DNA from: Campylobacteraceae bacterium
Lineage (GTDB): Bacteria > Campylobacterota > Campylobacteria > Campylobacterales > Sulfurovaceae
Assembly (NCBI GenBank): GCA_027080995.1
Contig: JALWNT010000118.1
Span: 1-64,000, forward strand
Reading direction: 5' to 3'
Length of the DNA stretch: 64,000 nucleotides
The first letter of the stretch is position 1, and each line of letters begins with the position of its first letter. Below are positions 1 through 64,000 of this stretch, piece after piece. Both the position numbers and the translations under genes were made by a program. The notes under the pieces are model-generated. The model was not told the origin of the DNA. It made no database searches and worked only from the letters and a program-made list of their open reading frames with translations.

Positions 1-2
1 TC

Positions 3-227
3 GCCGCCTTCAACTCCTTTCATCTCCTCTCCCAGCCGCTTGTCGAGAAAATCAACGTCGCCGACACTTTCCTCTTGACGATGGCGATGACCGCGCTGGG
101 AATGCAGACCCGTTTCGCCAAATTCAAGGGCCTGGGTCTGGCCCCCCTCTATACGGCGCTGGGGATGTTCCTCTGGCTCGTCTTCGGCGGTTTTGTTGTC
201 GTCAAAGCCGTCACCGCCGTCTTATAA
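3..227 (+). CDS. YeiH/UPF0324 family membrane protein, C-terminal end only
   Basis: This open frame enters from the left edge and ends at a TAA, giving about 74 residues. The part seen reads as one cytoplasmic segment followed by hydrophobic helices, with the block LLTMAMTALGMQTRF and then a G-rich helix pair. That pattern matches the C-terminus of the YeiH/UPF0324 family, predicted inner-membrane transporters sometimes described as sulfate exporters. The start and most of the protein lie outside the window, so substrate and length cannot be judged. It converges on comM with a 15-bp gap. Confidence 0.6.
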   Translation, partial: AAFNSFHLLSQPLVEKINVADTFLLTMAMTALGMQTRFAKFKGLGLAPLYTALGMFLWLVFGGFVVVKAVTAVL

Positions 228-242
228 ATCCTTTCGAGGCTT

Positions 243-1814
243 TCACTTTCTCCGACGGAAGCTCAAGGCTTCGAGGAGATGTCTTTTGCCGATCGACTCG
301 GCCCCGTCGAGATCGGCAATCGTGCGGGCGACCTTTTTGATGCTGACGATGGAGCGGTGCGAAAGGGCGAAACGCCCCACCGCCTGCTCGAGCACACCGG
401 CGGCTTCGTCGTCGAGACGGCAGTAGCGGTCGATCTCCGCTTCGCCGAGCTTGCCGTTGGGGGCGCTTTGGCCCCGCTCCTTCTGGCGGCGAAAAGCTTC
501 GATCACTTTGACATGCATCGACGCCGAATCCTCCCCGCTGCGATCGCCGCTTTCGACCTCCTGCATCGTCACGAAGAGATCGATGCGATCGAGAAACGGA
601 TCGGAGAGGCGGTTGCGGTAACGGAGGATCTCCCGTTCGTTGCATCGGCATCGACGGCTTTTGGAGAGGAGATTGCCGCAGGGGCAAGGGTTCATCGCGG
701 CGACAAACATAAAATCGGCTTCGTAACTTACCTTGCTATTGACCCGCGCGATATGGACCCGCCGATCCTGCATCGGCTCCCGCAACGCTTCGAGGACGTT
801 CTTCTGGAAATGGGGGAGCTCGTCAAAAAAGAGGATCCCCCGGTGGGCCAGGGCCACTTCACCGATACGGGCACTGTGGCTCCCTCCTCCGAAGATCGAC
901 GCGGAGGTGGCGGTATGGTGCGGGCTGCGAAAAGGGCGCCGGGGGCGAAAATCGGGCACTTGCCCGTCGAGAAACTGATGCTTGGCCACCGCCAACATCT
1001 CCGCCTCGCTCATCGGAGGCAGAATGTAAGGGAGTCGCTTGGCGATCATACTCTTCCCGCAGCCGGGGCTTCCCTCCATCAGATAGTTGTGCATCCCCGC
1101 CGCGGCGATCAGCGCTCCCCGTTTGGCCAGTTCCTGCCCCTTGACCTCTCGGAAATCCTCCGGATACTCCCCAAGCCAATAGTAGCGCTCGTCACCGATC
1201 TGCATCGACTCGGCCCGATACTCGAAGCGCTCCGTACGCGTCGCGGCCTCCTCGTCTCCTCCAAGGCGGGCGATCGCCTCCTCCAGGGTCTCCACCGGGA
1301 GGAAATCGACACCGGGAATGTGCCGCAGATACTCCATCGCCTCCGAGGGCACCATCGCCCGGCGGATCAGCCCCTGCTCCTTGAGGGAGAGGATGAGCGG
1401 GAAGAGGAGCGAACTGCTTTTGACCCTCCCATCAAGCCCCAACTCTCCGAAAATATAGAGATCTTCGCGTCGGATCTCCCGCCGGTGGAGCGCGATAAGC
1501 AGGGCGATGGGCAAGTCGAAATGGGTCCCGCTCTTCTTCAGATCGCTGGGAGCCAGATTGATGGTGATTTTCAGAGGGGGAAAGGTAAAGTCGTTGGTCT
1601 GCAGGGCGGCTTTGACCCGTTCCCGGGCTTCCTGGATATCGCTGCTGGCCAGGCCCACGACGCTAAAACCGGGCAAGCCTTTGGTAAAGGTCGCTTCGAC
1701 ATCGATGCGACGGGCCTGTACGCCCTCGAGCGTAGCGCAAGCGAGGGTGTTGACGATCGGATTTTGCTGAGCGTTTTGGGAGGGGTCGTTTTCTCGGGAG
1801 CTGTTCTCTTCCAT
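243..1814 (-). CDS. comM: ComM/YifB family Mg-chelatase-like AAA+ ATPase
   Basis: The 523-aa product has the ComM order: an N-terminal Lon-protease-like fold with FTKGLPGFSVVGLASSDIQE (about residues 43-62), then a Mg-chelatase AAA+ domain with Walker A GSPGCGKSM (about 249) and a Walker B region ILFFDELPHF. A Mg_chelatase C-terminal domain ends the protein. ComM proteins are hexameric helicases that drive branch migration during integration of transforming DNA, which suggests natural competence. About 25 residues precede the usual family start; no better start codon is visible in frame, so the first ATG is kept. It lies downstream of def on the same strand with a 58-bp gap. Confidence 0.93.
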   Translation of the reverse strand: MEENSSRENDPSQNAQQNPIVNTLACATLEGVQARRIDVEATFTKGLPGFSVVGLASSDIQEARERVKAALQTNDFTFPPLKITINLAPSDLKKSGTHFDLPIALLIALHRREIRREDLYIFGELGLDGRVKSSSLLFPLILSLKEQGLIRRAMVPSEAMEYLRHIPGVDFLPVETLEEAIARLGGDEEAATRTERFEYRAESMQIGDERYYWLGEYPEDFREVKGQELAKRGALIAAAGMHNYLMEGSPGCGKSMIAKRLPYILPPMSEAEMLAVAKHQFLDGQVPDFRPRRPFRSPHHTATSASIFGGGSHSARIGEVALAHRGILFFDELPHFQKNVLEALREPMQDRRVHIARVNSKVSYEADFMFVAAMNPCPCGNLLSKSRRCRCNEREILRYRNRLSDPFLDRIDLFVTMQEVESGDRSGEDSASMHVKVIEAFRRQKERGQSAPNGKLGEAEIDRYCRLDDEAAGVLEQAVGRFALSHRSIVSIKKVARTIADLDGAESIGKRHLLEALSFRRRK

Positions 1815-1872
1815 GGGCGTAGTATGCCATAAGCTTCAGGCACAGAATGACCGGGATGTCAGGATGACAGAT

Positions 1873-2406
1873 TCAGAGATTTTTCTTCTGCCGTTTTTTC
1901 CACTCTTTTTCGAACTTTTTGCGTTTGAGGATCGAGAGCTTCTCGATAAAGAGCCGGCCGTCGAGGTGATCCATCTCGTGTTGCAGCGCGATAGCGAGGA
2001 AGTCGTCGTCTTCGAGAATGATCTTCTCTCCGTGGCGGTTCTGGTATTCGATTTTGATCTTTTTGAAGCGCTCCACCTCTTCGAAATAGCCGGGAACGGA
2101 GAGGCACCCCTCCTGGTAGCGGGTCTTGCCGTCGGCTTCGAGGATGACGGGGTTGATCACCTCCAGAGTGTTCTCCTTGGGCTGCTGTACCCGCGGATCT
2201 TCCGAATCGGTCTCGACAGGGACATTGATGATCAAGACCCGCAGCGGCACCGCGATCTGGATGGCCGCTAGTCCCACGCCGTTGCCTTCGACCATCGTAT
2301 CGTACATATCGTCCAGCAGCGCATGAAGCTCCGCATCGAAACGCTCCACGGGCCGGGAGTGCTGTTTGAGCCGTTTGTCGGGATAGATGACGATGTCTCG
2401 TTTCAC
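1873..2406 (-). CDS. def: peptide deformylase
   Basis: The 177-aa protein removes the formyl group from the N-terminal methionine of new proteins. All three family motifs are present: GVGLAAIQ (GxGLAAxQ), EGCLSVPG (EGCLS, with the metal-binding Cys) and QHEMDHLDG (HExDH, with two metal-binding His and the catalytic Glu). Length is normal for the family. It starts 19 bp after the clpP stop, and the order tig-clpP-def suggests one transcript joining nascent-chain folding, proteolysis and processing. The C-terminal 15 residues are very basic (KKFEKEWKKRQKK), common in this phylum. Confidence 0.96.
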   Translation of the reverse strand: MKRDIVIYPDKRLKQHSRPVERFDAELHALLDDMYDTMVEGNGVGLAAIQIAVPLRVLIINVPVETDSEDPRVQQPKENTLEVINPVILEADGKTRYQEGCLSVPGYFEEVERFKKIKIEYQNRHGEKIILEDDDFLAIALQHEMDHLDGRLFIEKLSILKRKKFEKEWKKRQKKNL

Positions 2407-2425
2407 AGTTTCTCTCCCGTTGCGA

Positions 2426-3013
2426 TCAAGTGAAGCTCTTGGTAAGGACCTTGTCGATCAGTCCGTATTCCGCCGCCTCCTGCGCCGACATGAAGAAGTC
2501 CCGCTCGGTATCCTTCTCGATCTTTTTGACGCTCTTGCCTGTCTTCTCGGCGAGGATTTTGTTAAGATAGGTCTTGAGGCGGAGAATCTCCTGCGCCTGG
2601 ATGGCGATGTCGCTGGCCTGCCCCTGAGCACCTCCGAGGGGCTGATGGATCATAATCCGGGCACTCGGCAGGGCGTAGCGTTTGCCTTCGCTCCCGCACG
2701 CCAGCAAAAAGGCCCCCATGCTCGCGGCCTGTCCGATGCAGATGGTGACGATATCGGGCTTGATGTAGTTCATCGTATCGTAGATGGAAAACCCGCTGGT
2801 GATCACTCCGCCGGGGGAGTTGATGTAGAAGTAGATGTCTTTGTCGGGATCCTGGGCTTCGAGAAAAAGAAGTTGTGCGACGATGGTGGAAGCCACGGCG
2901 TCGTTGATTTCGCCGCTGAGCATGATGATGCGATCCTTCAGCAGTCGGGAGTAAATGTCGTAGCTGCGCTCTCCGCGTCCGGTCTGTTCGATAACGTAAG
3001 GGATATAACTCAT
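2426..3013 (-). CDS. clpP: ATP-dependent Clp protease proteolytic subunit
   Basis: The 195-aa product is the tetradecameric serine peptidase that works with ClpA/ClpX in the cytoplasm. The catalytic serine lies in [12 protein letters not shown] (about residue 98), the histidine in [11 protein letters not shown] (about 123), and the aspartate in the conserved [12 protein letters not shown] block (about 172). Length and N-terminus ([16 protein letters not shown]) are typical. It follows tig by about 90 bp and precedes def by 19 bp on the same strand, an arrangement common in this phylum. Confidence 0.97.
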
Positions 3014-3105
3014 ACTTTTTGACCTTTTAGGATGGGATGAAATCAGGGGAGGAAAAAGCGGCGGGTACGGGCGCCGCCCTCCGCCTGCGGTTGTCGGGGA
3101 GAATA

Positions 3106-4407
3106 CTATTTCTTGCCGGCGTTGTCAAGATCGAGAAGCTTGGCGAAGAGCTTGTCCTCGATCATCCCCATTTTGACGGCGGGGAAGAGATTGTTTTTCT
3201 GATAATACTTCAGCAGCGCTTCGGGATCCTGTCCGGAGATCAGCGCTTCGTAGTAGAGCGCCTGGCTCACTTCCTGATCGCTGACGTCCACACCCGCGGC
3301 CCGAGCGACGGCATCGACGATGAAGGTCGCTTTGACACTGCGCTCGGCATCTTCACGGACCGATTCGCGCAGCTCTTCGATCTTCTCGGCGTTGCCCTGG
3401 ATCGCTTCGAGCTCCTCTTTGGAGAGGGACTGGGCTTTCTGGTTGGCGAGGTTGTCGATCTCCTGCTCGACGATGTTCTCGGGCAGATCGAACTCGTAGG
3501 CTTCGACCAGCACCTCGAGGAGCTTGGGCTTGAGCTCTTCGTTATAGAGTTTGCTCAGTTTCTCGGTCTGCAGCTGCTCTTTGATCTGCTCTTTGAGGGT
3601 CTCGAGAGTGGCGTCTTCTTTCTTGGTGACCGCCTTGGCCAATTCATCGTCGATCTTGGGCTCGGCTTTGACCTTGATATCTTTGAGGGTGATGTCGAAT
3701 TCGACCTCTTTGCCCTTGAGATTCTCCGCTTGATAATCTTCGGGGAAAGTAACCTTGATCCGCTTGCTCTCCCCTTTTTTCATTCCGACCATCTGCTCTT
3801 CGAAGCCGGGGATGAATTGCCCCGAACCGATCTGCAGCTCGAAATCCTGAGCGCTGCCGCCTTCGAAAGCCTCTCCTTCGAGGTAGCCGGTAAAGTCGAA
3901 GACCGCGGTATCCCCCTCCTGCAGAGGACGATCCTCCTCCAGGCTCACGAGAGGTGCGGACTGCTCCGCCAGGGTTTTGAGGCGCTCTTCGATCTCTTCG
4001 TCGCTCACCTCGGGGACTTCGTACTCGGGAACGAGCTTCTCGTACCCCTCCACGTCGATCTTGGGACGCAGGCAGACAAGGACTTCCGCCTCGACCGCCT
4101 CTTCACCCTTTTCATATTTCTTGAAAGCGGGATCGCCGATGATGTCGGCTGCCTCGATCCCCAGCTCTTTGTAGGCTTGCTCGAGCGCTTCTCGGATCGC
4201 CTCGGCTTCGGCGTCCTGGGCCAGCTGCTCACCGTGCATCTTTTTGACGATGCTGGGGGGCACTTTGCCCTTGCGGAATCCCGCGACGTTCATCTGCTTA
4301 CCGTACTGTTTGGCCAGTTTGTCGATCTTCTTCTCGATCGTTTCGTTGGGAATGGTGCTCTTGATCACCGCGTTGGCTTCGTTCTTCTTTTCGGTCGTAA
4401 TCTCCAC
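3106..4407 (-). CDS. tig: trigger factor
   Basis: Trigger factor is the ribosome-bound chaperone and peptidyl-prolyl isomerase that meets nascent chains. The N-terminal domain carries [14 protein letters not shown], close to the ribosome-docking signature GFRxGKxP. The FKBP-like domain follows ([19 protein letters not shown], about residues 150-235), then a long helical C-terminal domain. A GTG start at 4407 is chosen because it has AGGACA six bases upstream and begins at the usual family N-terminus ([12 protein letters not shown]). This gives 433 aa. An upstream ATG at 4491 would add 28 unrelated residues and overlap the folE promoter region. Confidence 0.94.
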
Positions 4408-4534
4408 GATTGCTGTCCTTTTTACGTAATAAATGGCGACGATTTTACCAAAAAGTCGATGGAAGCTTCCTTGGGGTGTCTCTTTCGGCAAAAAACGTTA
4501 TGATTGCGTCAACGAATCCATACGAGGAGATCCG

Positions 4535-5116
4535 ATGCAAAAGAAACGTGAAGCGATCGAAGCGGCCGTCAGGACGATCCTGCTCAACCTGGGAGAGGAC
4601 CCCGAGCGGGAGGGGTTGGTCAAAACGCCCCATCGGGTCGCCAAAGCCCTGGAGTTTCTCACCGAAGGCTACCACAAAGATCCGAAAGAGATCCTCGAAA
4701 AAGCCCTCTTTACCAGCAGCAACGATGAGATGGTTTTGGTAAGAGACATCGAGTTCTACTCCCTGTGCGAACATCATATGCTTCCCATCATCGGGCGGGC
4801 CCACGTCGCCTACATCCCCGACGGCAAGGTCGTCGGCCTCTCCAAGATCCCTCGGGTCGTCAATCTCTACGCCCGTCGCCTCCAGATCCAAGAGCAGATG
4901 ACCGAACAGATCGCCGACGCCATCAGTGACGTCATCCACCCCAAGGGGGTCGCCGTGGTCCTCCAGGCCCGCCATATGTGTATGGAGATGCGCGGCGTCG
5001 AAAAGATTAACTCCACGACCGTCACCTCCGCCTTGCGCGGCCTTTTCAAAAGCGATCTGCGCACCCGCAACGAATTTTACAACCTCATCAACGCCAACAC
5101 CCCTTCCAACTTCTAA
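4535..5116 (+). CDS. folE: GTP cyclohydrolase I
   Basis: This enzyme converts GTP to 7,8-dihydroneopterin triphosphate, the first step toward tetrahydrofolate and, in many bacteria, queuosine. The 193-aa protein shows [14 protein letters not shown] (zinc Cys and His) and [13 protein letters not shown] (second zinc Cys), and [20 protein letters not shown], all diagnostic. The start at 4535 has GAGGAG four bases upstream; an in-frame ATG at 4433 would add 34 non-homologous residues. It is divergent from tig and convergent with the AEC carrier. Confidence 0.96.
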
Positions 5117-5126
5117 GGCGCCCCCG

Positions 5127-6035
5127 CTATCGGAAAGCCCACTGCACCATCACGAAGAGATAGCCCAGAAAGATCAACGACGTCAAAAAAGTCAAAAACG
5201 CCACCTGGTCTGGCCGACAATCGTAGAGCGCGGCGAGATTGACGTTCATCACCGCCATCGGAACGATCAACTCCAGCAGCAGGACATTGAAAAGCAGCGG
5301 ATCGAGCCCCGCAAGCGGCAAAAGCCCCCAAGCCAGTAGCGGAATGACGACAAATTTCGCCCCCACGACAAAAAAAGCCAACTCCCTCCGCAGACGATGC
5401 AGCTTCACCGTAGCAAGGTAGATGCCGAAGATCATCAACTGCAACACCATCGTGCTGTAGGCCCCCATCGTCAGGGGCAACTCCAACGGCCGAGGCAGCG
5501 ACGCCCCCGAGAGATTGAAGGCGATCGCCCCCAGGCCGAACCAGATCGCCGGAAGCTTCAGGATATTGAGCAGGGATTCGCGCACCGAGAAGCTCCCCCG
5601 GGAGTAGAAATAAACCCCCACCGTATAAACCAGAAAAACGTTGGCGAGATTGATCATACTGGTGTAGAGTACCGACGCTTCTCCAAAGAGAGCGATCCCC
5701 AGGGGAATCCCCAGATTCCCGGTATTGCCGATGATGCTGGAGACGACGGCGATCGAGCGCTCTTTGGGATCGGCAAAGAAACGCCCGGCCAACGGGACCG
5801 CCAGGAGAAGAAAAAGCAGGATGAAGCCGACAAAGAGCAGCGGAGTCTCCACCGCCCCCCGGTCGATGGGCCGGCGGGTCAATCCCCAAAAGACAAGCAT
5901 CGGCTGGAGAAAATAGATGGAGAGCAGTACCAGAGTCGATTCGTGAATCCTCTCGGCGAAGTACCTTTTGGCCAAAAATCCCAGCAATATGAAGAGGTAA
6001 ATCCCCCCGATCGACAATGCTACATCCACCCCCAC
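5127..6035 (-). CDS. AEC (auxin efflux carrier) family transporter
   Basis: The 302-aa hydrophobic protein has about ten transmembrane segments with two similar halves. The sequence IIGNTGNLGIPLGIALFG (about residues 100-117) is the characteristic N-terminal half-motif of the AEC family, which includes malonate/malate carriers (MdcF, MalP). The second half has MVLQLMIFGIYLA and AVMNVNLAALY. Substrate cannot be read from sequence; an organic acid is the usual guess. It stands alone, convergent with folE at a 10-bp gap. Confidence 0.85.
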   Translation of the reverse strand: MGVDVALSIGGIYLFILLGFLAKRYFAERIHESTLVLLSIYFLQPMLVFWGLTRRPIDRGAVETPLLFVGFILLFLLLAVPLAGRFFADPKERSIAVVSSIIGNTGNLGIPLGIALFGEASVLYTSMINLANVFLVYTVGVYFYSRGSFSVRESLLNILKLPAIWFGLGAIAFNLSGASLPRPLELPLTMGAYSTMVLQLMIFGIYLATVKLHRLRRELAFFVVGAKFVVIPLLAWGLLPLAGLDPLLFNVLLLELIVPMAVMNVNLAALYDCRPDQVAFLTFLTSLIFLGYLFVMVQWAFR

Positions 6036-6081
6036 CCCTCCTGTGCTATAATCCGCCGAATTTTATCCAAAAGGAGCGCCG

Positions 6082-6243
6082 ATGGCCGTCCCAGAAGACG
6101 TAGGATGCCGCAACGAAAGTTGCATCAAACACCCCGAATGCAACCGTGCGAAGATCGCCAAGGAGGGCAAAGCCCGAGAAGTCAAAAGCTTCGGCGGCAC
6201 CCCCGAAAAGGGCTGCGGAAAGTTTCTTCCGATCAAGGATTGA
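6082..6243 (+). CDS. 53-aa cysteine-containing protein, function unknown
   Basis: A short frame starting at an ATG with AAGGAG six bases upstream encodes 53 residues ending FLPIKD. Four cysteines (residues 9, 14, 20 and 46) occur in the pattern CxxxxCxxxxxC and KGCGKF. That spacing could bind zinc or an iron-sulfur cluster, but no family is recognised. Lysine and glycine content is high and there is no signal peptide. It sits directly upstream of the tRNA operon promoter on the same strand and may be its own transcript. The good ribosome site is the main support for it being real. Confidence 0.6.
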   Translation: MAVPEDVGCRNESCIKHPECNRAKIAKEGKAREVKSFGGTPEKGCGKFLPIKD

Positions 6244-6272
6244 GCGATTTTTCTCTTTCGCCCGGTCTTTAA

Positions 6273-6301
6273 TTGACATCGAAGAATACTTCGATTATAA
6301 T
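6273..6301 (+). promoter_or_regulatory. sigma-70 promoter for the tRNA operon
   Basis: A perfect -35 TTGACA (6273-6278) and perfect -10 TATAAT (6296-6301) are separated by 17 bases. Transcription should start near 6308, about 15 bases before tRNA-Pro. The spacer contains the palindrome TCGAAGAATACTTCGA. Confidence 0.85.
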
Positions 6302-6322
6302 TGCAATCCTTTTTCGGGCGAC

Positions 6323-6399
6323 CGGAGTGTAGCGCAGCCTGGTAGCGCACCTGCTTTGGGAGCAGGGGGTCGAAGGTTCGAATCCTTTCACTCCGACCA
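6323..6399 (+). tRNA. tRNA-Pro (anticodon TGG)
   Basis: A full cloverleaf is visible: acceptor CGGAGTG pairs with CACTCCG, the anticodon loop TTTGGGA carries TGG between CCTGC and GCAGG, and the T arm has GGTTCGAATCC. The CCA end is encoded. It is the first gene of the five-tRNA operon. Confidence 0.96.
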
Positions 6400-6424
6400 G
6401 GCTACGGAGACTCTTCTTATCGAT

Positions 6425-6502
6425 GGTGGGTATAGCTCAGTTGGTTAGAGCGCCAGATTGTGGCTCTGGAGGTCGTGGGTTCGAGACCCATTACCCACCC
6501 CA
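6425..6502 (+). tRNA. tRNA-His (anticodon GTG)
   Basis: The acceptor GTGGGTA pairs with TACCCAC, and an extra 5' G (6425) faces the C at position 73, the identity mark of tRNA-His. The anticodon loop TTGTGGC lies between CCAGA and TCTGG. CCA is encoded. Confidence 0.96.
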
Positions 6503-6523
6503 TTCACACTTTTTCCGGAAGAC

Positions 6524-6600
6524 GCGCCAGTAGCTCAATTGGATAGAGCATCAGACTTCGGATCTGAGGGCTAGGGGTTCGACTCCTCTCTGGCGCACCA
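6524..6600 (+). tRNA. tRNA-Arg (anticodon TCG)
   Basis: The acceptor GCGCCAG pairs with CTGGCGC. The anticodon loop CTTCGGA lies between CAGA and TCTG. The T arm contains GGTTCGACTCC and the CCA end is encoded. Confidence 0.95.
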
Positions 6601-6620
6601 CCCTTTTACCTTTCACCGAT

Positions 6621-6697
6621 GCGCTCGTAGCTCAGCTGGATAGAGCACTCGCCTTCTAAGCGAGCGGTCTCAGGTTCGAATCCTGACGGGCGTACCA
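6621..6697 (+). tRNA. tRNA-Arg (anticodon TCT)
   Basis: The acceptor GCGCTCG pairs with CGGGCGT through two G-T pairs. The anticodon loop CTTCTAA lies between CTCGC and GCGAG. CCA is encoded. Confidence 0.95.
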
Positions 6698-6710
6698 CCC
6701 ATACCTATAT

Positions 6711-6793
6711 GCGGACGTGGTGGAATTGGTAGACACGCTGGATTTAGGATCCAGTGCTTCGGCGTGAGAGTTCGAGTCTCTCCGTCCGCACCA
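6711..6793 (+). tRNA. tRNA-Leu (anticodon TAG), carrying the attachment site
   Basis: The acceptor GCGGACG pairs with CGTCCGC and the anticodon loop TTTAGGA lies between CTGGA and TCCAG. CCA is encoded. This gene is the integration target of the adjacent element. From position 6739 to its 3' end it is repeated at 15612-15666 with an altered T arm. The present 3' half was therefore probably supplied by the element when it integrated, keeping the tRNA functional. Confidence 0.95.
6739..6766 (+). repeat. attL core, 28-bp direct repeat in tRNA-Leu
   Basis: This 28-bp stretch spans most of the anticodon arm, the anticodon loop and the variable arm of tRNA-Leu and is identical to 15612-15639. The anticodon stem-loop is a classical crossover site for tyrosine integrases. 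Confidence 0.85.
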
Positions 6794-6855
6794 CAGCCCC
6801 GTAAAATCGAATCTCCTGAAGCATACTTAAACTAAATATTCTCTTTAAGCTTTCC

Positions 6856-6886
6856 CTGGGTAGCACTTTGGGTAGCACTTTTTAGC
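6856..6886 (+). repeat. 31-bp direct repeat at the left end (integrase arm site?)
   Basis: This block is identical over 31 bp to 15484-15514 near the other end. It contains two phased copies of GGGTAGCAC followed by TTTTTAGC. In the excised circle the two blocks would flank the core on either side in the same orientation, as expected for integrase arm-type binding sites. The role is inferred from position and repetition. Confidence 0.6.
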
Positions 6887-6926
6887 AGGAAAACTGTCTC
6901 AATTTGTAGCAGGCTATAATAATCGT

Positions 6927-7217
6927 ATGAGACTTCTAACTTTTTTCTTCGATCTCTTTGCCATCTTCATAGGAGGGGTAGTTTTCATAGCGGGAGCGGG
7001 AGCGCTCACTATCTGGATAACGCAGAGTGATACGGCGGGCGTTTGGGCTATTGGGATCGCCGCCGTAGTATGGCTCTATACCCTCTTCCGGTATATCGTC
7101 GCCTGGGTTGATGAGGTGTCGCCGGAGGAGGAAGCGGGGATAGCGTTGATCCTGCTGGCGTTTGTCGCGGGGGCCATTATCGGTAACGTTGATTGTGACG
7201 CGGAAAAGGAAACCTAA
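6927..7217 (+). CDS. small membrane protein of the element, function unknown
   Basis: The 96-aa product has three likely membrane segments (about residues 3-28, 40-58 and 70-88), separated by a short loop and WVDEVSPEEEAG. Small multi-spanning proteins of this kind in phage-derived islands can be holins or exclusion proteins, but no family is recognised. A -10 sequence TATAAT lies at 6915-6920, only six bases before the ATG, and there is no ribosome site, so the message may be leaderless. It is the only plus-strand gene in the element and it overlaps the end of the next gene by 4 bp. Confidence 0.6.
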   Translation: MRLLTFFFDLFAIFIGGVVFIAGAGALTIWITQSDTAGVWAIGIAAVVWLYTLFRYIVAWVDEVSPEEEAGIALILLAFVAGAIIGNVDCDAEKET

Positions 7218-7720
7218 TCCTCATCTTCAATGAGCGCGATAGTATCCTGAAGCAGCTCACTCCCAAAGGCGTGGCGGGCTGCTGCTTCTACGATCCGGTC
7301 ATGATATTCATCGGGTAACGTTCTCAAAAGTTCCAAAGCGAAAGCGGCCAGTGTCGCGTTAGCTGTGTTACAGGTTATGATCTCCTGCTTGACCTCTTTC
7401 AGATCGACGCCTTCCGGGATTGTGAATTGATCGACACTAAAATCAGCAGGGATCAGGTTCCAGACGTCCGGAAGTATGCGGACCTCTCCCCGGCGGCGGG
7501 CGTTAGCTTCCCTTTGAGCGTCACGGCTGGGGTCTCTGGCGTTGATGATTGCCTCTTTGACCTCATCGTAGATAAACATTTTGCGCTTTTTGCCGGGAAG
7601 CTTATGGAAAGGTACCACTCCATCACGTACCAGCTGCGAAAAGTAGCTTTGGGTGAAATCCGCAACCTTTCCCATTTTGAGGCGTCCAAGCACTTCACGG
7701 GCGTTTAAATATTCAGACAT
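7214..7720 (-). CDS. putative helix-turn-helix DNA-binding protein
   Basis: The chosen ATG at 7720 has AAGGAGA four bases upstream and gives 168 aa. The N-terminal part (MSEYLNAREVLGRL, then FSQLVRDGVVPFHKLPGKKR and MFIYDEVKEAI) has the layout of an excisionase-type or MerR-like winged helix: recognition helix, basic wing and a final helix. An acidic helical C-terminal half follows and ends in IALIEDED. It may act as an excisionase or regulator of the element. A 150-bp gap separates it from the next upstream gene. Confidence 0.6.
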   Translation of the reverse strand: MSEYLNAREVLGRLKMGKVADFTQSYFSQLVRDGVVPFHKLPGKKRKMFIYDEVKEAIINARDPSRDAQREANARRRGEVRILPDVWNLIPADFSVDQFTIPEGVDLKEVKQEIITCNTANATLAAFALELLRTLPDEYHDRIVEAAARHAFGSELLQDTIALIEDED

Positions 7721-7869
7721 AGTGTCTCCTTGAAATTCTGATACTTTGCCGCTACGCGGCACCTTGATAGCTCCGAAAGTTTTAGCAAGTTCCGAGATAG
7801 GAAACTACCTATTTTCCGCGGCTCGCAAGCCCCGCAGTCTGCTCTATCTCCAGAAGGACCCGCGGCCTT

Positions 7870-8151
7870 TCACTCAGCCAGCAGAATCCGACCATCCTCG
7901 ATCTCGACGACCTCAGTCCTGTCACCATTGACCGCGACCTCCAGAATCTTCGCCGCCTTCCCTTCGATCGCTTTCGCCAATTCCATCAGGGCGATTATCT
8001 TTTCATCGACGAGCTCGCCCTCTGCTGCAAGGAAGAAGATGGCCCGCGCCAGCCCGTCGATGCCGTAGGTAGCGTTCTCCACCTGTTCAGACGCTCCGTT
8101 TCTGAGGAGTACGCCGAAAGTCTTTTCTCCTTTGCCGGGCTGCTTACTCAT
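7870..8151 (-). CDS. hypothetical 93-aa element protein
   Basis: The ATG at 8151 has GGAGG five bases upstream, giving 93 aa starting MSKQPGKGEKTFGV. The body is a helical stretch (LARAIFFLAAEGELVDEKIIALMELAKAI across two short segments) and then a beta-like tail with VEIEDGRILLAE. No family is recognised. It overlaps the preceding gene by 8 bp, so the two are probably translated together. Confidence 0.55.
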   Translation of the reverse strand: MSKQPGKGEKTFGVLLRNGASEQVENATYGIDGLARAIFFLAAEGELVDEKIIALMELAKAIEGKAAKILEVAVNGDRTEVVEIEDGRILLAE

Positions 8152-8440
8152 CACAACCTCCAAACGTTTCACAGAGAAAGTTCCATTCTTCATCGGTGAT
8201 CGACGGAGAGAGCAGCACCTCATCCGACAAGTCCGGGAGAGATACGGGCTTGAAGCCGTTGACGTCTATCTCCCGATCTCCGTTTTCATACTCGATCAAC
8301 TCATCCCCCATGAAGATTACATAGACGCCTTCATCGTCAGCCAGTCGAACTACCCCGAGCTCCCGGCTTCCAAGCTCCCGGGCCTCTTCATCGTTGAGGG
8401 CCGCACCTACTACGAGTTTCAAATCTTTGTTACTATTCAT
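8144..8440 (-). CDS. hypothetical 98-aa acidic element protein
   Basis: This 98-aa frame begins MNSNKDLKLVVGAALNDEEA and is strongly acidic (DDEGVYVIFMGDELIEYENG). AAAGGA lies seven bases before the ATG. It carries no recognised domain, membrane segment or signal peptide. It is translated just before the 93-aa gene with an 8-bp overlap and follows the small HTH gene by 60 bp. All three probably belong to the transcript from the promoter at 8745-8774. Small acidic proteins of phage islands are sometimes inhibitors of host factors; that is only a possibility here. Confidence 0.5.
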   Translation of the reverse strand: MNSNKDLKLVVGAALNDEEARELGSRELGVVRLADDEGVYVIFMGDELIEYENGDREIDVNGFKPVSLPDLSDEVLLSPSITDEEWNFLCETFGGCDE

Positions 8441-8500
8441 CTGTCAATCCTTTCCTGGGTTGATGAGGTCGGGGCCTGCTTCCACACATCCCCCGACCTT

Positions 8501-8701
8501 CTACTTTGGATCTTCGGCTTTGTATGCCTCGATCAACTCTTTCGCTTTCTCCAGTGTCACGCCCAACTCTGCCAATGTCTCTTCACAGTGATAACTCTGT
8601 TTGATCCGCTGATAGAGCTGAGGGCGTGTTTTCTTCCACCGGCTGAAAGTCACGGGGCCGATGCCGATCTCTTCGGCTATCTGTTTGTCGGTTTTTCCGA
8701 T
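8501..8701 (-). CDS. small HTH regulator with an apparent AUC start
   Basis: The frame encodes 66 residues beginning (I)GKTDKQIAEEIGIGPVTF, then SRWKKTRPQLYQRI and a short helical tail. The first 35 residues form a clear phage-type helix-turn-helix. No ATG, GTG or TTG precedes this domain in frame, and a TGA lies two codons upstream. The first usable codon is ATC at 8701, with AGGAGG six bases upstream, so AUC is the probable start. An excellent promoter lies at 8745-8774. A frameshifted remnant is the alternative. It is likely the regulator of the element's leftward small-gene operon. Confidence 0.6.
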   Translation of the reverse strand: MGKTDKQIAEEIGIGPVTFSRWKKTRPQLYQRIKQSYHCEETLAELGVTLEKAKELIEAYKAEDPK

Positions 8702-8744
8702 TCTTCACCTCCTGTTCTGGGTTTGGGATAATCTCCCTTCAGGT

Positions 8745-8774
8745 ATCATAGCACCAGGGCGGCTATAATGTCAA
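8745..8774 (-). promoter_or_regulatory. sigma-70 promoter for the small HTH operon
   Basis: Read on the minus strand, TTGACA (8774-8769) and TATGAT (8750-8745) are separated by 18 bases. The predicted start near 8738 leaves a leader of about 37 bases to the AUC codon. A palindromic operator-like site (8782-8797) lies just upstream. Confidence 0.75.
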
Positions 8775-8775
8775 G

Positions 8776-9070
8776 GTTAAATTATCTATTTGATAACCTA
8801 TTCCCATTTTAATGGGATAGTATTATTATTTAGATAATTACTTTTCCCGTTTAAGGAAACGACTAAACCGCCATGATCCGCCCCCGAGTTATTCACATAT
8901 CGCTATCAAATTGGGAGATTTTCCCAAAAATCTTATCAATTTAAGGAAAGTTATTCACACCCCCCCAAATAGCGTTATCTAATTGATAATGACCCCCCTC
9001 TAATTGATAGAGTGGTTAACATAATGTAGATTCTCTCGAAAAGAAAAATCGAAACCTTAAACGACGGCCA
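8776..9070. promoter_or_regulatory. AT-rich non-coding region: candidate operators and element replication origin
   Basis: No gene is seen in this 295-bp region. It has two exact TTATTCACA DnaA-box-like sites (8889-8897 and 8951-8959) and three related palindromes built on TTATCTAATTGATAA (8783-8797, 8976-8990 and, as a variant, 8999-9013). Two looser half-sites (TATCAAATT, TATCAATTT) and two TTTAAGGAAA boxes are also present. The palindromes suit a repressor such as the adjacent HTH protein. The DnaA boxes beside them in AT-rich DNA suggest a replication origin. Both roles are inferred. Confidence 0.5.
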
Positions 9071-10114
9071 TCACGCCCGCGCGGGGGCCGTCCGCAACTC
9101 TTCCGCCACGGCGTCCAGAGATCCGGGGTCCTCCAGCAGGCTGGCAATATCTTTCCCTGCCAGGGTTTTCACATACTCCAGGGCTTTGGAGCGCTTGACC
9201 TTCCGCCGGATGAGTTCCGCCGCCAGATGGGCCGACGGGTCGGGCTCCGGCGTTTCGCTCTCCTGCTGGCCAGAGGCAGCAGTCGCCGGCTCGATCAGCA
9301 GGGCGTTAAGGTCTTTGGGCGCCGACGCTTCAGGCTCCTGGACCGCTTCGGCCTCGATGATGACCGCCGACTTATTGAAGCGTTCATAGTCCGGGATACT
9401 CCCCTTCTCTACTACATCATCGATACTCAGGGCGACGGTAACGTCATGATCTCCCAGGGGTAGGCGCTTGATGTGGCGCTTGATGGCGGACTTGACCGCC
9501 ATAGCCTCGTACCACTCCCACCAGACGCCCGACGGTTTGCGGGGGTCCTTCTGGGTCTGGCTCTTCATTCGGATCTTCTCGATCTCCGCTTTCGTCATAA
9601 TCTGATAGAAGAGCTCCCCGTCTTTGGCCTTGACGATGGTCACCACCTTTTGAAGATTCTCGAAGGTCCAGGCGGGATCGGATTGCCGGGCGTCGAAGTC
9701 GGGCTTATAGTGCAGCCGCTCCTCCCATCCGTCCACCTCGAAGGAAAGCTCATCGGAGGAATAGACGGGGTAGGCTTTGATATGCCAGCCGATACGCTCC
9801 AGCATCGTGATAAAGCCCCGATAGCCTATCTGGAGTTGGCAGACGGTGGCGCCGTCCCTCCGTTTGAATGGAATGAGATAGGCCTGTCCCAAATTGGGAT
9901 CGGGCAGGAGCCGAAGCATAGCGGCGGCGATACCCGCCTCGATGATGCTTTGAGGGGTGCAGGCCGCCAGGTTGGGATTGAGGCCCGCCGCCAGCAGCGT
10001 GGCGGTGAACTTTTTCGCACGGGCGGGGTCGCCCATCAGAGACTCGATCATCTTGACCCGCGGGACCAGCAGCCTCCGGAGTTCTTTTTCTTTGGCCGGT
10101 AGGTGTTTCGTCAT
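9071..10114 (-). CDS. recT: RecT-family single-strand annealing protein
   Basis: RecT anneals complementary single strands and pairs with a 5'-3' exonuclease in phage recombination. The 347-aa product shows the family core: a helical start, then CTPQSIIEAGIAAAMLRLLP, GQAYLIPF, and CQLQIGYRGFITMLERIG (about residues 60-130). WWEWYEAMAVKSAIKRHIK follows further on. The ATG at 10114 has AAGGAG six bases upstream. The tail is long and rich in Ala, Glu and Pro. It lies 105 bp downstream of the RecE-like nuclease. Confidence 0.88.
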   Translation of the reverse strand: MTKHLPAKEKELRRLLVPRVKMIESLMGDPARAKKFTATLLAAGLNPNLAACTPQSIIEAGIAAAMLRLLPDPNLGQAYLIPFKRRDGATVCQLQIGYRGFITMLERIGWHIKAYPVYSSDELSFEVDGWEERLHYKPDFDARQSDPAWTFENLQKVVTIVKAKDGELFYQIMTKAEIEKIRMKSQTQKDPRKPSGVWWEWYEAMAVKSAIKRHIKRLPLGDHDVTVALSIDDVVEKGSIPDYERFNKSAVIIEAEAVQEPEASAPKDLNALLIEPATAASGQQESETPEPDPSAHLAAELIRRKVKRSKALEYVKTLAGKDIASLLEDPGSLDAVAEELRTAPARA

Positions 10115-10219
10115 AGTGTGCTCCTTTCGATTCTGAGCGTTTTTTTTTGTGGTTGGGGCTAAAGAGAATATGCCCAAAGCTCTCTTTCGCCGTTTTTGCC
10201 CCCATTGCGGGCCGCTGTA

Positions 10220-11029
10220 CTAAGATGCTTCCGCTTCCTGCTGTCGCCAATACCACGCCGGGAGTGAAATCGGCTCCACCACGGCGGCGGCTCCCGTCGC
10301 GTTGAACTCCCGGAGGCGGCTGAGGTGGCGGCGGTAATCCTCCCGCCCCGCGGTGATGGCGTCGGGCTGGATCTCGAAGACTCTCACCAGGTGCGGCGTC
10401 GTCTTCTCCACCGCGACGACGACGAAGGTCTCAGCCGGGAATCCCGCCAGCCGGAGCGTATCGACGTACCAGGCGGCCTGACGGTGATAGCGGTAGTCGT
10501 AAATCGCCCGCTCAAACTCGTGGGGGTCCGTGCTCCGGGTCGTTTTGAGATCGATAACGGCACCTGCCTCCCGAAGGTAGTAATCCGGACGACATTTGCG
10601 AACGACGCCGAACTCATCATCGGGAACGAAAAAGCTGACTTCGGCCATTCCCTCCCGGAGAATGCCCCCGGCGATGGCCCGGACGTTTTCCGCCATCCGT
10701 TCCGCCGTTGCCCACTCATTGACGGGAACGACGGTCTTTCCCTTGCAGGACTCCAAAAAAGCCTCCCGGCCCTCTTTGTAGGCTTTGGAGTTCTTATTGG
10801 CGTCGCAGCCGGGGAAATCCTCTTTGATGAACTCTTCCCCCATCCGCTCCGGCTCCAGCACCATAGAGTGCAACAGCGTTCCGAAGTCGAAGGCTTTGCC
10901 CTCCAGCTTGAAGCGGTCGCGGTTGAGGTAGTGAAGCGGGCTCAGTTCCAGCAGGCGGAAATCGCTGGCGCTGATTCCCTCCGCCGCCCGGTAGGCTTCG
11001 TTACTCATCTGTCTCGGGTTTTTTTGCAT
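10220..11029 (-). CDS. RecE-like PD-(D/E)XK exonuclease
   Basis: The 269-aa protein has the PDDEXK core of the RecE/YqaJ exonuclease group. It shows ISASDFRLLELSPLHYL at the N-terminus, FGTLLHSMVLEPE, the catalytic part CRPDYYL...GAVIDLKTTRS (Asp, Asp-x-Lys), and RQAAWYVDTL, the usual Q-x-x-x-Y helix. Such nucleases resect 5' ends to make 3' overhangs for RecT. AAGGAG lies five bases before the ATG. The neighbour pair RecE-like/RecT suggests recombination-dependent replication or escape from host recombination. Confidence 0.82.
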   Translation of the reverse strand: MQKNPRQMSNEAYRAAEGISASDFRLLELSPLHYLNRDRFKLEGKAFDFGTLLHSMVLEPERMGEEFIKEDFPGCDANKNSKAYKEGREAFLESCKGKTVVPVNEWATAERMAENVRAIAGGILREGMAEVSFFVPDDEFGVVRKCRPDYYLREAGAVIDLKTTRSTDPHEFERAIYDYRYHRQAAWYVDTLRLAGFPAETFVVVAVEKTTPHLVRVFEIQPDAITAGREDYRRHLSRLREFNATGAAAVVEPISLPAWYWRQQEAEAS

Positions 11030-11090
11030 AAATGCTCCTTGTATGTCTGTTTTCCGCCGGCCGGACGGGTCTGAAGGCGCCGTGACGCCC

Positions 11091-11369
11091 TCAAATCAAC
11101 CCGGCTTTTATCAACCGCTCTCGGACCTCATCGACACCGTGGGCGACAAAAGCCACGCCGCCCGCCTCCTTGATCCTCTGGAGGTGATGAAGTTGGAGCG
11201 GCGTCGCCTCTTTCCCGGGCCGTTTGACCTCGATCCCTACGAATTTCCCACCGATACAGGCCAATATGTCCGGGGCTCCCGCACGGTTGGCAGCTATCAG
11301 TTTCACCGAGTAGGCTCCGACTTCCTCCAGGAATGCCAATATTCGCTTTTGGACTTTCTGCTCTATCAT
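11091..11369 (-). CDS. VRR-NUC domain nuclease
   Basis: The 92-aa protein is a minimal VRR-NUC nuclease: an N-terminal helix (QKRILAFLEEVGAYSVKL), then RAGAPDILACI, then KFVGIEVKRPGKE and TPLQLHHLQRIKEAGG. The PD...E-V-K arrangement is the PD-(D/E)XK catalytic core. Phage members are structure-specific and can act on Holliday or flap structures. It overlaps the upstream replication gene by 4 bp (ATGA), so translation is coupled. Confidence 0.85.
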   Translation of the reverse strand: MIEQKVQKRILAFLEEVGAYSVKLIAANRAGAPDILACIGGKFVGIEVKRPGKEATPLQLHHLQRIKEAGGVAFVAHGVDEVRERLIKAGLI

Positions 11370-12025
11370 CTCTTCCTCCCTTCATCCACGCCCTTTTGAG
11401 CATTAAAAAACCTCCAAGCGTTATCTACCGTTAGAGGATCCCTTAGCTCCAATCCTCTCAAAACACTCTCCTTGTATCTGTCTATGTCTTCGATGTCCCG
11501 AATCTCTTCATAGGGTCTGAGTAGGGATCTCTTCACCCTCTCCCCCATAAGAAACTCTATGAACTCTTCAAAATGCTCTTTTGCATTGATGACGACTTTC
11601 TCAGCGGGGTCGCCGCCCTTCACGCGTGCGTGCGCGCGGTCGTCGTAGATTTGTTGTAGTTCTAATATTGTGTGTGCAATTTTTGCACTACCAACCCCCC
11701 TAAGCGGTGCAATTTTTGCACTACTTTTTGAGGGGGTTTTCCAGTGGCTCCCGATGGCGTATGAGTTGAACTTCCCGGGGCCGCCGCGCCGAACGGAAAT
11801 CATCTTTTTCCCCTGGAGCTTTTCAAGGGCGGTAATGACGGTGTGACGGCTGAGGCCGGTCGCCTTTTCAAACTGGCTGAGGCTGATCCCATCCCACTTT
11901 TTCCCGTAGCCGGTCGTCTGTCTGACGATGTGTAGCAGAATCCGAAACTCTGAGGGCGGTAGCGTGGGATCGTCCAGCATTTCGGCGGGGACTTTGATAT
12001 AATGCTCATTGTCTGTTTCCCGCAT
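11366..12025 (-). CDS. phage replication protein O-like, winged-helix initiator
   Basis: The 219-aa protein starts MRETDNEHYIKVPAEML and contains a winged-helix part (ISLSQFEKATGLSRHTVITA, LEKLQGKKMISVRR, about residues 45-85) typical of phage lambda O/RepA-type N-termini. The second half is helical and ends with DNAWRFFNAQKGVDEG. Such proteins bind the origin and load helicase. A run of CACTA/GTGCAATTTTTGCACTA motifs lies inside the gene. It follows the helicase gene by 4 bp. Confidence 0.65.
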   Translation of the reverse strand: MRETDNEHYIKVPAEMLDDPTLPPSEFRILLHIVRQTTGYGKKWDGISLSQFEKATGLSRHTVITALEKLQGKKMISVRRGGPGKFNSYAIGSHWKTPSKSSAKIAPLRGVGSAKIAHTILELQQIYDDRAHARVKGGDPAEKVVINAKEHFEEFIEFLMGERVKRSLLRPYEEIRDIEDIDRYKESVLRGLELRDPLTVDNAWRFFNAQKGVDEGRKR

Positions 12026-12029
12026 CTCA

Positions 12030-13217
12030 TCAGCTCGGTAACCGCTCGGTGAACATCCGGGCCTTGAAATCGATATGCTTGAGTGCCACCGCCTGATAAA
12101 CCGCTTCGCTCACTTGTCCCCTACTCATCAGAATGTGAACGTTTATCGGGCTCTTTCTCTGCTTTGACGCCTGGCGGGCGTTGCGCTGCTGAAAGCGGGC
12201 GGTGCTGTAATCCATGCTGGCGATGATGAGGTGTTCGACGTGGCTCAGCTCCACCCCTTCGGCGTGGGCGTGGCTGGAGAGGATCAGCGCTCTCTCGAAC
12301 TCCCGCTCCAGGATTTTCCGCTGTCCCACCCATCGGCACATGATGGCCACGTCTTCACTGTCGCCCCAGCGGGCCTTGATGTAGTTGACCAGCTCCCGCT
12401 CTCCCGTATCGATATACTCCCCTCCGATCTTCAGACAACCGCACTCCAATTGATAGCATCCGTTGACCAGCCCCATCGGGGTATCGGCGGCGAAGCTCCC
12501 CAATACCCTGTCACGTTTGAGCCGCTCGATATAGCTCAATGTCCGTGGCGAAAGTTCCACAGTGTGGGGAACGACTTTCGGGGCGTATTTGAAGCCCAGA
12601 TCTTCCCGCCGAATCTGGAGCAGATAGGGGCGGACGTGCTCCATTACCCGCTCGGTTTTCGCTTCCCGGTAATCGTTGACGATCCGGCCCATAACGTGGC
12701 GCTGTTTCCGGTTGACGTAGATCCGGGACCACTCGTAGAAGTTTTTGAACGCGCTGAAGGGATGGGCGGCGCTCATCCAGAGCGGGTGAAACCACTGGCT
12801 CGCACTCTCCGGGGCCGGGGTGGCACTGACCAGGATCATCGGGAGTTCCTTCCAGCGTTCCCGGATCAGCTTCGCTTTAGCCGGAGCCTTTGGGAAAGCG
12901 CTGATCGCATAGTGAAACTCATCGATGACGATGAGGTCGAAGTCTCCGGCCACTTTGTGGAGGCTTTCGTAGTTGACGACGGTGAAGGCTTTGGCGGTGC
13001 CGTGCTTCTCCCGGTCGCCCTCGATGCCGCCGATAGCCGCTTTCTTTGTGATCCATAGGACGCGGCGGACGTCGGGGAGCCCCTCGATGGCGTCGATGAC
13101 CGCCAGGGTCTTCCCGGATCGCTCCGGGGCGTGCAGGATCGCCAGCCCTTTGGACCTCAACCGTTCCCGCAAAGCGACGGAGAGCCGCTTTTGATGCTCA
13201 TAGAGCTCTATTGCCAT
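12030..13217 (-). CDS. superfamily 2 DNA helicase of the element
   Basis: The 395-aa protein has the SF2 motifs: Q-like YEHQKRLSVALRERL, Walker A APERSGKT (about residue 30), DEFH as a DEAH-box variant (about 98), and motif III LVSATPAP (about 133). A helicase C-terminal region with HAEGVELSHVEHLIIASMDY and RFQQRNARQ follows. It resembles the compact SNF2-like helicases of phage replication modules. It lies between the excisionase-like gene (10 bp upstream) and the O-like gene, all one strand. Confidence 0.82.
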   Translation of the reverse strand: MAIELYEHQKRLSVALRERLRSKGLAILHAPERSGKTLAVIDAIEGLPDVRRVLWITKKAAIGGIEGDREKHGTAKAFTVVNYESLHKVAGDFDLIVIDEFHYAISAFPKAPAKAKLIRERWKELPMILVSATPAPESASQWFHPLWMSAAHPFSAFKNFYEWSRIYVNRKQRHVMGRIVNDYREAKTERVMEHVRPYLLQIRREDLGFKYAPKVVPHTVELSPRTLSYIERLKRDRVLGSFAADTPMGLVNGCYQLECGCLKIGGEYIDTGERELVNYIKARWGDSEDVAIMCRWVGQRKILEREFERALILSSHAHAEGVELSHVEHLIIASMDYSTARFQQRNARQASKQRKSPINVHILMSRGQVSEAVYQAVALKHIDFKARMFTERLPS

Positions 13218-13227
13218 GCCGGGCCTC

Positions 13228-13509
13228 TCAGGGCTCTACGGTGCGGGCGGCAATAAAGGCCTCAATGTCTTTGCGGCGGAGTCGGACCGACTTTCCCATC
13301 TTGACGAAGGGGATTGAACGGTTATAAACCTGTTTCCTCCAAAAAGAAGCGGTTTGGCCATACTCCGTAGACGCTTCCGACACACTGAGTAATTCTTTAG
13401 GTTTTTGCGTCTTGACCTGAAGCCTCTGGAGCTTTTCGTCAATTGTTTTCTTTACACTTTCCTCGAATATTGATAGAAGTTGATTGATATCGATAAGTTG
13501 TGCTTCCAT
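13228..13509 (-). CDS. excisionase-like HTH (HTH_17) protein
   Basis: The 93-aa product has a charged N-terminal helix and then a C-terminal DNA-binding unit: LLSVSEASTEYGQTASFWRK, QVYNRSIPFVKMGKSVRL, RRKDIEAFIAA. This is the usual HTH_17/excisionase fold: helix, recognition helix, wing with a Pro and basic residues. It is the first gene of the replication operon and may be both Xis and an operon regulator. The region 13510-13609 upstream is AT-rich and probably holds the promoter. Confidence 0.72.
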   Translation of the reverse strand: MEAQLIDINQLLSIFEESVKKTIDEKLQRLQVKTQKPKELLSVSEASTEYGQTASFWRKQVYNRSIPFVKMGKSVRLRRKDIEAFIAARTVEP

Positions 13510-13609
13510 ATCGTAGCCCCTTTTTGTGTGGTTTGATATGGAATATTATTGTTATGGGGGAATGTAAATATCGAAATTTTTTCTTAAAATATAAGAAATT
13601 TTCTGGAGG

Positions 13610-14308
13610 TTACTTGAATAGATTGAACATTTTGCAGATCTTATTAGCTCTTTCAGAACCTGTTTTACATTCGTCGATCAGCATTCTTTTTGTAAGATCC
13701 CGGCAGATATCTATCAGTGCTTTTCTGTCAAGGTATTTCACATCGTCTATGTAATCGAGAGATTCTAGTATTTTGTTCAGTTCTACACTCGATTTTTTCA
13801 GATATGGAGTAAGCTCCTCCAGATCCTTCTCTACTCTTTGGATCATTCTTTTCATTCGTGCATTTCTGTTCTTGTCACTGTCCAAAACTTTAAAGTTCGC
13901 AATGATCAACTTAGCTGTATGGACGACAACTGAAACTTCAACCGCCTCACAAATAGTTTTGATCTCGTCAAACCATTCTTCCGACGAGTCGATACCCAGT
14001 TCCAAAGCGGTAAGTTCATTAACCTCTGAGATAGCTTCGCTTTTACAGCCTTCCAGTCCATAGATGAGGAATGTTTCGTAAACAGTATAGTACGCAGCCA
14101 TTCTTGCCGTAATATTACCAATGGCCAATATAACTCTTAGATCGGATACGTCATCCTTCCCTATTAAACTTTCAAGTCGCTCAATAATGTAACCGTAGTA
14201 GGTTGTTTTGTTGTCGAGTTTTTCAGCTGCTTTGATATCGAACTGAACAGTTTTGACAATTTCCCACAGTTTCTTCAGTGAAGCTTCTTTCAGGTGCGCT
14301 CTGCTCAT
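13610..14308 (-). CDS. unknown 232-aa helical protein coupled to the integrase
   Basis: No family is recognised. The protein is largely alpha-helical, with a central hydrophobic segment (LRVILAIGNITARMAAYYTV, about residues 79-98) and charged heptad-like stretches such as RMIQRVEKDLEELTPYLKK. No signal peptide or catalytic motif is evident. Base composition is visibly more AT-rich than the rest of the element, which suggests separate acquisition. Its ATG overlaps the integrase stop by 4 bp (ATGA). A cargo gene with a protective or exclusion role is possible but is not shown by the sequence. Confidence 0.6.
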   Translation of the reverse strand: MSRAHLKEASLKKLWEIVKTVQFDIKAAEKLDNKTTYYGYIIERLESLIGKDDVSDLRVILAIGNITARMAAYYTVYETFLIYGLEGCKSEAISEVNELTALELGIDSSEEWFDEIKTICEAVEVSVVVHTAKLIIANFKVLDSDKNRNARMKRMIQRVEKDLEELTPYLKKSSVELNKILESLDYIDDVKYLDRKALIDICRDLTKRMLIDECKTGSERANKICKMFNLFK

Positions 14309-15453
14309 TCCCCGATCTTCCTCAGCAGTCGATCCGTTACCGCTTCAGCCGTCTTGAGCGATAGCGTTGAATAGCGGGCGGTCGTGGTAGCGTTGTTGTG
14401 TCCCAGCACCTTCCCGATGGCTTCCAGGGAAACGCCGTCATTGGCCATCAGGTAGCCGATGAGGTGGCGCGTGTCGTGGATCCGCATACCCAGCACCCGG
14501 GCGGTGGCGGTCACGCGTTCCCAGTGACGGCGAAGGGTCCCCCGGTTTATCTTCCCGCCGGTCGTCTTTGCCCGGAATACCAGTCCCCGATGATATTGCG
14601 GCTGCTGCTCCAGCACCTCCATGAGGTAGGAGGTCAACGGATAGGCCATAGTCCGCCGGGCTTTGTTGTATTCCGCCTCAATGATGTAAACGCTCTGCTC
14701 TCCTTTGATGTTCTGCCACTCCAGGCTCAGCACCTCATTTAGGCGGCGTCCGTGTATGAGGAAAACAAAGATCCCCCGATAAAGCGGGTCGGGGTAATCC
14801 AGTATCGCCCGGAACAGTCGGCGGGCGGAATCTACATCCATCTCGAAATAGCGCTTATTGTCAAACTTCGGGATGTTCAGTTTCGCGGCGGGGTTGTGGG
14901 AAACGATATTGAGGTCTATCGCGTAATTGAAAAAGGGCCTCATATAGTCCTGGATGTTCTTTGCCGTCCGAGGTTTGCCTCCGTTGGCCAGGATTCGATT
15001 GATGATCCCTTGAAGATCCCGCGCCGTGACCCTCTTGATCTGTTTGGAGCCGATATAGGGCTCGATATGCTTCCCGAATATCAGGCGTTGGATCTTGACG
15101 TTTTCAGGCGATAGGGAACTCTCTTTGAGCCGGAGGTAGTCTTCCCAAAGGGCCTTTAAAGTCTTTGTGCTCTCCTGGCTGATAGCCCCTTCCTTGAACT
15201 GCTGGAGCATCTTGACCCGTTCGGCGGCGGCCTTCTTGACCGCTCTTCCCATCGTCATGGCTTTGAAACTGAGTGTCTTGTGGGTCTGCCTGCCTGAGAC
15301 TTTCAACCTCAGCACCAGTTCGATGGTCTCCTCTTTGACTTTGCGGAAATCCGCTTCGGTAATGCTTCGCTTCTCAGGGAAACGGGAATAGAGGTCCTTG
15401 TAGTAAATGCCGGGGGACCCCTCCACCTTTTTCAGGTTGTCATAGAGCGCCAA
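14305..15453 (-). CDS. int: tyrosine recombinase (integrase)
   Basis: The 382-aa integrase has an N-terminal arm-binding region (YYKDLYSRFPEKRSITEADF), a SAM-like core-binding domain (TLKALWEDYLRLKESSLSPE, about residues 100-180) and the catalytic domain. Catalytic residues are visible in HGRRLNEVLSLEW (first Arg), RIHDTRHLIGYLMA (His-x-x-Arg) and LGHNNATTTARYSTL (His and the Tyr nucleophile, about residue 367). It ends the element beside attR and is translated together with the 232-aa gene downstream. Confidence 0.95.
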   Translation of the reverse strand: MALYDNLKKVEGSPGIYYKDLYSRFPEKRSITEADFRKVKEETIELVLRLKVSGRQTHKTLSFKAMTMGRAVKKAAAERVKMLQQFKEGAISQESTKTLKALWEDYLRLKESSLSPENVKIQRLIFGKHIEPYIGSKQIKRVTARDLQGIINRILANGGKPRTAKNIQDYMRPFFNYAIDLNIVSHNPAAKLNIPKFDNKRYFEMDVDSARRLFRAILDYPDPLYRGIFVFLIHGRRLNEVLSLEWQNIKGEQSVYIIEAEYNKARRTMAYPLTSYLMEVLEQQPQYHRGLVFRAKTTGGKINRGTLRRHWERVTATARVLGMRIHDTRHLIGYLMANDGVSLEAIGKVLGHNNATTTARYSTLSLKTAEAVTDRLLRKIGE

Positions 15454-15470
15454 TTCTGACTCCTTTTCCA

Positions 15471-15514
15471 GTGGGTAGCACCACTGGGTAGCACTTTGGG
15501 TAGCACTTTTTAGC
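15471..15514 (+). repeat. right-end arm repeats (31-bp repeat plus one extra copy)
   Basis: Positions 15484-15514 are identical to 6856-6886. One further GTGGGTAGCACCA unit lies at 15471-15483, so three GGGTAGCAC units occur here against two at the left end. They lie in the short space between the integrase start and attR, the expected place for integrase and Xis binding. Confidence 0.6.
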
Positions 15515-15611
15515 GCTAAAACCGTGTTACATCATAGCAAGTTATAAAAAGAGTTTCCCTTAAAATGGGCATTTATGGGGGAGGATATCAATTCAGCGAA
15601 GGGGGGTTAAT

Positions 15612-15666
15612 TGGATTTAGGATCCAGTGCTTCGGCGTGGAGGTTCGACTCCTCTCGTCCGCACCA
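15612..15666 (+). repeat. attR: displaced 3' end of tRNA-Leu
   Basis: The first 28 bases match tRNA-Leu 6739-6766 exactly and the last 11 (CGTCCGCACCA) match its 3' end. The T arm between differs: GGAGG/CCTCT here against GAGAG/CTCTC in the intact gene. Both pair properly, so this is the original chromosomal 3' end displaced by integration. The stop codon of the HNH gene begins at the very next base. Confidence 0.85.
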
Positions 15667-16383
15667 TCACTTCTGTTTCCGAAAAACATTCTTTCGATGA
15701 AACTCCAGATAAGGCAGATGCCTCTCGTCAATTCGTCGCAACTTCATGCCTTCATGTATTCCCATCTTATTCGCTTCTTTCCAATTCCATATCGGGCTGA
15801 TTTTCAAAACTCCATCGTTGTCGAAGGTGATGAAACCCTGGTCAAAAGCTCTATCCAGGGCCGTGTTGAGAAGCAGGGCGTTGTAGAGATCCAGTTTTTC
15901 GGCGGCGGTGTCGCACATACTCCAGGGTTTGATGTGGCTGGCGATAAGAAGTTCCGGAGTTTTGATCTCGGTGACGGCACATTGACCTTCCCAGTATTCC
16001 ATCAGACGTTCCCGAAGTTTTTCCTGGCCTCTGCGCTGTTTTACCAACGTTTCGACGTCGGTAGTCACGGCATCGGGTTCTTCGAAGGGAAGCTTGACAC
16101 TCTTTTTTAGCCAATAGAGCAGTTCGGAAAGCTCCAGGGCCATGGCATAGGGGAACCCGTGTGGTGTATCGTCGATTTGGACGAAATGGGCGTTTTCGAA
16201 GATGTTGAGCTGCATCGCCGTCGCTTCGGGTAGTGCCAAAATGGGTAGATCTGCGATTTTCAGTGCGACACTGTGGCGGTAATAGGAGGAGGTTCCTACG
16301 ATCCAGTCATCCCGAAGTTCATGCCGGTCGTAGCCGGCATCGGTAAGAAGTTTTTCCAGGTAGATGGCCGTCACTTGATTCAT
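15667..16383 (-). CDS. HNH endonuclease domain protein
   Basis: The 238-aa protein has an N-terminal region resembling restriction-enzyme recognition modules, starting MNQVTAIYLEKLLTDAGYD. The C-terminal HNH core is GQCAVTEIKTPELLIASHIK, then DLYNALLLNTALDRAFDQGF. The His in ASHIKPW and the N-A-L-L-L...LD-x-x-FD pattern place it in the HNH_2 group found in restriction and defence proteins. It is the third gene of an AbiEi-AbiEii-HNH operon, with a 12-bp gap after AbiEii. Its stop abuts attR, so it lies just outside the integrated element. Confidence 0.8.
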   Translation of the reverse strand: MNQVTAIYLEKLLTDAGYDRHELRDDWIVGTSSYYRHSVALKIADLPILALPEATAMQLNIFENAHFVQIDDTPHGFPYAMALELSELLYWLKKSVKLPFEEPDAVTTDVETLVKQRRGQEKLRERLMEYWEGQCAVTEIKTPELLIASHIKPWSMCDTAAEKLDLYNALLLNTALDRAFDQGFITFDNDGVLKISPIWNWKEANKMGIHEGMKLRRIDERHLPYLEFHRKNVFRKQK

Positions 16384-16395
16384 AGGAAAGTCCCT

Positions 16396-17319
16396 TCAAC
16401 CGGTTTGCAAGATTTTCGATAGCTTTGCCACGGCTTCGGCTCTTTTTTCCGGGGGCATTTTGTCGAGATTCAGCATTTTCCAACGCACGGAGGGGAGACT
16501 TTCAACCCTTTCGAACGGAAGCAGATCCCACCGAGGCTCTCCCCGTTTGAATCCCATCAAAAACTCCTTGTGCTCCATTGTCATTTTCTTGTGGATGATC
16601 CCAAGGAACTCTTCCCGTGTTTGCAGCAACGTTTCCAAAGAGACGGGGGAGACTGTCATGCCGGAAAACTGCTGTTCGTAGATCTCTCTCATGTCATGAA
16701 AATTGGGCTGAAGCAGTTTGGCGATACTCTGATTGGAACTGACAAGATAGACGATGAACGCATTCATCAGTTCACTATCGATTCCTTCATTGTCAAGCAG
16801 ATTCCTGATATCAAAAAGATCCCGCGGATGTTGACGGTCGAGTGCCGCACACATTTTCCCGGCATAGAGATCGTTCATTTGGACGATTTGACACTCGACA
16901 AAGCCGAACTCCTCTTCGACCGCATCCGAAACCTTTCTCGTATCGGCTTCATAGAGCGTTCCTCTCATAACCGGCGACGTTTCGATCTTGATGCGCACAT
17001 CCGATCGTTCGACCTGGAGTTTCGAAAGCGTTTCATCCTCATGCTGCCCAATACGATGAACTTTCGAACCTCTTATGCCACGCTCGACCCGTTCGGCGAT
17101 TCGCGTGAAGGCTTCGGCGATATGCGTAAGAGAGGTGTCGCGATCTTCAATCGGCAGATAGGCCAGATCGATATCGACAGAAAGCCTCGGCATATCCCGT
17201 ATGAACATATTGATGGCCGTTCCGCCTTTGAGCGCAAAACTCTCTTCCTCCGCCACATAGGGCAGAACACTTATCAGCAGTTGCACCTGCCGGTAATAGA
17301 TGCTCGTTCTATCCAGCAT
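16396..17319 (-). CDS. AbiEii-family nucleotidyltransferase toxin
   Basis: The 307-aa protein is the toxin of the AbiE type IV toxin-antitoxin system, a nucleotidyltransferase that blocks phage by abortive infection. Motifs visible are LKGGTAINMF (motif I) with RLSVDIDLAYLP (metal-binding Asp-x-Asp), and LYAGKMCAALDRQHPRDLFD (Lys and the Arg-Asp-x-x-Asp site, about residues 165-185). It is overlapped by 11 bp by its antitoxin gene upstream, the usual order. It could modify tRNA or another substrate; related toxins add nucleotides to tRNA ends. Confidence 0.9.
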   Translation of the reverse strand: MLDRTSIYYRQVQLLISVLPYVAEEESFALKGGTAINMFIRDMPRLSVDIDLAYLPIEDRDTSLTHIAEAFTRIAERVERGIRGSKVHRIGQHEDETLSKLQVERSDVRIKIETSPVMRGTLYEADTRKVSDAVEEEFGFVECQIVQMNDLYAGKMCAALDRQHPRDLFDIRNLLDNEGIDSELMNAFIVYLVSSNQSIAKLLQPNFHDMREIYEQQFSGMTVSPVSLETLLQTREEFLGIIHKKMTMEHKEFLMGFKRGEPRWDLLPFERVESLPSVRWKMLNLDKMPPEKRAEAVAKLSKILQTG

Positions 17320-18082
17320 CGTTTTGAGCCCTCGGAACGGTAATCAGATAGGTTCTGTCCAGCTTCCCGTTTTTTGCGATCTGCATTTTTCCTGTACCGA
17401 TTTCAACGGCATCTTTTTCAATATATTTCGACCATGGATGATTATAACGATCACAAAAATAGAGAAAGAGTCGTTTGACTTTGACACTTTCACAATTTTG
17501 CAGCAATTTGTTCAGCAAACCGGGACGCAGTGATGTGAGATTTTCAAAAATCTCCGCCACAAAGGTAAAGGTAACTCCCTCTTTTTCCACGAGATAGAGC
17601 AGTTCCAAAATGGCTCTTTCGGGTGAAGATATTTGAATCTCGTAATCCCTGATGCCGCTTGGATAATCTTTGAGTCCCAGGTCGCCGAACCACGGTTTTT
17701 TGTAAAACTCGAATTGGAATGTTGAGGCAATGTTTTTCAACCATGCCGGGGGATTCTTTTGGCTATAGAGTGCAATGCGCTCCTTGCGGGAGAGTGGAAG
17801 ATAGTGCGCGAACCCCTGCAGGTTCAAAGCACTCAATCCCCCCACGTAAACCGCAAGGCCGGCGAATTGTTGTACACCCACCATCACACCTTTCCAGTTG
17901 GGCTCCACTTCGGATCGGGCATAGAGCCCCCGTCCGAGTTTTTGCAATATCCCCTGTGTGACATATTTGCTGATCAGTTGTGTGGAATACCCCTGTTCTC
18001 TCAACCAACTGCTGGGAACAGCCACTTTTTCGGGTAAAGTCCTGTACAGCAGTTTCAATTTTCCATTTTTTTGCAAACTCAT
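17309..18082 (-). CDS. AbiEi-family antitoxin / transcriptional repressor
   Basis: The 257-aa protein begins with a winged-helix region (VPSSWLREQGYSTQLISKYV, TQGILQKLGRGLYAR, about residues 20-56), typical of AbiEi antitoxins that also repress their operon. The C-terminal antitoxin domain follows with YVGGLSALNLQGFAHYL and ISSPERAILELLYLV. Gene order and overlap with AbiEii support the assignment. The 5' non-coding side adjoins a gene remnant (18093-18191). Confidence 0.88.
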   Translation of the reverse strand: MSLQKNGKLKLLYRTLPEKVAVPSSWLREQGYSTQLISKYVTQGILQKLGRGLYARSEVEPNWKGVMVGVQQFAGLAVYVGGLSALNLQGFAHYLPLSRKERIALYSQKNPPAWLKNIASTFQFEFYKKPWFGDLGLKDYPSGIRDYEIQISSPERAILELLYLVEKEGVTFTFVAEIFENLTSLRPGLLNKLLQNCESVKVKRLFLYFCDRYNHPWSKYIEKDAVEIGTGKMQIAKNGKLDRTYLITVPRAQNDAG

Positions 18083-18092
18083 AGTTTGTATT

Positions 18093-18191
18093 TTAGCTTT
18101 TTATGAAACCAAAAGCAATCTTGATTAGAAAATCGCCGTCGTATCCGATATTGGTAAGGAGTTTTTCCAGGCAAATGGTCGAGTGGTTCAT
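18093..18191 (-). pseudogene. 5' remnant of a second HNH-protein gene
   Basis: A 32-codon frame starts MNHSTICLEKLLTNIGYDGD, closely like the first 20 residues of the HNH protein at 16383 (MNQVTAIYLEKLLTDAGYD), then loses similarity and stops. The DNA of the two 5' ends also aligns. The AbiE pair thus sits between two copies of the same gene start, suggesting duplication or insertion at this point. Confidence 0.6.
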
Positions 18192-18215
18192 GCTCCTACA
18201 TTTTATCTGGCTCTT

Positions 18216-18459
18216 TCAAGCTTGGCCCCCCATCTCTTGATAAACTGCGATACTAGATAAAGCCATAATTTTGGGATTTTCATCAGCTTGGCCTCTAACT
18301 TGGCCCCCATCTTGGCCCCCTGGGATTTTCGCCTGAATCAGCAATATATATCCAGCTGAAAATCTCCCTGGAGGTATCGGCAAAGGCTGAAATCTTCTTC
18401 CATACCGAGTTTTCATCGGTTTGGATAAGGTTTTCTATCTGTTCATAGGTCATCATCAT
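18216..18459 (-). pseudogene. degraded gene with a GGQ-repeat tail
   Basis: Two adjoining minus-strand reading frames look like parts of one decayed protein. The upstream frame begins within the end of the DUF262 gene (MMTYEQIENLIQTDENSVWK). The downstream frame ends with GGQDGGQVRGQADENPKI and YQEMGGQA. Gly-Gly-Gln repeats of this type occur near the C-terminus of Fic and AlbA_2-type regulators, in front of a terminal winged helix. The frames do not join without a frameshift and most of such a protein is missing. The assignment is tentative. Confidence 0.3.
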
Positions 18460-20239
18460 TCGGATAACTCTTCTTTCCCATAGCTTTTTCGATAAGTGCA
18501 AGCAGTCTTTGACGCCGATCTTCGATGAACTCATCGAATCTGTTTTCTCTTAACAATTTGGCCGAGAGCGCGTGACTTTCAAGTAGTTTATCCATCTCCT
18601 CGTCACTTAATTGCACCTGTTTTTCATGTTGGATTTTCGGTAAATAGACAGATGGAGCGTCCCCGCCGATTTTACGATTCGCTTTATACGAAATCGAAGT
18701 TTTGTTTAATATAGAGTCATACCTTTCCCGTGGAATGCCTTGTTTGATACACCAATCCTTTGGAAAAATATGATGGATATCCAGAGCGATTTCGTTGGCA
18801 TCGAGCTCTCGAATTGTCGCTTTCCAAAACCAATCTTTCGCGCCTTCCCGAAGAATCAAAACATTGATCCCCTTATATGCTGCACTGAGGCGCGAACGCA
18901 ACGTATCGAAACGCTCCTGCTGAAAGAAGGCATCTTTGACCGTCCGAGGGACCATTGCATCATCTTCGAACCATTGCAGCAGTTCTTCATAGTCGTTGGC
19001 CATCCGCGTTTCCACGGCTCCACCATACAGCTCACCCAACACTCCGCACCAGTACCATCTGCTTAATTTGTCGTAAATGCGAGGCTCGAGCCATCGATCC
19101 TGCAAGCGGGCCATAACCGCAGCGAGCGGAATAAGTTGTGTCGAATAGGGAAGTTCTTTACGCGCGTAGAAAGCCTCTTTTTTTAAAAATTTAGCCGCCT
19201 GTATGAAGCCTCTTTCCACTTCCGGTGCCCATTGTTTCCAGGATTCCAGAGGCAGTTGCAGGACGTCTCCTCTCTTTGCACTGACGGGTTTTGCCTGTTT
19301 GCCTGTTTTGCCTGCCTCGATATCGGCTTTTTTCAATTCGTGGGTATGAAGCAGGGTCACGGCCTGCAAAAACTCCGGTGCTTCAATACCTTTGAGCATC
19401 GGTTCTTTTTCGAGTCGCTCTTTGCGTGATTCGACATGGCGTATTTCCGAACCGAACCAGTCATCTCTCAAATTGTATCCGTCTGCGGCATAGCTTGCCG
19501 TAATAAGTTCAAAGACAGAAAGTGAAACACCTCCGGTATTGACTTTTTCAAACACCAGACACACCGCTTCTTTCGAAGTCTCCTTTTTCAATTCGATGAC
19601 AGGAATTTGATAGTTTCGAAAAGCGCTTAAAATCGTTTTTCGAAAATCCATATAAAGTTTTATCTTTTCCGGTGAAATTTCATAAAATATCTCTTCCCAT
19701 TCATCGGAATTCATCACCTGATCACATGGAAAATAGAGCTGCGCACATTCCAATTCCCGCGTAGAAAGATCCAAAACAACATCCCGTCCAAAATTGGTGC
19801 GGATCTGTCGATTTTCGTCGACCGCCACGATCGCTTCATCCAGTGCGTGGGGTGATTCCAACGCCTTTTGAATGTCAAAGTAATAGTGCCGTTTGATCGC
19901 TTTGCCCTTGTTGGTCCGGGTATTGACGGGCGAAGTGAGGTAGATAGCCTGAGTCAGTGTTGTTAGACGTTGTTGACCATCGAGAATGAGTTTTTCCGGG
20001 ACGGTATCAGGAGAGATCTCATGCTCCAACCCTTCCACGGGACGGGTTTGAAACCGAACTTCACCACCGGACTCAAGCAGCATCACCGCCCCGACTGGAA
20101 AGGAGCGTGCCACACTGACAAGCAAATCTTTGATATGGTCATCATCCCACACCCAACCCCGCTGAAAATCGGGAAGTTGAATTTTTCCGCTTTTGATATC
20201 TTTACAGAAGATCGGAAAGTAGAATTTTCGTACTGTCAA
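18443..20239 (-). CDS. DUF262/HNH protein, GmrSD-like restriction factor
   Basis: The 598-aa protein has an N-terminal DUF262 (GmrS-like, ParB/sulfiredoxin fold) with LPDFQRGWVWDDDHIKDLLV and the hallmark ILDGQQRLTTLTQAIYL (about residues 22-100). VFEKVNTGGVSLSVFELITA follows. The C-terminal half carries an HNH-type site, ALDIHHIFPKDWC (about 497) with an Asn-rich NKTSISYKANRKIGG downstream. Related proteins (GmrSD, BrxU, SspE) cut modified or foreign phage DNA using nucleotide-dependent DUF262 domains. It heads the defence cluster and has no partner gene. Confidence 0.85.
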   Translation of the reverse strand: MTVRKFYFPIFCKDIKSGKIQLPDFQRGWVWDDDHIKDLLVSVARSFPVGAVMLLESGGEVRFQTRPVEGLEHEISPDTVPEKLILDGQQRLTTLTQAIYLTSPVNTRTNKGKAIKRHYYFDIQKALESPHALDEAIVAVDENRQIRTNFGRDVVLDLSTRELECAQLYFPCDQVMNSDEWEEIFYEISPEKIKLYMDFRKTILSAFRNYQIPVIELKKETSKEAVCLVFEKVNTGGVSLSVFELITASYAADGYNLRDDWFGSEIRHVESRKERLEKEPMLKGIEAPEFLQAVTLLHTHELKKADIEAGKTGKQAKPVSAKRGDVLQLPLESWKQWAPEVERGFIQAAKFLKKEAFYARKELPYSTQLIPLAAVMARLQDRWLEPRIYDKLSRWYWCGVLGELYGGAVETRMANDYEELLQWFEDDAMVPRTVKDAFFQQERFDTLRSRLSAAYKGINVLILREGAKDWFWKATIRELDANEIALDIHHIFPKDWCIKQGIPRERYDSILNKTSISYKANRKIGGDAPSVYLPKIQHEKQVQLSDEEMDKLLESHALSAKLLRENRFDEFIEDRRQRLLALIEKAMGKKSYPNDDDL

Positions 20240-20343
20240 ACATTGTCATTTGTCATTTTTCTCCCTTGTCGATCTATCGTACTCCTCCGACACTAACTTT
20301 CGCGTCCTATTCTCTCCAGATTTTTATGACGGAAAAGAAAGGG

Positions 20344-21066
20344 TCAAAAAACGCCGGGATGGCTGGCATTGTTTTCGGTAGCTACGGCTGCAGCGGGAGC
20401 CGGCATATGCGGTTGGATCGGGACCATTTTTTTGAGATAGGCTTTGATGTGTGCCGGAGTCTTTTTGTTGACCCGGTATCCCACCTTTTGCAGATCGTAG
20501 TAGACGAAGGGAAGGTAATGCTCCCGGGTAACCACCACCTTGGTCTTGTGCGTCGCCCATTTGAACATCGTATTGGCCCCCTTTTCGCCTACGTGGATGC
20601 ATCCGTGGCTCATCGCGTTGGTGTTGCCCATATGGATGGCGTGTCCGCGGTTGGTGAAGAAGAGGGAGAAGTCCATATTATTGATCCCCTTGGGGTCCGG
20701 GTGGGCTTTGGACATATAATAGCGCTCTTTGCGCAGGACGCGGAAGATCCCCGAGGGGGTTTCGTGCCCCTCGGCCCCCGAGGAGATGGAGGCGGCCCAC
20801 CAGACCACCCCGTCACGATCGACGGCATACGCGGCTCCGTCGGCTCCTTTTTCCCGTAGAGAGACAACGATGAAATCCTTGCCTTTTAAATCGACTTTTT
20901 TCTCTTTCCCGTGATCGTCGATGACGGCAAACTCCGTTTTGCTCAACGGAATGACCCGACTACGGGTATTTTTGCTTTTGTCAACTTTGGCATTTGCCGC
21001 CGCCAGCGGTAAAAACATCAACGCTGTTGTCACTATCGTCAACCCTATCGTTTTCCAATTCCTCAC
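20344..21066 (-). CDS. L,D-transpeptidase (YkuD domain)
   Basis: Such enzymes form 3-3 cross-links in peptidoglycan or attach proteins to it. A GTG at 21066 with GGAG seven bases upstream gives 240 aa and a clear signal peptide (KTIGLTIVTTALMFLPLAAANA). An upstream ATG (21273) would place this signal inside the protein. The catalytic motif reads HAIHMGNTNAMSHGCIHVGE (about residues 165-184), containing the active-site Cys in SHGCIH. The tail is rich in Pro and Ala. Divergent from the lipoprotein gene. Confidence 0.87.
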   Translation of the reverse strand: MRNWKTIGLTIVTTALMFLPLAAANAKVDKSKNTRSRVIPLSKTEFAVIDDHGKEKKVDLKGKDFIVVSLREKGADGAAYAVDRDGVVWWAASISSGAEGHETPSGIFRVLRKERYYMSKAHPDPKGINNMDFSLFFTNRGHAIHMGNTNAMSHGCIHVGEKGANTMFKWATHKTKVVVTREHYLPFVYYDLQKVGYRVNKKTPAHIKAYLKKMVPIQPHMPAPAAAVATENNASHPGVF

Positions 21067-21169
21067 AAGCAAACTCCACTTTTTTTTGATTATAACGTCA
21101 AAGCCCTTCACGGTCAACTTACGATACAATCGATGCAGAAAAATCAGTGGACAGACAAGGAGCAATATA

Positions 21170-21430
21170 ATGAACAAAATATATCTAAGTACAGCAATCG
21201 TCATCGCCCTTTCATTGACGGGTTGCGGGATCAATACTTGGTACAATCCCGCCCCCACCGCCCCTGCCTCCAATGGCCTTTCACAAAAAAGCCCCGCCTA
21301 TCAGGAGGGCTACAAAGCAGGCTGCAAAACCGCCCAGGGAGAGTACACCAAAAGTTCCGAACGCTTCAACAATGACAGTGAATACCACGAGGGATGGTTC
21401 GCAGGCCGCAGTAGCTGCCAGGCACAGTAA
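21170..21430 (+). CDS. small lipoprotein, function unknown
   Basis: The 86-aa protein has a lipoprotein signal (MNKIYLSTAIVIALSLTGCG) with a lipobox at LTGC, so it should be lipid-anchored after cleavage before Cys19. The mature part has a repeated-looking motif AYQEGYKAGC and EYHEGWFAGRSSC, with two further Cys that could form a disulfide. AAGGAG lies nine bases before the ATG. It precedes gspF by 35 bp and could be a secretion-linked lipoprotein, though no family is recognised. Confidence 0.75.
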   Translation: MNKIYLSTAIVIALSLTGCGINTWYNPAPTAPASNGLSQKSPAYQEGYKAGCKTAQGEYTKSSERFNNDSEYHEGWFAGRSSCQAQ

Positions 21431-21465
21431 ACGGCCTGTCAAGCATATGAAAAACCGAAACGCGA

Positions 21466-22683
21466 ATGCAGTATAAATACAGGGGAATCGACCAAAGCGG
21501 TAAAAAAGTCAAAGGGCGCATCACCGCGCTGACTCTTGAAGAGGCCAAGCAGAAACTCCGCACTCAGGGAGTCTATTATGAAACGCTCAAGCCGGTAAGA
21601 GAATGGGGCTTTCGCTCTCTGATGGTGCGGAAGATGCCCGGATCGCTGCTTAGCGGCTTTTCCAGAGAGCTTTCAAGCTACCTCGGTTCGGGGATGACTG
21701 TCCTGACCGCTTTGAAACTGATGGAAAACCAGCATCGGGATGAAAAACACTACGCCGCCTTTCTCGGAGAAGTCCGCCGAGGAGTCGAAGAGGGGCAATC
21801 CCTCTACAAAGCACTTGCCAACCAGGATATCTATCTTCTGCCCGACTTTTTCCTTCAAAGCCTCAATGTCGCGGGCCAGAGCGGGAAAATGGTCGAAGTT
21901 CTCAGCAACATGGGCAACTTTTTCTCCATTCAGAGCAAAGTCCGCAAACAGGTGGCCAACGCAATGGCCTATCCGATCTTCATCTTCGTCGTGGCGATGG
22001 GGATGACGGGCTTTCTTATCTCCTACGTCGTTCCCAAGATCACGGGGATTTTCGAAGACACGGGGCAGGAGCTTCCCAAAATCACCCGGTTCGTGTTGGG
22101 ACTCAGCGATTTTCTCTCTCACCATTACCTCGGGCTGATTCTGGGCCTTCTTGGCATCGTTATCGCTCTCAAACTCTCCTACAGTCATTGGCAGGGCTTC
22201 AAACGTTTCATCGATGCGCTCCTGCTCAAAACACCTGTCATCGGCCCACTGATTCAAAACCACGAACTCGCCCGCTTCAGCTACATCCTCTCCCTGATGC
22301 TCGACTCGGGAGTCTCCTACGCGCAGGCGGTGCAGTTGGCCGGCACGACCTTCGGCAACGCCGCTTTGCAGGATCTCTTCGACCAGGCGGCGCAGAAGGT
22401 GGTCGAAGGAAACAAGCTCTCCAACGCTCTGTATCTAAGCAAAGGCGTCAAACTCAAACGAAACTTCATGCAATCACTGGCCCTGGGCGAAGAGTCCAGC
22501 GAAGTCGCTTCCGTCATGCTCAATCTCTCCAAACTCTACAGCGAGGAGAACGAAGACCGGCTCAAAATACTTCTAAGCCTGATGGAGCCTCTGATGATGC
22601 TCCTCATCGGCGGCATTGTCGGTGTGATAGTTATGGCAATGCTTTTGCCGATCTTCAGTATGAACCTGGGGGCGAAGATTTGA
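21466..22683 (+). CDS. gspF: type II secretion inner-membrane platform protein GspF
   Basis: The 405-aa protein has two T2SF domains in tandem (about residues 70-195 and 270-395), each with a helical bundle and a membrane segment: PIFIFVVAMGMTGFLISYVV and LMEPLMMLLIGGIVGVIVMA. The start MQYKYRGIDQSGKKVKG is the usual GspF N-terminus. It anchors the GspE ATPase and pseudopilus assembly. It is separated by 17 kb from the rest of the secretion genes, so the system is split into at least two loci. Confidence 0.9.
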   Translation: MQYKYRGIDQSGKKVKGRITALTLEEAKQKLRTQGVYYETLKPVREWGFRSLMVRKMPGSLLSGFSRELSSYLGSGMTVLTALKLMENQHRDEKHYAAFLGEVRRGVEEGQSLYKALANQDIYLLPDFFLQSLNVAGQSGKMVEVLSNMGNFFSIQSKVRKQVANAMAYPIFIFVVAMGMTGFLISYVVPKITGIFEDTGQELPKITRFVLGLSDFLSHHYLGLILGLLGIVIALKLSYSHWQGFKRFIDALLLKTPVIGPLIQNHELARFSYILSLMLDSGVSYAQAVQLAGTTFGNAALQDLFDQAAQKVVEGNKLSNALYLSKGVKLKRNFMQSLALGEESSEVASVMLNLSKLYSEENEDRLKILLSLMEPLMMLLIGGIVGVIVMAMLLPIFSMNLGAKI

Positions 22684-22703
22684 TCATGGCGCCTTTGGCA
22701 CCG

Positions 22704-22725
22704 TTATTGGTTATTGGTATATTGG
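22704..22725 (+). repeat. short TTATTGG repeat array
   Basis: The stretch reads TTATTGG twice and then TATATTGG, just after the gspF stop. Related arrays occur at 26844-26875, 28620-28647 and 36436-36469, all between genes. Confidence 0.5.
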
Positions 22726-22883
22726 GGAGTGTTTTTAAACACAGGATGGTTGATTGACACAAACAGACTCTGTTGACACTTCTTCTTTGTAAAGATAATG
22801 TGGAACCAGAGCCGCCGATTCTGGATTTTTGGAGCGGACAGACTCTGCGTTAATTCTTTTCCATTACCTTGTTTATTGTCAGT

Positions 22884-25259
22884 TTACTGACAACCGACGC
22901 ACTCCATACTCCGGTCTTCGACGCCCTCTTCGGCGGCGGCGGCTTCGGGGGATTGGCTGCGGAGGTAATAGGTAGACTTCAGGCCGAATTTCCACGCCTC
23001 CATATAAATCTCGTTGAGGTAGCGGCCGCTCGCTTTGTCGAGGCGGATGAAGATATTGAGACTCTGCCCCTGATCGATCCACTTCTGACGGATCGCCCCG
23101 GCACGCACCAGCAGCCGCTGATCGAGATCGTAGCTCGGGGTGTAGTAGGCCCAGGTATCGGGATTGAGATTGGGGACGACAACGGGGATCATCCCCGAGA
23201 GGTTCTCTTCGTACCATTTGCGCTTGTAGACCGGTTCGATCGCCTGGGTCGTCCCGGTGAGGATCGAAATGGAGCTTGTCGGAGCGATCGCCATCAGGTA
23301 GCCGTTGCGCATTCCATCCTTTTTGACTTTTTCCTTGAGCGCCAGCCAATCGTGGGTATAGCCAAAAAGCCCTCCCCTATCCACCAGCTTGCACGCTTCG
23401 GGATTGGCTTTGTCGATGGGGAAGATCCCCTTGGACCAGTCGGAGCCTTCGAAGTTCGGATAGGTCCCCTTCTCCAGCGCGAGATCGCTCGAGGCGCGAA
23501 TTGCATAATAGCTGATCGATTCCATCACTTCGTCGATCTTGTGGAAATGCTCGTCACTGCCCCACTCGATTCCCGCTTCGGCCAGCATCTGTGCTTCGCC
23601 CATCACCCCCAAGCCGATGGAACGGCTTTTTTGATTGGTCTTTTTGACCTTGGCCAGGGGGTAGAAATTGAGATCGATGACATTGTCGAGCATACGAATC
23701 GCTGTCGGAACAACCCGGGCGATATCTTCGACACTGTTGATCTTGGAGAGGTTGATGGAAGCGAGGTTACAAACCGCGGTCTCCCCGTCGATCGCTTCCT
23801 TCTCCACCATCCAGATCTTCCGACCGTCGAGTGTATCGAGCGCGGTGATCTTCTTGGCGGGTTTCGTCACACCGCTGTCAACCGTCACCACCTCTTCCTC
23901 TTCGAAATAGGTTGTCGACTGATCCTCGAAGATGACTTTGACACGGTAGTGGTTGGGAGAAGTGTTTTGAAAGATCTCGGTGCAGAGGTTGGAGCTGCGG
24001 ATCACTCCCGCATGACGATTGGGGTTGGCACGGTTGGCGGCATCTTTGAAGCAGAGAAAAGGATTGCCGGTTTCGAAATAGCTGCGCAACACCTCTTTCC
24101 AGAGCTGCTTGGCGGAGACGACCTCTTTTGTCAAGCTCTCATCCTTCTCCAGCTCTTCATAGCGCCGTTCAAACTCTTCACCGTAAAGCTCTGTCAACTC
24201 CCGAACCTCGTAAGGATCAAAGAGTGTCCAGATCGCATCCTCCTGCACCCGTTTCATAAAGAGGTCGTTGATCCATAGAGCCGGGAAGAGATCATGTGCC
24301 CGGCGGCGCTCCTCCCCCGAGTTTTTCTTCAGATCCAGAAATTCGCGAATGTCGATGTGCCAGGGCTCGATGTAGACGGCGATGGCTCCTTTGCGGGTGC
24401 CGAGTTGATCGACGGCGATGGCGACATCGTTGGCGATCTTGAGGAAGGGGACGATCCCGCCGGCGGCGTGTTTGTGGCCGTCGATGTAAGAGCCCATTCC
24501 CCGCACCTGCGTCCAGTCCCAGCCGATCCCGCCTCCGAATTTGGACAGCAGCGCCATCTCTTTGTAACCGTCGAAGATCCCCTCGATGTTGTCGGGAGTC
24601 GAGCCGATATAGCAGGAGCTGAGCTGATGGCGGGTCGTCCGGGCATTGGAGAGGGTGGGTGTAGCGGCCATCACCTCGAATTTGCTGAGAATATCGTAGA
24701 ACTTCTTCGCCCAGGTCTGGCAGTCGAACTCGTTCTGAGCCAGGAACATCGCCACGGCCATAAAAAGATGCTGGGGTAGCTCGATGGGTTTGCCCTCCCG
24801 ATCCTTGAGCAGATAGCGATCGTAGAGCGTCCGGATTCCCAGGTAGGTAAATTGAAGATCCCGTTCGGGCTTGATGTAGTCGTTGAGATCGTCGAGGTCG
24901 TACTTTTCCTTGAGCCCCAAAAGGATACGTCCCTCCTTTTCACCCCGCTCGAAATACTCCCGCAGATGGATATACCCGGTATAGCCGGAGACCTTGTGAT
25001 AGATATCGTAGAGGAAGAGCCGTGCCGCGACATAGGTCCAGTTGGGACGGTCGATATCGATCTTGTCGACGGCGGTTTTGATGAGAGCGAGCTGGATCTC
25101 TTCGGTCTTCATCATATCTTGAAACTGAAGCTTGGCATCAACCTCCAGTTCGCTCTGGCTGACCCCTTCGAGACCCTCGACGGCGGCGGAAGTGTATTTC
25201 TGAATCTTGCTGACGTCCAGACTTTCAACGCGGCCGTTTCGCTTGACTACTCGGATCAT
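22884..25259 (-). CDS. nrdA: class I ribonucleoside-diphosphate reductase, alpha subunit
   Basis: The 791-aa enzyme makes deoxyribonucleotides. An ATP-cone starts the protein (RVVKRNGRVESLDVSKIQKY). The catalytic barrel includes LSSCYIGSTPDNIEGIF, GGGIGWDWTQVRG and SSNLCTEIFQNTSP (active-site Cys with NLCTE). The C-terminus MECVGCQ gives the redox pair CxxC. The start at 25259 has AGGAG five bases upstream; an earlier ATG at 25298 would add 13 unrelated residues. No nrdB is adjacent. A perfect palindrome TTGTCAGTTTACTGACAA follows the stop. Confidence 0.95.
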   Translation of the reverse strand: MIRVVKRNGRVESLDVSKIQKYTSAAVEGLEGVSQSELEVDAKLQFQDMMKTEEIQLALIKTAVDKIDIDRPNWTYVAARLFLYDIYHKVSGYTGYIHLREYFERGEKEGRILLGLKEKYDLDDLNDYIKPERDLQFTYLGIRTLYDRYLLKDREGKPIELPQHLFMAVAMFLAQNEFDCQTWAKKFYDILSKFEVMAATPTLSNARTTRHQLSSCYIGSTPDNIEGIFDGYKEMALLSKFGGGIGWDWTQVRGMGSYIDGHKHAAGGIVPFLKIANDVAIAVDQLGTRKGAIAVYIEPWHIDIREFLDLKKNSGEERRRAHDLFPALWINDLFMKRVQEDAIWTLFDPYEVRELTELYGEEFERRYEELEKDESLTKEVVSAKQLWKEVLRSYFETGNPFLCFKDAANRANPNRHAGVIRSSNLCTEIFQNTSPNHYRVKVIFEDQSTTYFEEEEVVTVDSGVTKPAKKITALDTLDGRKIWMVEKEAIDGETAVCNLASINLSKINSVEDIARVVPTAIRMLDNVIDLNFYPLAKVKKTNQKSRSIGLGVMGEAQMLAEAGIEWGSDEHFHKIDEVMESISYYAIRASSDLALEKGTYPNFEGSDWSKGIFPIDKANPEACKLVDRGGLFGYTHDWLALKEKVKKDGMRNGYLMAIAPTSSISILTGTTQAIEPVYKRKWYEENLSGMIPVVVPNLNPDTWAYYTPSYDLDQRLLVRAGAIRQKWIDQGQSLNIFIRLDKASGRYLNEIYMEAWKFGLKSTYYLRSQSPEAAAAEEGVEDRSMECVGCQ

Positions 25260-25473
25260 TCTGGCTCCTGGAATCGGAATTCTTCCCGTACGACACACCC
25301 CGGAATTCCGACAGATTTTTTTGAAAAATGGACAGATTTATCACTGGGTGATCGTGGGTATAAAGGAGATAGATTTTACTGAAAAATTGATAAGAAAGAG
25401 AAGAAAATAAAGCTGAAATTTTATTGAAAATAATCTAATGAAATCCAAGAGCCCCCAAAGAGCTCTCAGTTGA

Positions 25474-26802
25474 TCAACCGAAGACCCTTTCGAAAATTTT
25501 ATCGACGTTTTTGGTGTAGTAGCTGTAGTCGAAAGCCTCTCGGATCTGCGCTTCGCTCAGCTTGCTGCGCAACTCTTCATCAGCCAGGAGGTATTGCAGG
25601 AAGAGGCTCTCCCCTTTTTCGTTGACCGGAGGCTTGCCCTGCTGCAATGCCTCCCAGACTTTCATGGCGTTACGCTGGACGATCTTGTAAGCCTGTTCTC
25701 GGCTGACACCAGCCTTGGGCAGCTCCAGCAGGATTCGCTGACTAAAGACCAGGCCACCGGTGAGATTGAGGTTTTTAAGCATATTCTCGGGCATTACCGT
25801 CAAATTGGCAATGACATTGTTGAAACGATACAGCATAAAGTCGGAAGTGACGAAACTGTCGGGAAGCCAAAAACGCTCGGTGGAACTGTGAGAGATATCC
25901 CGCTCGTGCCAGAGAGCGACATTCTCCATCGCAGGAACGACATAGGCCCGGATGATCCGTGCCAGGCCGGTGATGTTCTCCGTCAGGATCGGGTTGCGCT
26001 TGTGGGGCATGGCCGAAGATCCCTTCTGCCCCTTGGCGAAATACTCCTCGGCTTCGTAGACCTCGGTCCGCTGCCAGTGGCGCACCTGCACGGCAAACTT
26101 CTCGATAGAGCTGGCCAGCAGCGCCAACGCCGAAGCCAAGCGGGCGTAGCGGTCTCGCTGGATCACTTGATTGCTCACCGGAGCCGGCTTGAGCCCCAAC
26201 TCTTCACAGGCGATCTCTTCGAGTTCCAGAGGGGCGTGGGCGAAGTTGCCCATCGCGCCGCTGATCTGTCCGACGGCGATCACCTCCATGGTCTGCTCCA
26301 GATTTTCCAGATGCCGCCGCAACTCGTCGTACCATACCGCCAAGACAAGACCGAAAGTGATGGGCTCGCCGTGAATCCCGTGGCTGCGTCCGACCATCAG
26401 AGTATATTTGTGCTCCATCGCCCGCTTTTTGACCGACTCCATCACCATTTTGACATCTTCGATGATCAGCTCCAGGGAATCCCGCATCTGGAGTGCCACG
26501 GCGGTATCCACGGTGTCGGAGCTGGTCATTCCGTAGTGAAACCAACGGCTCTCCTCTCCCAGGCTCTCGGCAACGCTGGTGGTAAAAGCGATCAGGTCAT
26601 GACGTGTCTCCGCCTCGATCTCGTCGATCCTCTCTACAGAGAACGTGGCGTTCTCGACGATCTTCTTCGCATCCTCATCCGGGATAAGCCCCAACTTGTT
26701 CCAGGCTTTGACCACCGCCTTTTCCACTTCAAGCCAGGCGGCATAGCGCGCCTCCTGGGTCCACTTCTCTTTCATCTCTTTGCGTGCGTATCTTTCTACC
26801 AC
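25474..26802 (-). CDS. purB: adenylosuccinate lyase
   Basis: The 442-aa enzyme acts twice in purine synthesis, splitting SAICAR and adenylosuccinate to release fumarate. Signatures present are HYGMTSSDTVDTAVALQMRD, GRSHGIHGEPITFG (catalytic His) and GSSAMPHKRNPILTENI (the flexible signature loop with the catalytic Ser). Length matches the family. A weak hairpin (AGAGC...GCTCT, near 25450-25470) follows the stop and could end transcription. Confidence 0.96.
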   Translation of the reverse strand: MVERYARKEMKEKWTQEARYAAWLEVEKAVVKAWNKLGLIPDEDAKKIVENATFSVERIDEIEAETRHDLIAFTTSVAESLGEESRWFHYGMTSSDTVDTAVALQMRDSLELIIEDVKMVMESVKKRAMEHKYTLMVGRSHGIHGEPITFGLVLAVWYDELRRHLENLEQTMEVIAVGQISGAMGNFAHAPLELEEIACEELGLKPAPVSNQVIQRDRYARLASALALLASSIEKFAVQVRHWQRTEVYEAEEYFAKGQKGSSAMPHKRNPILTENITGLARIIRAYVVPAMENVALWHERDISHSSTERFWLPDSFVTSDFMLYRFNNVIANLTVMPENMLKNLNLTGGLVFSQRILLELPKAGVSREQAYKIVQRNAMKVWEALQQGKPPVNEKGESLFLQYLLADEELRSKLSEAQIREAFDYSYYTKNVDKIFERVFG

Positions 26803-26843
26803 TTACTTCCCTTTCACGGTGTATCTTCCCAGGCAACTTCCAG

Positions 26844-26875
26844 CCCAATAGACCAATAACCAATACACCAATAAC
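26844..26875. repeat. short CCAATA-type repeat array
   Basis: Four phased units, CCAATAG, ACCAATAA, CCAATAC and ACCAATAA, lie between the divergent purB and rluA-like genes. On the other strand they read TATTGG, like the arrays at 22704 and 36436. Confidence 0.5.
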
Positions 26876-26925
26876 AAAATAAAATTGGCTACTATTCTAC
26901 TCAAAAGCCCGTGAAGGAGTCCTGA

Positions 26926-27900
26926 TTGCCTTTCGTTCTCAAGCGTTTTGAACTAAAAGAAGAGACTCTCGCATTCGTCTGGCTGATGCGCACCTTCGGA
27001 ATCACCCAGGGGGAAGCTCAGCGGATCATCGACCGGGGTCGCCTGCTCTGTCGCGGAGAGACCCTGCCGGACAAATCGGCCCGGATCTCCGGCGAGGTCG
27101 AGGTGGTTTATTTCGAAGCGCAAAGCCGGGGCAATCTGCCGATCCTGACCACTCCGGACTTCTATCTTTTCGACAAACCCAGCGGCGTGCTGGTCCACCC
27201 CAAAAAGATGACGACCCCCTACTCCATGCTCGATGAAGTCCGCCATTTCGGCGGACAACACGCCAATGCCGTCCATCGGATCGACAAAGAGACCTCAGGC
27301 CTGCTCCTGGCCAGCCGCCACAAAGAGGCGGAGCGTTTTCTCAAAGGGGCTTTTGAGCGCAAAGCGATCCAAAAGAGCTATCGTGCCTGGGTCCAGGGCA
27401 GAGTCGAGAAACCTTTCAGCGTCGACGCTCCGATCCTCCTCAACAATGACTATGGACCGACTAAACACAAGGTCTTCATACACCGTTCAGGCAAAAGGGC
27501 TTACACCACTTTTCATCCTATCCAATACGATAAAACCCTCGACGCCACCCTGCTCGAGTGCATCCCCCATACCGGTCGTACCCATCAAATTCGCATTCAT
27601 TTGTTTCACGTGAAACATCCCATCTTGGGCGATCCCATCTACGGAACAAGCTACGAAGTAGCCGAAGCCTATTTGGAAGAGCGTTTAAGCCCTGAAGAAC
27701 GACAACGACACACTGGAGCAGATCGCCTAATGCTGCACGCTTATTCTGTGGAATTCGATTACAAACAACACTGGAGGCTCTTTAGCCGCAACGACTTTTC
27801 TCAGGAAAAAACAGCGATTACCCCACCCGGTAAGAGAGAATTCAATTTGACGAACGGGTGGAAAATAGAAAGCGAAAAGCCTGAAGAGGTTTTGTCTTGA
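26926..27900 (+). CDS. RluA-family pseudouridine synthase
   Basis: The 324-aa protein converts specific uridines in rRNA or tRNA to pseudouridine. It has an N-terminal S4-like RNA-binding part (ITQGEAQRIIDRGRLLCRGE, about residues 26-45) and the catalytic domain with DKPSGVLVHP and NAVHRIDKETSGLLLASR, in which the Asp of HRIDKETSG is the nucleophile. A TTG start with AAGGAG six bases upstream is used. The gene carries an exact 16-bp parS site (27602-27617) inside its coding sequence. Confidence 0.88.
   Translation: MPFVLKRFELKEETLAFVWLMRTFGITQGEAQRIIDRGRLLCRGETLPDKSARISGEVEVVYFEAQSRGNLPILTTPDFYLFDKPSGVLVHPKKMTTPYSMLDEVRHFGGQHANAVHRIDKETSGLLLASRHKEAERFLKGAFERKAIQKSYRAWVQGRVEKPFSVDAPILLNNDYGPTKHKVFIHRSGKRAYTTFHPIQYDKTLDATLLECIPHTGRTHQIRIHLFHVKHPILGDPIYGTSYEVAEAYLEERLSPEERQRHTGADRLMLHAYSVEFDYKQHWRLFSRNDFSQEKTAITPPGKREFNLTNGWKIESEKPEEVLS
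27602..27617. promoter_or_regulatory. parS chromosome-segregation site
   Basis: The 16-bp palindrome TGTTTCACGTGAAACA is an exact match to the canonical parS bound by ParB. It is embedded in the coding sequence as the residues LFHVKH. A second copy lies 2.5 kb away at 30126-30141. Confidence 0.88.
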
Positions 27901-27907
27901 AATGCTT

Positions 27908-28179
27908 TATTACCGCACCAACTATATACCTCAAACATTGAGAGAATGAGACGAGGGAAGATGTGCGTAAAGAAATCTGAAGGACTACCCGTAGGTAATT
28001 CAATGATTTATTTGCGTGCAGATTGCCTCGTATCGTTCTCCCCGAAGGGTGAGGCACTTTCGCCCATAGGCTGCGTTGGATTTTCTTGAATTCGCTTAGG
28101 CGAGTCCTGCAAAAATCCGCCTTGCCTATGAACGAAATTGCCTCATCAATGTTTGAGGTATATAATTGGTGCGGTAATA
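27908..28179. repeat. 272-bp element with 33-bp inverted ends (MITE-like)
   Basis: The ends 27908-27940 and 28147-28179 are inverted copies over 33 bases with one mismatch, beginning TATTACCGCACCAA and ending CAAACATTG. The inner part (about 206 bp) has no good coding frame. Long inverted ends around a short non-coding centre suggest a non-autonomous transposable element. No clear target duplication is seen. Confidence 0.6.
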
Positions 28180-28189
28180 TCTATGAGGC

Positions 28190-28410
28190 GATTGAGCCCT
28201 CTGGATAATGTACAAGAGAGGTTTCATTCGATGGCGACAAAGGAGCACTCAACTCGAGAAAGGTGTGGGCGTCTTCGATGCATTCGGCATAGACGAAGCG
28301 CCGTTCAAAGCGGGCAACATCAAGCAGTTGATGTTGCCTTGTTCGCTTCTCCTGTTTGCGACTGCCTTTAGCTTCGAATGAAACCGGAGGTTTTTCAGAA
28401 CACTCGATTG
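28190..28410 (+). repeat. repeat family A, copy 1
   Basis: This block shares its two flanks with 53039-53176. Both have GAGCCCTCTG or AAGCCCTCTG near the left end, then GGTTTCA..CGATGGCGACAA, AAGGAGCACTCAAC, a variable centre, TTTGCGACTGCC, and the flank TGAAACCGGAG. A perfect inverted repeat GGTTTCATTCGA/TCGAATGAAACC (28220-28231 and 28374-28385) closes the unit. The centre here is about 80 bases longer than in copy 2. No gene is seen. Confidence 0.6.
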
Positions 28411-28438
28411 TTATTTGTTGTCATTGGAGAGAAAGTTA

Positions 28439-28607
28439 AACCCAAATTTTGCAGTAGAAAGTGCGTCAGATGTGTCGATGCTCGGTGAGCAGGGGTGTTC
28501 GGCCGAAACGTAGGCGCACCTGGAAGGTGCGTCGAGGCTTTGGACGAATCGCCCATGCCGCCGATGATCGATACAGATGGCGTGCTGGCTAATGCAATTT
28601 TTGGGTT
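28439..28607 (+). repeat. repeat family B, copy 1 (169 bp, structured)
   Basis: A 169-bp unit with inverted ends (AACCCAAATTTTGCA and its near-complement at the right end). It matches 52865-53033 at the same length. It folds into a long imperfect hairpin with an apical stem CGCACCT/AGGTGCG around GGA (28515-28531). Stem differences between the copies are compensatory. It may be a structured RNA, a REP-like unit or a mobile palindrome. Two apparent reading frames inside it are not supported. Confidence 0.7.
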
Positions 28608-28619
28608 AAAATTTCTTCC

Positions 28620-28647
28620 CAATGACTAATGACCAATGACTAGTGAC
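28620..28647. repeat. heptamer repeat array
   Basis: Four perfect-phase heptamers: CAATGAC, TAATGAC, CAATGAC, TAGTGAC. On the other strand they read GTCATTG/GTCATTA, a pattern reported as short tandem heptamers in some other bacteria. Confidence 0.55.
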
Positions 28648-28652
28648 TCTTG

Positions 28653-28748
28653 TTATTTATCGCTTCGTATTACGATAATAAACCCGATCACCCCTACAAG
28701 CACTACCCCGGCGATAATAATATAAAGCGCCAAATCTACCGGTGTCAT
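28653..28748 (-). CDS. 31-aa single-span membrane protein
   Basis: The frame overlaps the rlmN stop as ATGA and encodes a 31-residue protein, [20 protein letters not shown] and then [11 protein letters not shown]. It is one long hydrophobic helix with a charged C-terminus. Coupling to the end of rlmN is the main evidence of expression. No family is recognised. Confidence 0.5.
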
Positions 28749-29821
28749 TTTCCGACTCCTTCATTGAGTTTCTGTTCTCTGAGTTGGCCGCAGGCAGCGG
28801 AGATATCCAATCCCTTGGATTCACGGATCGTACAGAGCACCCCTTTGTTCAAAAGATACTCCTGGAATCGGCGCACATCTGCGGGATCGGGTCGTTGAAA
28901 ATCCGTCTCTGGATAAGGATTGAAATAGATTAGATTGACCTTAGCTTTGATCCCGTTGAGCAACTTGACAAGTTTCTTCGCCGACTCCAGATCATCGTTG
29001 ACATCTTTGATGACAAGATACTCGAAGAGGACTTTCTTTCTCTGGTTGACAGGAAAGTTCTTGACCGCCTCGATAATCGAAGCAATGTTGTAGGCCTTGT
29101 TGATCGGCATCAGACGTTGGCGCAAAGCATCGTCTACAGCATGGAGGCTGATAGCAAGATTGATCCCTAGATCCATTTTTCCAAGCCGCTCGATCTTACT
29201 GCTAAGCCCCGAAGTCGAAATCGTCTGGCGGTTTGGTGAGATGCTCATCCCATCCATATCGGAAAATATCCTGACAGCCTTGGCCACATTGTCCAGGTTG
29301 TCGAGAGGTTCTCCCATCCCCATGTAAACGAGATTGACCCGATGGTTGGAGGGAATCCCCTGATCCTTGTAAATCTCTAGCACTTGACTGACAATCTCTC
29401 CGGCACTCAGATCCCGGACAAAACCGCCTTTGGCTGTCAAACAGAATGCACAGCCGACTTTACAACCTACCTGTGAAGAGATGCAGACGGTATAACGCCG
29501 ATGGTGCTTGAGGGTCCCATCCTCGTGATATTGAGCTTCTTTCATCAGCAAGAGTACCGCTTCGACCGTATGGCCGTCGTGCAGACGAAAAAGATATTTG
29601 ATACTTCCATCCCGACTCTCCTGTTTGGAGACCCGCTCCAGTGGATGGAGTTCAAACTCTTGGGCGAGTCTCTTTCTCAAATCTTTGGGGAGATTGGCCA
29701 TCTCGTCGAAAGAGTCGGCATGCTTATGATAGATCCAACTGTAAAGCTGTTTGGCCCGGAAAGAGGGTTTAATCTCTTCGGACAACTCCTCTTTGGTATA
29801 GTCGTGAATGATTTTTTTCAT
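28745..29821 (-). CDS. rlmN: dual-specificity 23S rRNA/tRNA methyltransferase RlmN
   Basis: This radical SAM enzyme methylates C2 of adenosine in 23S rRNA and in some tRNAs. The 358-aa protein shows [20 protein letters not shown] (CxxxCxxC for the 4Fe-4S cluster), [20 protein letters not shown], and a late Cys ([11 protein letters not shown]) that, with the one in FCLTAK, would form the methyl-transfer pair. The N-terminal domain has [14 protein letters not shown]. Length and order are typical. It is followed, with ATGA overlap, by a 31-aa membrane protein. Confidence 0.96.
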
Positions 29822-29870
29822 TTTAAATCTTTTTTATGGAGAATGATCGAATATTCCACAGCGAAAAAAT

Positions 29871-30404
29871 TCACTTCAATGTTCCTTTATCTCTCAGATA
29901 CTCTTCAAGCCGCTTCATTGCTTCTGCTTGATTTTTCAGAAAATCTTCGTGAGCACTTTCGTTGCAATAGTTTGTCACACAAAAGACTCCTCCGGCGGGG
30001 ATTCCGAAACTCTTCGCGACGGCGAGGACAGAAAAAAATTCCATATTTTCCAACTCCAATCTCTTCTCGAGAAAGCGCTTGGCCATCTCTTCGCTTGTCG
30101 TAATATAATTGGAAGAATTGACGATTGTTTCACGTGAAACATCCTCCGCAGCCGAAACGACATTGTTGATCGGAGTATAGGCGGTACCTGTCAAAAAAGC
30201 CTGCTCGACGTTGGCGGCGGTTTTCGACTCCACAATCTCAAAGATATCACGGTTTCCATAGCTTCCCGCCGTTCCGACGAAAAGCAGGAATTCGGGAGCC
30301 TCCATCGCCGCCAACCGTGTCAGATTGATCGCGGCTTCCACCAATCCTACTCCAATAGGAAGTGCGAAATCGAAACTTTCGCTATTACCGGCACAAAGAA
30401 ACAT
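29871..30404 (-). CDS. purine-nucleoside phosphorylase/nucleosidase superfamily protein
   Basis: The 177-aa protein resembles the PNP_UDP_1 fold but is short. PIGVGLVEAAINLTRL and FLLFVGTAGSYGNRDIFEIV match the N-terminal substrate-binding loops. ELENMEFFSVLAVAKSFGIP is the central Met-Glu motif that contacts the ribose. AHEDFLKNQ is near the end. It may salvage nucleosides or take part in the futalosine menaquinone route used in this phylum. An exact parS site lies inside the gene (residues DVSRET). Its ATG is 1 bp after the hisF stop. Confidence 0.7.
   Translation of the reverse strand: MFLCAGNSESFDFALPIGVGLVEAAINLTRLAAMEAPEFLLFVGTAGSYGNRDIFEIVESKTAANVEQAFLTGTAYTPINNVVSAAEDVSRETIVNSSNYITTSEEMAKRFLEKRLELENMEFFSVLAVAKSFGIPAGGVFCVTNYCNESAHEDFLKNQAEAMKRLEEYLRDKGTLK
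30126..30141. promoter_or_regulatory. parS chromosome-segregation site
   Basis: A second exact TGTTTCACGTGAAACA lies inside the nucleosidase-like gene as residues DVSRET. Two perfect copies of a 16-bp palindrome within 2.6 kb support use as ParB-binding sites. Confidence 0.88.
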
Positions 30405-30405
30405 C

Positions 30406-31173
30406 TCAGAGCCTCACCGGAATATTTCGAGACTTCAGATAATGTTTCAGATCCATGATATCGATCTCTTTGAAATGAAAAATGCTCGCGGCCAGTGCGG
30501 CATCGGCCTGACCGACCGTGAAAGCCTCTTCGATATGCTTCATCGTCCCTGCGCCGCCGCTGGCTATGATGGGAATCGGAGCGACTTCGCCGATACGGCG
30601 GTTGAGTTCATTGTCGAAGCCTGCCTTGGTACCGTCGGCATCCATTGAGGTGACCAGCAGTTCCCCCGCTCCTCTTTCGTAGGCTTCCCGGGCCCACTCG
30701 ACGGCATCGATCCCGGTATCCTTTCGGCCACCGTGGGTGAAGATATTCCATTTGCCCTCCCCCACCCGTTTGGCGTCGATAGCGACGACGATACACTGCG
30801 AACCAAATCGTTTGGCGCCTTCTTCGATAAACGCAGGTCTGCGGATCGCCGCGGAATTGATACTGACTTTGTCGCATCCGGCATCCAAAAGCCGATAGAT
30901 ATCCTCCAGCTTTCGGATCCCCCCTCCGACAGTCAGAGGGATGAAGACTTCCCTTGCCACCTGACGTACCACCTCGACGATCGTCCCCCGATCTTCATGC
31001 GTCGCCGTGATATCCAAGAAGGTAATCTCATCGGCCCCCTCTTCGTTATACCGTCGGGCTACCTCCACCGGATCACCGGCATCTCGAAGGTCTACGAAAT
31101 TGACCCCCTTGACGACCCGGCCGGCGTTGACATCGAGGCATGGTATAATCCGTTTCGCAAAAGTTTCCATCAT
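30406..31173 (-). CDS. hisF: imidazole glycerol phosphate synthase subunit HisF
   Basis: HisF is the cyclase subunit that, with HisH, makes imidazole glycerol phosphate and AICAR in histidine synthesis. The 255-aa TIM barrel shows [18 protein letters not shown] (catalytic Asp in CLDV), [52 protein letters not shown] (second catalytic Asp in DADG) and [17 protein letters not shown]. Two adjacent ATG codons start the gene; the second (31170) is equally possible. No other his genes are nearby. Confidence 0.97.
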
Positions 31174-31305
31174 CTCTCTTGATTTTGAAGTTTTTCAATC
31201 GTTTCGGATTATAACCAATTGAATGTTTCCGGAAGAAAAAGCTTCAGAAAAATCATAGATGATTCTTTACAAAGAAACAAAGAACTATTGCAATTTTTAA
31301 ACAAT

Positions 31306-32166
31306 ATGAGTATAATGAATAATTATAGACCAAACGCTTCCGATATCGCTGATAAGAAATTCGGTCAGAATTTTTTGGAAGATCGGAGTATTGTAGAAAA
31401 AATCATCGAAGCGATGCCCGAAGACGATCTGCCGATCGTAGAGATCGGGCCTGGCTTAGGTGATTTGACCCAAGAGCTCGTCCGCGTACGCTCGGTAACG
31501 GCGTTCGAGGTAGACAAGCGGCTGTGCGGCTATCTGGAAAAGCGATTTTCCGGAGCGATCGCCGACGGCAGACTCCGACTGGAGTGCGGAGACGTTCTGA
31601 AACGATGGGAGGGAGGAAGCCTGCTCGAGCAGCCCTATCGGCTGGTCGCCAATCTTCCCTACTACATCGCTACGACGATTCTCCTGAAAGCTCTAAGGGA
31701 CCCCCATTGTCGATCCACACTCACAATGGTCCAAAAAGAGGTCGCCGAAAAATTCGCCGCCTGTGAAGGTGATCGGAATTTTTCAGCCCTCTCGGTCCTG
31801 GCGGGCAGTGTCGGGGAAGCGACCGTTCGTTTCCTTGTCCCTCCCGAAGCCTTCAATCCGCCTCCGAAAGTCGATTCCGCCGTTTTGGAGATCCGCAAAG
31901 AGCACAGTCTGAATGACGAGGCTTTCGAAGCGTTTCTGCGTGTCGCCTTCAAGCAACCGCGGAAAACCCTGATGAAAAACCTCTCCTCTGTCTACCCGAA
32001 AGCCGTTTTGACCTCTTTGTTCGAGGAGGTCGGACTGCAGCAGACACTTAGGCCCCACCAGGTCGGGACGTCGCTCTATCGTCGAATCTATCAAGCATTG
32101 ACAAAGGAATCCGACCATGGAAAAAAATCAGAATCAGAATGCGGAGCGACAAAACCGAAGCGATAA
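31306..32166 (+). CDS. rsmA: 16S rRNA dimethyladenosine transferase RsmA (KsgA)
   Basis: RsmA dimethylates two adjacent adenosines in the 3' loop of 16S rRNA. Motifs present are KKFGQNFLEDRSIVEKI, VEIGPGLGDLTQEL (SAM site), FEVDKRL, and LVANLPYYIATTILLKAL (NLPY catalytic motif). PKVDSAVLEIRKEH follows. No good ribosome site is visible at any candidate start; the ATG at 31306 is chosen because the conserved region begins about 15 residues later. The 3' end overlaps rnj by 50 bp, so the last 16 codons lie in both genes. Confidence 0.93.
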   Translation: MSIMNNYRPNASDIADKKFGQNFLEDRSIVEKIIEAMPEDDLPIVEIGPGLGDLTQELVRVRSVTAFEVDKRLCGYLEKRFSGAIADGRLRLECGDVLKRWEGGSLLEQPYRLVANLPYYIATTILLKALRDPHCRSTLTMVQKEVAEKFAACEGDRNFSALSVLAGSVGEATVRFLVPPEAFNPPPKVDSAVLEIRKEHSLNDEAFEAFLRVAFKQPRKTLMKNLSSVYPKAVLTSLFEEVGLQQTLRPHQVGTSLYRRIYQALTKESDHGKKSESECGATKPKR

Positions 32167-34186
32167 CGAATCAAACAACAATCGAAACGGCCGAAGACGA
32201 TCAAACCCCTTCCGCAACGGCAATAAACAGAAAACGGAAAACACCCAAACACGAAACAGCGGTGAAAAACAGCAGGAGAATTCGAAGAACTCTTCCGGAA
32301 ACTCCCGAAACGACAACCGGAGAAACAGCGGGAACAACAACCGCAATCGCAACCAGAACAACCGCAATCAAAACCGCAGCGGTAGCGGCGGCGGAGGGCG
32401 CAGTCGCGGCGGACGCCGTCCCAAGATCGACACCACCGTTCCTGCGGATATGAAAGCGGCGATCCTCGAGAACGAGCGGGTCCAGCAGGAGAGGATGAAC
32501 CCGTGGAAACAAATAGACCTCGGTGCCAAAGGCAAACTCCGTTTCACCCCCCTCGGAGGCCTGGGTGAGATCGGCGGCAATATCGCCGTTTTGGAGAGCG
32601 AAAAAGACGCCATCATCATCGACGTGGGGATGAGTTTCCCCGACGAGACGATGCATGGCGTGGACATCCTGGTCCCCGATTTCAGCTATCTGCACGCCAT
32701 CAAGGACAAAATCCGCGCCATCGTCATCACCCACGCTCACGAAGACCACATCGGGGCTGTCCCCTATCTCTTCAAAGAGCTCAAATTCCCGATCTACGGC
32801 ACCCCGCTGGCCCTGGCGATGATCGGCAACAAATTCGATGAGCATGGCCTGCAGGCGGACAAAAAGTATTTCAACTACATCATCAAGCGCAAGATCTATG
32901 AGCTGGGTGAGTTCAAAGTGGAATTTATGCATATGACTCACTCCATCATCGACGCCTGCTCTCTGGCGATCCAGACTCCCATCGGGACCCTGATCCATAC
33001 GGCGGACTTCAAGATCGACCATACCCCCATCGACGGCTATACCGCCGATCTGCACCGCTTCGCCCATTACGGAGCTCAGGGGGTTCTTTGCCTCTTCTCC
33101 GACTCCACCAACAGCCACAACCCCGGCTTTACCAAAAGCGAGTCGGTCGTCGGCAAAACCTTCGACAACCTCTTCGAGATGGCCAAAGGAAGGGTGATTA
33201 TGTCCACCTTCTCTTCCAACGCCCACCGGATCTTCCAGGCGATCGAACGCGGTGTCAGACATGGGCGCAAAGTCTGCGTCATCGGCCGCTCGATGGAGCG
33301 CAACATCGAGACGGTCCGTCGCCTCGGCTACATCGAGGTCGACGACAGACACTTCATCGACGCACATGAAGTCAACAAATACAAAGACAGCGAAGTCCTC
33401 GTCGTCACCACCGGCAGCCAGGGGGAGACCATGGCCGCCCTCTCCCGGATGGCCACCGACGAGCACCGCCACATCAAGCTCAAACCCACCGACACCGTCA
33501 TCATCTCCGCCAGCGCCATCCCCGGTAACGAAGCGAGCGTCTCCAAACTCCTCAACCTCCTCCTCAAAGCCGGCGTCACCGTCCGCTACAAGGAGTGCAG
33601 TGATATCCACGTCTCCGGCCACGCGTCTCAGGAGGAGCAGAAGCTGATTCTGCGCCTGGTGCAGCCCAAATTCTTCCTGCCGGTCCACGGCGAATACAAC
33701 CACATCGCCGCACATGCCCGTACCGCCGTCAGCTGCGGCGTGGACGAGCGCAATATCCTGCTGATGAGTGACGGCGATCAGATCGAGATCACCCCCAAAT
33801 ACATCAAGAAGGTCAAAACGGTCAAAACCGGCAAGCGCTACATCGACAACCAAAACAACAAAGAGATCTACGCCGACGTGGTGGACGATCGGCAAAAGCT
33901 CTCCACCGAGGGAATCGTCAATATCGTCGCTCAGATCTCATCCCAGACGGGGAAAATCGTCGACAAGCCGGTCGTCACCTCCCACGGCCTGGTCCCCGAC
34001 CGGGAAGACAAGCAGTTCGCCAAAGAGATCGAACAGTTGCTCGAAAGCCATCTGCTCCACTCCAAGATCGACCCCTCAACCAGTCCCAAGGTGATCGAAG
34101 ACGATATCCGCGGAGCCGTGCGTAAACATATTCTCAAACGTTACAAAAAATATCCCATCATCATCCCCACGGTCTTTCTCGTCTGA
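32117..34186 (+). CDS. rnj: ribonuclease J
   Basis: RNase J is a beta-CASP metallo-beta-lactamase nuclease with endo- and 5'-3' exonuclease activity, the main mRNA-decay enzyme in this phylum. The 689-aa protein starts with about 100 residues rich in Asn, Arg and Ser. The catalytic core follows with FTPLGGLGEIGGNIAVLE, VITHAHEDHIGAVPYLF (HxHxDH) and HMTHSIIDAC. The beta-CASP part has STFSSNAHRI and SVSKLLNLLLKAG. The C-terminal domain has FLPVHGEYNHIAAHARTA. A similar N-terminal tail exists in the Helicobacter enzyme. Confidence 0.95.
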   Translation: MEKNQNQNAERQNRSDNESNNNRNGRRRSNPFRNGNKQKTENTQTRNSGEKQQENSKNSSGNSRNDNRRNSGNNNRNRNQNNRNQNRSGSGGGGRSRGGRRPKIDTTVPADMKAAILENERVQQERMNPWKQIDLGAKGKLRFTPLGGLGEIGGNIAVLESEKDAIIIDVGMSFPDETMHGVDILVPDFSYLHAIKDKIRAIVITHAHEDHIGAVPYLFKELKFPIYGTPLALAMIGNKFDEHGLQADKKYFNYIIKRKIYELGEFKVEFMHMTHSIIDACSLAIQTPIGTLIHTADFKIDHTPIDGYTADLHRFAHYGAQGVLCLFSDSTNSHNPGFTKSESVVGKTFDNLFEMAKGRVIMSTFSSNAHRIFQAIERGVRHGRKVCVIGRSMERNIETVRRLGYIEVDDRHFIDAHEVNKYKDSEVLVVTTGSQGETMAALSRMATDEHRHIKLKPTDTVIISASAIPGNEASVSKLLNLLLKAGVTVRYKECSDIHVSGHASQEEQKLILRLVQPKFFLPVHGEYNHIAAHARTAVSCGVDERNILLMSDGDQIEITPKYIKKVKTVKTGKRYIDNQNNKEIYADVVDDRQKLSTEGIVNIVAQISSQTGKIVDKPVVTSHGLVPDREDKQFAKEIEQLLESHLLHSKIDPSTSPKVIEDDIRGAVRKHILKRYKKYPIIIPTVFLV

Positions 34187-34244
34187 TCCCTCTGCACTCT
34201 TGGACCTGAACGGGGAAGAGAGGGCTTCTTCGTCGGAAACCCGG

Positions 34245-34250
34245 TATAAT
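34245..34250 (+). promoter_or_regulatory. -10 element just before kdsD (near-leaderless message)
   Basis: A perfect TATAAT ends only eight bases before the kdsD ATG, and no ribosome-binding sequence lies between. A start site at the usual distance would fall at or one to two bases before the ATG. Confidence 0.5.
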
Positions 34251-34258
34251 CCACTACA

Positions 34259-35254
34259 ATGAATTCCCAAAAACTATCTAAAAACTCTTTGATAGAGAGT
34301 GCCCGAGAAACGCTGAAGATCGAAGCCGAGGCTCTTCGTAATGCCGAAAAACGAATCGGCTCCTCCTTTTTGGAAGCGGTGGAGACGATCTATCATCTAC
34401 GGGGCAAGCTCATCGTCACAGGCATCGGAAAATCCGGCCTGGTTGGTGCCAAGATCGCCGCGACGTTGGCCAGCACCGGAACATCGAGCTTTTTCCTTCA
34501 TCCCAGTGAAGCGCTTCATGGGGATCTGGGGATGATCGGCCCCGAAGACGGCCTCCTGGCGATCAGCTACAGCGGAGAGAGCGAAGAGCTCTCCAACATC
34601 CTCCCCCACGTCCGGCGCTTCGGGGTGCCGCTGCTTGCGATGACCGCGGATGGAAAGTCGACGTTGGCGCTCTACGCCGATACGGTGTTGGACATCTCCG
34701 TAGAGCGTGAGGCTTGCCCTCTCGGTGCCGCTCCGACAGCCAGCACAACACTGACGATGGCGATGGGCGATGCACTGGCCGTCGCCCTGATGAAAAAACG
34801 GAATTTCAAAAAAGAGGATTTCGCCTCTTTTCACCCCGGCGGATCTCTGGGGCGACGGCTTTTTGTCAAAGTCGAAGATCTGATGCGTACGGAAGGACTT
34901 CCCATCGTGGAAGCGAACACCCCGCTCAAAGAGGCGATCGTCGTAATGAGCGAAGGGAAACTCGGCAACGTCCTCGTCACCCGGGAAGGAGCTTTGGAGG
35001 GAATTATGAGCGACGGGGATCTGCGGCGAGCATTGATGCGCAAAGATTTCGATCTGGAGCGACCCGTGCTCGACTACGCCACCCGCAATCCCCGGGCCAT
35101 CGAGGAGAGCGGTCTTCTCGCCAGCGACGCTCTGGCAATCATCGAAGCCTCCAAAGTCCAGGTCCTGCCCATCCTCGATGAAAAAAGAAAAATCCGCGGC
35201 GTCATCCATCTGCACGACCTTGTCAGTGCCGGCATCAAATCGGAGAAAGTATGA
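34259..35254 (+). CDS. kdsD: arabinose-5-phosphate isomerase (KpsF/GutQ family)
   Basis: This enzyme interconverts ribulose 5-phosphate and arabinose 5-phosphate for Kdo synthesis in lipopolysaccharide. The 331-aa protein has a SIS domain with VTGIGKSGLVGAKIAATLAS and SYSGESEELSNILPHVRRFG, then two CBS domains (VEDLMRTEGLPIVEANTPLK and PVLDYATRNPRAIEESGLLA). The SIS/CBS layout and length are typical. Its stop overlaps the next ATG by 4 bp, so it is coupled to rluB. Confidence 0.94.
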   Translation: MNSQKLSKNSLIESARETLKIEAEALRNAEKRIGSSFLEAVETIYHLRGKLIVTGIGKSGLVGAKIAATLASTGTSSFFLHPSEALHGDLGMIGPEDGLLAISYSGESEELSNILPHVRRFGVPLLAMTADGKSTLALYADTVLDISVEREACPLGAAPTASTTLTMAMGDALAVALMKKRNFKKEDFASFHPGGSLGRRLFVKVEDLMRTEGLPIVEANTPLKEAIVVMSEGKLGNVLVTREGALEGIMSDGDLRRALMRKDFDLERPVLDYATRNPRAIEESGLLASDALAIIEASKVQVLPILDEKRKIRGVIHLHDLVSAGIKSEKV

Positions 35255-36051
35255 AAAAAACGGAAGAAGAGGGCATCCGCCTCAACAAATACATCGCCCA
35301 CAACAGCAAATACTCCCGCCGGGAGGCTGACCGCCTCATCGAAGAGGGGCAGGTGACGATCAACCGTCTCCCGGTAAAAGAGCACGGCCTCTTGGTCCGC
35401 CCCGACGACAAAGTCGCGGTAAAAGGCCGGCCCATCCATCCCCGGAAACGCGGCGAAGTGACAATGGTCGTCTACAACAAACCCCGGGGAGTTCTCGTCA
35501 CCAAACGCGACGACCGCGGACGGGCGACGATCTACCACAAACTGCCCGGAAAATTCCGCCATTTCATCCCCGTAGGCCGGCTGGATTACGCCAGCGAAGG
35601 CCTGCTGCTGCTGACAGACAATCCCGAAGTCGCGGAAACGTTGATGCGTAGCAAGCTTCCGAGGAGCTACAACATCAAAATCGACAAAGCGCTCAGCGAA
35701 GAGATGCTCAAAGCGATGAGAGAGGGGCTCGTCCTCGAAGACGCCAGAGAGGGAGGACACGCCGCCAGCAACATTACACGGATGGAATTCGCCCCTTTTC
35801 TCGAAGCGGTCGTCCGGGGAGAAGGCAGTCGCTACACCAAACTCCGCGTCACCATCACCGAAGGGAAAAACCGTGAACTGCGACGCTTTTTCGCCCACTT
35901 CGGCGCCAAAGTCCTGGATCTGAAGCGGGTCGCTTTCGGCTGGGTCGAGCTCAACAACCTTCCCGAAAACAAAACCCGCTATTTCAGCCGTCAGGAGTAC
36001 GAAACTCTGCATAAATTTCTCAAGGAGGCACGCAAGAATGACGACGATTGA
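35251..36051 (+). CDS. rluB: RsuA/RluB-family pseudouridine synthase
   Basis: The 266-aa protein has an N-terminal S4 RNA-binding domain (IRLNKYIAHNSKYSRREADR and LIEEGQVTINRLPV) and a catalytic domain with VVYNKPRGVLVTKRD, IPVGRLDYASEGLLLLTDN (Asp nucleophile in GRLDYASEG) and TEGKNRELRRFFAHFGAKV. RluB makes a pseudouridine in helix 80 of 23S rRNA. A 14-bp overlap links it to yjbQ. The RluB rather than RsuA assignment rests on overall length and composition and is less certain. Confidence 0.85.
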   Translation: MKKTEEEGIRLNKYIAHNSKYSRREADRLIEEGQVTINRLPVKEHGLLVRPDDKVAVKGRPIHPRKRGEVTMVVYNKPRGVLVTKRDDRGRATIYHKLPGKFRHFIPVGRLDYASEGLLLLTDNPEVAETLMRSKLPRSYNIKIDKALSEEMLKAMREGLVLEDAREGGHAASNITRMEFAPFLEAVVRGEGSRYTKLRVTITEGKNRELRRFFAHFGAKVLDLKRVAFGWVELNNLPENKTRYFSRQEYETLHKFLKEARKNDDD

Positions 36052-36433
36052 ACTCGCCAGCAACTACAAAACCGAAATGATCGATATCACCGAAGCGGTG
36101 GCTCACGAAGTGATGAAGCTGGGAATCCGTGACGGTCTGTGCACCGTTTTTACCCCCCATACGACCGCTTCGGTGGTTCTTTTCGAAAAGACCGATCCCA
36201 AACTGCGCCGTGATTTTCTCGCTTCGCTGAGCCGCATCGCTCCGGCGGAGATGGATTACGAAAGCGAAGGGGACAACACTCCCGCGCATATCAAATCGAC
36301 ACTCTGCGGCCCCCGAGTCGTCGTCCCCGTCAAAGACGGCCAACTCCTCCTGGGAGAGTGGCAGGCGATTTTCTTCTGCGAATTCGACGGACCCAGGGAG
36401 AATAGGGAATACATCGTGCAAGTGATTCAATAA
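36038..36433 (+). CDS. YjbQ/UPF0047 family protein
   Basis: The 131-aa protein shows the family signature: GLCTVFTPHTTASVVLFE, then AHIKSTLCGPRVVVPVKDG and LLLGEWQAIFFCEFDGPREN. YjbQ family members have been described as secondary thiamine-phosphate synthases, though their main role is unclear. The stop is followed by a repeat-filled intergenic region. It overlaps rluB by 14 bp and completes the kdsD-rluB-yjbQ unit. Confidence 0.9.
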   Translation: MTTIELASNYKTEMIDITEAVAHEVMKLGIRDGLCTVFTPHTTASVVLFEKTDPKLRRDFLASLSRIAPAEMDYESEGDNTPAHIKSTLCGPRVVVPVKDGQLLLGEWQAIFFCEFDGPRENREYIVQVIQ

Positions 36434-36775
36434 TCTGGTGTATTGGTATATTGGTTATTGGTGTATTGAGGGAAAACGAGCTATGTGCTATGTGTTAAGT
36501 GCTAAGCGTTGGGAGCACAACCTGCCATCCTTTGCTTCACCGCTAAAATCTTTCTCGGTGCTCTCATTCAAATTCCTTCATGCTCCATTCTCAATCGAGT
36601 TTTCTGAAAAACCGAAAGGATACGCTTCCGTCATCCTGAACTTGATTCAGGATCCATGGTTTCATAGATATTGGTACCTTTTGATTCCGGATCAAGTCTG
36701 GAACGCCATGGATTTATCAGCAGATCCAATCCTCAATTTCCGCCATCTGCCTGACGGGCTGAAAGAACACCGTCT
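36434..36775. repeat. non-coding region with heptamer and palindromic repeats
   Basis: No gene is seen here. A TATTGG array occupies 36436-36469. Heptamer units (CTATGTG twice, then TTAAGTG, CTAAG) follow at 36481-36506. A perfect hairpin ATCCTGAA/TTCAGGAT (36633-36653) and TTCCGGA/TCTGGAA (36686-36702) lie between two CCATGG boxes (36654 and 36706). The last pair resembles REP-like palindromes found in proteobacteria. Confidence 0.6.
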
Positions 36776-37963
36776 ATGATATCGCTCGCTCTGAAATATC
36801 GGCCCAAAACCCTCGATGAGATGGTGGGGCAGGAGCACCTGCTTGCACCCGAAGCTCCCTTTCGAAAGTTGGTGGAGGCCGACGCCCTACCCCACTCTCT
36901 GCTTTTCGGCCCTCCCGGCTGCGGCAAAACCACCCTGGCCAGGATCCTGGCAACCCAGCTGGGACGCCCCTTTCATGAGTTCAACGCCACGACCCTCAAG
37001 ATCGACGAATTGCGCAAGCTTTTTCGGGATTATGCCAACGCCCTGCAAAAGCCGCTGGTCTTCATCGACGAAGTCCACCGCCTGAGCAAGACCCAGCAGG
37101 AGGTGCTGCTGCCCTATATGGAGGAGCAGCGGGCCCTGATCATCGGAGCATCGACGCAGAACCCCTACTACGCCCTCACCGCCGCCATTCGTTCCCGCAG
37201 CCATCTTTTCGAACTCAAAGCGATCGACGATGCAGCGATGCGCCGGATGCTCGAACGGGTCCTGAAAGAAGAGGGAATCGCCGTCGAAGCGGAGGCCGCC
37301 GAATACCTGATCCACTCCAGCAGCGGGGATCTGCGGGCGATGCTGGGGCTGCTTGAGAGTGCCGCGGCCGTCGAACGGCCCGTGACCTTGCCTACTCTGC
37401 GCTCTTTGCGCTCCCAGGCGATCCGGGCCGGCTCCGCCGAAGCCGACAGCCATTACGATCTTGCCTCGGCAATGATCAAAAGCATCCGAGGCAGTGACGT
37501 GGATGCCGGGCTCTATTGGCTGGCCCGACTCATCGAGGGAGGCGAACCCCCCGAGTTCCTGGCCAGACGTCTGGCGATCCTGGCCGCCGAAGATATCGGC
37601 AATGCCAATCCCAACGCTCTGAATCTCGCCGCTTCCACTCTCACCATCGTCGAACACATCGGCTATCCCGAGGCGCGTATCCCTCTGGCCCAGTTGGTCA
37701 TCTACCTCGCCTCCTCTCCCAAATCCAACAGTGCCTACAAAGCCGTCAATCGGGCACAGAAGGCGATCCGAGAAGGCACCCTCCTTCCGATCCCTCCTCA
37801 GATCAAAACCCACAGCAAAAGCTATTGCTACCCCCACGATCACGGAGGCTGGGTTGCGCAGGAGTATCTGCCCAAAAAAATGAAATTTTACGAAAGTAAG
37901 GGAATCGGTTTCGAAAAACGCCTGATGGAGTGGCAGCAGAAGATTCGGACAGAAAAGTCCTAA
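36776..37963 (+). CDS. rarA: replication-associated recombination protein RarA (MgsA)
   Basis: RarA is an AAA+ ATPase of the clamp-loader group that acts at stalled replication forks. The 395-aa protein has MISLALKYRPKTLDEMVGQE, Walker A LLFGPPGCGKTTLAR (about residue 50), Walker B PLVFIDEVHRLSK, sensor 1 IIGASTQNPY, and the C-terminal part GSDVDAGLYWLARLIEGGEP with AAEDIGNANPNAL. Length is slightly under 400, as usual. It converges on the next gene with a 4-bp overlap. Confidence 0.93.
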   Translation: MISLALKYRPKTLDEMVGQEHLLAPEAPFRKLVEADALPHSLLFGPPGCGKTTLARILATQLGRPFHEFNATTLKIDELRKLFRDYANALQKPLVFIDEVHRLSKTQQEVLLPYMEEQRALIIGASTQNPYYALTAAIRSRSHLFELKAIDDAAMRRMLERVLKEEGIAVEAEAAEYLIHSSSGDLRAMLGLLESAAAVERPVTLPTLRSLRSQAIRAGSAEADSHYDLASAMIKSIRGSDVDAGLYWLARLIEGGEPPEFLARRLAILAAEDIGNANPNALNLAASTLTIVEHIGYPEARIPLAQLVIYLASSPKSNSAYKAVNRAQKAIREGTLLPIPPQIKTHSKSYCYPHDHGGWVAQEYLPKKMKFYESKGIGFEKRLMEWQQKIRTEKS

Positions 37964-38373
37964 AGAGCAAAGAGCCTCTCTTTTGCTTGATTAGCATCGA
38001 TGAGACCCGCTTGGAAATCTCCAGAAATTTTATCAATATTTTTCAAAAGATAGTCCCGAAACGGCGACGGAGACAAGCGGTTTTCCGCAAAAGAGCGTAT
38101 GGCTTCAAAATCCGGAAACTGGGAAAGCATCTCCTTCCGTAGGGGACTTTGTCTCCAGATAAGTTTCGCTTTTTTCAACGGGACATCTTTTAGGACGAGA
38201 ATCGGTTCTCCCAGAACATCTTTGGCATAGTATTTTTTCCAATCAATATTTTCCGCATATCCTGAAGTTCCGGCATCCGAAGAGACATTCACCCCGCTTT
38301 TGTTGACCAGGAAAAGTACCGCATACAAAAAGGCCGCTCCCACCACCAACAGAATAATCAGCCCTTTAAACAT
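37960..38373 (-). CDS. hypothetical single-span membrane protein
   Basis: The 137-aa protein has an N-terminal membrane anchor (FKGLIILLVVGAAFLYAVLF) and then a hydrophilic, charged part ending IDANQAKERLFAL. No family is recognised. It lies between rarA (4-bp convergent overlap) and the minor pseudopilins. It may be a periplasmic accessory of the secretion apparatus, but this is position-based inference only. Confidence 0.7.
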   Translation of the reverse strand: MFKGLIILLVVGAAFLYAVLFLVNKSGVNVSSDAGTSGYAENIDWKKYYAKDVLGEPILVLKDVPLKKAKLIWRQSPLRKEMLSQFPDFEAIRSFAENRLSPSPFRDYLLKNIDKISGDFQAGLIDANQAKERLFAL

Positions 38374-38470
38374 CTATTCCCTCTCTTCTTTCCAATTTTT
38401 ATTGAATACCTCAACGACAATTTCTCATGATTATAACACAGAGAGTTTCTTGATTTCCAAGGAAAGAGTC

Positions 38471-38860
38471 TCAAAATATACGGAAAAATTTTGCGCTATG
38501 CTCTCCTCTAAGATAAACACTTCGAAGCATAACGGGAAACGAAAGTCCGGGAATCTGCAGAGGAGGCCCCAGCTCGATTTCCCGTTCAATAGAGTGCAGA
38601 ATCTCCCGCGAAGCCCTCTTTCGAATATTCATAGAAGTCAAAGGAGTCAAGGCATCCACTCTTTTTCCGTCGAATCGAGCGATCTCATCTCCCAAAAAGA
38701 GGGAGTTCGCCCAGGCTCCTTCGATCTGTTCTTCCAAATAACGGGTCGCGCGAACGTTTTGCTCCCGTATTTTCAAAATCCCCATGACAACAATCGCAAT
38801 CAGCATTACGGACACTAGAATTTCAATCAGAGTAAAGGCGTGGCGCGGACTTTTCATCAA
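38471..38860 (-). CDS. type II secretion minor pseudopilin
   Basis: The 129-aa protein begins MMKSPRHAFTLIEILVSVML, a prepilin N-terminus with the FTLIE processing site (the fifth residue after the cleavage point is the conserved Glu). The rest has a globular body. Which minor pseudopilin it is (GspH, I or J) cannot be settled from sequence alone; its position suggests GspI. It overlaps the next pseudopilin by 4 bp. Confidence 0.82.
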   Translation of the reverse strand: MMKSPRHAFTLIEILVSVMLIAIVVMGILKIREQNVRATRYLEEQIEGAWANSLFLGDEIARFDGKRVDALTPLTSMNIRKRASREILHSIEREIELGPPLQIPGLSFPVMLRSVYLRGEHSAKFFRIF

Positions 38861-39402
38861 TAATAATTCCCCGAATCGTGCAAATCATCACTGTCTCTTT
38901 CCCACCGTTGAACCGCCTCCTGCAGAGTTGCATAGCGCACGGTATTCCCGAAATAGGTCGGTAGGTAATAGAAAGTACCGTCCGTTTCCACAATCATCCG
39001 ATCACTGCTTCCGTCGGGATAATAGTTGTAGCGAAAACAGACAGGTTGATCGTGGAAACGTCCGAAATCGATGCGTTGAGGGTTTGAAAATTGATCGACA
39101 AGATAGGCTTTGAGTTTGTGAAGTCCCACATTCAATTTTTGAAACTTCTCTCTTCCCTCGCTGACATAGCATTCCGAGCAATCTTTGAGGCACACAAGTG
39201 TCCGGCGAGCCGGAGATGCCTCAGCGTAGAGCCCCTTGATACTTTCAATATCAAAACGTTTCGTTTTCGCTCCTCCTCCCGAAAAGGAGCGGATAAGGAC
39301 CACATAAACAAGAGAGAGCAACATCACAACAATCAAAAGCTCCAGCAGCGTAAAAGCCGTCGTCACCTTTTTTTCAGAATGAGAATCACCTATTTTTGGC
39401 AT
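38857..39402 (-). CDS. type II secretion minor pseudopilin
   Basis: The start at 39402 gives a 181-aa protein with a prepilin N-terminus (VTTAFTLLELLIVVMLLSLV). It differs from GspG by lacking a GspG-type core, and its body contains a pair of cysteines in CLKDCSECYVSEG. It could be GspH-like. An earlier ATG would add 38 unrelated residues. Its start overlaps the gspG end by 13 bp, so the three pseudopilin genes form one operon. Confidence 0.82.
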   Translation of the reverse strand: MPKIGDSHSEKKVTTAFTLLELLIVVMLLSLVYVVLIRSFSGGGAKTKRFDIESIKGLYAEASPARRTLVCLKDCSECYVSEGREKFQKLNVGLHKLKAYLVDQFSNPQRIDFGRFHDQPVCFRYNYYPDGSSDRMIVETDGTFYYLPTYFGNTVRYATLQEAVQRWERDSDDLHDSGNYY

Positions 39403-39803
39403 CGACTGTAATAGATATCGGCTCCTTCTCCTTCTCCACCCTCTTTCCGATCGGCTCCGAAGCTGATCAGATCGAAAGAGTCGCCTTTTTTGACATAGAG
39501 GAAAGGTTGACGCCATGAATCTTTGGGAAGCTTTTCGAGGTAGGGCTTGGACGAGTAGTTTGGATACTTTTCCGCATCGGGATTGTGCAGCAGAGCCTCA
39601 AGCCCCTCTTCGGTGTCCGGATAGGTTCCGTTGTCCAGTTTGAACATTTTTAATGCCTGGGAAATGCTGCTCATCTGGGTACAGACCAGATCACGTTTCG
39701 CTTTTTCTCCCGCACCGATGAGGTTCGGAGCCACAAACGCAGCCAAAATTCCCAAAATCAGGATTACCACCAATAATTCCAAGAGACTGAACGCTTTTTT
39801 CAT
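39390..39803 (-). CDS. gspG: type II secretion major pseudopilin GspG
   Basis: The 137-aa protein starts MKKAFSLLELLVVILILGIL with the prepilin site before Phe5. The body holds LVCTQMSSISQALKMFKLDN and TYPDTEEGLEALLHNP, hallmarks of GspG, followed by a C-terminal SFGADRKEGGEGEGADIYYS resembling the calcium-binding loop of the family. It is transcribed divergently from the gspK-E operon; a shared 85-bp region with TATAAT at 39851-39856 probably holds both promoters. Confidence 0.93.
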   Translation of the reverse strand: MKKAFSLLELLVVILILGILAAFVAPNLIGAGEKAKRDLVCTQMSSISQALKMFKLDNGTYPDTEEGLEALLHNPDAEKYPNYSSKPYLEKLPKDSWRQPFLYVKKGDSFDLISFGADRKEGGEGEGADIYYSRCQK

Positions 39804-39888
39804 TTTGTTAATTCACTCCTTCGTTTGTCGAGCCGTAGAACTTATGTAGCTATAATAGCACAAAGAGTGCAAACGAAAAGGGTGGAGG

Positions 39889-40803
39889 ATGGACGGAGTA
39901 AAAAAGCGCAAAGGGGTGACATTGTTGATCACTCTCTCCGTCATTGCCGCGATGTTGGCTCTAGTGGGCATTCTGATGGGGACTCTCTCTTCCGCCCGAG
40001 CCCATGCAGCTCACAATTCCGCCCTTTTGCAGGCTGATCTGTTAAGAAACGATCTCTCCCGACTGTTGGAGCGTTATCTGAAAGGTCATCCTTCGAAAGA
40101 GACACTCAGCACTATTTACTCCACACCGTTGACCCTCGCAAGCAAAGAGGGAGACTTCACTTTGACAGCGAACTGCAAGCCCTTTTACGACCGAATCCCT
40201 CTACAATGGCTTGCGGGAAACCGTGAAGATCCGAAACAGAGGCGGCGGGTTCTTCTCGCCCTTGATCTTTACCAACGTCTCACCGATGAGGCGCAGATCA
40301 AGGATCCGGATCTGTTGCTGGAGATGCTGCGGAGAACTCTTTCGGGGCGACATGAACGTTTCGGGATTTCCGACGGATTCCAAAGGAAAGAAAATCAAGG
40401 CATCGACCGACGTTCTTTTCAAAACCTGCTCGATGATTATCGATTTTCCGCGGACGATCCCAACGTCTACCGGATAGAATGGGAGCGCTATTTCCGTCTG
40501 CGGAGCCTCGGGAAAGAGACCGTGGGACTCGACAGCGAATATGTCGCTCCTGAACTCGTCGCCTATCTTTACGATCTCGACAGCAACGTAGTCAAAGAGG
40601 AGTATATTCCCGGTAAGCTGAAAGACTTTCTCAAGACCCTTGGCGAAGAGACGCGACGTTACCGATGGCTCTTTTCGCCCGCTCCCCCCAAAACCACCAT
40701 GAATTGCCGGATGAGTTACGGTTTCAGAGAGGGGAGGTATAATGTGGATTTTCTATACGTAAACCGAAGGATTGAAGATTTTGACGTTCAAGCGATCCCC
40801 TAG
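39889..40803 (+). CDS. GspK-like minor pseudopilin
   Basis: The 304-aa protein has a short basic start and a hydrophobic segment (VTLLITLSVIAAMLALVGIL, about residues 10-29), then a large soluble domain. The layout fits GspK, the largest minor pseudopilin, which caps the pseudopilus, although similarity is low and the Glu at +5 is absent as in GspK. It opens a run of overlapping genes that ends in the HerA-like gene. Confidence 0.6.
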   Translation: MDGVKKRKGVTLLITLSVIAAMLALVGILMGTLSSARAHAAHNSALLQADLLRNDLSRLLERYLKGHPSKETLSTIYSTPLTLASKEGDFTLTANCKPFYDRIPLQWLAGNREDPKQRRRVLLALDLYQRLTDEAQIKDPDLLLEMLRRTLSGRHERFGISDGFQRKENQGIDRRSFQNLLDDYRFSADDPNVYRIEWERYFRLRSLGKETVGLDSEYVAPELVAYLYDLDSNVVKEEYIPGKLKDFLKTLGEETRRYRWLFSPAPPKTTMNCRMSYGFREGRYNVDFLYVNRRIEDFDVQAIP

Positions 40804-41713
40804 ACGAAAGATTTGGCTCTATCCTCAGATGCCCAAGCTCTCGGTAGAGGGAGAATACGATGCCGTTTTGGGACCTCAGCTCTACCTGCTCCACCGTGTC
40901 GACTTTCCGATTCGCTTCGCCCATCAGGCGCGGAAAATCGCCCCCTCGATCATGGAAGAGTTCGGAGCCAAACCCGACTGGATCTTCGAAGCGTATCAGG
41001 AGAAGGAGAGGTGGATCTTTCTCGCCTACGATCCCCGACAGATTCTGCATCAGTTCGAGGCGGCCTCGTTGAATCCTCGCAAAGTCAAACGTCTCTTTTT
41101 CGCCCAACAATTCGCCGAACATCTCTCCCGTCCCGTCAGTCTGGGGGAGAGGGAGATTTTGACGAACGTGAGAGGGACCGTGACGGTGCTTCCGGCGGAG
41201 TTTATCGACGAAGCCGTCGATGAAGAAGAACGACTCTCCACGCTTCCCGAACCTGCGAAAAGTTTTCCTTTCCGGGCACTGGAAGAGAACCGTGCGAAAT
41301 GGAAGACTCGTGATCTCGCACTGCTCACCCTCGCGGCACTGCTCTTTGCCGGAGCCTGGATCGCCGAAGGCATCCGCGCCCATTCCGAACGGGTGCACCT
41401 GGAGAGAGAACTGCAAGAAAGCGCGCATGGCGATATGACATTGATCAGTTCCATCACTCGGCACAACATTTACGAGCGTTACGCTTTGATCGATCACAGA
41501 CAACGTAACATCCGTCAGATATTGAAACGCCTCGGCAAACTGGTAAGCAAAGAATCAAAACTCACGTCCGTGCAAATCTCTCCTGAAGGCTACAATGCCG
41601 TCTTCGATGTCAAAAGCGACAAAATTCCTGCTCTTAAGCAGTTGGCGCTCTCTTATGAATTGCATCCGATCGTTCAGGGAGATCGTCTGATCGTGAAAGG
41701 CCGATGGAAATGA
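40772..41713 (+). CDS. GspL-like secretion protein
   Basis: The 313-aa protein has an N-terminal cytoplasmic part of about 180 residues, a membrane segment (LALLTLAALLFAGAWIAEGI, about 186-205) and a periplasmic ferredoxin-like tail with a coiled stretch. This is the GspL/PilN-type layout: the cytoplasmic part would bind GspE and the tail GspM. The TTG at 40772 has a poor ribosome site; a TTG at 40781 is equally likely. It overlaps its neighbours on both sides. Confidence 0.6.
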   Translation: MKILTFKRSPRRKIWLYPQMPKLSVEGEYDAVLGPQLYLLHRVDFPIRFAHQARKIAPSIMEEFGAKPDWIFEAYQEKERWIFLAYDPRQILHQFEAASLNPRKVKRLFFAQQFAEHLSRPVSLGEREILTNVRGTVTVLPAEFIDEAVDEEERLSTLPEPAKSFPFRALEENRAKWKTRDLALLTLAALLFAGAWIAEGIRAHSERVHLERELQESAHGDMTLISSITRHNIYERYALIDHRQRNIRQILKRLGKLVSKESKLTSVQISPEGYNAVFDVKSDKIPALKQLALSYELHPIVQGDRLIVKGRWK

Positions 41714-42108
41714 GACCTCTACATCAGAAAATCCTCCTACTCGGACTGTTCGCTCTGCTGATGGGGGCCTGGATCTATCGGACTTCCCAGCAGAGACAGC
41801 TTGAGCGCAGTCGTGAAGAGATCGGAAAAGCCCGACAGGAGATTCGGGAAATTTCTCAGATGAAAGCCCTCTGGGACCGAAAGGATCTTGGGAAAAAACT
41901 CGATCATCTTGTCCATACTCTGCCCGAAAGCACTCTCAAACGTTATGAAAAAAAACGCCACCGTGCCGATCTGGCACTGGAACATCTTGAGGGGAAAAGG
42001 CTCAATACCTTTTTACGCGGACTCTCGGTTCTACCTATTCAGATCGTTTCACTCAGCATCGCCCGGGAGGGGAAAGTTTATCGTCTGGAGTGCCGATGCA
42101 AATGGTAA
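41704..42108 (+). CDS. GspM-like secretion protein
   Basis: The 134-aa protein has a single N-terminal membrane segment (ILLLGLFALLMGAWIYRTSQ), a charged coiled coil (QLERSREEIGKARQEIREIS) and a small C-terminal fold, the GspM/PilO layout. In type II systems GspM sits with GspL under the platform. Identification rests on topology and gene order. It overlaps the GspL-like gene by 10 bp and the next gene by 19 bp. Confidence 0.58.
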   Translation: MEMRPLHQKILLLGLFALLMGAWIYRTSQQRQLERSREEIGKARQEIREISQMKALWDRKDLGKKLDHLVHTLPESTLKRYEKKRHRADLALEHLEGKRLNTFLRGLSVLPIQIVSLSIAREGKVYRLECRCKW

Positions 42109-42611
42109 AAAAAATATTCGTGATTCTTGTAGCTTTTTGGATCGCGACGATCCTCCTCGCTCCCAAGCGGGATCTCTATTTCTTCGCCCAGAAAAAACTG
42201 CAGGAATCCGAAATTCTCCTCAAAGCCGAAACGATAGAAGAGACCCCTTTCGGAGTGACACTGGAGAAGCTCCGCCTCTCTTACAACGGCCTGACTCTCG
42301 GAACATGGAAAGAGGTGCGTATTTGGTCCCTGATCTTCTACAGTGAAATCGATGCAAAAGATTTTATCCCTTCTGCGATGCTTCAGTACCTTTTCGACGG
42401 AAAGATTGGAAAGATGCGTTTGCGTTACAGCCTCCTCCATCCGAAAAGAATCACGCTCATTCTCTCCGGAACTCTCGGGACGGCAAGGGGATGGATCGAT
42501 GTGAAAAAAAGGATAATCTTTCTGCAATGGACAAAAATCGGGAAACTCGGCTCCCTGCAAAAATATATGAAACGCGACAAGAGAGGATGGTATTATGAGC
42601 GACGGTTCTAA
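42090..42611 (+). CDS. GspN-like secretion protein
   Basis: The 173-aa protein has an N-terminal membrane segment (VKKIFVILVAFWIATILLAP) and a periplasmic beta-rich body with repeated Leu-Tyr-Lys patterns. Position between GspM-like and gspC, and this topology, resemble a shortened GspN, a protein of uncertain role in some type II systems. No sequence signature is firm. It overlaps gspC by 17 bp. Confidence 0.5.
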   Translation: MPMQMVKKIFVILVAFWIATILLAPKRDLYFFAQKKLQESEILLKAETIEETPFGVTLEKLRLSYNGLTLGTWKEVRIWSLIFYSEIDAKDFIPSAMLQYLFDGKIGKMRLRYSLLHPKRITLILSGTLGTARGWIDVKKRIIFLQWTKIGKLGSLQKYMKRDKRGWYYERRF

Positions 42612-43431
42612 GCACAGTGCTCTTTGGTCTCTCACCCTTACGATTCTGATCGTTTTCGCTCTTGTCAAAGCTGGATGGACAGTGGTCGATTTCTTTTTTC
42701 TACCCGACAGTGAGACGGGAAGTGTTTCCCGAAGTTCCATCCGATCTCTACCCCACAATTTTCGTGTCGTCTCCAACGAAGCCCTTCCCAAACCCGCGCT
42801 CAAGAAAAAACCGAAAATCCGCGCTTCGATCCGGGATCTGAAACTGTTGGCCGTTTACCGGGGCGAGGGCCAAAGTCTCGCCGTGATCCAAAAAGCCTCC
42901 CGGGCACTCGTTGTCAGAAAGGGAGAGAGAGTCTTCGGCTATCTTTTGAACGAAATCGACGACCGTTCCGTCCTGCTTGAGCGCAACGGCAAAGAGTACC
43001 GTTTGGCGATCGAGACACCCAAAGTGGGTTCTCACGCGAAATTGATGCCCCTTTCTACACCACATGGTCCCTCCAAGCCTCCCGGAAATCCTCAGGAGAT
43101 CCGTAAAGAGGGTGAAACCCTCGTCGTCCCGAAACGTCTGCTTTCGGAATATGCCAGAAATATCGATAAAATATGGTCCAACATAGGAATCGATCCGGTA
43201 CAGAAAAACGGAAACCTTCAAGGATTTAAAGTTCGCTATATCAGACGGCGAAGTGTCTTCGCGAAACTGGGACTCAAACGGGGAGATCTCATCATCGGAA
43301 TCAACGGAGAACCGATCGAAGATTTCGGAACCGTACAGGATCTGTTTCGCGAAGCGCAGGATCTTGATTCCCTGACTTTGACGATAAAACGTGGCCAAAA
43401 AGAGATGGAATTAGACTATGAAATTCGTTAG
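42595..43431 (+). CDS. gspC: type II secretion protein GspC
   Basis: The 278-aa protein has an N-terminal membrane anchor (WSLTLTILIVFALVKAGWTV), a homology region (about residues 80-145, with LKLLAVYRGEGQSLAVIQKA) and a C-terminal PDZ domain with GFKVRYIRRRSVFAKLGLKR and GDLIIGINGEPIEDFGTV. GspC links the inner-membrane platform to the secretin. The PDZ domain could recognise cargo. Its stop overlaps gspD by 14 bp. Confidence 0.88.
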   Translation: MSDGSKHSALWSLTLTILIVFALVKAGWTVVDFFFLPDSETGSVSRSSIRSLPHNFRVVSNEALPKPALKKKPKIRASIRDLKLLAVYRGEGQSLAVIQKASRALVVRKGERVFGYLLNEIDDRSVLLERNGKEYRLAIETPKVGSHAKLMPLSTPHGPSKPPGNPQEIRKEGETLVVPKRLLSEYARNIDKIWSNIGIDPVQKNGNLQGFKVRYIRRRSVFAKLGLKRGDLIIGINGEPIEDFGTVQDLFREAQDLDSLTLTIKRGQKEMELDYEIR

Positions 43432-45409
43432 ATATTTTTTGATCGTACTGCTCGTCTTTTCGCTCGGGACCGGGGCTGCCCCCTCTGCCGACGAAGGGAT
43501 CAAACTGAACATCCGAAACATGGGTATCCAACAGTTTGTAGAAATGATCGGGAAGATCACCGGCAAAAACATCCTGATCAACGGACAGTTGAAAGGAAAG
43601 ATCAACTTCATCGCCAACCGCCCTATCAAAAAGGGCTCTTTGTTCTCTTTGGCCAACTCGATCCTCGCCAGCAAAGGATACGCCCTGATCGATCACGGCG
43701 ACTTCATGGAGGTCGTCAAAGCCTCGGAAGCGGCGGGCATGGGGCTCCAAGTCGGCAAAAGCGTCAAAGGGGAGACCATGAAGACGGTCCTCTTCCCGCT
43801 CAAACACAGCAACGCCGCCGTCATTCGTGCAAAAATCAGGCCGCTTCTCAACCGCAACGCCAAAGTCCTCTCTTTCAAAGAGAACAACCTCCTCGCCGTT
43901 ACCGCCTATCCCAAAACGCTCCAATCGATCAAACAACTGATCCAGGCGATCGAAGAGTCGGGTCACCGCGGATCGATGGTCATCAAACTCAAACACGCCT
44001 CGGTCAATGACGTCTATACCAATGCTCTGAATATGTCAAAGCAGCTTTTCCCTCAGACGATCCCGGGTGAAAAAGTCGGTATTTACAAGGATCAGGCAAG
44101 CAATTCGATTATCCTGGTCGGCAAAAAGGAAAACGTCGACCAGATGGCCAAATATATCCGACAGCTGGATCGAAAAGGGGAGAGTGTCAGCCAGAAAATG
44201 TACGTTATCCCTCTGAAGAACTCCAACGTCGAGGATATGGAGAAAATTCTGGGCAAACTGATCAACCAGATGAACAATATGTCCACCCGCAGAACTCCGA
44301 CGGCCAAAGGTTCAAAAAGTATCGGCAAAGCGATGGTTGTCGCCGACGTCGAACGCAATTCCCTGATCGTGCTGGCCACGGGAGAACAATACCGCAACAT
44401 CATGCAGGTCGTCCGCCGAATCGACGTCGAAAAGCCGCAAGTCTTCATCAAAGCCCGCATCGTAGAGATCAACAGCAAACTGGCCCAGGCCATCGGAGCC
44501 AAATACGGCATCACCGGCGGCTGGCTCACCTCCCACGGACTGATCTCCGTCAACGGGAATATGGGCGGACAGGCCGTCAACTTCTCCCAGCAGCTTTTGA
44601 GCCTGATGAACAATTCAGACGGCAACTCCAGCTCGGGCTTCTCCTTCGGCGACGTCAAATCCCTCTTTGCCCTGGGGATCAACATCGATCTTCTCCAGCA
44701 GGACGGCGCCGCCCATGTCCTGAGCGAACCCTCGATTCTTTGCTCCAACAATATGGAATCCGAACTCTTCGTTGGTGAAACCCGCTCGATCCTCACCAGC
44801 TCCTCCAGCGGCGACAACAAAGACGACCTGGTCCGCAACAATTGGACCCGCGAAGATATCGGTCTGACCCTCAAAGTCAAACCCCGCCTCTCCAGCAACA
44901 ACAAAGTCGCCCTCAAGGTCGACGCCATCATCGAAGACGTCGACGACAGCAGCGGGTACAACAGCCCCACTCCGACGACAACCAAACGCACCATCACCAC
45001 CAACGCCACCGTTCGCAACGGTCAGACCGTCATCCTCGGCGGCTTGATCAAGAACCTGGCCGGGACCGCCAACAGCAAGGTGCCTTTCTTTGGAGACATT
45101 CCGATCATCGGACGCCTTTTTCAAGATACGGGCAAAGCCCAACGCAAAGTCGATCTCGTCATCTACCTGACCCCCTACATCGTCCGGCGGAGTCAGGATC
45201 TGACCCGCCTGAGAAAATTTCTCTCCGAGTTGGAATCGATCCAGAAACGCTACACCCGTTTCATCCATCAACAGTTGCAAAAAGGGGATGTCGGCTACGA
45301 CCGGGAACCGGGAGAGAACATCGTACGAGGTTCAAAATCCCACGCCGGAAAAGCCGCAGGTTCCGGGCGAGCTCCCCGTCCCTTGGACATCCTCAACTCC
45401 AGGCCCTAA
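43418..45409 (+). CDS. gspD: type II secretion secretin GspD
   Basis: GspD forms the outer-membrane channel. The 663-aa protein has a signal peptide (MKFVRYFLIVLLVFSLGTGA), an N0 domain (LNIRNMGIQQFVEMIGKITG), three N1-N3 domains with GSMVIKLKHASVNDVYTNAL and MYVIPLKNSNVEDMEKIL, and the C-terminal secretin barrel with LDVDAIIEDVDDSS-type segments and VILGGLIKNLAGTANSKVPF, then IPIIGRLF. Length is at the short end for the family. It is followed one base later by gspE. Confidence 0.93.
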   Translation: MKFVRYFLIVLLVFSLGTGAAPSADEGIKLNIRNMGIQQFVEMIGKITGKNILINGQLKGKINFIANRPIKKGSLFSLANSILASKGYALIDHGDFMEVVKASEAAGMGLQVGKSVKGETMKTVLFPLKHSNAAVIRAKIRPLLNRNAKVLSFKENNLLAVTAYPKTLQSIKQLIQAIEESGHRGSMVIKLKHASVNDVYTNALNMSKQLFPQTIPGEKVGIYKDQASNSIILVGKKENVDQMAKYIRQLDRKGESVSQKMYVIPLKNSNVEDMEKILGKLINQMNNMSTRRTPTAKGSKSIGKAMVVADVERNSLIVLATGEQYRNIMQVVRRIDVEKPQVFIKARIVEINSKLAQAIGAKYGITGGWLTSHGLISVNGNMGGQAVNFSQQLLSLMNNSDGNSSSGFSFGDVKSLFALGINIDLLQQDGAAHVLSEPSILCSNNMESELFVGETRSILTSSSSGDNKDDLVRNNWTREDIGLTLKVKPRLSSNNKVALKVDAIIEDVDDSSGYNSPTPTTTKRTITTNATVRNGQTVILGGLIKNLAGTANSKVPFFGDIPIIGRLFQDTGKAQRKVDLVIYLTPYIVRRSQDLTRLRKFLSELESIQKRYTRFIHQQLQKGDVGYDREPGENIVRGSKSHAGKAAGSGRAPRPLDILNSRP

Positions 45410-45410
45410 A

Positions 45411-46934
45411 ATGTCACAGACGATGAAAATTCCCCGTCTCGAAGCGTTGGATCTCGAACCTTTCTGGGACGAGACGATCGACCACAAAACAGCCCTAAAA
45501 CATCATCTTCTCTTTGCGAAATACAACGGAAAGACCATTGCGGTTCTCCATCCGGAGCATCTTCCCGAAGGCTTAAACCAGTTGGCACGGCTCCGACTCG
45601 ATTATCCGATCTATCAGGCCGATGAAGAGAGTTACGAGCGACTGAAAAACAAATTTCTCGAGCTTCAGACCGGCAGCGAATTTGAAAAGATGGAGAGTAC
45701 CTCGGAGGAGTTGATCGAAGCGGAATCCGATCTTCTCGAATTCATCCAAAACGCCCAGGATCTTCTCTCCAGCGAAGCCTCGGCACCGGTCATCAAACTC
45801 GTCAATTCCCTCTTTTTTCAAGCAATCAAAAAAGAGGCGAGCGATATCCATATCGAATCGCACGAACGCAAGGGAGAGGTGCGCCTCCGCATCGACGGTG
45901 CCCTAAAAAAACACCTTGACCTGGATCGACGGATCACCCAACTCGTCATCAACCGGATCAAAGTCATCTCCAGCCTCGACATTTCGGAAAAAAGGATCCC
46001 CCAGGACGGTCGGACCCAGGTGAGCATTTCGGGCAAGACCCTTGACGTACGGGTTTCCGTACTTCCTACCTACCACGGAGAGCGGGTGGTGATGAGGATT
46101 TTGATGCAAAGCGAGCATATTCCCAGTCTCGAAGAGCTCGGTTTCGATCGGGAAATCACCGGCGCGTTCTACCGACTGCTGGCCCACTCCCACGGAATGC
46201 TCCTGGTGACCGGTCCTACCGGTTCGGGGAAATCCACCACACTGCACGCTTTTTTGCAGTACATCAACTCCCCCGACAAAAATATCCTCACCATCGAAGA
46301 TCCGGTGGAGTACAATGCCGACAACATTAACCAGATCCAAGTCAACGAAAAGGTGGGACTCACCTTCGCCGCGGGGCTGCGCTCCATCCTGCGCCAGGAT
46401 CCAGACGTCGTAATGGTCGGGGAGATCCGCGACCACGAAACAGCCGAGATCGCCGTACAGGCTTCCCTCACCGGGCATCTGATGCTCTCGACGCTGCACA
46501 CCAACGATTCGACCTCCGCCCTGACACGCCTGAGCGATATGGGGATCGAAAAATATCTTCTCTCTTCCACACTGCTCGGCGTCCTTGCCCAGCGTCTGGC
46601 CCGGAAACTCTGTGAACACTGCAAAGCTCCTGTCCGTCTCGACGAAGCAAAATGCGAAGAGGCGGACCTCGACTGTTCACGGAGCTATTACCGGGCCGTC
46701 GGGTGCCGGGAGTGCGATTACACCGGTTACAAAGGCCGCCAGGCCGTCGGCGAACTTTTCATCCTGGACGACGATGTCAAACGCATGATGGATCAGGGAC
46801 TCAACGATCATGAGATCCGCGACCGACTGAAACGGGCGGGAATGCTCACCATCTCCGACCGTCTTCGCCGGATGATCATCGAGGGAAAAACCAGCTATGA
46901 GGAAGCCCTGCGTGTCGGCCTGATGGATGGATGA
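45411..46934 (+). CDS. gspE: type II secretion ATPase GspE
   Basis: GspE powers pseudopilus assembly. The 507-aa protein has an N-terminal domain (about residues 1-110), then the ATPase with LLVTGPTGSGKSTTLHAFLQ (Walker A), the Asp box ILTIEDPVEYN, RSILRQDPDVVMVGEIRDHE (Walker B) and LSTLHTNDSTSALTRL (His box). A CxxC...CxxC zinc motif (LCEHC and CREC) follows. The start at 45411 lies one base after the gspD stop. An upstream ATG at 45288 inside gspD would add 41 unrelated residues. The start of the pseudopilin gene overlaps the stop. Confidence 0.95.
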   Translation: MSQTMKIPRLEALDLEPFWDETIDHKTALKHHLLFAKYNGKTIAVLHPEHLPEGLNQLARLRLDYPIYQADEESYERLKNKFLELQTGSEFEKMESTSEELIEAESDLLEFIQNAQDLLSSEASAPVIKLVNSLFFQAIKKEASDIHIESHERKGEVRLRIDGALKKHLDLDRRITQLVINRIKVISSLDISEKRIPQDGRTQVSISGKTLDVRVSVLPTYHGERVVMRILMQSEHIPSLEELGFDREITGAFYRLLAHSHGMLLVTGPTGSGKSTTLHAFLQYINSPDKNILTIEDPVEYNADNINQIQVNEKVGLTFAAGLRSILRQDPDVVMVGEIRDHETAEIAVQASLTGHLMLSTLHTNDSTSALTRLSDMGIEKYLLSSTLLGVLAQRLARKLCEHCKAPVRLDEAKCEEADLDCSRSYYRAVGCRECDYTGYKGRQAVGELFILDDDVKRMMDQGLNDHEIRDRLKRAGMLTISDRLRRMIIEGKTSYEEALRVGLMDG

Positions 46935-47508
46935 GATGCTACGTCGCTCCGCGTTTACTCTGATCGAAGTTCTCGTCTCCATCGCACTGATTTCACTCAT
47001 CCTCCTCGGTCTCTATCGAAGCCTCGATATCCAGCGGGATTCCAACCGGCGAATCCGGGAACATCTGCAAACAGCGCTGCAAGCCAATCGCTCCGTCAAA
47101 GCTCTTTATCTCGATCTACTCGAAAGCGACGGAAACCTCACAATTCATCAGGGAGATTTCGATCGTCTCTGCATCGAAAAAACTTCCCATTCTCTCTACC
47201 AACTCTATCGTCCAAAGGTCTGCTGGCTCATTACCAAAAGGGATCGGAATCTCCTTCGGGTCGAGGGACTCGATTTTTCGCTTCCCCTCAAAGAAAATTC
47301 TACAGTTGCCGTAGATCGCGTCATGCAAGGAATGACACTCTTCGATCTTTATCGTCAAAAGGGGAAGATCCTTGTGCTTTTGCAACGTGGAAATCGCAAG
47401 CCCATCGCTTTCATGGTTCAGGGACTCGAAAAAGCAAAGATGACAAAAAAGAAAAAATCCAAGCCTAAAAAAGAGGATGCAAGCAAAAAAGGAGGAGGAA
47501 CAAAATAA
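46927..47508 (+). CDS. type II secretion minor pseudopilin, GspJ-like
   Basis: The 193-aa protein begins with the prepilin sequence RRSAFTLIEVLVSIALISLI and has a globular body and a Lys-rich tail (KKKKSKPKKEDASKKGGGTK). It is placed after gspE, overlapping it by 8 bp. The tail is unusual for a pseudopilin and may be cytoplasmic or a recent extension. Its stop overlaps the next ATG by one base (TAATG), so the HerA-like ATPase is translated directly after it. Confidence 0.78.
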   Translation: MDEMLRRSAFTLIEVLVSIALISLILLGLYRSLDIQRDSNRRIREHLQTALQANRSVKALYLDLLESDGNLTIHQGDFDRLCIEKTSHSLYQLYRPKVCWLITKRDRNLLRVEGLDFSLPLKENSTVAVDRVMQGMTLFDLYRQKGKILVLLQRGNRKPIAFMVQGLEKAKMTKKKKSKPKKEDASKKGGGTK

Positions 47509-49862
47509 TGAAAATCGAAAAAAGCATCTACGAAAAAGCGGGGCTCTTCTATCTTGGGAAAGATGTCGACCCCCAAACCCTCGAAGCCACGGAACTTCTG
47601 ACCCTGCTCAAAAGCAAAGACTTCACCACGCATGCCGCCATCATCGGAATGACCGGCAGCGGTAAGACGGGTCTGGGAATCGATCTGCTGGAAGAGGCGG
47701 CCATCGACCGGATTCCGGCGATTGTCATCGATCCCAAAGGTGACATGGGCAATCTCCTACTCACCGATCCCCAGTTCCGTCCCGAACGTTTCCGCCCCTG
47801 GATCGAGGCCGAAGCCCGCAGCAAGGGCGAAGAGCCCGAAACCCTGGCCAAACAGGTGGCCCGCACCTGGAAAGAGGGGATCGAAAGCTGGGGACAAGAC
47901 AGCGAAAGAGTCGCGCGGTTTCATGCCGTTCCCAAAGTCATCTACACCCCGGGCAGCCAAGCGGGCATTCCCATCAATTTGGCCGGTACCCTGCGTCGAC
48001 CACCCGAAGCGATCCTTACCGACAGCGACGACCTGGCCGCCTATCTTCAAAGCACCGTCGCGGGGCTGCTGGCACTGCTGGGCATCGAAGCCGATCCTCT
48101 TGAGTCCAAAGAGTTCATCCTCCTCTCTCAGATTCTCAGCCGCGCCTGGAGCGCCGGGGAGGATTTGGATATCGGCACGCTGGTAGGCCGCATCGTCCAG
48201 CCCCCCTTTCAAAAAATCGGCGTGCTGCCGCTGGAGAGTTTCTATCCCGAAAAGGAGCGCTTTCGCTTCGCCACCCGCTTCAACGCCGTCATCGCCTCCC
48301 CCAACTTCGTCAATTGGCTCAGCGGCGAAAGCCTGCAGATCGAGCGGCTCCTTTACGACGAGGCGGGCAACGCCAAAATCTCCATCTTTAGCATCGCCCA
48401 CCTCAGCGATAAAGAGCGGATGTTTTTCGTCACCCTGCTGCTCAATCGTCTCATCGCCTGGATGCGGACCCAAAGCGGTACGAACCGGCTGAGGACGCTT
48501 CTTTATATGGACGAAATCTACGGCTACTTCCCTCCGGTGAAAAACCCGCCCTCCAAAGAGTCCATGATTACTCTGCTCAAACAGGCCCGCGCCTACGGCC
48601 TTGGGGTGGTGCTGAGCACCCAAAACCCTGTGGATTTGGATTACAAAGGGCTCTCCAATATCGGCACCTGGTGTATCGGACGGCTCCAAACCCGCCAAGA
48701 CATCGAACGGGTCATCGACGGACTGGGAGGTAAGGCCGACGAGCAGCTCAGTCGCGAAACAATCGCCCGGACCCTGGCCAATCTGCCCAAACGGACTTTC
48801 TTTCTCAAAAGCGCCCATCTGCAAGGGATTAGGCTCTTTACCACCCGCTGGGTTATGAGCTACCTCAAAGGCCCCCTGAGCAAAGAGGAGATCGCCCGCC
48901 TCATGGCTCCGCTAAAGTCGAAAGCATCGGCACAGAGCGCCCCCTCCAAGACCGCCGATGTCGCCCCCTCGGGCGAAGAGGGCGCTCCGGTTTTGGATCC
49001 CTCCATCCCTCAGCGTTTCGAACCCGATCCCGCCGGTGCGCGCCGGTATCGTCCCTGCTTGGCGGCCCATGCCCGGGTGGCCTTTCATGATGCCCGACGA
49101 GGAATCGACGAAAGCGTGGAACACCGTCTCTTTTTGCCGCTTGATCCCGAGACGGAGCGGCCCGACTGGTCCCAAAGCGAAGAGGAGGATCTGCCCTTCG
49201 AGCGCTGGCCCGCCAACCCTCCTTCCCGTGCCCGCTTTTTGCCTCTACCCTTCTTTGTCACCCAAGACCGGGAGCTCAAAAAAAGCACGAGATCCCTGAA
49301 AGAGACCCTCTACCGTAACGAACGGCTCACTCTTTATCGTTGCCGCAAACTCAAGATGGAATCCGAGCCCAACGAGGAGGAGACCCACTTCCGCCTCCGC
49401 ATCGAGGATCGCCTCCGCGAACTCAAAGAGGAGGCGATCGAAAAACTCAAAGAGCGCTACGCCGCCAAAGAGGCCCGACTCCAGGAGCGTCTGCAACGGG
49501 CGCGGGAACGGGTCGAAAAGGAGCAAGAAGATCAAACCAGCTCCCTTATCAGCGTAGGCGCCTCGATCCTGGGGGCGCTTTTCGGCGGACGGGGACCCAC
49601 CGCCGGCAAAATCGGCACCGCCATCAACCGCAGCGGCCGGGTGCTCAAAGAGCGTGGAGATCTGAGTCGGGCCCAACAACGCCTCGAGGAGCTCCAAGAA
49701 GAGATTGAAGCTCTGGCCGAAGAACTGGAGGAGAAGATCGACGCCATCGACGAGAAATACTCTTCCGACAACTACCCCGTCGAATCCTTCCTCCTGCGCC
49801 CCCGCAAAAGCGACATCACCGTCGACACGCTCGTTCTGGCCTGGAGACCGGAAATGTTTTGA
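47508..49862 (+). CDS. HerA-like ATPase with a C-terminal coiled coil
   Basis: The 784-aa protein has a HerA/FtsK-superfamily ATPase core: IIGMTGSGKTGLGIDLLEEA (Walker A, about residue 48), AIVIDPKGDMGN, LRTLLYMDEIYGYFPP (Walker B, about 330), and GLGVVLSTQNPVDLDYKGLS with an arginine-containing RLQTRQDIERV. A variable middle and a long charged coiled coil (about 640-700) follow, then a Gly-zipper SVGASILGALFGG (about 690) and another coiled coil. HerA ATPases translocate DNA or proteins. Coupled to the secretion operon, this one may serve secretion or DNA uptake; its substrate cannot be read. Confidence 0.78.
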   Translation: MKIEKSIYEKAGLFYLGKDVDPQTLEATELLTLLKSKDFTTHAAIIGMTGSGKTGLGIDLLEEAAIDRIPAIVIDPKGDMGNLLLTDPQFRPERFRPWIEAEARSKGEEPETLAKQVARTWKEGIESWGQDSERVARFHAVPKVIYTPGSQAGIPINLAGTLRRPPEAILTDSDDLAAYLQSTVAGLLALLGIEADPLESKEFILLSQILSRAWSAGEDLDIGTLVGRIVQPPFQKIGVLPLESFYPEKERFRFATRFNAVIASPNFVNWLSGESLQIERLLYDEAGNAKISIFSIAHLSDKERMFFVTLLLNRLIAWMRTQSGTNRLRTLLYMDEIYGYFPPVKNPPSKESMITLLKQARAYGLGVVLSTQNPVDLDYKGLSNIGTWCIGRLQTRQDIERVIDGLGGKADEQLSRETIARTLANLPKRTFFLKSAHLQGIRLFTTRWVMSYLKGPLSKEEIARLMAPLKSKASAQSAPSKTADVAPSGEEGAPVLDPSIPQRFEPDPAGARRYRPCLAAHARVAFHDARRGIDESVEHRLFLPLDPETERPDWSQSEEEDLPFERWPANPPSRARFLPLPFFVTQDRELKKSTRSLKETLYRNERLTLYRCRKLKMESEPNEEETHFRLRIEDRLRELKEEAIEKLKERYAAKEARLQERLQRARERVEKEQEDQTSSLISVGASILGALFGGRGPTAGKIGTAINRSGRVLKERGDLSRAQQRLEELQEEIEALAEELEEKIDAIDEKYSSDNYPVESFLLRPRKSDITVDTLVLAWRPEMF

Positions 49863-49903
49863 AATTTTCAATAAGGAAAATATGTGGGAAAATCGTCCAT
49901 CTT

Positions 49904-49966
49904 ACCGATGATCGATGCAAATGAGGTACTGGCGCCCATTCAAATTACAAGTGCAATTTTTGGGTT
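49904..49966 (+). repeat. partial repeat family B copy
   Basis: The segment matches the right end of repeat family B: CCGATGATCGATGCAAATG at the left and GTGCAATTTTTGGGTTT at the right, with a different middle. It abuts the stop codon of the zinc-ribbon gene. The left half of the repeat is missing. Confidence 0.5.
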
Positions 49967-50220
49967 TAAAGTCCGCAGCTTCCACCCTCGACACTGAAGC
50001 TGTTTTGATAGCCGCATTCCAGACAACGATAGGTCAAGAGCTTCGGACCGCACCCTCCTCCTCTCTGATCGCTAAGAACGATGCTTTTGGAGCGGCATCG
50101 GGGACATTCTCCTTTTTCTATTATCTTCAACTGTTCGTTTTTGTCACGCAGATAGTAGACATACCCGGCCACACTGCCGCCGCCTACGATCAAAAAAAAG
50201 AGTAGAAGATAGGGGTCGAT
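49966..50220 (-). CDS. membrane-anchored zinc-ribbon protein with an apparent AUC start
   Basis: The frame encodes (I)DPYLLLFFLIVGGGSVAGYV and YYLRDKNEQ, then a four-Cys ribbon (ECPRCRSKSI and YRCLECGYQN) and SVEGGSCGL. An internal TTG at 50193 would cut the membrane segment. The codon ATC at 50220 has AGAGGAG six bases upstream, so AUC is the better start, giving 84 aa. The two CxxC pairs probably bind zinc; the anchored ribbon could be an accessory of membrane protein assembly. It lies 17 bp after the preceding gene. Confidence 0.65.
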   Translation of the reverse strand: MDPYLLLFFLIVGGGSVAGYVYYLRDKNEQLKIIEKGECPRCRSKSIVLSDQRGGGCGPKLLTYRCLECGYQNSFSVEGGSCGL

Positions 50221-50237
50221 GGAAAACTCCTCTTACT

Positions 50238-50741
50238 TTAGTCTTCGATTTTTTTCAAAATCTTCTCTTCACTCAGCTTGACGAGATCTTCCGAGAGATT
50301 TTTTCCCAGTTTCTCTTTGACATCGGGGTCGATGCGCTCGAGGAGTTCTTTGTTGTGCTCAGAAGGAAAGGCGAGATGCCATCTTTTCGGATTTTCATTT
50401 CGCACGATACGCATCACTTCATCCGCAATCTCTTTGAGAAGACGATGCTCAATCTCCAGACGTATGTTGTGAGGTTCTCCGCTCTCTCCCGCCCCGTGAG
50501 GAGCTTTCTTCCGTCCGACTTTGTCGGTCAACTCTTCCGAAAGTTTCCGATGTGCCTCTACGAAATCGACCGCCGTTACAAGTTTCATCCGCAACGCATC
50601 GATCAGTGTTCCTTTGTTGTGCTTATGACTGGTATGGGCATCGTCTTTGGGATTGATCACCAACTCCTCTTCGACACGATATGCTTTGAGCTCTCCCATA
50701 TCTCCGACGATGATCAAACTCTCCAGTAACTCTTTTTTCAT
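50238..50741 (-). CDS. host attachment protein family (pfam10116-like)
   Basis: The 167-aa protein resembles the family known as 'protein required for attachment to host cells': a beta-rich start (LLESLIIVGDMGELKAYRVE), HTSHKHNKG, FVEAHRKLSEELTDKVGRKK and a C-terminal HLAFPSEHNKELLERIDPDV. The name comes from a plant symbiont; in free-living bacteria the function is unknown. Predicted cytoplasmic. It is followed by the zinc-ribbon gene in the same direction. Confidence 0.75.
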   Translation of the reverse strand: MKKELLESLIIVGDMGELKAYRVEEELVINPKDDAHTSHKHNKGTLIDALRMKLVTAVDFVEAHRKLSEELTDKVGRKKAPHGAGESGEPHNIRLEIEHRLLKEIADEVMRIVRNENPKRWHLAFPSEHNKELLERIDPDVKEKLGKNLSEDLVKLSEEKILKKIED

Positions 50742-50944
50742 TCACGACCTCCTGTTTCTGTTTTTTTCTTTTTGTATATCTAAGTATAACATCATTGCTG
50801 CGGTGACAAAGGAAAGGAAAAGGGTAAGAGTCAAAAAGATAAAAAATATTATCGGGAGAATTTATAAGAAGAGATGAGATAACGCAGGATTGTCGAATCG
50901 ATCGGACTATTGATCTCTCCTCCCGCAGGAGGAGTTTACGCCGA

Positions 50945-51658
50945 TCAGTCGGCGAGGATCTCTTCGAGGGTGATGTAGTCTCCGACCCGGCCGGTCATCG
51001 GCTCGACGTCGGTATTGACAGGCAGAGTCTTCTTACCGGGTCTCCAGCCTGCGGGGCAGACTTCGCCGGTTTTGTAGGCGTGCTGATGCGCCTGGATCTG
51101 GCGGATGAACTCGTTGACGTTCCGGCCGACCGGGGGAGCCTGGACTTCCTGGGCGACGATGACACCGTCAGGGTTGATCAGGAAGCGGCCGCGCAACGCG
51201 ATACCGGCATCCTCGATCAGTACGCCGAATTTGCGGCTCATTTCGTGAGTAGGATCGGCCGCGATGGTCAGTTTGAGGCCTTCGAGCAAGGGCTCAGTCT
51301 CCGCGAAGCGCTTGTGGCTGAACTTGGTGTCGGTGGAGACCGCCAGGACTTCACAGCCCAGCTCTCCTTTGATGGTATCCAGGTGGGCGTTCATCGCCGC
51401 GATCTCGGTCGGACAGACGAAAGTGAAATCTGCAGGGTAAAAGCAGACGACCGTCCACTTTCCTTTATAATCCTCGCTGCTCACCTCGGTGTAGTGTCCG
51501 GTCTCGGCGTTGTAAGCCTCGGCCTTGAATTCGGGCATATTTTTCAGGACCAGGACACCTGCCTGAGTCGCTACGTTAACGTTTTCGTTCATTTTGTTTT
51601 CCTCCTGTGTTTGGGTTTTGTCGGCTTCGTTCGAAGCGGTAGGTTGATCGCATGCCAT
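50945..51658 (-). CDS. ahpC: peroxiredoxin AhpC (2-Cys)
   Basis: AhpC reduces hydrogen peroxide and organic peroxides. The 237-aa protein (or 215 aa from the second start) has the peroxidatic Cys in YPADFTFVCPTEIAAMNAHL (PxxxTxxC), and the resolving Cys in TGEVCPAGWRPGKK. The first ATG (51658) has AAGGAG six bases upstream and the second (51592) has AGGAGG eight bases upstream. Both look used, which is unusual. A Fur/PerR-type box (51701-51713) lies in the promoter region. Confidence 0.93.
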   Translation of the reverse strand: MACDQPTASNEADKTQTQEENKMNENVNVATQAGVLVLKNMPEFKAEAYNAETGHYTEVSSEDYKGKWTVVCFYPADFTFVCPTEIAAMNAHLDTIKGELGCEVLAVSTDTKFSHKRFAETEPLLEGLKLTIAADPTHEMSRKFGVLIEDAGIALRGRFLINPDGVIVAQEVQAPPVGRNVNEFIRQIQAHQHAYKTGEVCPAGWRPGKKTLPVNTDVEPMTGRVGDYITLEEILAD

Positions 51659-51700
51659 ATTCGGCTCCTTAACTTAGGATGGCGAAAGTTTAACACAAAG

Positions 51701-51713
51701 GATAATTATTATC
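51701..51713. promoter_or_regulatory. Fur/PerR-type operator upstream of ahpC
   Basis: The perfect palindrome GATAATTATTATC is the inner part of the Fur consensus and PerR uses nearly the same sequence. It lies about 43 bases upstream of the ahpC ATG in the promoter region, so iron- or peroxide-responsive repression of ahpC is likely. Which regulator binds cannot be told. Confidence 0.68.
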
Positions 51714-51873
51714 AAGTACTTTTAACTATCCTCAAAACTTTTTCTCGCACCGTCATTATGACAAAGCCTGGAAAACAAATTGTAAACAGGCGACTCAACT
51801 TTTCTCCAATTTTTTAGCTTTTTACACGATGCGGTACTATATCGCTTTAATTTCGTCGAAAAGGAAAAAAACT

Positions 51874-52122
51874 ATGGCTGTAGACCTCTCCCCCGATGCG
51901 ATCGCCGCACTCCACCGCAAAGCCCGACGCCAAAATGACGACCTCTACACCTTTTTGAAGAGAGAACTCCCCGATCTTGGCGTCGAGGAGAGGTTGCAGA
52001 CTCTTGCTGCGGTTTTGAACGACCATCTCGAGGAGTATCGCTGGGAAGATGACGACGAACTCAGAGACGAAGGTTATATCGTCAAACGCTTCTACCCCCT
52101 TCCGGAATCCAACGATGCCTAG
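51874..52122 (+). CDS. hypothetical 82-aa protein
   Basis: The frame starts at 51874 with AAAAGGAAA shortly upstream and gives MAVDLSPDAIAALHRKARRQ, then NDDLYTFLKREL and a tail with RWEDDDELRDEGYIVKRFYP. It is helical and charged, with no recognised domain. An in-frame ATG at 51829 would add 15 residues. It overlaps the next gene by 8 bp. Confidence 0.7.
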   Translation: MAVDLSPDAIAALHRKARRQNDDLYTFLKRELPDLGVEERLQTLAAVLNDHLEEYRWEDDDELRDEGYIVKRFYPLPESNDA

Positions 52123-52456
52123 AGAAAACGCAGACCTAGGAAGCGCCCTGCGACGCTATCGGGCGCTGATGCTCGAGGGGGCATACTTCGAAGCGCACGA
52201 AGTCCTCGAAGAGGCGTGGCACCCTCTACGTCGCGCCGACGACCCCCGCCGCCATCTGGCCAAGGGACTCATCAACGCCGCCATCGCCCTCGAGCATCTC
52301 CGGCGCAACCGCTCCAAATCCCGCCGGGTCGCCCTCAAGGCGATGCAAGCCTACGATCGGAGAAAAGCTCCGCTTCCCTCATCCACGGAGTGTCGTGAAG
52401 AGTTTCGAATCTGCTGCGATACGGTCGAAGAGTTGCGAGGAGAGTGGGGGATTTAA
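52115..52456 (+). CDS. DUF309 family protein
   Basis: The 113-aa protein has the DUF309 signature YFEAHEVLEEAWHPLRR and LAKGLINAAIALEHLRRNRS (about residues 22-72). The family is a small all-helical fold of unknown function, found in many bacteria and archaea. The start at 52115 is inside the end of the previous gene, so translation is coupled. Confidence 0.85.
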   Translation: MPRENADLGSALRRYRALMLEGAYFEAHEVLEEAWHPLRRADDPRRHLAKGLINAAIALEHLRRNRSKSRRVALKAMQAYDRRKAPLPSSTECREEFRICCDTVEELRGEWGI

Positions 52457-52493
52457 AGATCAGTCGCAAGTCGCAGGCACGGAGCTTCGCTCC

Positions 52494-52829
52494 TCAATCC
52501 CGAAAGCAGAAGCCTTCGGCTTGCAATGCCTCTTTCAACCGTTCGACGATGTCTCCCTGAAACTCCAGGGTCTCTTCCCGGATTGTCCCGCCGGTGCCAA
52601 GGCGCGATTTGAGCCGTTTGAGCAGTGCACGGATCTCCTGCGCAGATAAAGCGAAGGGCCCGGAGAGCGTCACCCATTTCCCCCGGCGTTTCTCCCGCCG
52701 AAACCGTAGACGATGTTTTTCGGGAGCCCGGGTCTCACCGGAGGACTCTTTTCCCTTCGGCTTCTTATTGTCCGCGTGCCACCCTTCGTCGAATTTCGCT
52801 CCCATTTCGAAAAGTTTCTCTCTCATCAT
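52494..52829 (-). CDS. SUI1/YciH family translation factor-like protein
   Basis: The 111-aa protein has a SUI1 (eIF1-like) domain: RGKWVTLSGPFALSAQEIRA, LLKRLKSRLGTGGTIREETL and LEFQGDIVERLKEALQAEGF. Bacterial YciH can act as an initiation factor. A second ATG one codon later is an alternative start. It is convergent with the DUF309 gene at 37 bp and is followed on its left by no gene; repeat family B lies upstream of it. Confidence 0.88.
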   Translation of the reverse strand: MMREKLFEMGAKFDEGWHADNKKPKGKESSGETRAPEKHRLRFRREKRRGKWVTLSGPFALSAQEIRALLKRLKSRLGTGGTIREETLEFQGDIVERLKEALQAEGFCFRD

Positions 52830-52864
52830 TCTCTCCTCTTATCTTGTCGTGAATAAAAAGTTTT

Positions 52865-53033
52865 AACCCAAATTATGCAGTAGAAAGTGCGCCAGATGTG
52901 TCGATGCTCGGTGTGTAGGGGTGCACAGCCAAAACGTAGGCGCACCCGGAGGGTGCGTCGAGGCTTTGGATGTGTCGCCCATGCCGCCGATGATCGATGC
53001 AGATGGCGTGCCGGCTAATGCATAGTTTGGGTT
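52865..53033 (+). repeat. repeat family B, copy 2 (169 bp, structured)
   Basis: The second full copy of the 169-bp element at 28439-28607, with the same length and ends. Its apical hairpin is CGCACCC/GGGTGCG around GGA (52941-52957), where copy 1 has CGCACCT/AGGTGCG. Its end stem reads ATGCA/TGCAT where copy 1 reads TTGCA/TGCAA. Both differences keep pairing. It lies beside repeat family A copy 2, in reversed order compared with copy 1. Confidence 0.7.
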
Positions 53034-53038
53034 TAATC

Positions 53039-53176
53039 AATTAAGCCCTCTGAATAACGTGCAAGAGAGGTTTCACACGATGGCGACAAAGGAGCACTCA
53101 ACCCGTGAAGCGGGCGCTCGCGTTTGCGACTGCCAGAGTCATCGAGTGAAACCGGAGTTTTTTCGGAACACTCAAT
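53039..53176 (+). repeat. repeat family A, copy 2
   Basis: The shorter copy of the family at 28190-28410. Its inverted arms GGTTTCACACGA (53069-53080) and TCGAGTGAAACC (53142-53153) pair with one mismatch; at one position both arms differ from copy 1 so that pairing is kept. The right edge overlaps the end of the 30-aa gene. No gene is seen otherwise. Confidence 0.6.
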
Positions 53177-53264
53177 TTCTATCGAAAAGAATCCCCAGTA
53201 TCACTTCCAGGAAAAGCAGGATCACCATCGTCCAGTAGAGCATCCTCCAGCTCGGCCAGCGCAT
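53172..53264 (-). CDS. 30-aa single-span membrane protein
   Basis: The ATG shares one base with the yaaA stop (TGATG) and gives a 30-residue peptide, MRWPSWRMLYWTMVILLFLE and then VILGILFDRN: a Trp-rich start and one membrane helix. It is coupled to yaaA. No family is recognised. Confidence 0.45.
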   Translation of the reverse strand: MRWPSWRMLYWTMVILLFLEVILGILFDRN

Positions 53265-54001
53265 CACTCCACCTCGTAGATCACTTCCCGCTTCTTCCCC
53301 TTCTCCTGGATCTCCAGCAGATGCATCCCCTCCAGAGGAAGCGCGAGGACCTCATCAAGATTTGTCGCCTTCGCCAGAGCGATTTCCCGGACCATTCTCC
53401 CTCGCCACATTTTGGCCCAGTGGCTGACCACTTTGCCGTTTTTGAGGAATTTCATCGTCGTAAAAGCTCGGGAAGGTTTGTAAAAGCGATCGTAGAATCC
53501 CGCCCGCAGATCGAGGATCTCCTCTTCGGCCAGCCAGGCATCCAACAAAGCGGAGGCGGCTTCACGATAACGCTTCTCCGGAGCTATCCCCGCGATCGCG
53601 GCTCCCTGCTTCACCCGATAGTCCGGGATCCGATCCGCAGCCCTCAGCGGGCCGAAAAGGTTGGAGAAAATCACGAGATTGCCGTCCAGAAAACTTTGGG
53701 CTTCCGGCGGCAACGACGGGTAGTCCAGCGCATCGAAAGCCACACCGTCGTAGCGAAGTACCGCCTTCATCACCGGAGCCTTGCAGGGATGGAGCCGGGC
53801 GTATCGGGCGATCTGATCAGGCTTTTTCAGGCCGAAAAGCTCTTGCAACTCCTTCGGATCTCCCCGTTCGAGAATCCCTTCGTAGAGATCCAAAAGCTCC
53901 TCTCGCAGCGGACAGAGCGTATCGAACAGCAGCGCACAGGGATCGAAACACCCCTCTCCCCCGCTGCGTTTTCCTTCGCTGGGCGCCAGAAGAATCTTCA
54001 C
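53264..54001 (-). CDS. yaaA: YaaA/UPF0246 family peroxide-stress protein
   Basis: The 245-aa protein starts with LLAPSEGKRSGGEG and contains DALDYPSLPPEAQSFLDGNL, VIFSNLFGPLRAADRIPDYR and LDLRAGFYDRFYKP, typical of the family. In Escherichia coli YaaA lowers intracellular iron during peroxide stress. A role here is likely but unproved. It is followed by a 30-aa gene and preceded by the SpoIIAA-like gene on the same strand, 7 bp away. Confidence 0.88.
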   Translation of the reverse strand: MKILLAPSEGKRSGGEGCFDPCALLFDTLCPLREELLDLYEGILERGDPKELQELFGLKKPDQIARYARLHPCKAPVMKAVLRYDGVAFDALDYPSLPPEAQSFLDGNLVIFSNLFGPLRAADRIPDYRVKQGAAIAGIAPEKRYREAASALLDAWLAEEEILDLRAGFYDRFYKPSRAFTTMKFLKNGKVVSHWAKMWRGRMVREIALAKATNLDEVLALPLEGMHLLEIQEKGKKREVIYEVE

Positions 54002-54008
54002 GTCAGCC

Positions 54009-54395
54009 TCAGGAGAGGATCCACTCTCTGGCCGCTTCGATGTCGGTGAAAAAACGCATCTCCCCCCGGGCGAAATGTCGGAAAAGCTCTACAGAAATTT
54101 CTTCCCACTTTTTCGTCCCGACGACGGCAATCTTCTTGAACTTGTCCTTGATCTCAAGACCGAAGCGCATATCGTCCAGCGCCGCCTCGAAACTCCACCC
54201 CTCGAAATTCCGCATATCGACAAGAAGATCGAGCTCTTTCTCTCCCGCGGCTTCGATGGCCCGCTCGATGACAGGGATCATCACCTGATAATCTCTGTGG
54301 TGTAATTTGCCCTGCATCCGAAGCTCCAGATACTCCCGCTCTCCTTCGGCACGAATTACAATACTTACTCCCCGGGTATCGATCTCTATGGACAT
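54009..54395 (-). CDS. SpoIIAA-like (STAS superfamily) protein
   Basis: The 128-aa protein has a STAS-like fold: beta strand VSIVIRAEGEREYLELRMQG, MIPVIERAIEAAGEKELDLL and VDMRNFEGWSFEAALDDMRF. It matches the SpoIIAA-like family (pfam11964), of unclear role, often near membranes or lipids. It is probably co-transcribed with yaaA, 7 bp downstream. Confidence 0.78.
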   Translation of the reverse strand: MSIEIDTRGVSIVIRAEGEREYLELRMQGKLHHRDYQVMIPVIERAIEAAGEKELDLLVDMRNFEGWSFEAALDDMRFGLEIKDKFKKIAVVGTKKWEEISVELFRHFARGEMRFFTDIEAAREWILS

Positions 54396-54515
54396 AGTAC
54401 ACTCCTTTGAAACGGTTTTTCAAGAAATTATAACCCACTCTCCGATTTACCCCGGATTAAGGCTTTGTGAAGTAGTATCGATATAATTCTGATAAATTTT
54501 ATCCGCATTAAGGAG

Positions 54516-55703
54516 ATGCCTATGCAGGTCTATTTGGACAACAACCGCCTCACGCAGGTCGATCCCCAGGTCCTCGGCGCGATGGAACCTTTCTTGAAAG
54601 AGCCCTACGGAGACCTTCACGCGCTCCACGCCCGGGGGGCCTCCAGCCGCAAAGAGTTTCTCAAAGCGTTGGAAAAACTCTACGCCGGCCTCCACGCTCC
54701 CGAAGAGAGCGACATCTTTTTCAGCTCGGGGAGCGCCGAAAACCACAGCACTCTGCTGATGGGGATCTACAGCGGCCTGATCCTCACCGGCCGCAAAAAC
54801 AACCTCATCATCAGTGAACGCAGTGATGAGGCGATGATGGAGGGGGCCGGCTTTCTCGAGAGCCAGGGGTGCAAAGTCCACAAACTTCCCGTCAACAAAG
54901 AGGGGATCGTCGATCCCGAAAGCCTCTACGACTACCTCACTCCCCACACGGCACTGGTCTCGGTCCCGATGGTCGATCCGGAGAGCGGGGCGATCAATCC
55001 GGTCGAAGAGATCGCCGAAATTTGCCGACGCTACGAGGTTCCTTTCCATACCGACGCGACTCACGCTCTCGGCAAAATCCCCATAGACGTGCAGGCTTTC
55101 GATCCCGATCTTTTGAGCTTCGGAGGAGAAGCGATCCACGCCCCCGCCGGAATCGGCGCCGTGTATCTCAAGGATTCTTTCGAATGGATGCCGACGATTT
55201 TCGGTGCCCGCAATCCCTGGGAACGCTACCGCGGCGGCCCCCTCAACCTCGCCGGGGCCGTCGGCCTGGGCAAAGCGATCGAACTCGCCAGCGATGCCCT
55301 GGAGTTCGAGATGGAAGATACCCGGGATCTGCGTGACCGCCTCGAAGAGGAGCTGCGCACTCTTCCCGGCGTCACACCGCTGGTCGCCTGGGCCCTGCGG
55401 GTCCCCAATACCGTCCTCTTCGCCGTCGAAGGGCTCGAGAGCGAACTGATGCTCTACGAACTCGACCGCGGCGGTGTCGAAGCGTACGCCTGTACCGTGC
55501 AACCCTTCGGCAACTGGCAACGGCGCCCCGTCACCGACGCTCTGGGACTCGACCCCCGGCTCAAGCACAGCACCGTCGGTTTCGCCCTCAGCCGCTTCAC
55601 GACGGAAGAGGAGATCGACCATACAATCAAAACATTCAAAGAGATGCTGGAGTATCTTCGCAGCTTCTCCACTTTCAAGGAGCTTTCTTATGAGCAAAAG
55701 TGA
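54516..55703 (+). CDS. NifS-like protein lacking the PLP lysine (probable pseudoenzyme)
   Basis: The 395-aa protein follows the NifS fold from start to end (MQVYLDNNRLTQVDPQVLGA; FHTDATHALGKIPIDV; RVPNTVLFAVEGLESELM). The active site is changed. The PLP-lysine segment SAHKFHGPKGIG of known NifS reads SFGGEAIHAPAGIG, so the Lys becomes Ala. The PLP-stacking His is Asp in SERSDEAMM, the Gln of DAVQ is His in DATH, and the Asn of the ATESNN loop is replaced in SSGSAENHST. The mobile-loop Cys is not at its normal place (YACTVQPFGN). It should not bind PLP as usual. The NifU-like gene overlaps it by 14 bp. Confidence 0.85.
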   Translation: MPMQVYLDNNRLTQVDPQVLGAMEPFLKEPYGDLHALHARGASSRKEFLKALEKLYAGLHAPEESDIFFSSGSAENHSTLLMGIYSGLILTGRKNNLIISERSDEAMMEGAGFLESQGCKVHKLPVNKEGIVDPESLYDYLTPHTALVSVPMVDPESGAINPVEEIAEICRRYEVPFHTDATHALGKIPIDVQAFDPDLLSFGGEAIHAPAGIGAVYLKDSFEWMPTIFGARNPWERYRGGPLNLAGAVGLGKAIELASDALEFEMEDTRDLRDRLEEELRTLPGVTPLVAWALRVPNTVLFAVEGLESELMLYELDRGGVEAYACTVQPFGNWQRRPVTDALGLDPRLKHSTVGFALSRFTTEEEIDHTIKTFKEMLEYLRSFSTFKELSYEQK

Positions 55704-56652
55704 AACCCTGCGCAATCCCTTCTGGGAAGATTTCCGCTTCAAGGTCCAGATGCTGATCGAGCGTCCGAAAAACAAAGGAGTCTTGAGCGAGGAGGAGGCC
55801 CAACAACTTCAGGCCGATCTGGCAGTTCACGACTACGGGCGTCCGGAGGAGGGGATGCAGCTTCGTTGGTACTGGGCTATCGACCGCGAGAACGGCCGCG
55901 TCGTTGCTTGCCGCTATACCCTTTTCGGCCCTCCGGTCCTGCTCGCCATCGCCGATATGGCCGCCCTGCTGGTACGCAACAAAACCCTCGAGGAGATCGA
56001 AAAGATCAACTACAAATCTCTGGAGTACTTCCTCAGAGACAATCCCGTCGATCCCGCCCTGCCGCCTGAACGGCGCTTCGCTCTGACCTTCGTCCTGCGC
56101 TCACTCGCCTCGGCCGTCGCCGCTCAGCGGGGAGAGAGGCCGGAGGCATCCCCTCTGGTCTGCGAATGCGCCGGCATCGACAAAGCGACCGTCGAAGCGG
56201 TGATCCGTGATTTCGACCTCCAAAGTGTCGAAGAGATTACGGATTACACCCGAGCCGGTGCCTTTTGCAAAGAGTGCATCGCCCCGGGCTTGAGCCCGAA
56301 ACCTAGGGAGTATACGCTAAGCGATCTGCTCAAAGCCACGCGCCAGGAGATGGAGGAGGAGCGATCCACCCAGTCCTCGGTCCCCGAAAAACCTTTCAAG
56401 GAGATGAGCCTCGACGAAAAACGGGCGGCCATCACCGCTGTCATCGATCGCTACATCCGGGATATGCTCGTGATGGACGGCGGAGATATGGAGATCCTCG
56501 ACGTCAAAGAGAACGGAGAGCATACCGACCTCTACATCCGCTACCTCGGAGCCTGCAGCGGCTGCGCCAGTGCGAGCACCGGTACCCTTTTTGCCATCGA
56601 AGGGATCCTCAAACAAAAACTCGACCCCAATCTCCGCGTCCTCCCCCTTTGA
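55690..56652 (+). CDS. NifU-like protein without scaffold cysteines
   Basis: The 320-aa protein has NifU's three parts. The N-terminal IscU-like domain (about residues 1-125) lacks all three scaffold Cys: the site LSCGDAL is GRPEEGMQL, FGCGSAIA is FGPPVLLAI, and MHCSVM is RRFALTF. The middle [2Fe-2S] domain keeps CECAGIDKATVEAVI and FCKECI (four Cys). The C-terminal Nfu domain keeps MLVMDGGDMEILDV and YLGACSGCASAS. Scaffold assembly is thus unlikely, but cluster binding by the other domains is possible. The start at 55690 overlaps the NifS-like gene. Confidence 0.85.
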   Translation: MSKSETLRNPFWEDFRFKVQMLIERPKNKGVLSEEEAQQLQADLAVHDYGRPEEGMQLRWYWAIDRENGRVVACRYTLFGPPVLLAIADMAALLVRNKTLEEIEKINYKSLEYFLRDNPVDPALPPERRFALTFVLRSLASAVAAQRGERPEASPLVCECAGIDKATVEAVIRDFDLQSVEEITDYTRAGAFCKECIAPGLSPKPREYTLSDLLKATRQEMEEERSTQSSVPEKPFKEMSLDEKRAAITAVIDRYIRDMLVMDGGDMEILDVKENGEHTDLYIRYLGACSGCASASTGTLFAIEGILKQKLDPNLRVLPL

Positions 56653-56999
56653 TCCGGCGGTTGTCAAGCCGGATTTGAGGCTAAAGCCTTCGATTCTAGA
56701 GTTTCTGTGTAAACAATCCTGTCAACATCCGTAAATCAATACCGACAAGCAAGACAGACACACTTTCACCAATCTGCTTTCCCAAACGGAAACGCTTGGA
56801 AGCCCCAATCCGACGACAGTTCTTTGCGTTTTCTTTTTCTTTGTTTCGTTTCTCTTTTCTTTGTCGCAAAACAAAGAAAAAGAAATGAAAGAGAGAAAGA
56901 TCAAAATTCAAGGATGGATAAAAAAGAAAAGATTAGAAAACTATGGTGAAGAGGTGAAAAAATGGACGGCCTCAAACGGCCATCCGAAGAGAGCCTGCC
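56653..56999. other. non-coding gap with a strong AT-rich inverted repeat
   Basis: No gene is supported here. An exact 17-base inverted repeat TTTCTTTTTCTTTGTTT (56830-56846) and its complement (56869-56885) enclose 22 bases. It could end transcription in both directions. Short frames in the region are shadows of this purine/pyrimidine-rich sequence. Confidence 0.5.
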
Positions 57000-57608
57000 T
57001 TACTTTCCTGCAGGAGGAGTAGGCTTGGGGATGAAGAGCTCGGGCTGGAACTTGTAGGTCCAGGGCAGGCCGGCATTCTTCCATCCGTTGAGATCACGAC
57101 GATGAGTCTTTTTATTCATATCCCCTTCGAAACCGGTAGTGATGGTGTAGGCTTTCTTGTAACCGGCTTTGTAAAGTGCGGTCGCAGTCATTCCGGAACG
57201 GTCACCGGAGCGGCAAATGACGATGACGGGATCCTCTTTGCTCAAGCCTTTGGCTTTGAGAGCGGCATCAAACTCCTGAACCAGCTGGGGATTTTTCCAG
57301 CTGGCGAACTTCTTATGCCCTTTTTTGGTCATAATGAATTTGGAGTAGTCGATGTATTTGAAAGGAATGTTTTTGTCCAATCCTGCGGCATGACCGACGA
57401 AGAGAACTTCCGCAGGCGTCCGTACATCGACAAAGAGGACTTTGGAAGGATTGGCTTTGATCATATCGAAAGCCTCTTTGGGTGTCAGGTAGAGCCCTTG
57501 GGGAGTTTGCTTGGCTTTCTTGGTAGGCTTTTCAGCAGCATAGAGGCCTGTGACGAAGGCACTCATCAGACCGAAGATCATCAGAAGAGACATCAGTTTT
57601 TTTGTCAT
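57000..57608 (-). CDS. periplasmic rhodanese-domain protein
   Basis: The 202-aa protein has a signal peptide (KKLMSLLMIFGLMSAFVTGL, cleaved near YAAEK) and a rhodanese domain with VLFVDVRTPAEVLFVGHAAG and the active-site loop IVICRSGDRSGMTAT (Cys in CRSGDRS). The domain has a CH2-like middle insertion. It could move sulfane sulfur or bind oxyanions in the periplasm, which suits a sulfur-oxidising vent bacterium. The 100 bp upstream of it are AT-rich. Confidence 0.85.
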   Translation of the reverse strand: MTKKLMSLLMIFGLMSAFVTGLYAAEKPTKKAKQTPQGLYLTPKEAFDMIKANPSKVLFVDVRTPAEVLFVGHAAGLDKNIPFKYIDYSKFIMTKKGHKKFASWKNPQLVQEFDAALKAKGLSKEDPVIVICRSGDRSGMTATALYKAGYKKAYTITTGFEGDMNKKTHRRDLNGWKNAGLPWTYKFQPELFIPKPTPPAGK

Positions 57609-57710
57609 TACGACTCCTTATCAATAAATTGAACTGAATGCTATCACAAGAAATATTAAATGAACATTAAAAAATATAATATTTCTATCTTTACCTACAA
57701 CTTTAGTCTC

Positions 57711-59291
57711 TCAATGAAGAATCTCTTCTATGAGTAATTGCAAGGTACTCCGCCCATTGAAACGGTTCTCACCGAGTGTGCAGATCAGGTCGATCGACTC
57801 TCCCGAACGATACTCCCCTTGCGTCCGAAAGGCGATCCCTTCCACGGTCCCTGCTCCAGCCTCGAAAAGAAATTTCAGATGCTCTCCCTCCGCTCCCAGC
57901 TTCCGGACATTTGCGATTCGTGCATCGCGGACGATGAATTTGGGGCGGGGATTTCCGTGGCCGAAGGGTTCGAAGGCTTCCATCGCCCGGTAGAGCTCCC
58001 AATCGATCTCCTCCAGAGGCAGAATCCCCAAAAGATCGGGATCACGATATTCGGCACGGCGACACTTCTCACCCGAGTGCTCCAATGCCCGCCGAAAAGG
58101 TTCCAGCGCTTCAGCACGGAGTGAAAGCCCCACCGCCGCTTTGTGTCCGCCGAATTTGTCCAGGTACTCCCGCGCTCCGTCGACCAGAGCGAAAAGATCG
58201 CAATCACCGAAGCTCCGTCCGCTCCCCTTGTAGCCGTTTTCCGTCGCGGTCAGGACCAGCGCGGGACGACGATAGTGACGCGCCAGACGGGCCGCGACGA
58301 TCCCGAGCACTCCCTCGTGCCAATCCTCCCCCGCCGCGACGATTACCGCCGGATCCCCTTGGACGGTAGCCATCGCCTCTTCGGTGATTTCCCGCTCCAT
58401 CGATTTGCGCCGCTCGTTGAAGCCCTGCAGCGTCGTCAGAAGCGATCGCGCCTCATAGATATTCGGCGCACAGAGATAATCGCAGGCGATCGACGCATCC
58501 TCCATCCGTCCGGCGCTGTTGAGGATCGGCGCCAAGCCGAAGGCGATCTCTTCGGCGGAAAAAGACTCTTTGCCCGTCGCTTCACGATAGGCACGGACGT
58601 AGGGGCGCCGACTGCGGGCAAGCTGCCGCAGGCCGCTTTCCACCATCGCCCGGTTGATGTGCTGCAGCGGCATGATGTCGGCGATCACCGCCAAAGCGAC
58701 ATACTCCAAGTAAGCGCGCATATCGACCTTCGCTCCCAGTTCCCGGCGAAGCGCGGCACAGAGATACCACGCAATCTGCGCTCCACAGACCTCCTCGTGG
58801 GGGAAGGTACACTCAGGCTGCTTCTGATCGACGATGGCGTAGGCATCGGGCGGAGTCTCGGGGACGATATGGTGGTCGGTGATGATGAGGTCGATCCCGC
58901 GCTCGCGACAGATCCTCGCCGCATCAAGCGCGGAAATCCCATTGTCGACGGTGAGGATCAAATCCGCCGAATCGATACGTTCGAGCAAGGTAGGGGAAAG
59001 TCCGTAACCGTCCCGAAAGCGGTTGGGGATGATCCACTCCAGCGATGATCCGATTTCGTCGAAAAAGAGCCGCATCACCGAGGTGGCCACCACTCCGTCG
59101 ACGTCGTAATCTCCGATCAAAACGATCCTCTCCCGCTTTCTAATCGCCCGGACAATCCGCTCGACCGCACGATCCATATCTTTGAAAGCGGAAGGGTCGG
59201 GCAGATCACCCAAACCGAGAAGAGGGGAATCGAAACGTTCACGCAGCAGACGCAGAAGCGTCTCGCGATTCAAAAGAGGGTAAGTACGCAT
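57711..59291 (-). CDS. recJ: single-stranded-DNA exonuclease RecJ
   Basis: RecJ is a 5'-3' exonuclease of the DHH family acting in recombination and repair. The 526-aa protein has RIVLIGDYDVDGVVATSVMR (DHH motif 1), ILTVDNGISALDAARIC, LIITDHHIVPETPPDAYAIV (DHH), and in the DHHA1 domain YKGSGRSFGDCDLFALV and KFGGHKAAVGLSL. The C-terminal part carries an OB-like fold. It starts directly after pyrG with no gap. Confidence 0.95.
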   Translation of the reverse strand: MRTYPLLNRETLLRLLRERFDSPLLGLGDLPDPSAFKDMDRAVERIVRAIRKRERIVLIGDYDVDGVVATSVMRLFFDEIGSSLEWIIPNRFRDGYGLSPTLLERIDSADLILTVDNGISALDAARICRERGIDLIITDHHIVPETPPDAYAIVDQKQPECTFPHEEVCGAQIAWYLCAALRRELGAKVDMRAYLEYVALAVIADIMPLQHINRAMVESGLRQLARSRRPYVRAYREATGKESFSAEEIAFGLAPILNSAGRMEDASIACDYLCAPNIYEARSLLTTLQGFNERRKSMEREITEEAMATVQGDPAVIVAAGEDWHEGVLGIVAARLARHYRRPALVLTATENGYKGSGRSFGDCDLFALVDGAREYLDKFGGHKAAVGLSLRAEALEPFRRALEHSGEKCRRAEYRDPDLLGILPLEEIDWELYRAMEAFEPFGHGNPRPKFIVRDARIANVRKLGAEGEHLKFLFEAGAGTVEGIAFRTQGEYRSGESIDLICTLGENRFNGRSTLQLLIEEILH

Positions 59292-60923
59292 CTACTCCCG
59301 AGACTCCGAAGCCGCCCGGATAAAGGCGAGAATCGCGGGATTGGGATGCTGGAGACGTGAAGTGAATTCGGGGTGGAACTGTACCCCGAGGAACCAGGGA
59401 TGATCGGCCACTTCCACCGCTTCGATCAAGCCCTGGGACTCTCCGCTGACGATCATCCCGGCTTTTTCGAGCTCTTCACGATAGGCGGGGTTGGCTTCGT
59501 AGCGGTGGCGGTGACGTTCGAAAATCGTCTCACTGCCGTAAGCTTCGGCGAGTTTGCTTCCCGGCTTGACGTCGCAACGGTATTCGCCCAGGCGCATCGT
59601 CCCCCCCAGAGGCGAAGTGGTCGTACGTACCTGCCGGGTTCCCGAAGCGTCGATGAATTCGTCGATGAGATAGACGAGGGGGTGGCGGGTGTTCTCATCG
59701 AACTCCATCGAATTGGCGTCTTCGTATCCCAGGACATTGCGGGCGTACTCGACGAGACTGAGCTGCATCCCCAGACAGATTCCGAGGAAGGGAATCTTTT
59801 GCTCCCTGGCGTAGCGGATCGCTTCGATCTTGCCTTCGACGCCCCGTTGACCGAAGCCGCCGGCGACGAGGATCCCCTCGACGCCGCTGAGAAACTTTTC
59901 GCTGCCTTCTTCTTCGATCTTTTCGCTGTCGACCCAACGGATTTTGACACGGCTGTCCAGATGGGCCCCGGCATGGATCAACGCTTCGGTCAAGGATTTG
60001 TAGGACTCTTTGAGATCCAGATATTTCCCGACGAAAGCGATGGTCACTTCGCCGGAGGGAGCGATGATCCGGTTAACCAGAGAGTTCCACTCATCCATTT
60101 TGGGAGAGAGTTCTCCCAACTGCAGCTGCTGCGATATGGGAGTGAGGACATCCTGACGCAGGAAGCTGATAGGCACCTGGTAGATCGTCGCGGCATCGAT
60201 CGCTTCGATGACGCTGCGCTCGTCGACGTCACAGGAGTAGGCGATCTTGCGTTTGAGATCCTGGGGGACGGGCTGCTCGGCGCGCAGGATGATCATATGC
60301 GGGGCGATCCCGATGCGTCGAAGCTCCTGGACCGAATGTTGGGTCGGTTTGGTCTTGAGCTCTCCGGCAACTTTGATATAGGGAAGGAGCGTGACGTGGA
60401 TATTCATCACGTTGCTGCGTCCGAGCTCGTGTTTCATTTGACGGAAAGTTTCGAGGAAGGGAAGCCCCTCGATGTCTCCGGTGGTTCCCCCCAACTCGAC
60501 GATGAGAATCTCCTTGCCTTCTCCCGCCAATTTGATCCGATCTTTGATTTCATTGACGATGTGCGGAACTACCTGAATAGTTTTGCCCAGGTATTCGCCT
60601 TTGCGTTCCTTTTCGATGACCGATTTGTAAATCTGCCCGGTGGTGAAATTGTTGGCTTTGGTCAAGGAGGTATCGAGAAAACGTTCGTAGTGTCCCAGAT
60701 CGAGGTCGGTCTCCGCACCGTCTTTGGTGACGAAGACTTCGCCATGCTCCAGGGGAGACATCGTCCCGGGGTCGACATTGATGTAGGGGTCGAGTTTCAG
60801 GACTCCGACGCGGAAGCCCGAGGCTTTGAGCAAAGTCCCAATGCTGGCGGCGGTGATTCCCTTGCCGAGTGAACTGAGCACGCCTCCGGTGATGAAGATA
60901 TATTTGGTTGCTTGATCCTGCAT
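59292..60923 (-). CDS. pyrG: CTP synthase
   Basis: CTP synthase aminates UTP with glutamine. The 543-aa protein has the synthase domain ([40 protein letters not shown]) and the glutaminase domain ([40 protein letters not shown], catalytic Cys in GICLGMQ). Length is normal. It lies between dnaN (14 bp upstream) and recJ. Confidence 0.97.
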
Positions 60924-60937
60924 GGTTTTTTGCGCTC

Positions 60938-62005
60938 CTACGCGATAATGGGCATGATGATGGTGATGAAATTTTCGTCTTTGACGAGGAAAGGTAGCGT
61001 TGATTCATTCAATCCCATTGTAAACTGATCATGATCGATTTGTGCGAGAAAATCAAGAAGATATTTGCTGTTGAAAGAGATTTCAAACTTGTCGCTAATC
61101 CCTGTATGCAATTCAATCTCTGTTTTTGCTTCTACATTGTCGGATGAGAGTGAATTGAAAAGTACGACATCAGAGAGGAAAGTGATTCGAATGTCGTGAG
61201 AGATGGTTGTGATCATCCGAATGGCATCAAGCATTTCCCGTTTGGGAAGGGTGATTTGATATTTGAGGCTTTGGGGAATGATTCGTTCGTAGTCGGGGAA
61301 TTTTCCATTGATCAGTCGGGTAAAAAAGAAATAATTTTCATTTTTGACGATGAGGGTGGTTTCATCGTAATACATCTCTATGCGATCGAGAAAAAGCTTT
61401 TGGATTTCCAGAATGGCTTTTTTGGGAAGAATCAAGGAGAGTTCTTCGGGAGAATCGTTGGGGATGGTAGCGATGGCCAAACGCCGGGTATCGGTTCCTA
61501 CCAGATCGGTATGGTCTCTTTTGATATTGACAAGAGCTCCGTTGAGTTCATATTTGGGGTTGTTGGTATCGATGGCAGGAGTGATCTTTTTGAGATTTTT
61601 GATGAGATTGAGAGAATCCAGGGTAATTCGAGGCTTTTCATCAATCGTTGGGAAATGTGGATAGCTTTGGGGATCGAAGACGGGGAGTTTGAATTTGGAG
61701 TGTTTCTGTTTGATAAGAAGGAAATTGTCAAAAAGTTCAAGGATGATCTCTTCCTCTTTGAGAATTCGGATAATATCGAGAAGTTTACGACCGTTTGCGG
61801 TAAAAGAACCGGGATGATCGATTTGGAATTGATCGGTAACAATTTCAAGACCGATTTCCTGATCCGTTCCTCGAACGATGCACTTTTCTTCCGTAGTCTC
61901 AAAGTAGATGTGGGAAGTGATTTGACTGGCGTCTTTCTTTTCAAGAAAGGGTTGGAGGTTGATAAGAATAGATTCGATTATCTGTTTATCTGCTCGGATT
62001 TTCAT
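60938..62005 (-). CDS. dnaN: DNA polymerase III beta subunit (sliding clamp)
   Basis: The 355-aa beta clamp is a ring that tethers the polymerase to DNA. Three similar domains are visible. The start [20 protein letters not shown], the middle [20 protein letters not shown] and the end [20 protein letters not shown], then [17 protein letters not shown], match the family (the last tail holds the MP[IM]R-like end). Base composition is more AT-rich than in most of the window. It follows dnaA, with oriC2-like sequence between. Confidence 0.96.
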
Positions 62006-62172
62006 GAACGGTCCTTACCCTCTTTAATTTTTAGTTATAAAACCGTAGTAGCAGTCGGAGAGCTTTTTATGTGAAAAGGAGCACCAACTGCCCATTTTTC
62101 GGACTATCTCCCTGCCCTAAACTTTTTAGGGATCTTCACATTTATTCACGGTGAAAATTATATCTTGTCTTT
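62006..62172. promoter_or_regulatory. dnaA-dnaN intergenic region, oriC2-like
   Basis: No gene is seen. DnaA-box-like sites lie at 62070-62077 (TGTGAAAA, inverted), 62133-62140 (TCTTCACA), 62142-62150 (TTATTCACG) and 62151-62157 (GTGAAAA). Together with AT-rich flanks this resembles the downstream half of the bipartite Helicobacter origin. Confidence 0.6.
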
Positions 62173-63504
62173 TTACTCAGTTTCCTTGGATTCGGAGCCT
62201 ATCTTATTGGAGAGCTCTTCGAGAAGAACTTTGAAATTTTCGTCGTTGTCAACGATTTCGTTGATTTTTTTCATTGCGTGGCTGATGGCTGTGTGGTCTT
62301 TCATTCCGAAGTATAGAGCGATCTGGGGCATGGAATTCGGAGTGAGATTTCTGGCGAGGTAGATAACGATACGTCGGGCATTGACAACGTTGCGGGTCCG
62401 TTTTTTGGATTTGATATCGGAGGGTTTGACGTTGAGTTCCCGAGAGACGATTCGGACAATGTCGTCGATGTTGACGTTTTCTTGTTTTTCTTTGATTTGA
62501 TCCTTGATGGCATTTTTGGCAAATTCGAGAGTAATGGGCTGGTTGAGCATAGCGCTCATGGCGTTGAGTTTGATGATAGTTCCTTCGATTTCGCGGATGT
62601 TGTCTCCCATGTGGGTAGCGATGTAGTGGACGATTTCCTTGTCGAGGCGGATACCGTCGAGTTCACACTTTTTTTGGATGATGGCGATTTTGGTTTCGAG
62701 TTCGGGAGGTTGGATATCAGCCATGAGCCCCCACTCGAATCGACTTCGGAGGCGATCGACCAGACCGGCGATTTTCTTGGGCTGTCGATCGGAGGTCATG
62801 ACGATCTGCTTGCCGGCATTGTGCAGTTCATTAAAGGTATGAAAAAATTCTTCTTGGGTTTGTTCCTTGCGACTGAGAAATTGGATATCATCGATCAGAA
62901 GCAGATCGCACTGGCGGAAATGCTCCCGAAAACGATCCATTGTCCCGGTTTTGACCTGTGAAATGAATTTGTTCATAAATTGTTCAAGAGTGGTATAGAT
63001 GATACGGTCACCGAATCCGAGACGATAGTTTCCGATGGCTTGAAGCAGATGGGTTTTCCCGAGACCCACGCCTCCATAGATAAAGAGGGGGTTGTATTGT
63101 TTTCCCGGTTTTTCGGCCACGCTTCGGGCCGTAGTATAAGCGAACTGGTTCGAGCTGCCGACGATGAAGCTGTCGAAAGTGAAAGAGGGGTTGAGGTGGG
63201 CGTTTTTGGAGCTTTTGGTGCTGTCGGCTCCCTGGGAGGCCTGTGCGGGAGTAGCGGGGCGACGGTTACCGATACGGATATCGATTTTGGGTTTGATACC
63301 GCTTTCGAGTTCGAAGAGATGTGCGAGGGTTTCGGCATAGTTGGTCCTGATCCAGCGAGCCGTGAATATATTGGGGGCATGAAAGCAGGCACGATCGCTT
63401 CGGGAGAGTTCGGGGTCGTAGACAAGGTTGCGAATGTAATGGCGGTATTCGTCCTCTCCGATCTCCCTGCGTAGGATGGAAAGAACTTTTTCCCCGATGT
63501 TCAT
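62173..63504 (-). CDS. dnaA: chromosomal replication initiator protein DnaA
   Basis: DnaA binds origin boxes and opens DNA. The 443-aa protein has domain I (MNIGEKVLSILRREIGEDEY), an AAA+ domain with PLFIYGGVGLGKTHLLQAIG (Walker A, about residue 145), LLIDDIQFLSRKEQTQEEFF (Walker B), and domain IV with ARRIVIYLARNLTPNSMPQI and GMKDHTAISHAMKKI (DnaA-box-binding HTH). The ATG at 63504 has AAGGA eight bases upstream; the preceding TTG is less likely. A hairpin lies in its leader. Confidence 0.97.
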   Translation of the reverse strand: MNIGEKVLSILRREIGEDEYRHYIRNLVYDPELSRSDRACFHAPNIFTARWIRTNYAETLAHLFELESGIKPKIDIRIGNRRPATPAQASQGADSTKSSKNAHLNPSFTFDSFIVGSSNQFAYTTARSVAEKPGKQYNPLFIYGGVGLGKTHLLQAIGNYRLGFGDRIIYTTLEQFMNKFISQVKTGTMDRFREHFRQCDLLLIDDIQFLSRKEQTQEEFFHTFNELHNAGKQIVMTSDRQPKKIAGLVDRLRSRFEWGLMADIQPPELETKIAIIQKKCELDGIRLDKEIVHYIATHMGDNIREIEGTIIKLNAMSAMLNQPITLEFAKNAIKDQIKEKQENVNIDDIVRIVSRELNVKPSDIKSKKRTRNVVNARRIVIYLARNLTPNSMPQIALYFGMKDHTAISHAMKKINEIVDNDENFKVLLEELSNKIGSESKETE

Positions 63505-63653
63505 CAAAAAATTCCTTGGAGTCTCCGTCGGACGGAGCTTTTTTTGTTCACATCAGGTATGTGAACAATTTGTGGGATTTTAACGAAAATGGGCTAAAAT
63601 AGGATCTTATTTAGAGGTGAATAAGTAGATATTATCGATGTGAAAGAGTGTGA
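63505..63653. promoter_or_regulatory. ruvC-dnaA intergenic region, oriC1-like
   Basis: No gene is seen. Two DnaA-box-like sites, TTGTTCACA at 63544-63552 and its inverse TGTGAACAA at 63560-63568, form a palindrome with a 7-bp spacer. AT-rich DNA follows to ruvC. This is the position of oriC1 in Helicobacter. Confidence 0.62.
63523..63545 (+). terminator. hairpin with T-run in the dnaA leader
   Basis: CTCCGT/ACGGAG around CGG is followed by C and seven T on the plus strand. This would end plus-strand transcripts entering from the dnaA side before they reach ruvC. The same hairpin also lies in the 5' leader of the dnaA mRNA. Confidence 0.6.
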
Positions 63654-64000
63654 ATGGTTGTTTTGGGGATCGATCCGGGGACGAGAAATCTCGGCTATTG
63701 TCTGCTTCGAACGGAAGGAAATGAAATGGAGTTGATTGAGGCCGGTCTTGTGAAAATTCCTCAAGCAGAATTGCAGGAACAGATCGTATATCTGGCGGAG
63801 GGGATCGATCTGATTTTAAAGCAACATCCGGTCGATGAAGTGGCGATCGAGGATATTTTTTATGCGTTCAATCCCAAAACCGTTTTGAAACTGGCGCAAT
63901 TTCGCGGGGCTTTGAGTCTTAAAATTCTTCAGGAGCTCGGAAATTTCCACGAATACACTCCTTTGCAGGTCAAAAAGGCTTTAACCGGTCACGGGAAAGC
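63654..64000 (+). CDS. ruvC: Holliday junction resolvase RuvC, N-terminal part
   Basis: The reading frame from the ATG at 63654 runs off the right edge. It begins [18 protein letters not shown] (first catalytic Asp in GIDPGT) and has [20 protein letters not shown] (second catalytic Glu). RuvC cuts Holliday junctions. Beside dnaA it gives the ruvC-dnaA order known from the Helicobacter origin. Confidence 0.95.

Follow-up and report, generated by a model that had tools for sequence, protein, structure and literature searches.

A NifS-like and NifU-like gene pair without catalytic and scaffold residues is retained in Nitratifractor and related Sulfurovaceae

Results

The gene pair and its surroundings

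The window analysed here, the whole stretch of 64,000 nucleotides taken from a Sulfurovaceae genome (G000), carries two overlapping genes on the forward strand that resemble nifS and nifU. The first (54516–55703, + strand) encodes a NifS-like protein of 395 amino acids with the fold-type I/class-V cysteine desulfurase fold but without the PLP lysine, the stacking His and the loop Cys. The second (55690–56652, + strand; best start ATG at 55690, stop at 56652) overlaps the end of the first by 14 nt and encodes a three-domain NifU-like protein of 320 amino acids. Both frames are intact and full length, as a preliminary description of this DNA had stated. Next to the pair, on the minus strand (57000–57608), is a gene for a rhodanese-like protein that probably has a signal peptide and whose CRSGDRS loop is intact; a rhodanese-like gene (75 % identical) also lies beside the pair in genome G020 and was not found at the locus in the canonical genomes G024 and G042. 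On the other side, again on the minus strand, are genes which, by reading, encode a peroxiredoxin (50945–51658), a YaaA-like protein (53264–54001) and a STAS-domain-like protein (54009–54395). A STAS-like gene also adjoins the canonical nifSU genes of G024 and G042.

Loss of catalytic residues from the NifS-like protein

Residues of the NifS-like protein were assigned by aligning it with 24 canonical Sulfurovaceae NifS proteins. The segment SFGGEAIHAPAG (aa 201–212; 55116–55151, + strand) is the counterpart of the PLP-lysine motif SxSAHKFHGPKG, and in it the Lys of SAHK is replaced by Ala and the His by Glu. The SSGSAENHS segment (aa 70–78; 54723–54749, + strand) corresponds to SCATESNN, with Thr replaced by Ala and the last Asn of ESNN by Ser, while the stacking His of EVEHPS is Asp and the Gln of HTDAVQ is His. 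At 54972–54995 (+ strand) a V-D-x-E-S-G-A-I signature takes the place of (A/V)NNETG(A/G)I, such that the Asn of ANNETG becomes Asp. Two motif residues are retained, Asp in HTDA and Arg in RSGTLN. This alignment bears out the replacements of the PLP Lys, the stacking His, the Gln of DAVQ and the Asn of the ATESNN loop that had been proposed from the single sequence. It had also been proposed that the mobile-loop Cys was displaced. The position of the loop Cys (STGSACAS) is indeed occupied by Gln, in a former Cys loop (55482–55523, + strand) where AYACTVQPFGNWQR replaces ASTGSACASEDLES and a T-x-x-P-x-G-x-W pattern is kept in Nitratifractor and its sister genus; however, the supposedly displaced residue, Cys326, is not conserved even within the genus and was rejected as a substitute nucleophile. 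The group of NifS-like proteins with these losses (referred to here as dead) has no fixed Lys, Cys or His that is absent from canonical NifS and able to substitute, the nearest candidate being Lys46 at 80 %.

Catalytic positions have been lost somewhat more often than others (8/10 in the window protein compared with 54/118 positions that are invariant in canonical NifS; hypergeometric p = 0.025), but the excess is mild (p 0.03–0.08), which argues for drift across the whole NifS-like protein, with the active site not singled out. Among Pfam and NCBIfam families the two proteins come closest to NifS and NifU, but they fall far short of the curated NCBIfam cut-offs. The NifS-like protein matches PF00266 with 166.7 bits over residues 5–368, yet it scores 332 bits against its best NCBIfam model, nifS_epsilon (TIGR03403), whose cut-off is 587.7 and with which a canonical Sulfurovaceae NifS, used as a control, scores 663 bits. 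The fold itself is predicted to be preserved. In AlphaFold models built from clade alignments the NifS-like protein adopts a NifS fold (mean pLDDT 78), for which the best Foldseek matches are the NifS proteins of Hydrogenimonas and Helicobacter pylori (TM 0.79–0.89).

The NifU-like protein keeps its Nfu domain

The NifU-like protein has the domain order of NifU (PF01592, NifU_N; PF04324, BFD; PF01106, Nfu) but scores only 104 against NifU_proper (TIGR02000; cut-off 273.3). In the IscU-type domain (55741–56079, + strand), alignment agrees with the preliminary description that the three cluster Cys are replaced by Glu, Pro and Ala, the third position lying just past the profile match; the IscU Asp (CGD) is Met and the IscU His (MHC) is also lost. 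The model of this N-terminal region is nevertheless IscU-like (pLDDT 84) and matches human ISCU2 with a TM to target of about 0.85. The four Cys of the BFD-type [2Fe-2S] middle domain (56155–56280, + strand) and the CSGC of the Nfu domain (56431–56640, + strand), which also contains the sequence MDGGDMEIL, were both correctly described as retained.

A similar pattern is found across the NifU-like proteins coupled to dead NifS (n = 23). Cys2 and Cys3 are lost from all 23 and Cys1 from 22, the protein of G017 being the only one with a Cys at the Cys1 position; in g2 a Cys sits two residues before it. Ferredoxin (BFD) Cys are retained in Nitratifractor and G017 and mostly lost in the other dead genera, whereas the Nfu CxxC is present in 23/23, so that the constant cluster-binding part of the NifU-like protein is the Nfu domain. 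It is not the sole Nfu of the cell, an idea that was rejected because a stand-alone short Nfu gene exists in most genomes of the genus. The window genome also encodes a short stand-alone IscU-like protein in which the first cluster Cys is replaced and two of the three are kept (L038:2–280, L039:1–318), and a second NifU_N gene of this short type is present in most genomes of the genus. This protein may serve as another scaffold, or as an acceptor of sulfur.

Distribution and origin of the dead pair

Matched loss in two coupled genes, which the preliminary description had reported for the window, proved to be real and to extend across five genera. It is common to all 13 Nitratifractor genomes examined, with intact frames in every one, and the PLP Lys is also lost in 13/13 relatives from four other Sulfurovaceae genera. 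The survey of related genomes thus yielded a dead set of 26 NifS and 23 NifU proteins. The Lys position of the 26 NifS is occupied by Thr, Ala, Pro, Asn or Leu, the loop Cys is lost in 26/26 and the Asn-to-Asp change of the VDxESG signature is likewise present in all of them. Nine matches to this signature beyond Nitratifractor and g2 were not in nifS or nifU, and its occurrence outside Sulfurovaceae was rejected. The dead genes are adjacent in every locus read from the five genera and nearly all the NifS frames read are full length.

Dead and canonical NifS are split by one branch (support 100/100), including when the active-site motifs are masked, and dead and canonical NifU are similarly split (SH-aLRT 100). 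These trees lack a root and include some long branches on the dead side, which makes a single origin of the dead NifS–NifU clade the favoured explanation but not a proven one. In the closed genomes G024 and G042 the canonical nifSU genes adjoin dnaN–pyrG–recJ, and the dead pair occupies the same location in G000, G020, G019, G037 and G017, indicating that the ancestral housekeeping NIF operon was itself converted in place and that the dead pair is no spare copy. Replacement is not the whole story, since genome G009 has a dead pair together with a canonical pair (L101, L109) and two further strong class-V matches; this double set may be due to duplication, transfer or binning error.

Selection on the dead pair

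Between close relatives, dN/dS was 0.04–0.13 for dead NifS and 0.06–0.14 for dead NifU, about 2–5 times higher than for canonical pairs (0.02–0.03). Selection on the dead pair is therefore relaxed, yet strongly purifying. Neither the frame disruption nor the near-neutral evolution that would mark a pseudogene was seen, the frames being intact and dN/dS lying between 0.04 and 0.14. Moreover, 15 positions are fixed to a non-canonical residue in Nitratifractor and its sister genus, including R102, D154, W292 and, in the former Cys loop, T327, P330 and G332. Constraint is unevenly distributed over NifU. For a dead set that covers more genera than the canonical set, mean pairwise identity is 0.60 within the dead genus and 0.45 within the dead clade for IscU (canonical 0.91), 0.60 and 0.42 for BFD (canonical 0.93), and 0.86 and 0.77 for Nfu (canonical 0.84). 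Dead-clade conservation of the Nfu domain thus equals that of canonical NifU, and Nfu provides an internal control, being under nearly the same constraint as before, in contrast to IscU and BFD.

Other genes for sulfur mobilization and cluster assembly

An intact nifS–nifU elsewhere in the genome was searched for, and no intact nifS was present among the PF00266 matches, those of the closed genome included. Across the 13 genomes of the genus (one closed) and nine further genomes that have only the dead pair, no other NifS/SufS-like match to this class-V family was found. The remaining PF00266 matches were all weak and were rejected as hidden desulfurases; the six that were read proved to be O-acetylhomoserine sulfhydrylase or aminotransferases of the sugar, aspartate and serine-glyoxylate types.

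In the window genome sufB, sufC, sufD, sufE and a sufT-like gene lie together on one contig. SUF was found in 10/13 genomes of the genus and in each of the other dead genera, but it is missing from several genera with only canonical pairs; of the three Nitratifractor genomes without SUF, two are 73–88 % complete and one (G053, 99 % complete, where SufB/D was not found) is in 350 contigs. SufS is absent from the SUF operons read, namely those of G000, G020 (L057) and the canonical G024 (L116). The acceptor Cys of SufE is kept, as are both Cys of MnmA in the ten genomes tested.

Discussion

We have described a NifS-like/NifU-like pair that is real, old, selected and co-inactivated, and which is a pseudoenzyme derivative of the Fe–S machinery. 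Its parentage is clear from comparison with the campylobacterial NIF system (H. pylori HP0220/HP0221; Hydrogenimonas NifS, 5zsp), to which it is orthologous as judged by locus, gene order, coupling, length, domains and fold, but from which it differs in the missing PLP Lys, loop Cys, PLP-contact residues and IscU Cys, and in family scores below the cut-offs. In H. pylori, nifS and nifU are essential, NIF is the sole system, the proteins form an (NifS–NifU)2 complex and they can replace ISC and SUF in Escherichia coli (PMC8144621 and work cited there). Open-licence papers on NifS of Nitratifractor or Sulfurovum and on desulfurase pseudoenzymes yielded no description of the dead pair.

If NifS no longer mobilizes sulfur, the question arises of how the dead lineage obtains it. 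Judging by the Cys kept in SufE and MnmA, persulfide chemistry would seem still to be wanted, and the retention of these residues where no desulfurase is recognisable argues that sulfur comes from another donor. In the canonical genome G024, too, SUF occurs without SufS. SUF in Sulfurovaceae may therefore normally draw sulfur from NifS, in which case the dead lineage would have lost the usual donor of its SUF system. We consider sulfide or polysulfide, or a sulfurtransferase or PLP enzyme, the most likely donor; a desulfurase from outside the class-V family may supply the sulfur. The builder of clusters in the dead lineage is likely to be SufBCDE–SufT.

Our working hypothesis is that the pair has become a non-catalytic NifS–NifU platform in which the Nfu carrier is the working part, clusters being made by SUF with sulfur that does not come from NifS; we lean towards this explanation with modest confidence. 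Cluster building would first have passed to SufBCDE–SufT, after which NifS could lose its desulfurase chemistry and NifU its IscU-type assembly site. The NifS fold would stay on as structural partner of NifU, and the Nfu domain, joined in Nitratifractor by the BFD [2Fe-2S] domain, would accept clusters made elsewhere and pass them on to client proteins, sulfur presumably entering from sulfide, polysulfide or another sulfurtransferase or PLP enzyme. The Nfu-type carrier HP1492 of H. pylori also has a CxxC Nfu domain, and no part of the NifU-like protein is better conserved than this one; here, however, it follows an empty IscU domain and a BFD domain in one fused chain and is coupled to a NifS fold. 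Several observations count against the platform: the full NifS and IscU folds have been kept, which is more than a Nfu carrier alone needs; the stand-alone Nfu gene means that the Nfu domain of the NifU-like protein is not the only carrier; SufB/D was not found in G053; G009 has both kinds of pair; and SUF in the canonical G024 is likewise unaccompanied by SufS.

Alternatively, the pair may be a slowly decaying relic under relaxed selection, kept solely for its one useful part (Nfu), with deletion of the remainder still to come. Loss within the genus of 47/118 positions invariant in canonical NifS, with only a mild catalytic excess, the elevated dN/dS, the loss of BFD Cys in some genera and of the DNN motif in some g2 members are all in keeping with such decay. 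However, dN/dS is still much lower than 1, the NifS frames read are nearly all full length, the genes have stayed adjacent in every locus read from five genera and new residues have become fixed, so that we regard decay as rather unlikely. Purifying selection, fixed residues specific to the clade and the conserved Nfu domain together make it more likely that the pair has kept a non-catalytic role than that it is decaying, and to that extent the suggestion of a repurposed complex in the preliminary description is upheld.

The closest precedent for a dead NifS is the IscS of Archaeoglobus fulgidus, which has the NifS/IscS fold without the PLP Lys (Lys199 is Asp), has no desulfurase activity and works with a scaffold, lending its Cys as a ligand to the IscU cluster (PMC7585200). 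It could be argued that the NifS-like protein acts in the same way, aiding cluster assembly on a scaffold from free sulfide. The structures 4hvk and 4eb5 share the fold of our model (TM to target 0.87–0.88), and sulfide is a workable source for a SUF-type system, as shown by the SMS system (SmsCB) of Methanocaldococcus jannaschii, which makes clusters without a cysteine desulfurase (PMC12192291). A. fulgidus, however, keeps the loop Cys as cluster ligand and the cluster site of IscU; in the dead pair both the loop Cys and all three scaffold Cys have gone and no ligands are left for such assembly, and we give this proposal little credence. SMS, for its part, is an archaeal two-protein system, whereas here we are dealing with a bacterial SufBCDE–SufT in which the SufE Cys is kept. 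Methanosarcina acetivorans IscS1 and IscU3 are likewise described as lacking residues needed for IscS/IscU function (PMC7585200), but that organism has other IscSU copies in the same cell, while in the dead lineage no recognisable desulfurase was found. Taken singly, the steps are made plausible by these precedents, yet none of them matches the dead pair exactly: here Lys, ligand Cys and scaffold Cys have been lost together, in cells that have no recognisable replacement.

A further alternative is that the NifS-like protein has acquired a new activity, catalytic or in ligand binding, at a rebuilt site, with Glu for the His of SAHK, Asp for the Asn of NNE, and Trp292. D154 is present in 26/26 and W292 is nearly invariant, and R102 and the TxxPxGxW loop are found in Nitratifractor and its sister genus. 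Against this, the Lys position varies among Thr, Ala, Pro, Asn and Leu, there is no new shared Lys, Cys or His, and the other genera share only some of the new residues, which makes a new activity very improbable. Lastly, the window genome is a draft of 127 contigs with a second NifU_N gene split across two contig ends (C85/C79), but artefact (sequencing or assembly error, frameshift or a missed intact copy) can be dismissed almost completely, since the same loss occurs in 13 genomes of the genus, including a closed genome that has no further NifS, and since the split gene is not the remnant of an intact operon: its halves join through a 127-base overlap to encode a single short IscU-like protein with two Cys, and neither contig has a nifS next to it.

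Cysteine desulfurase is treated as a near-universal source of sulfur for bacterial Fe–S clusters and thiolated tRNA. The dead lineage, its closed genome included, appears to be without one, and keeps a dead enzyme and an emptied scaffold under selection while the Cys of SufE and MnmA remain intact. The labels 'cysteine desulfurase' and 'NifU scaffold' would misdescribe what these genes do. More tentatively, and as a possibility that we would rate below an even chance, the free-living lineage of Nitratifractor and its relatives might build Fe–S clusters and thiolate tRNA without any cysteine desulfurase, by supplying SufE/SufBCD and MnmA with sulfur from sulfide or polysulfide in the environment, with the former NifS–NifU serving as a non-catalytic delivery or sulfur-relay platform. 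The dead pair raises the questions of whether bacterial SUF can operate with any donor besides cysteine and which non-catalytic task a NifS–NifU complex may perform, and the wider issue behind them is the sulfur supply of these cells.
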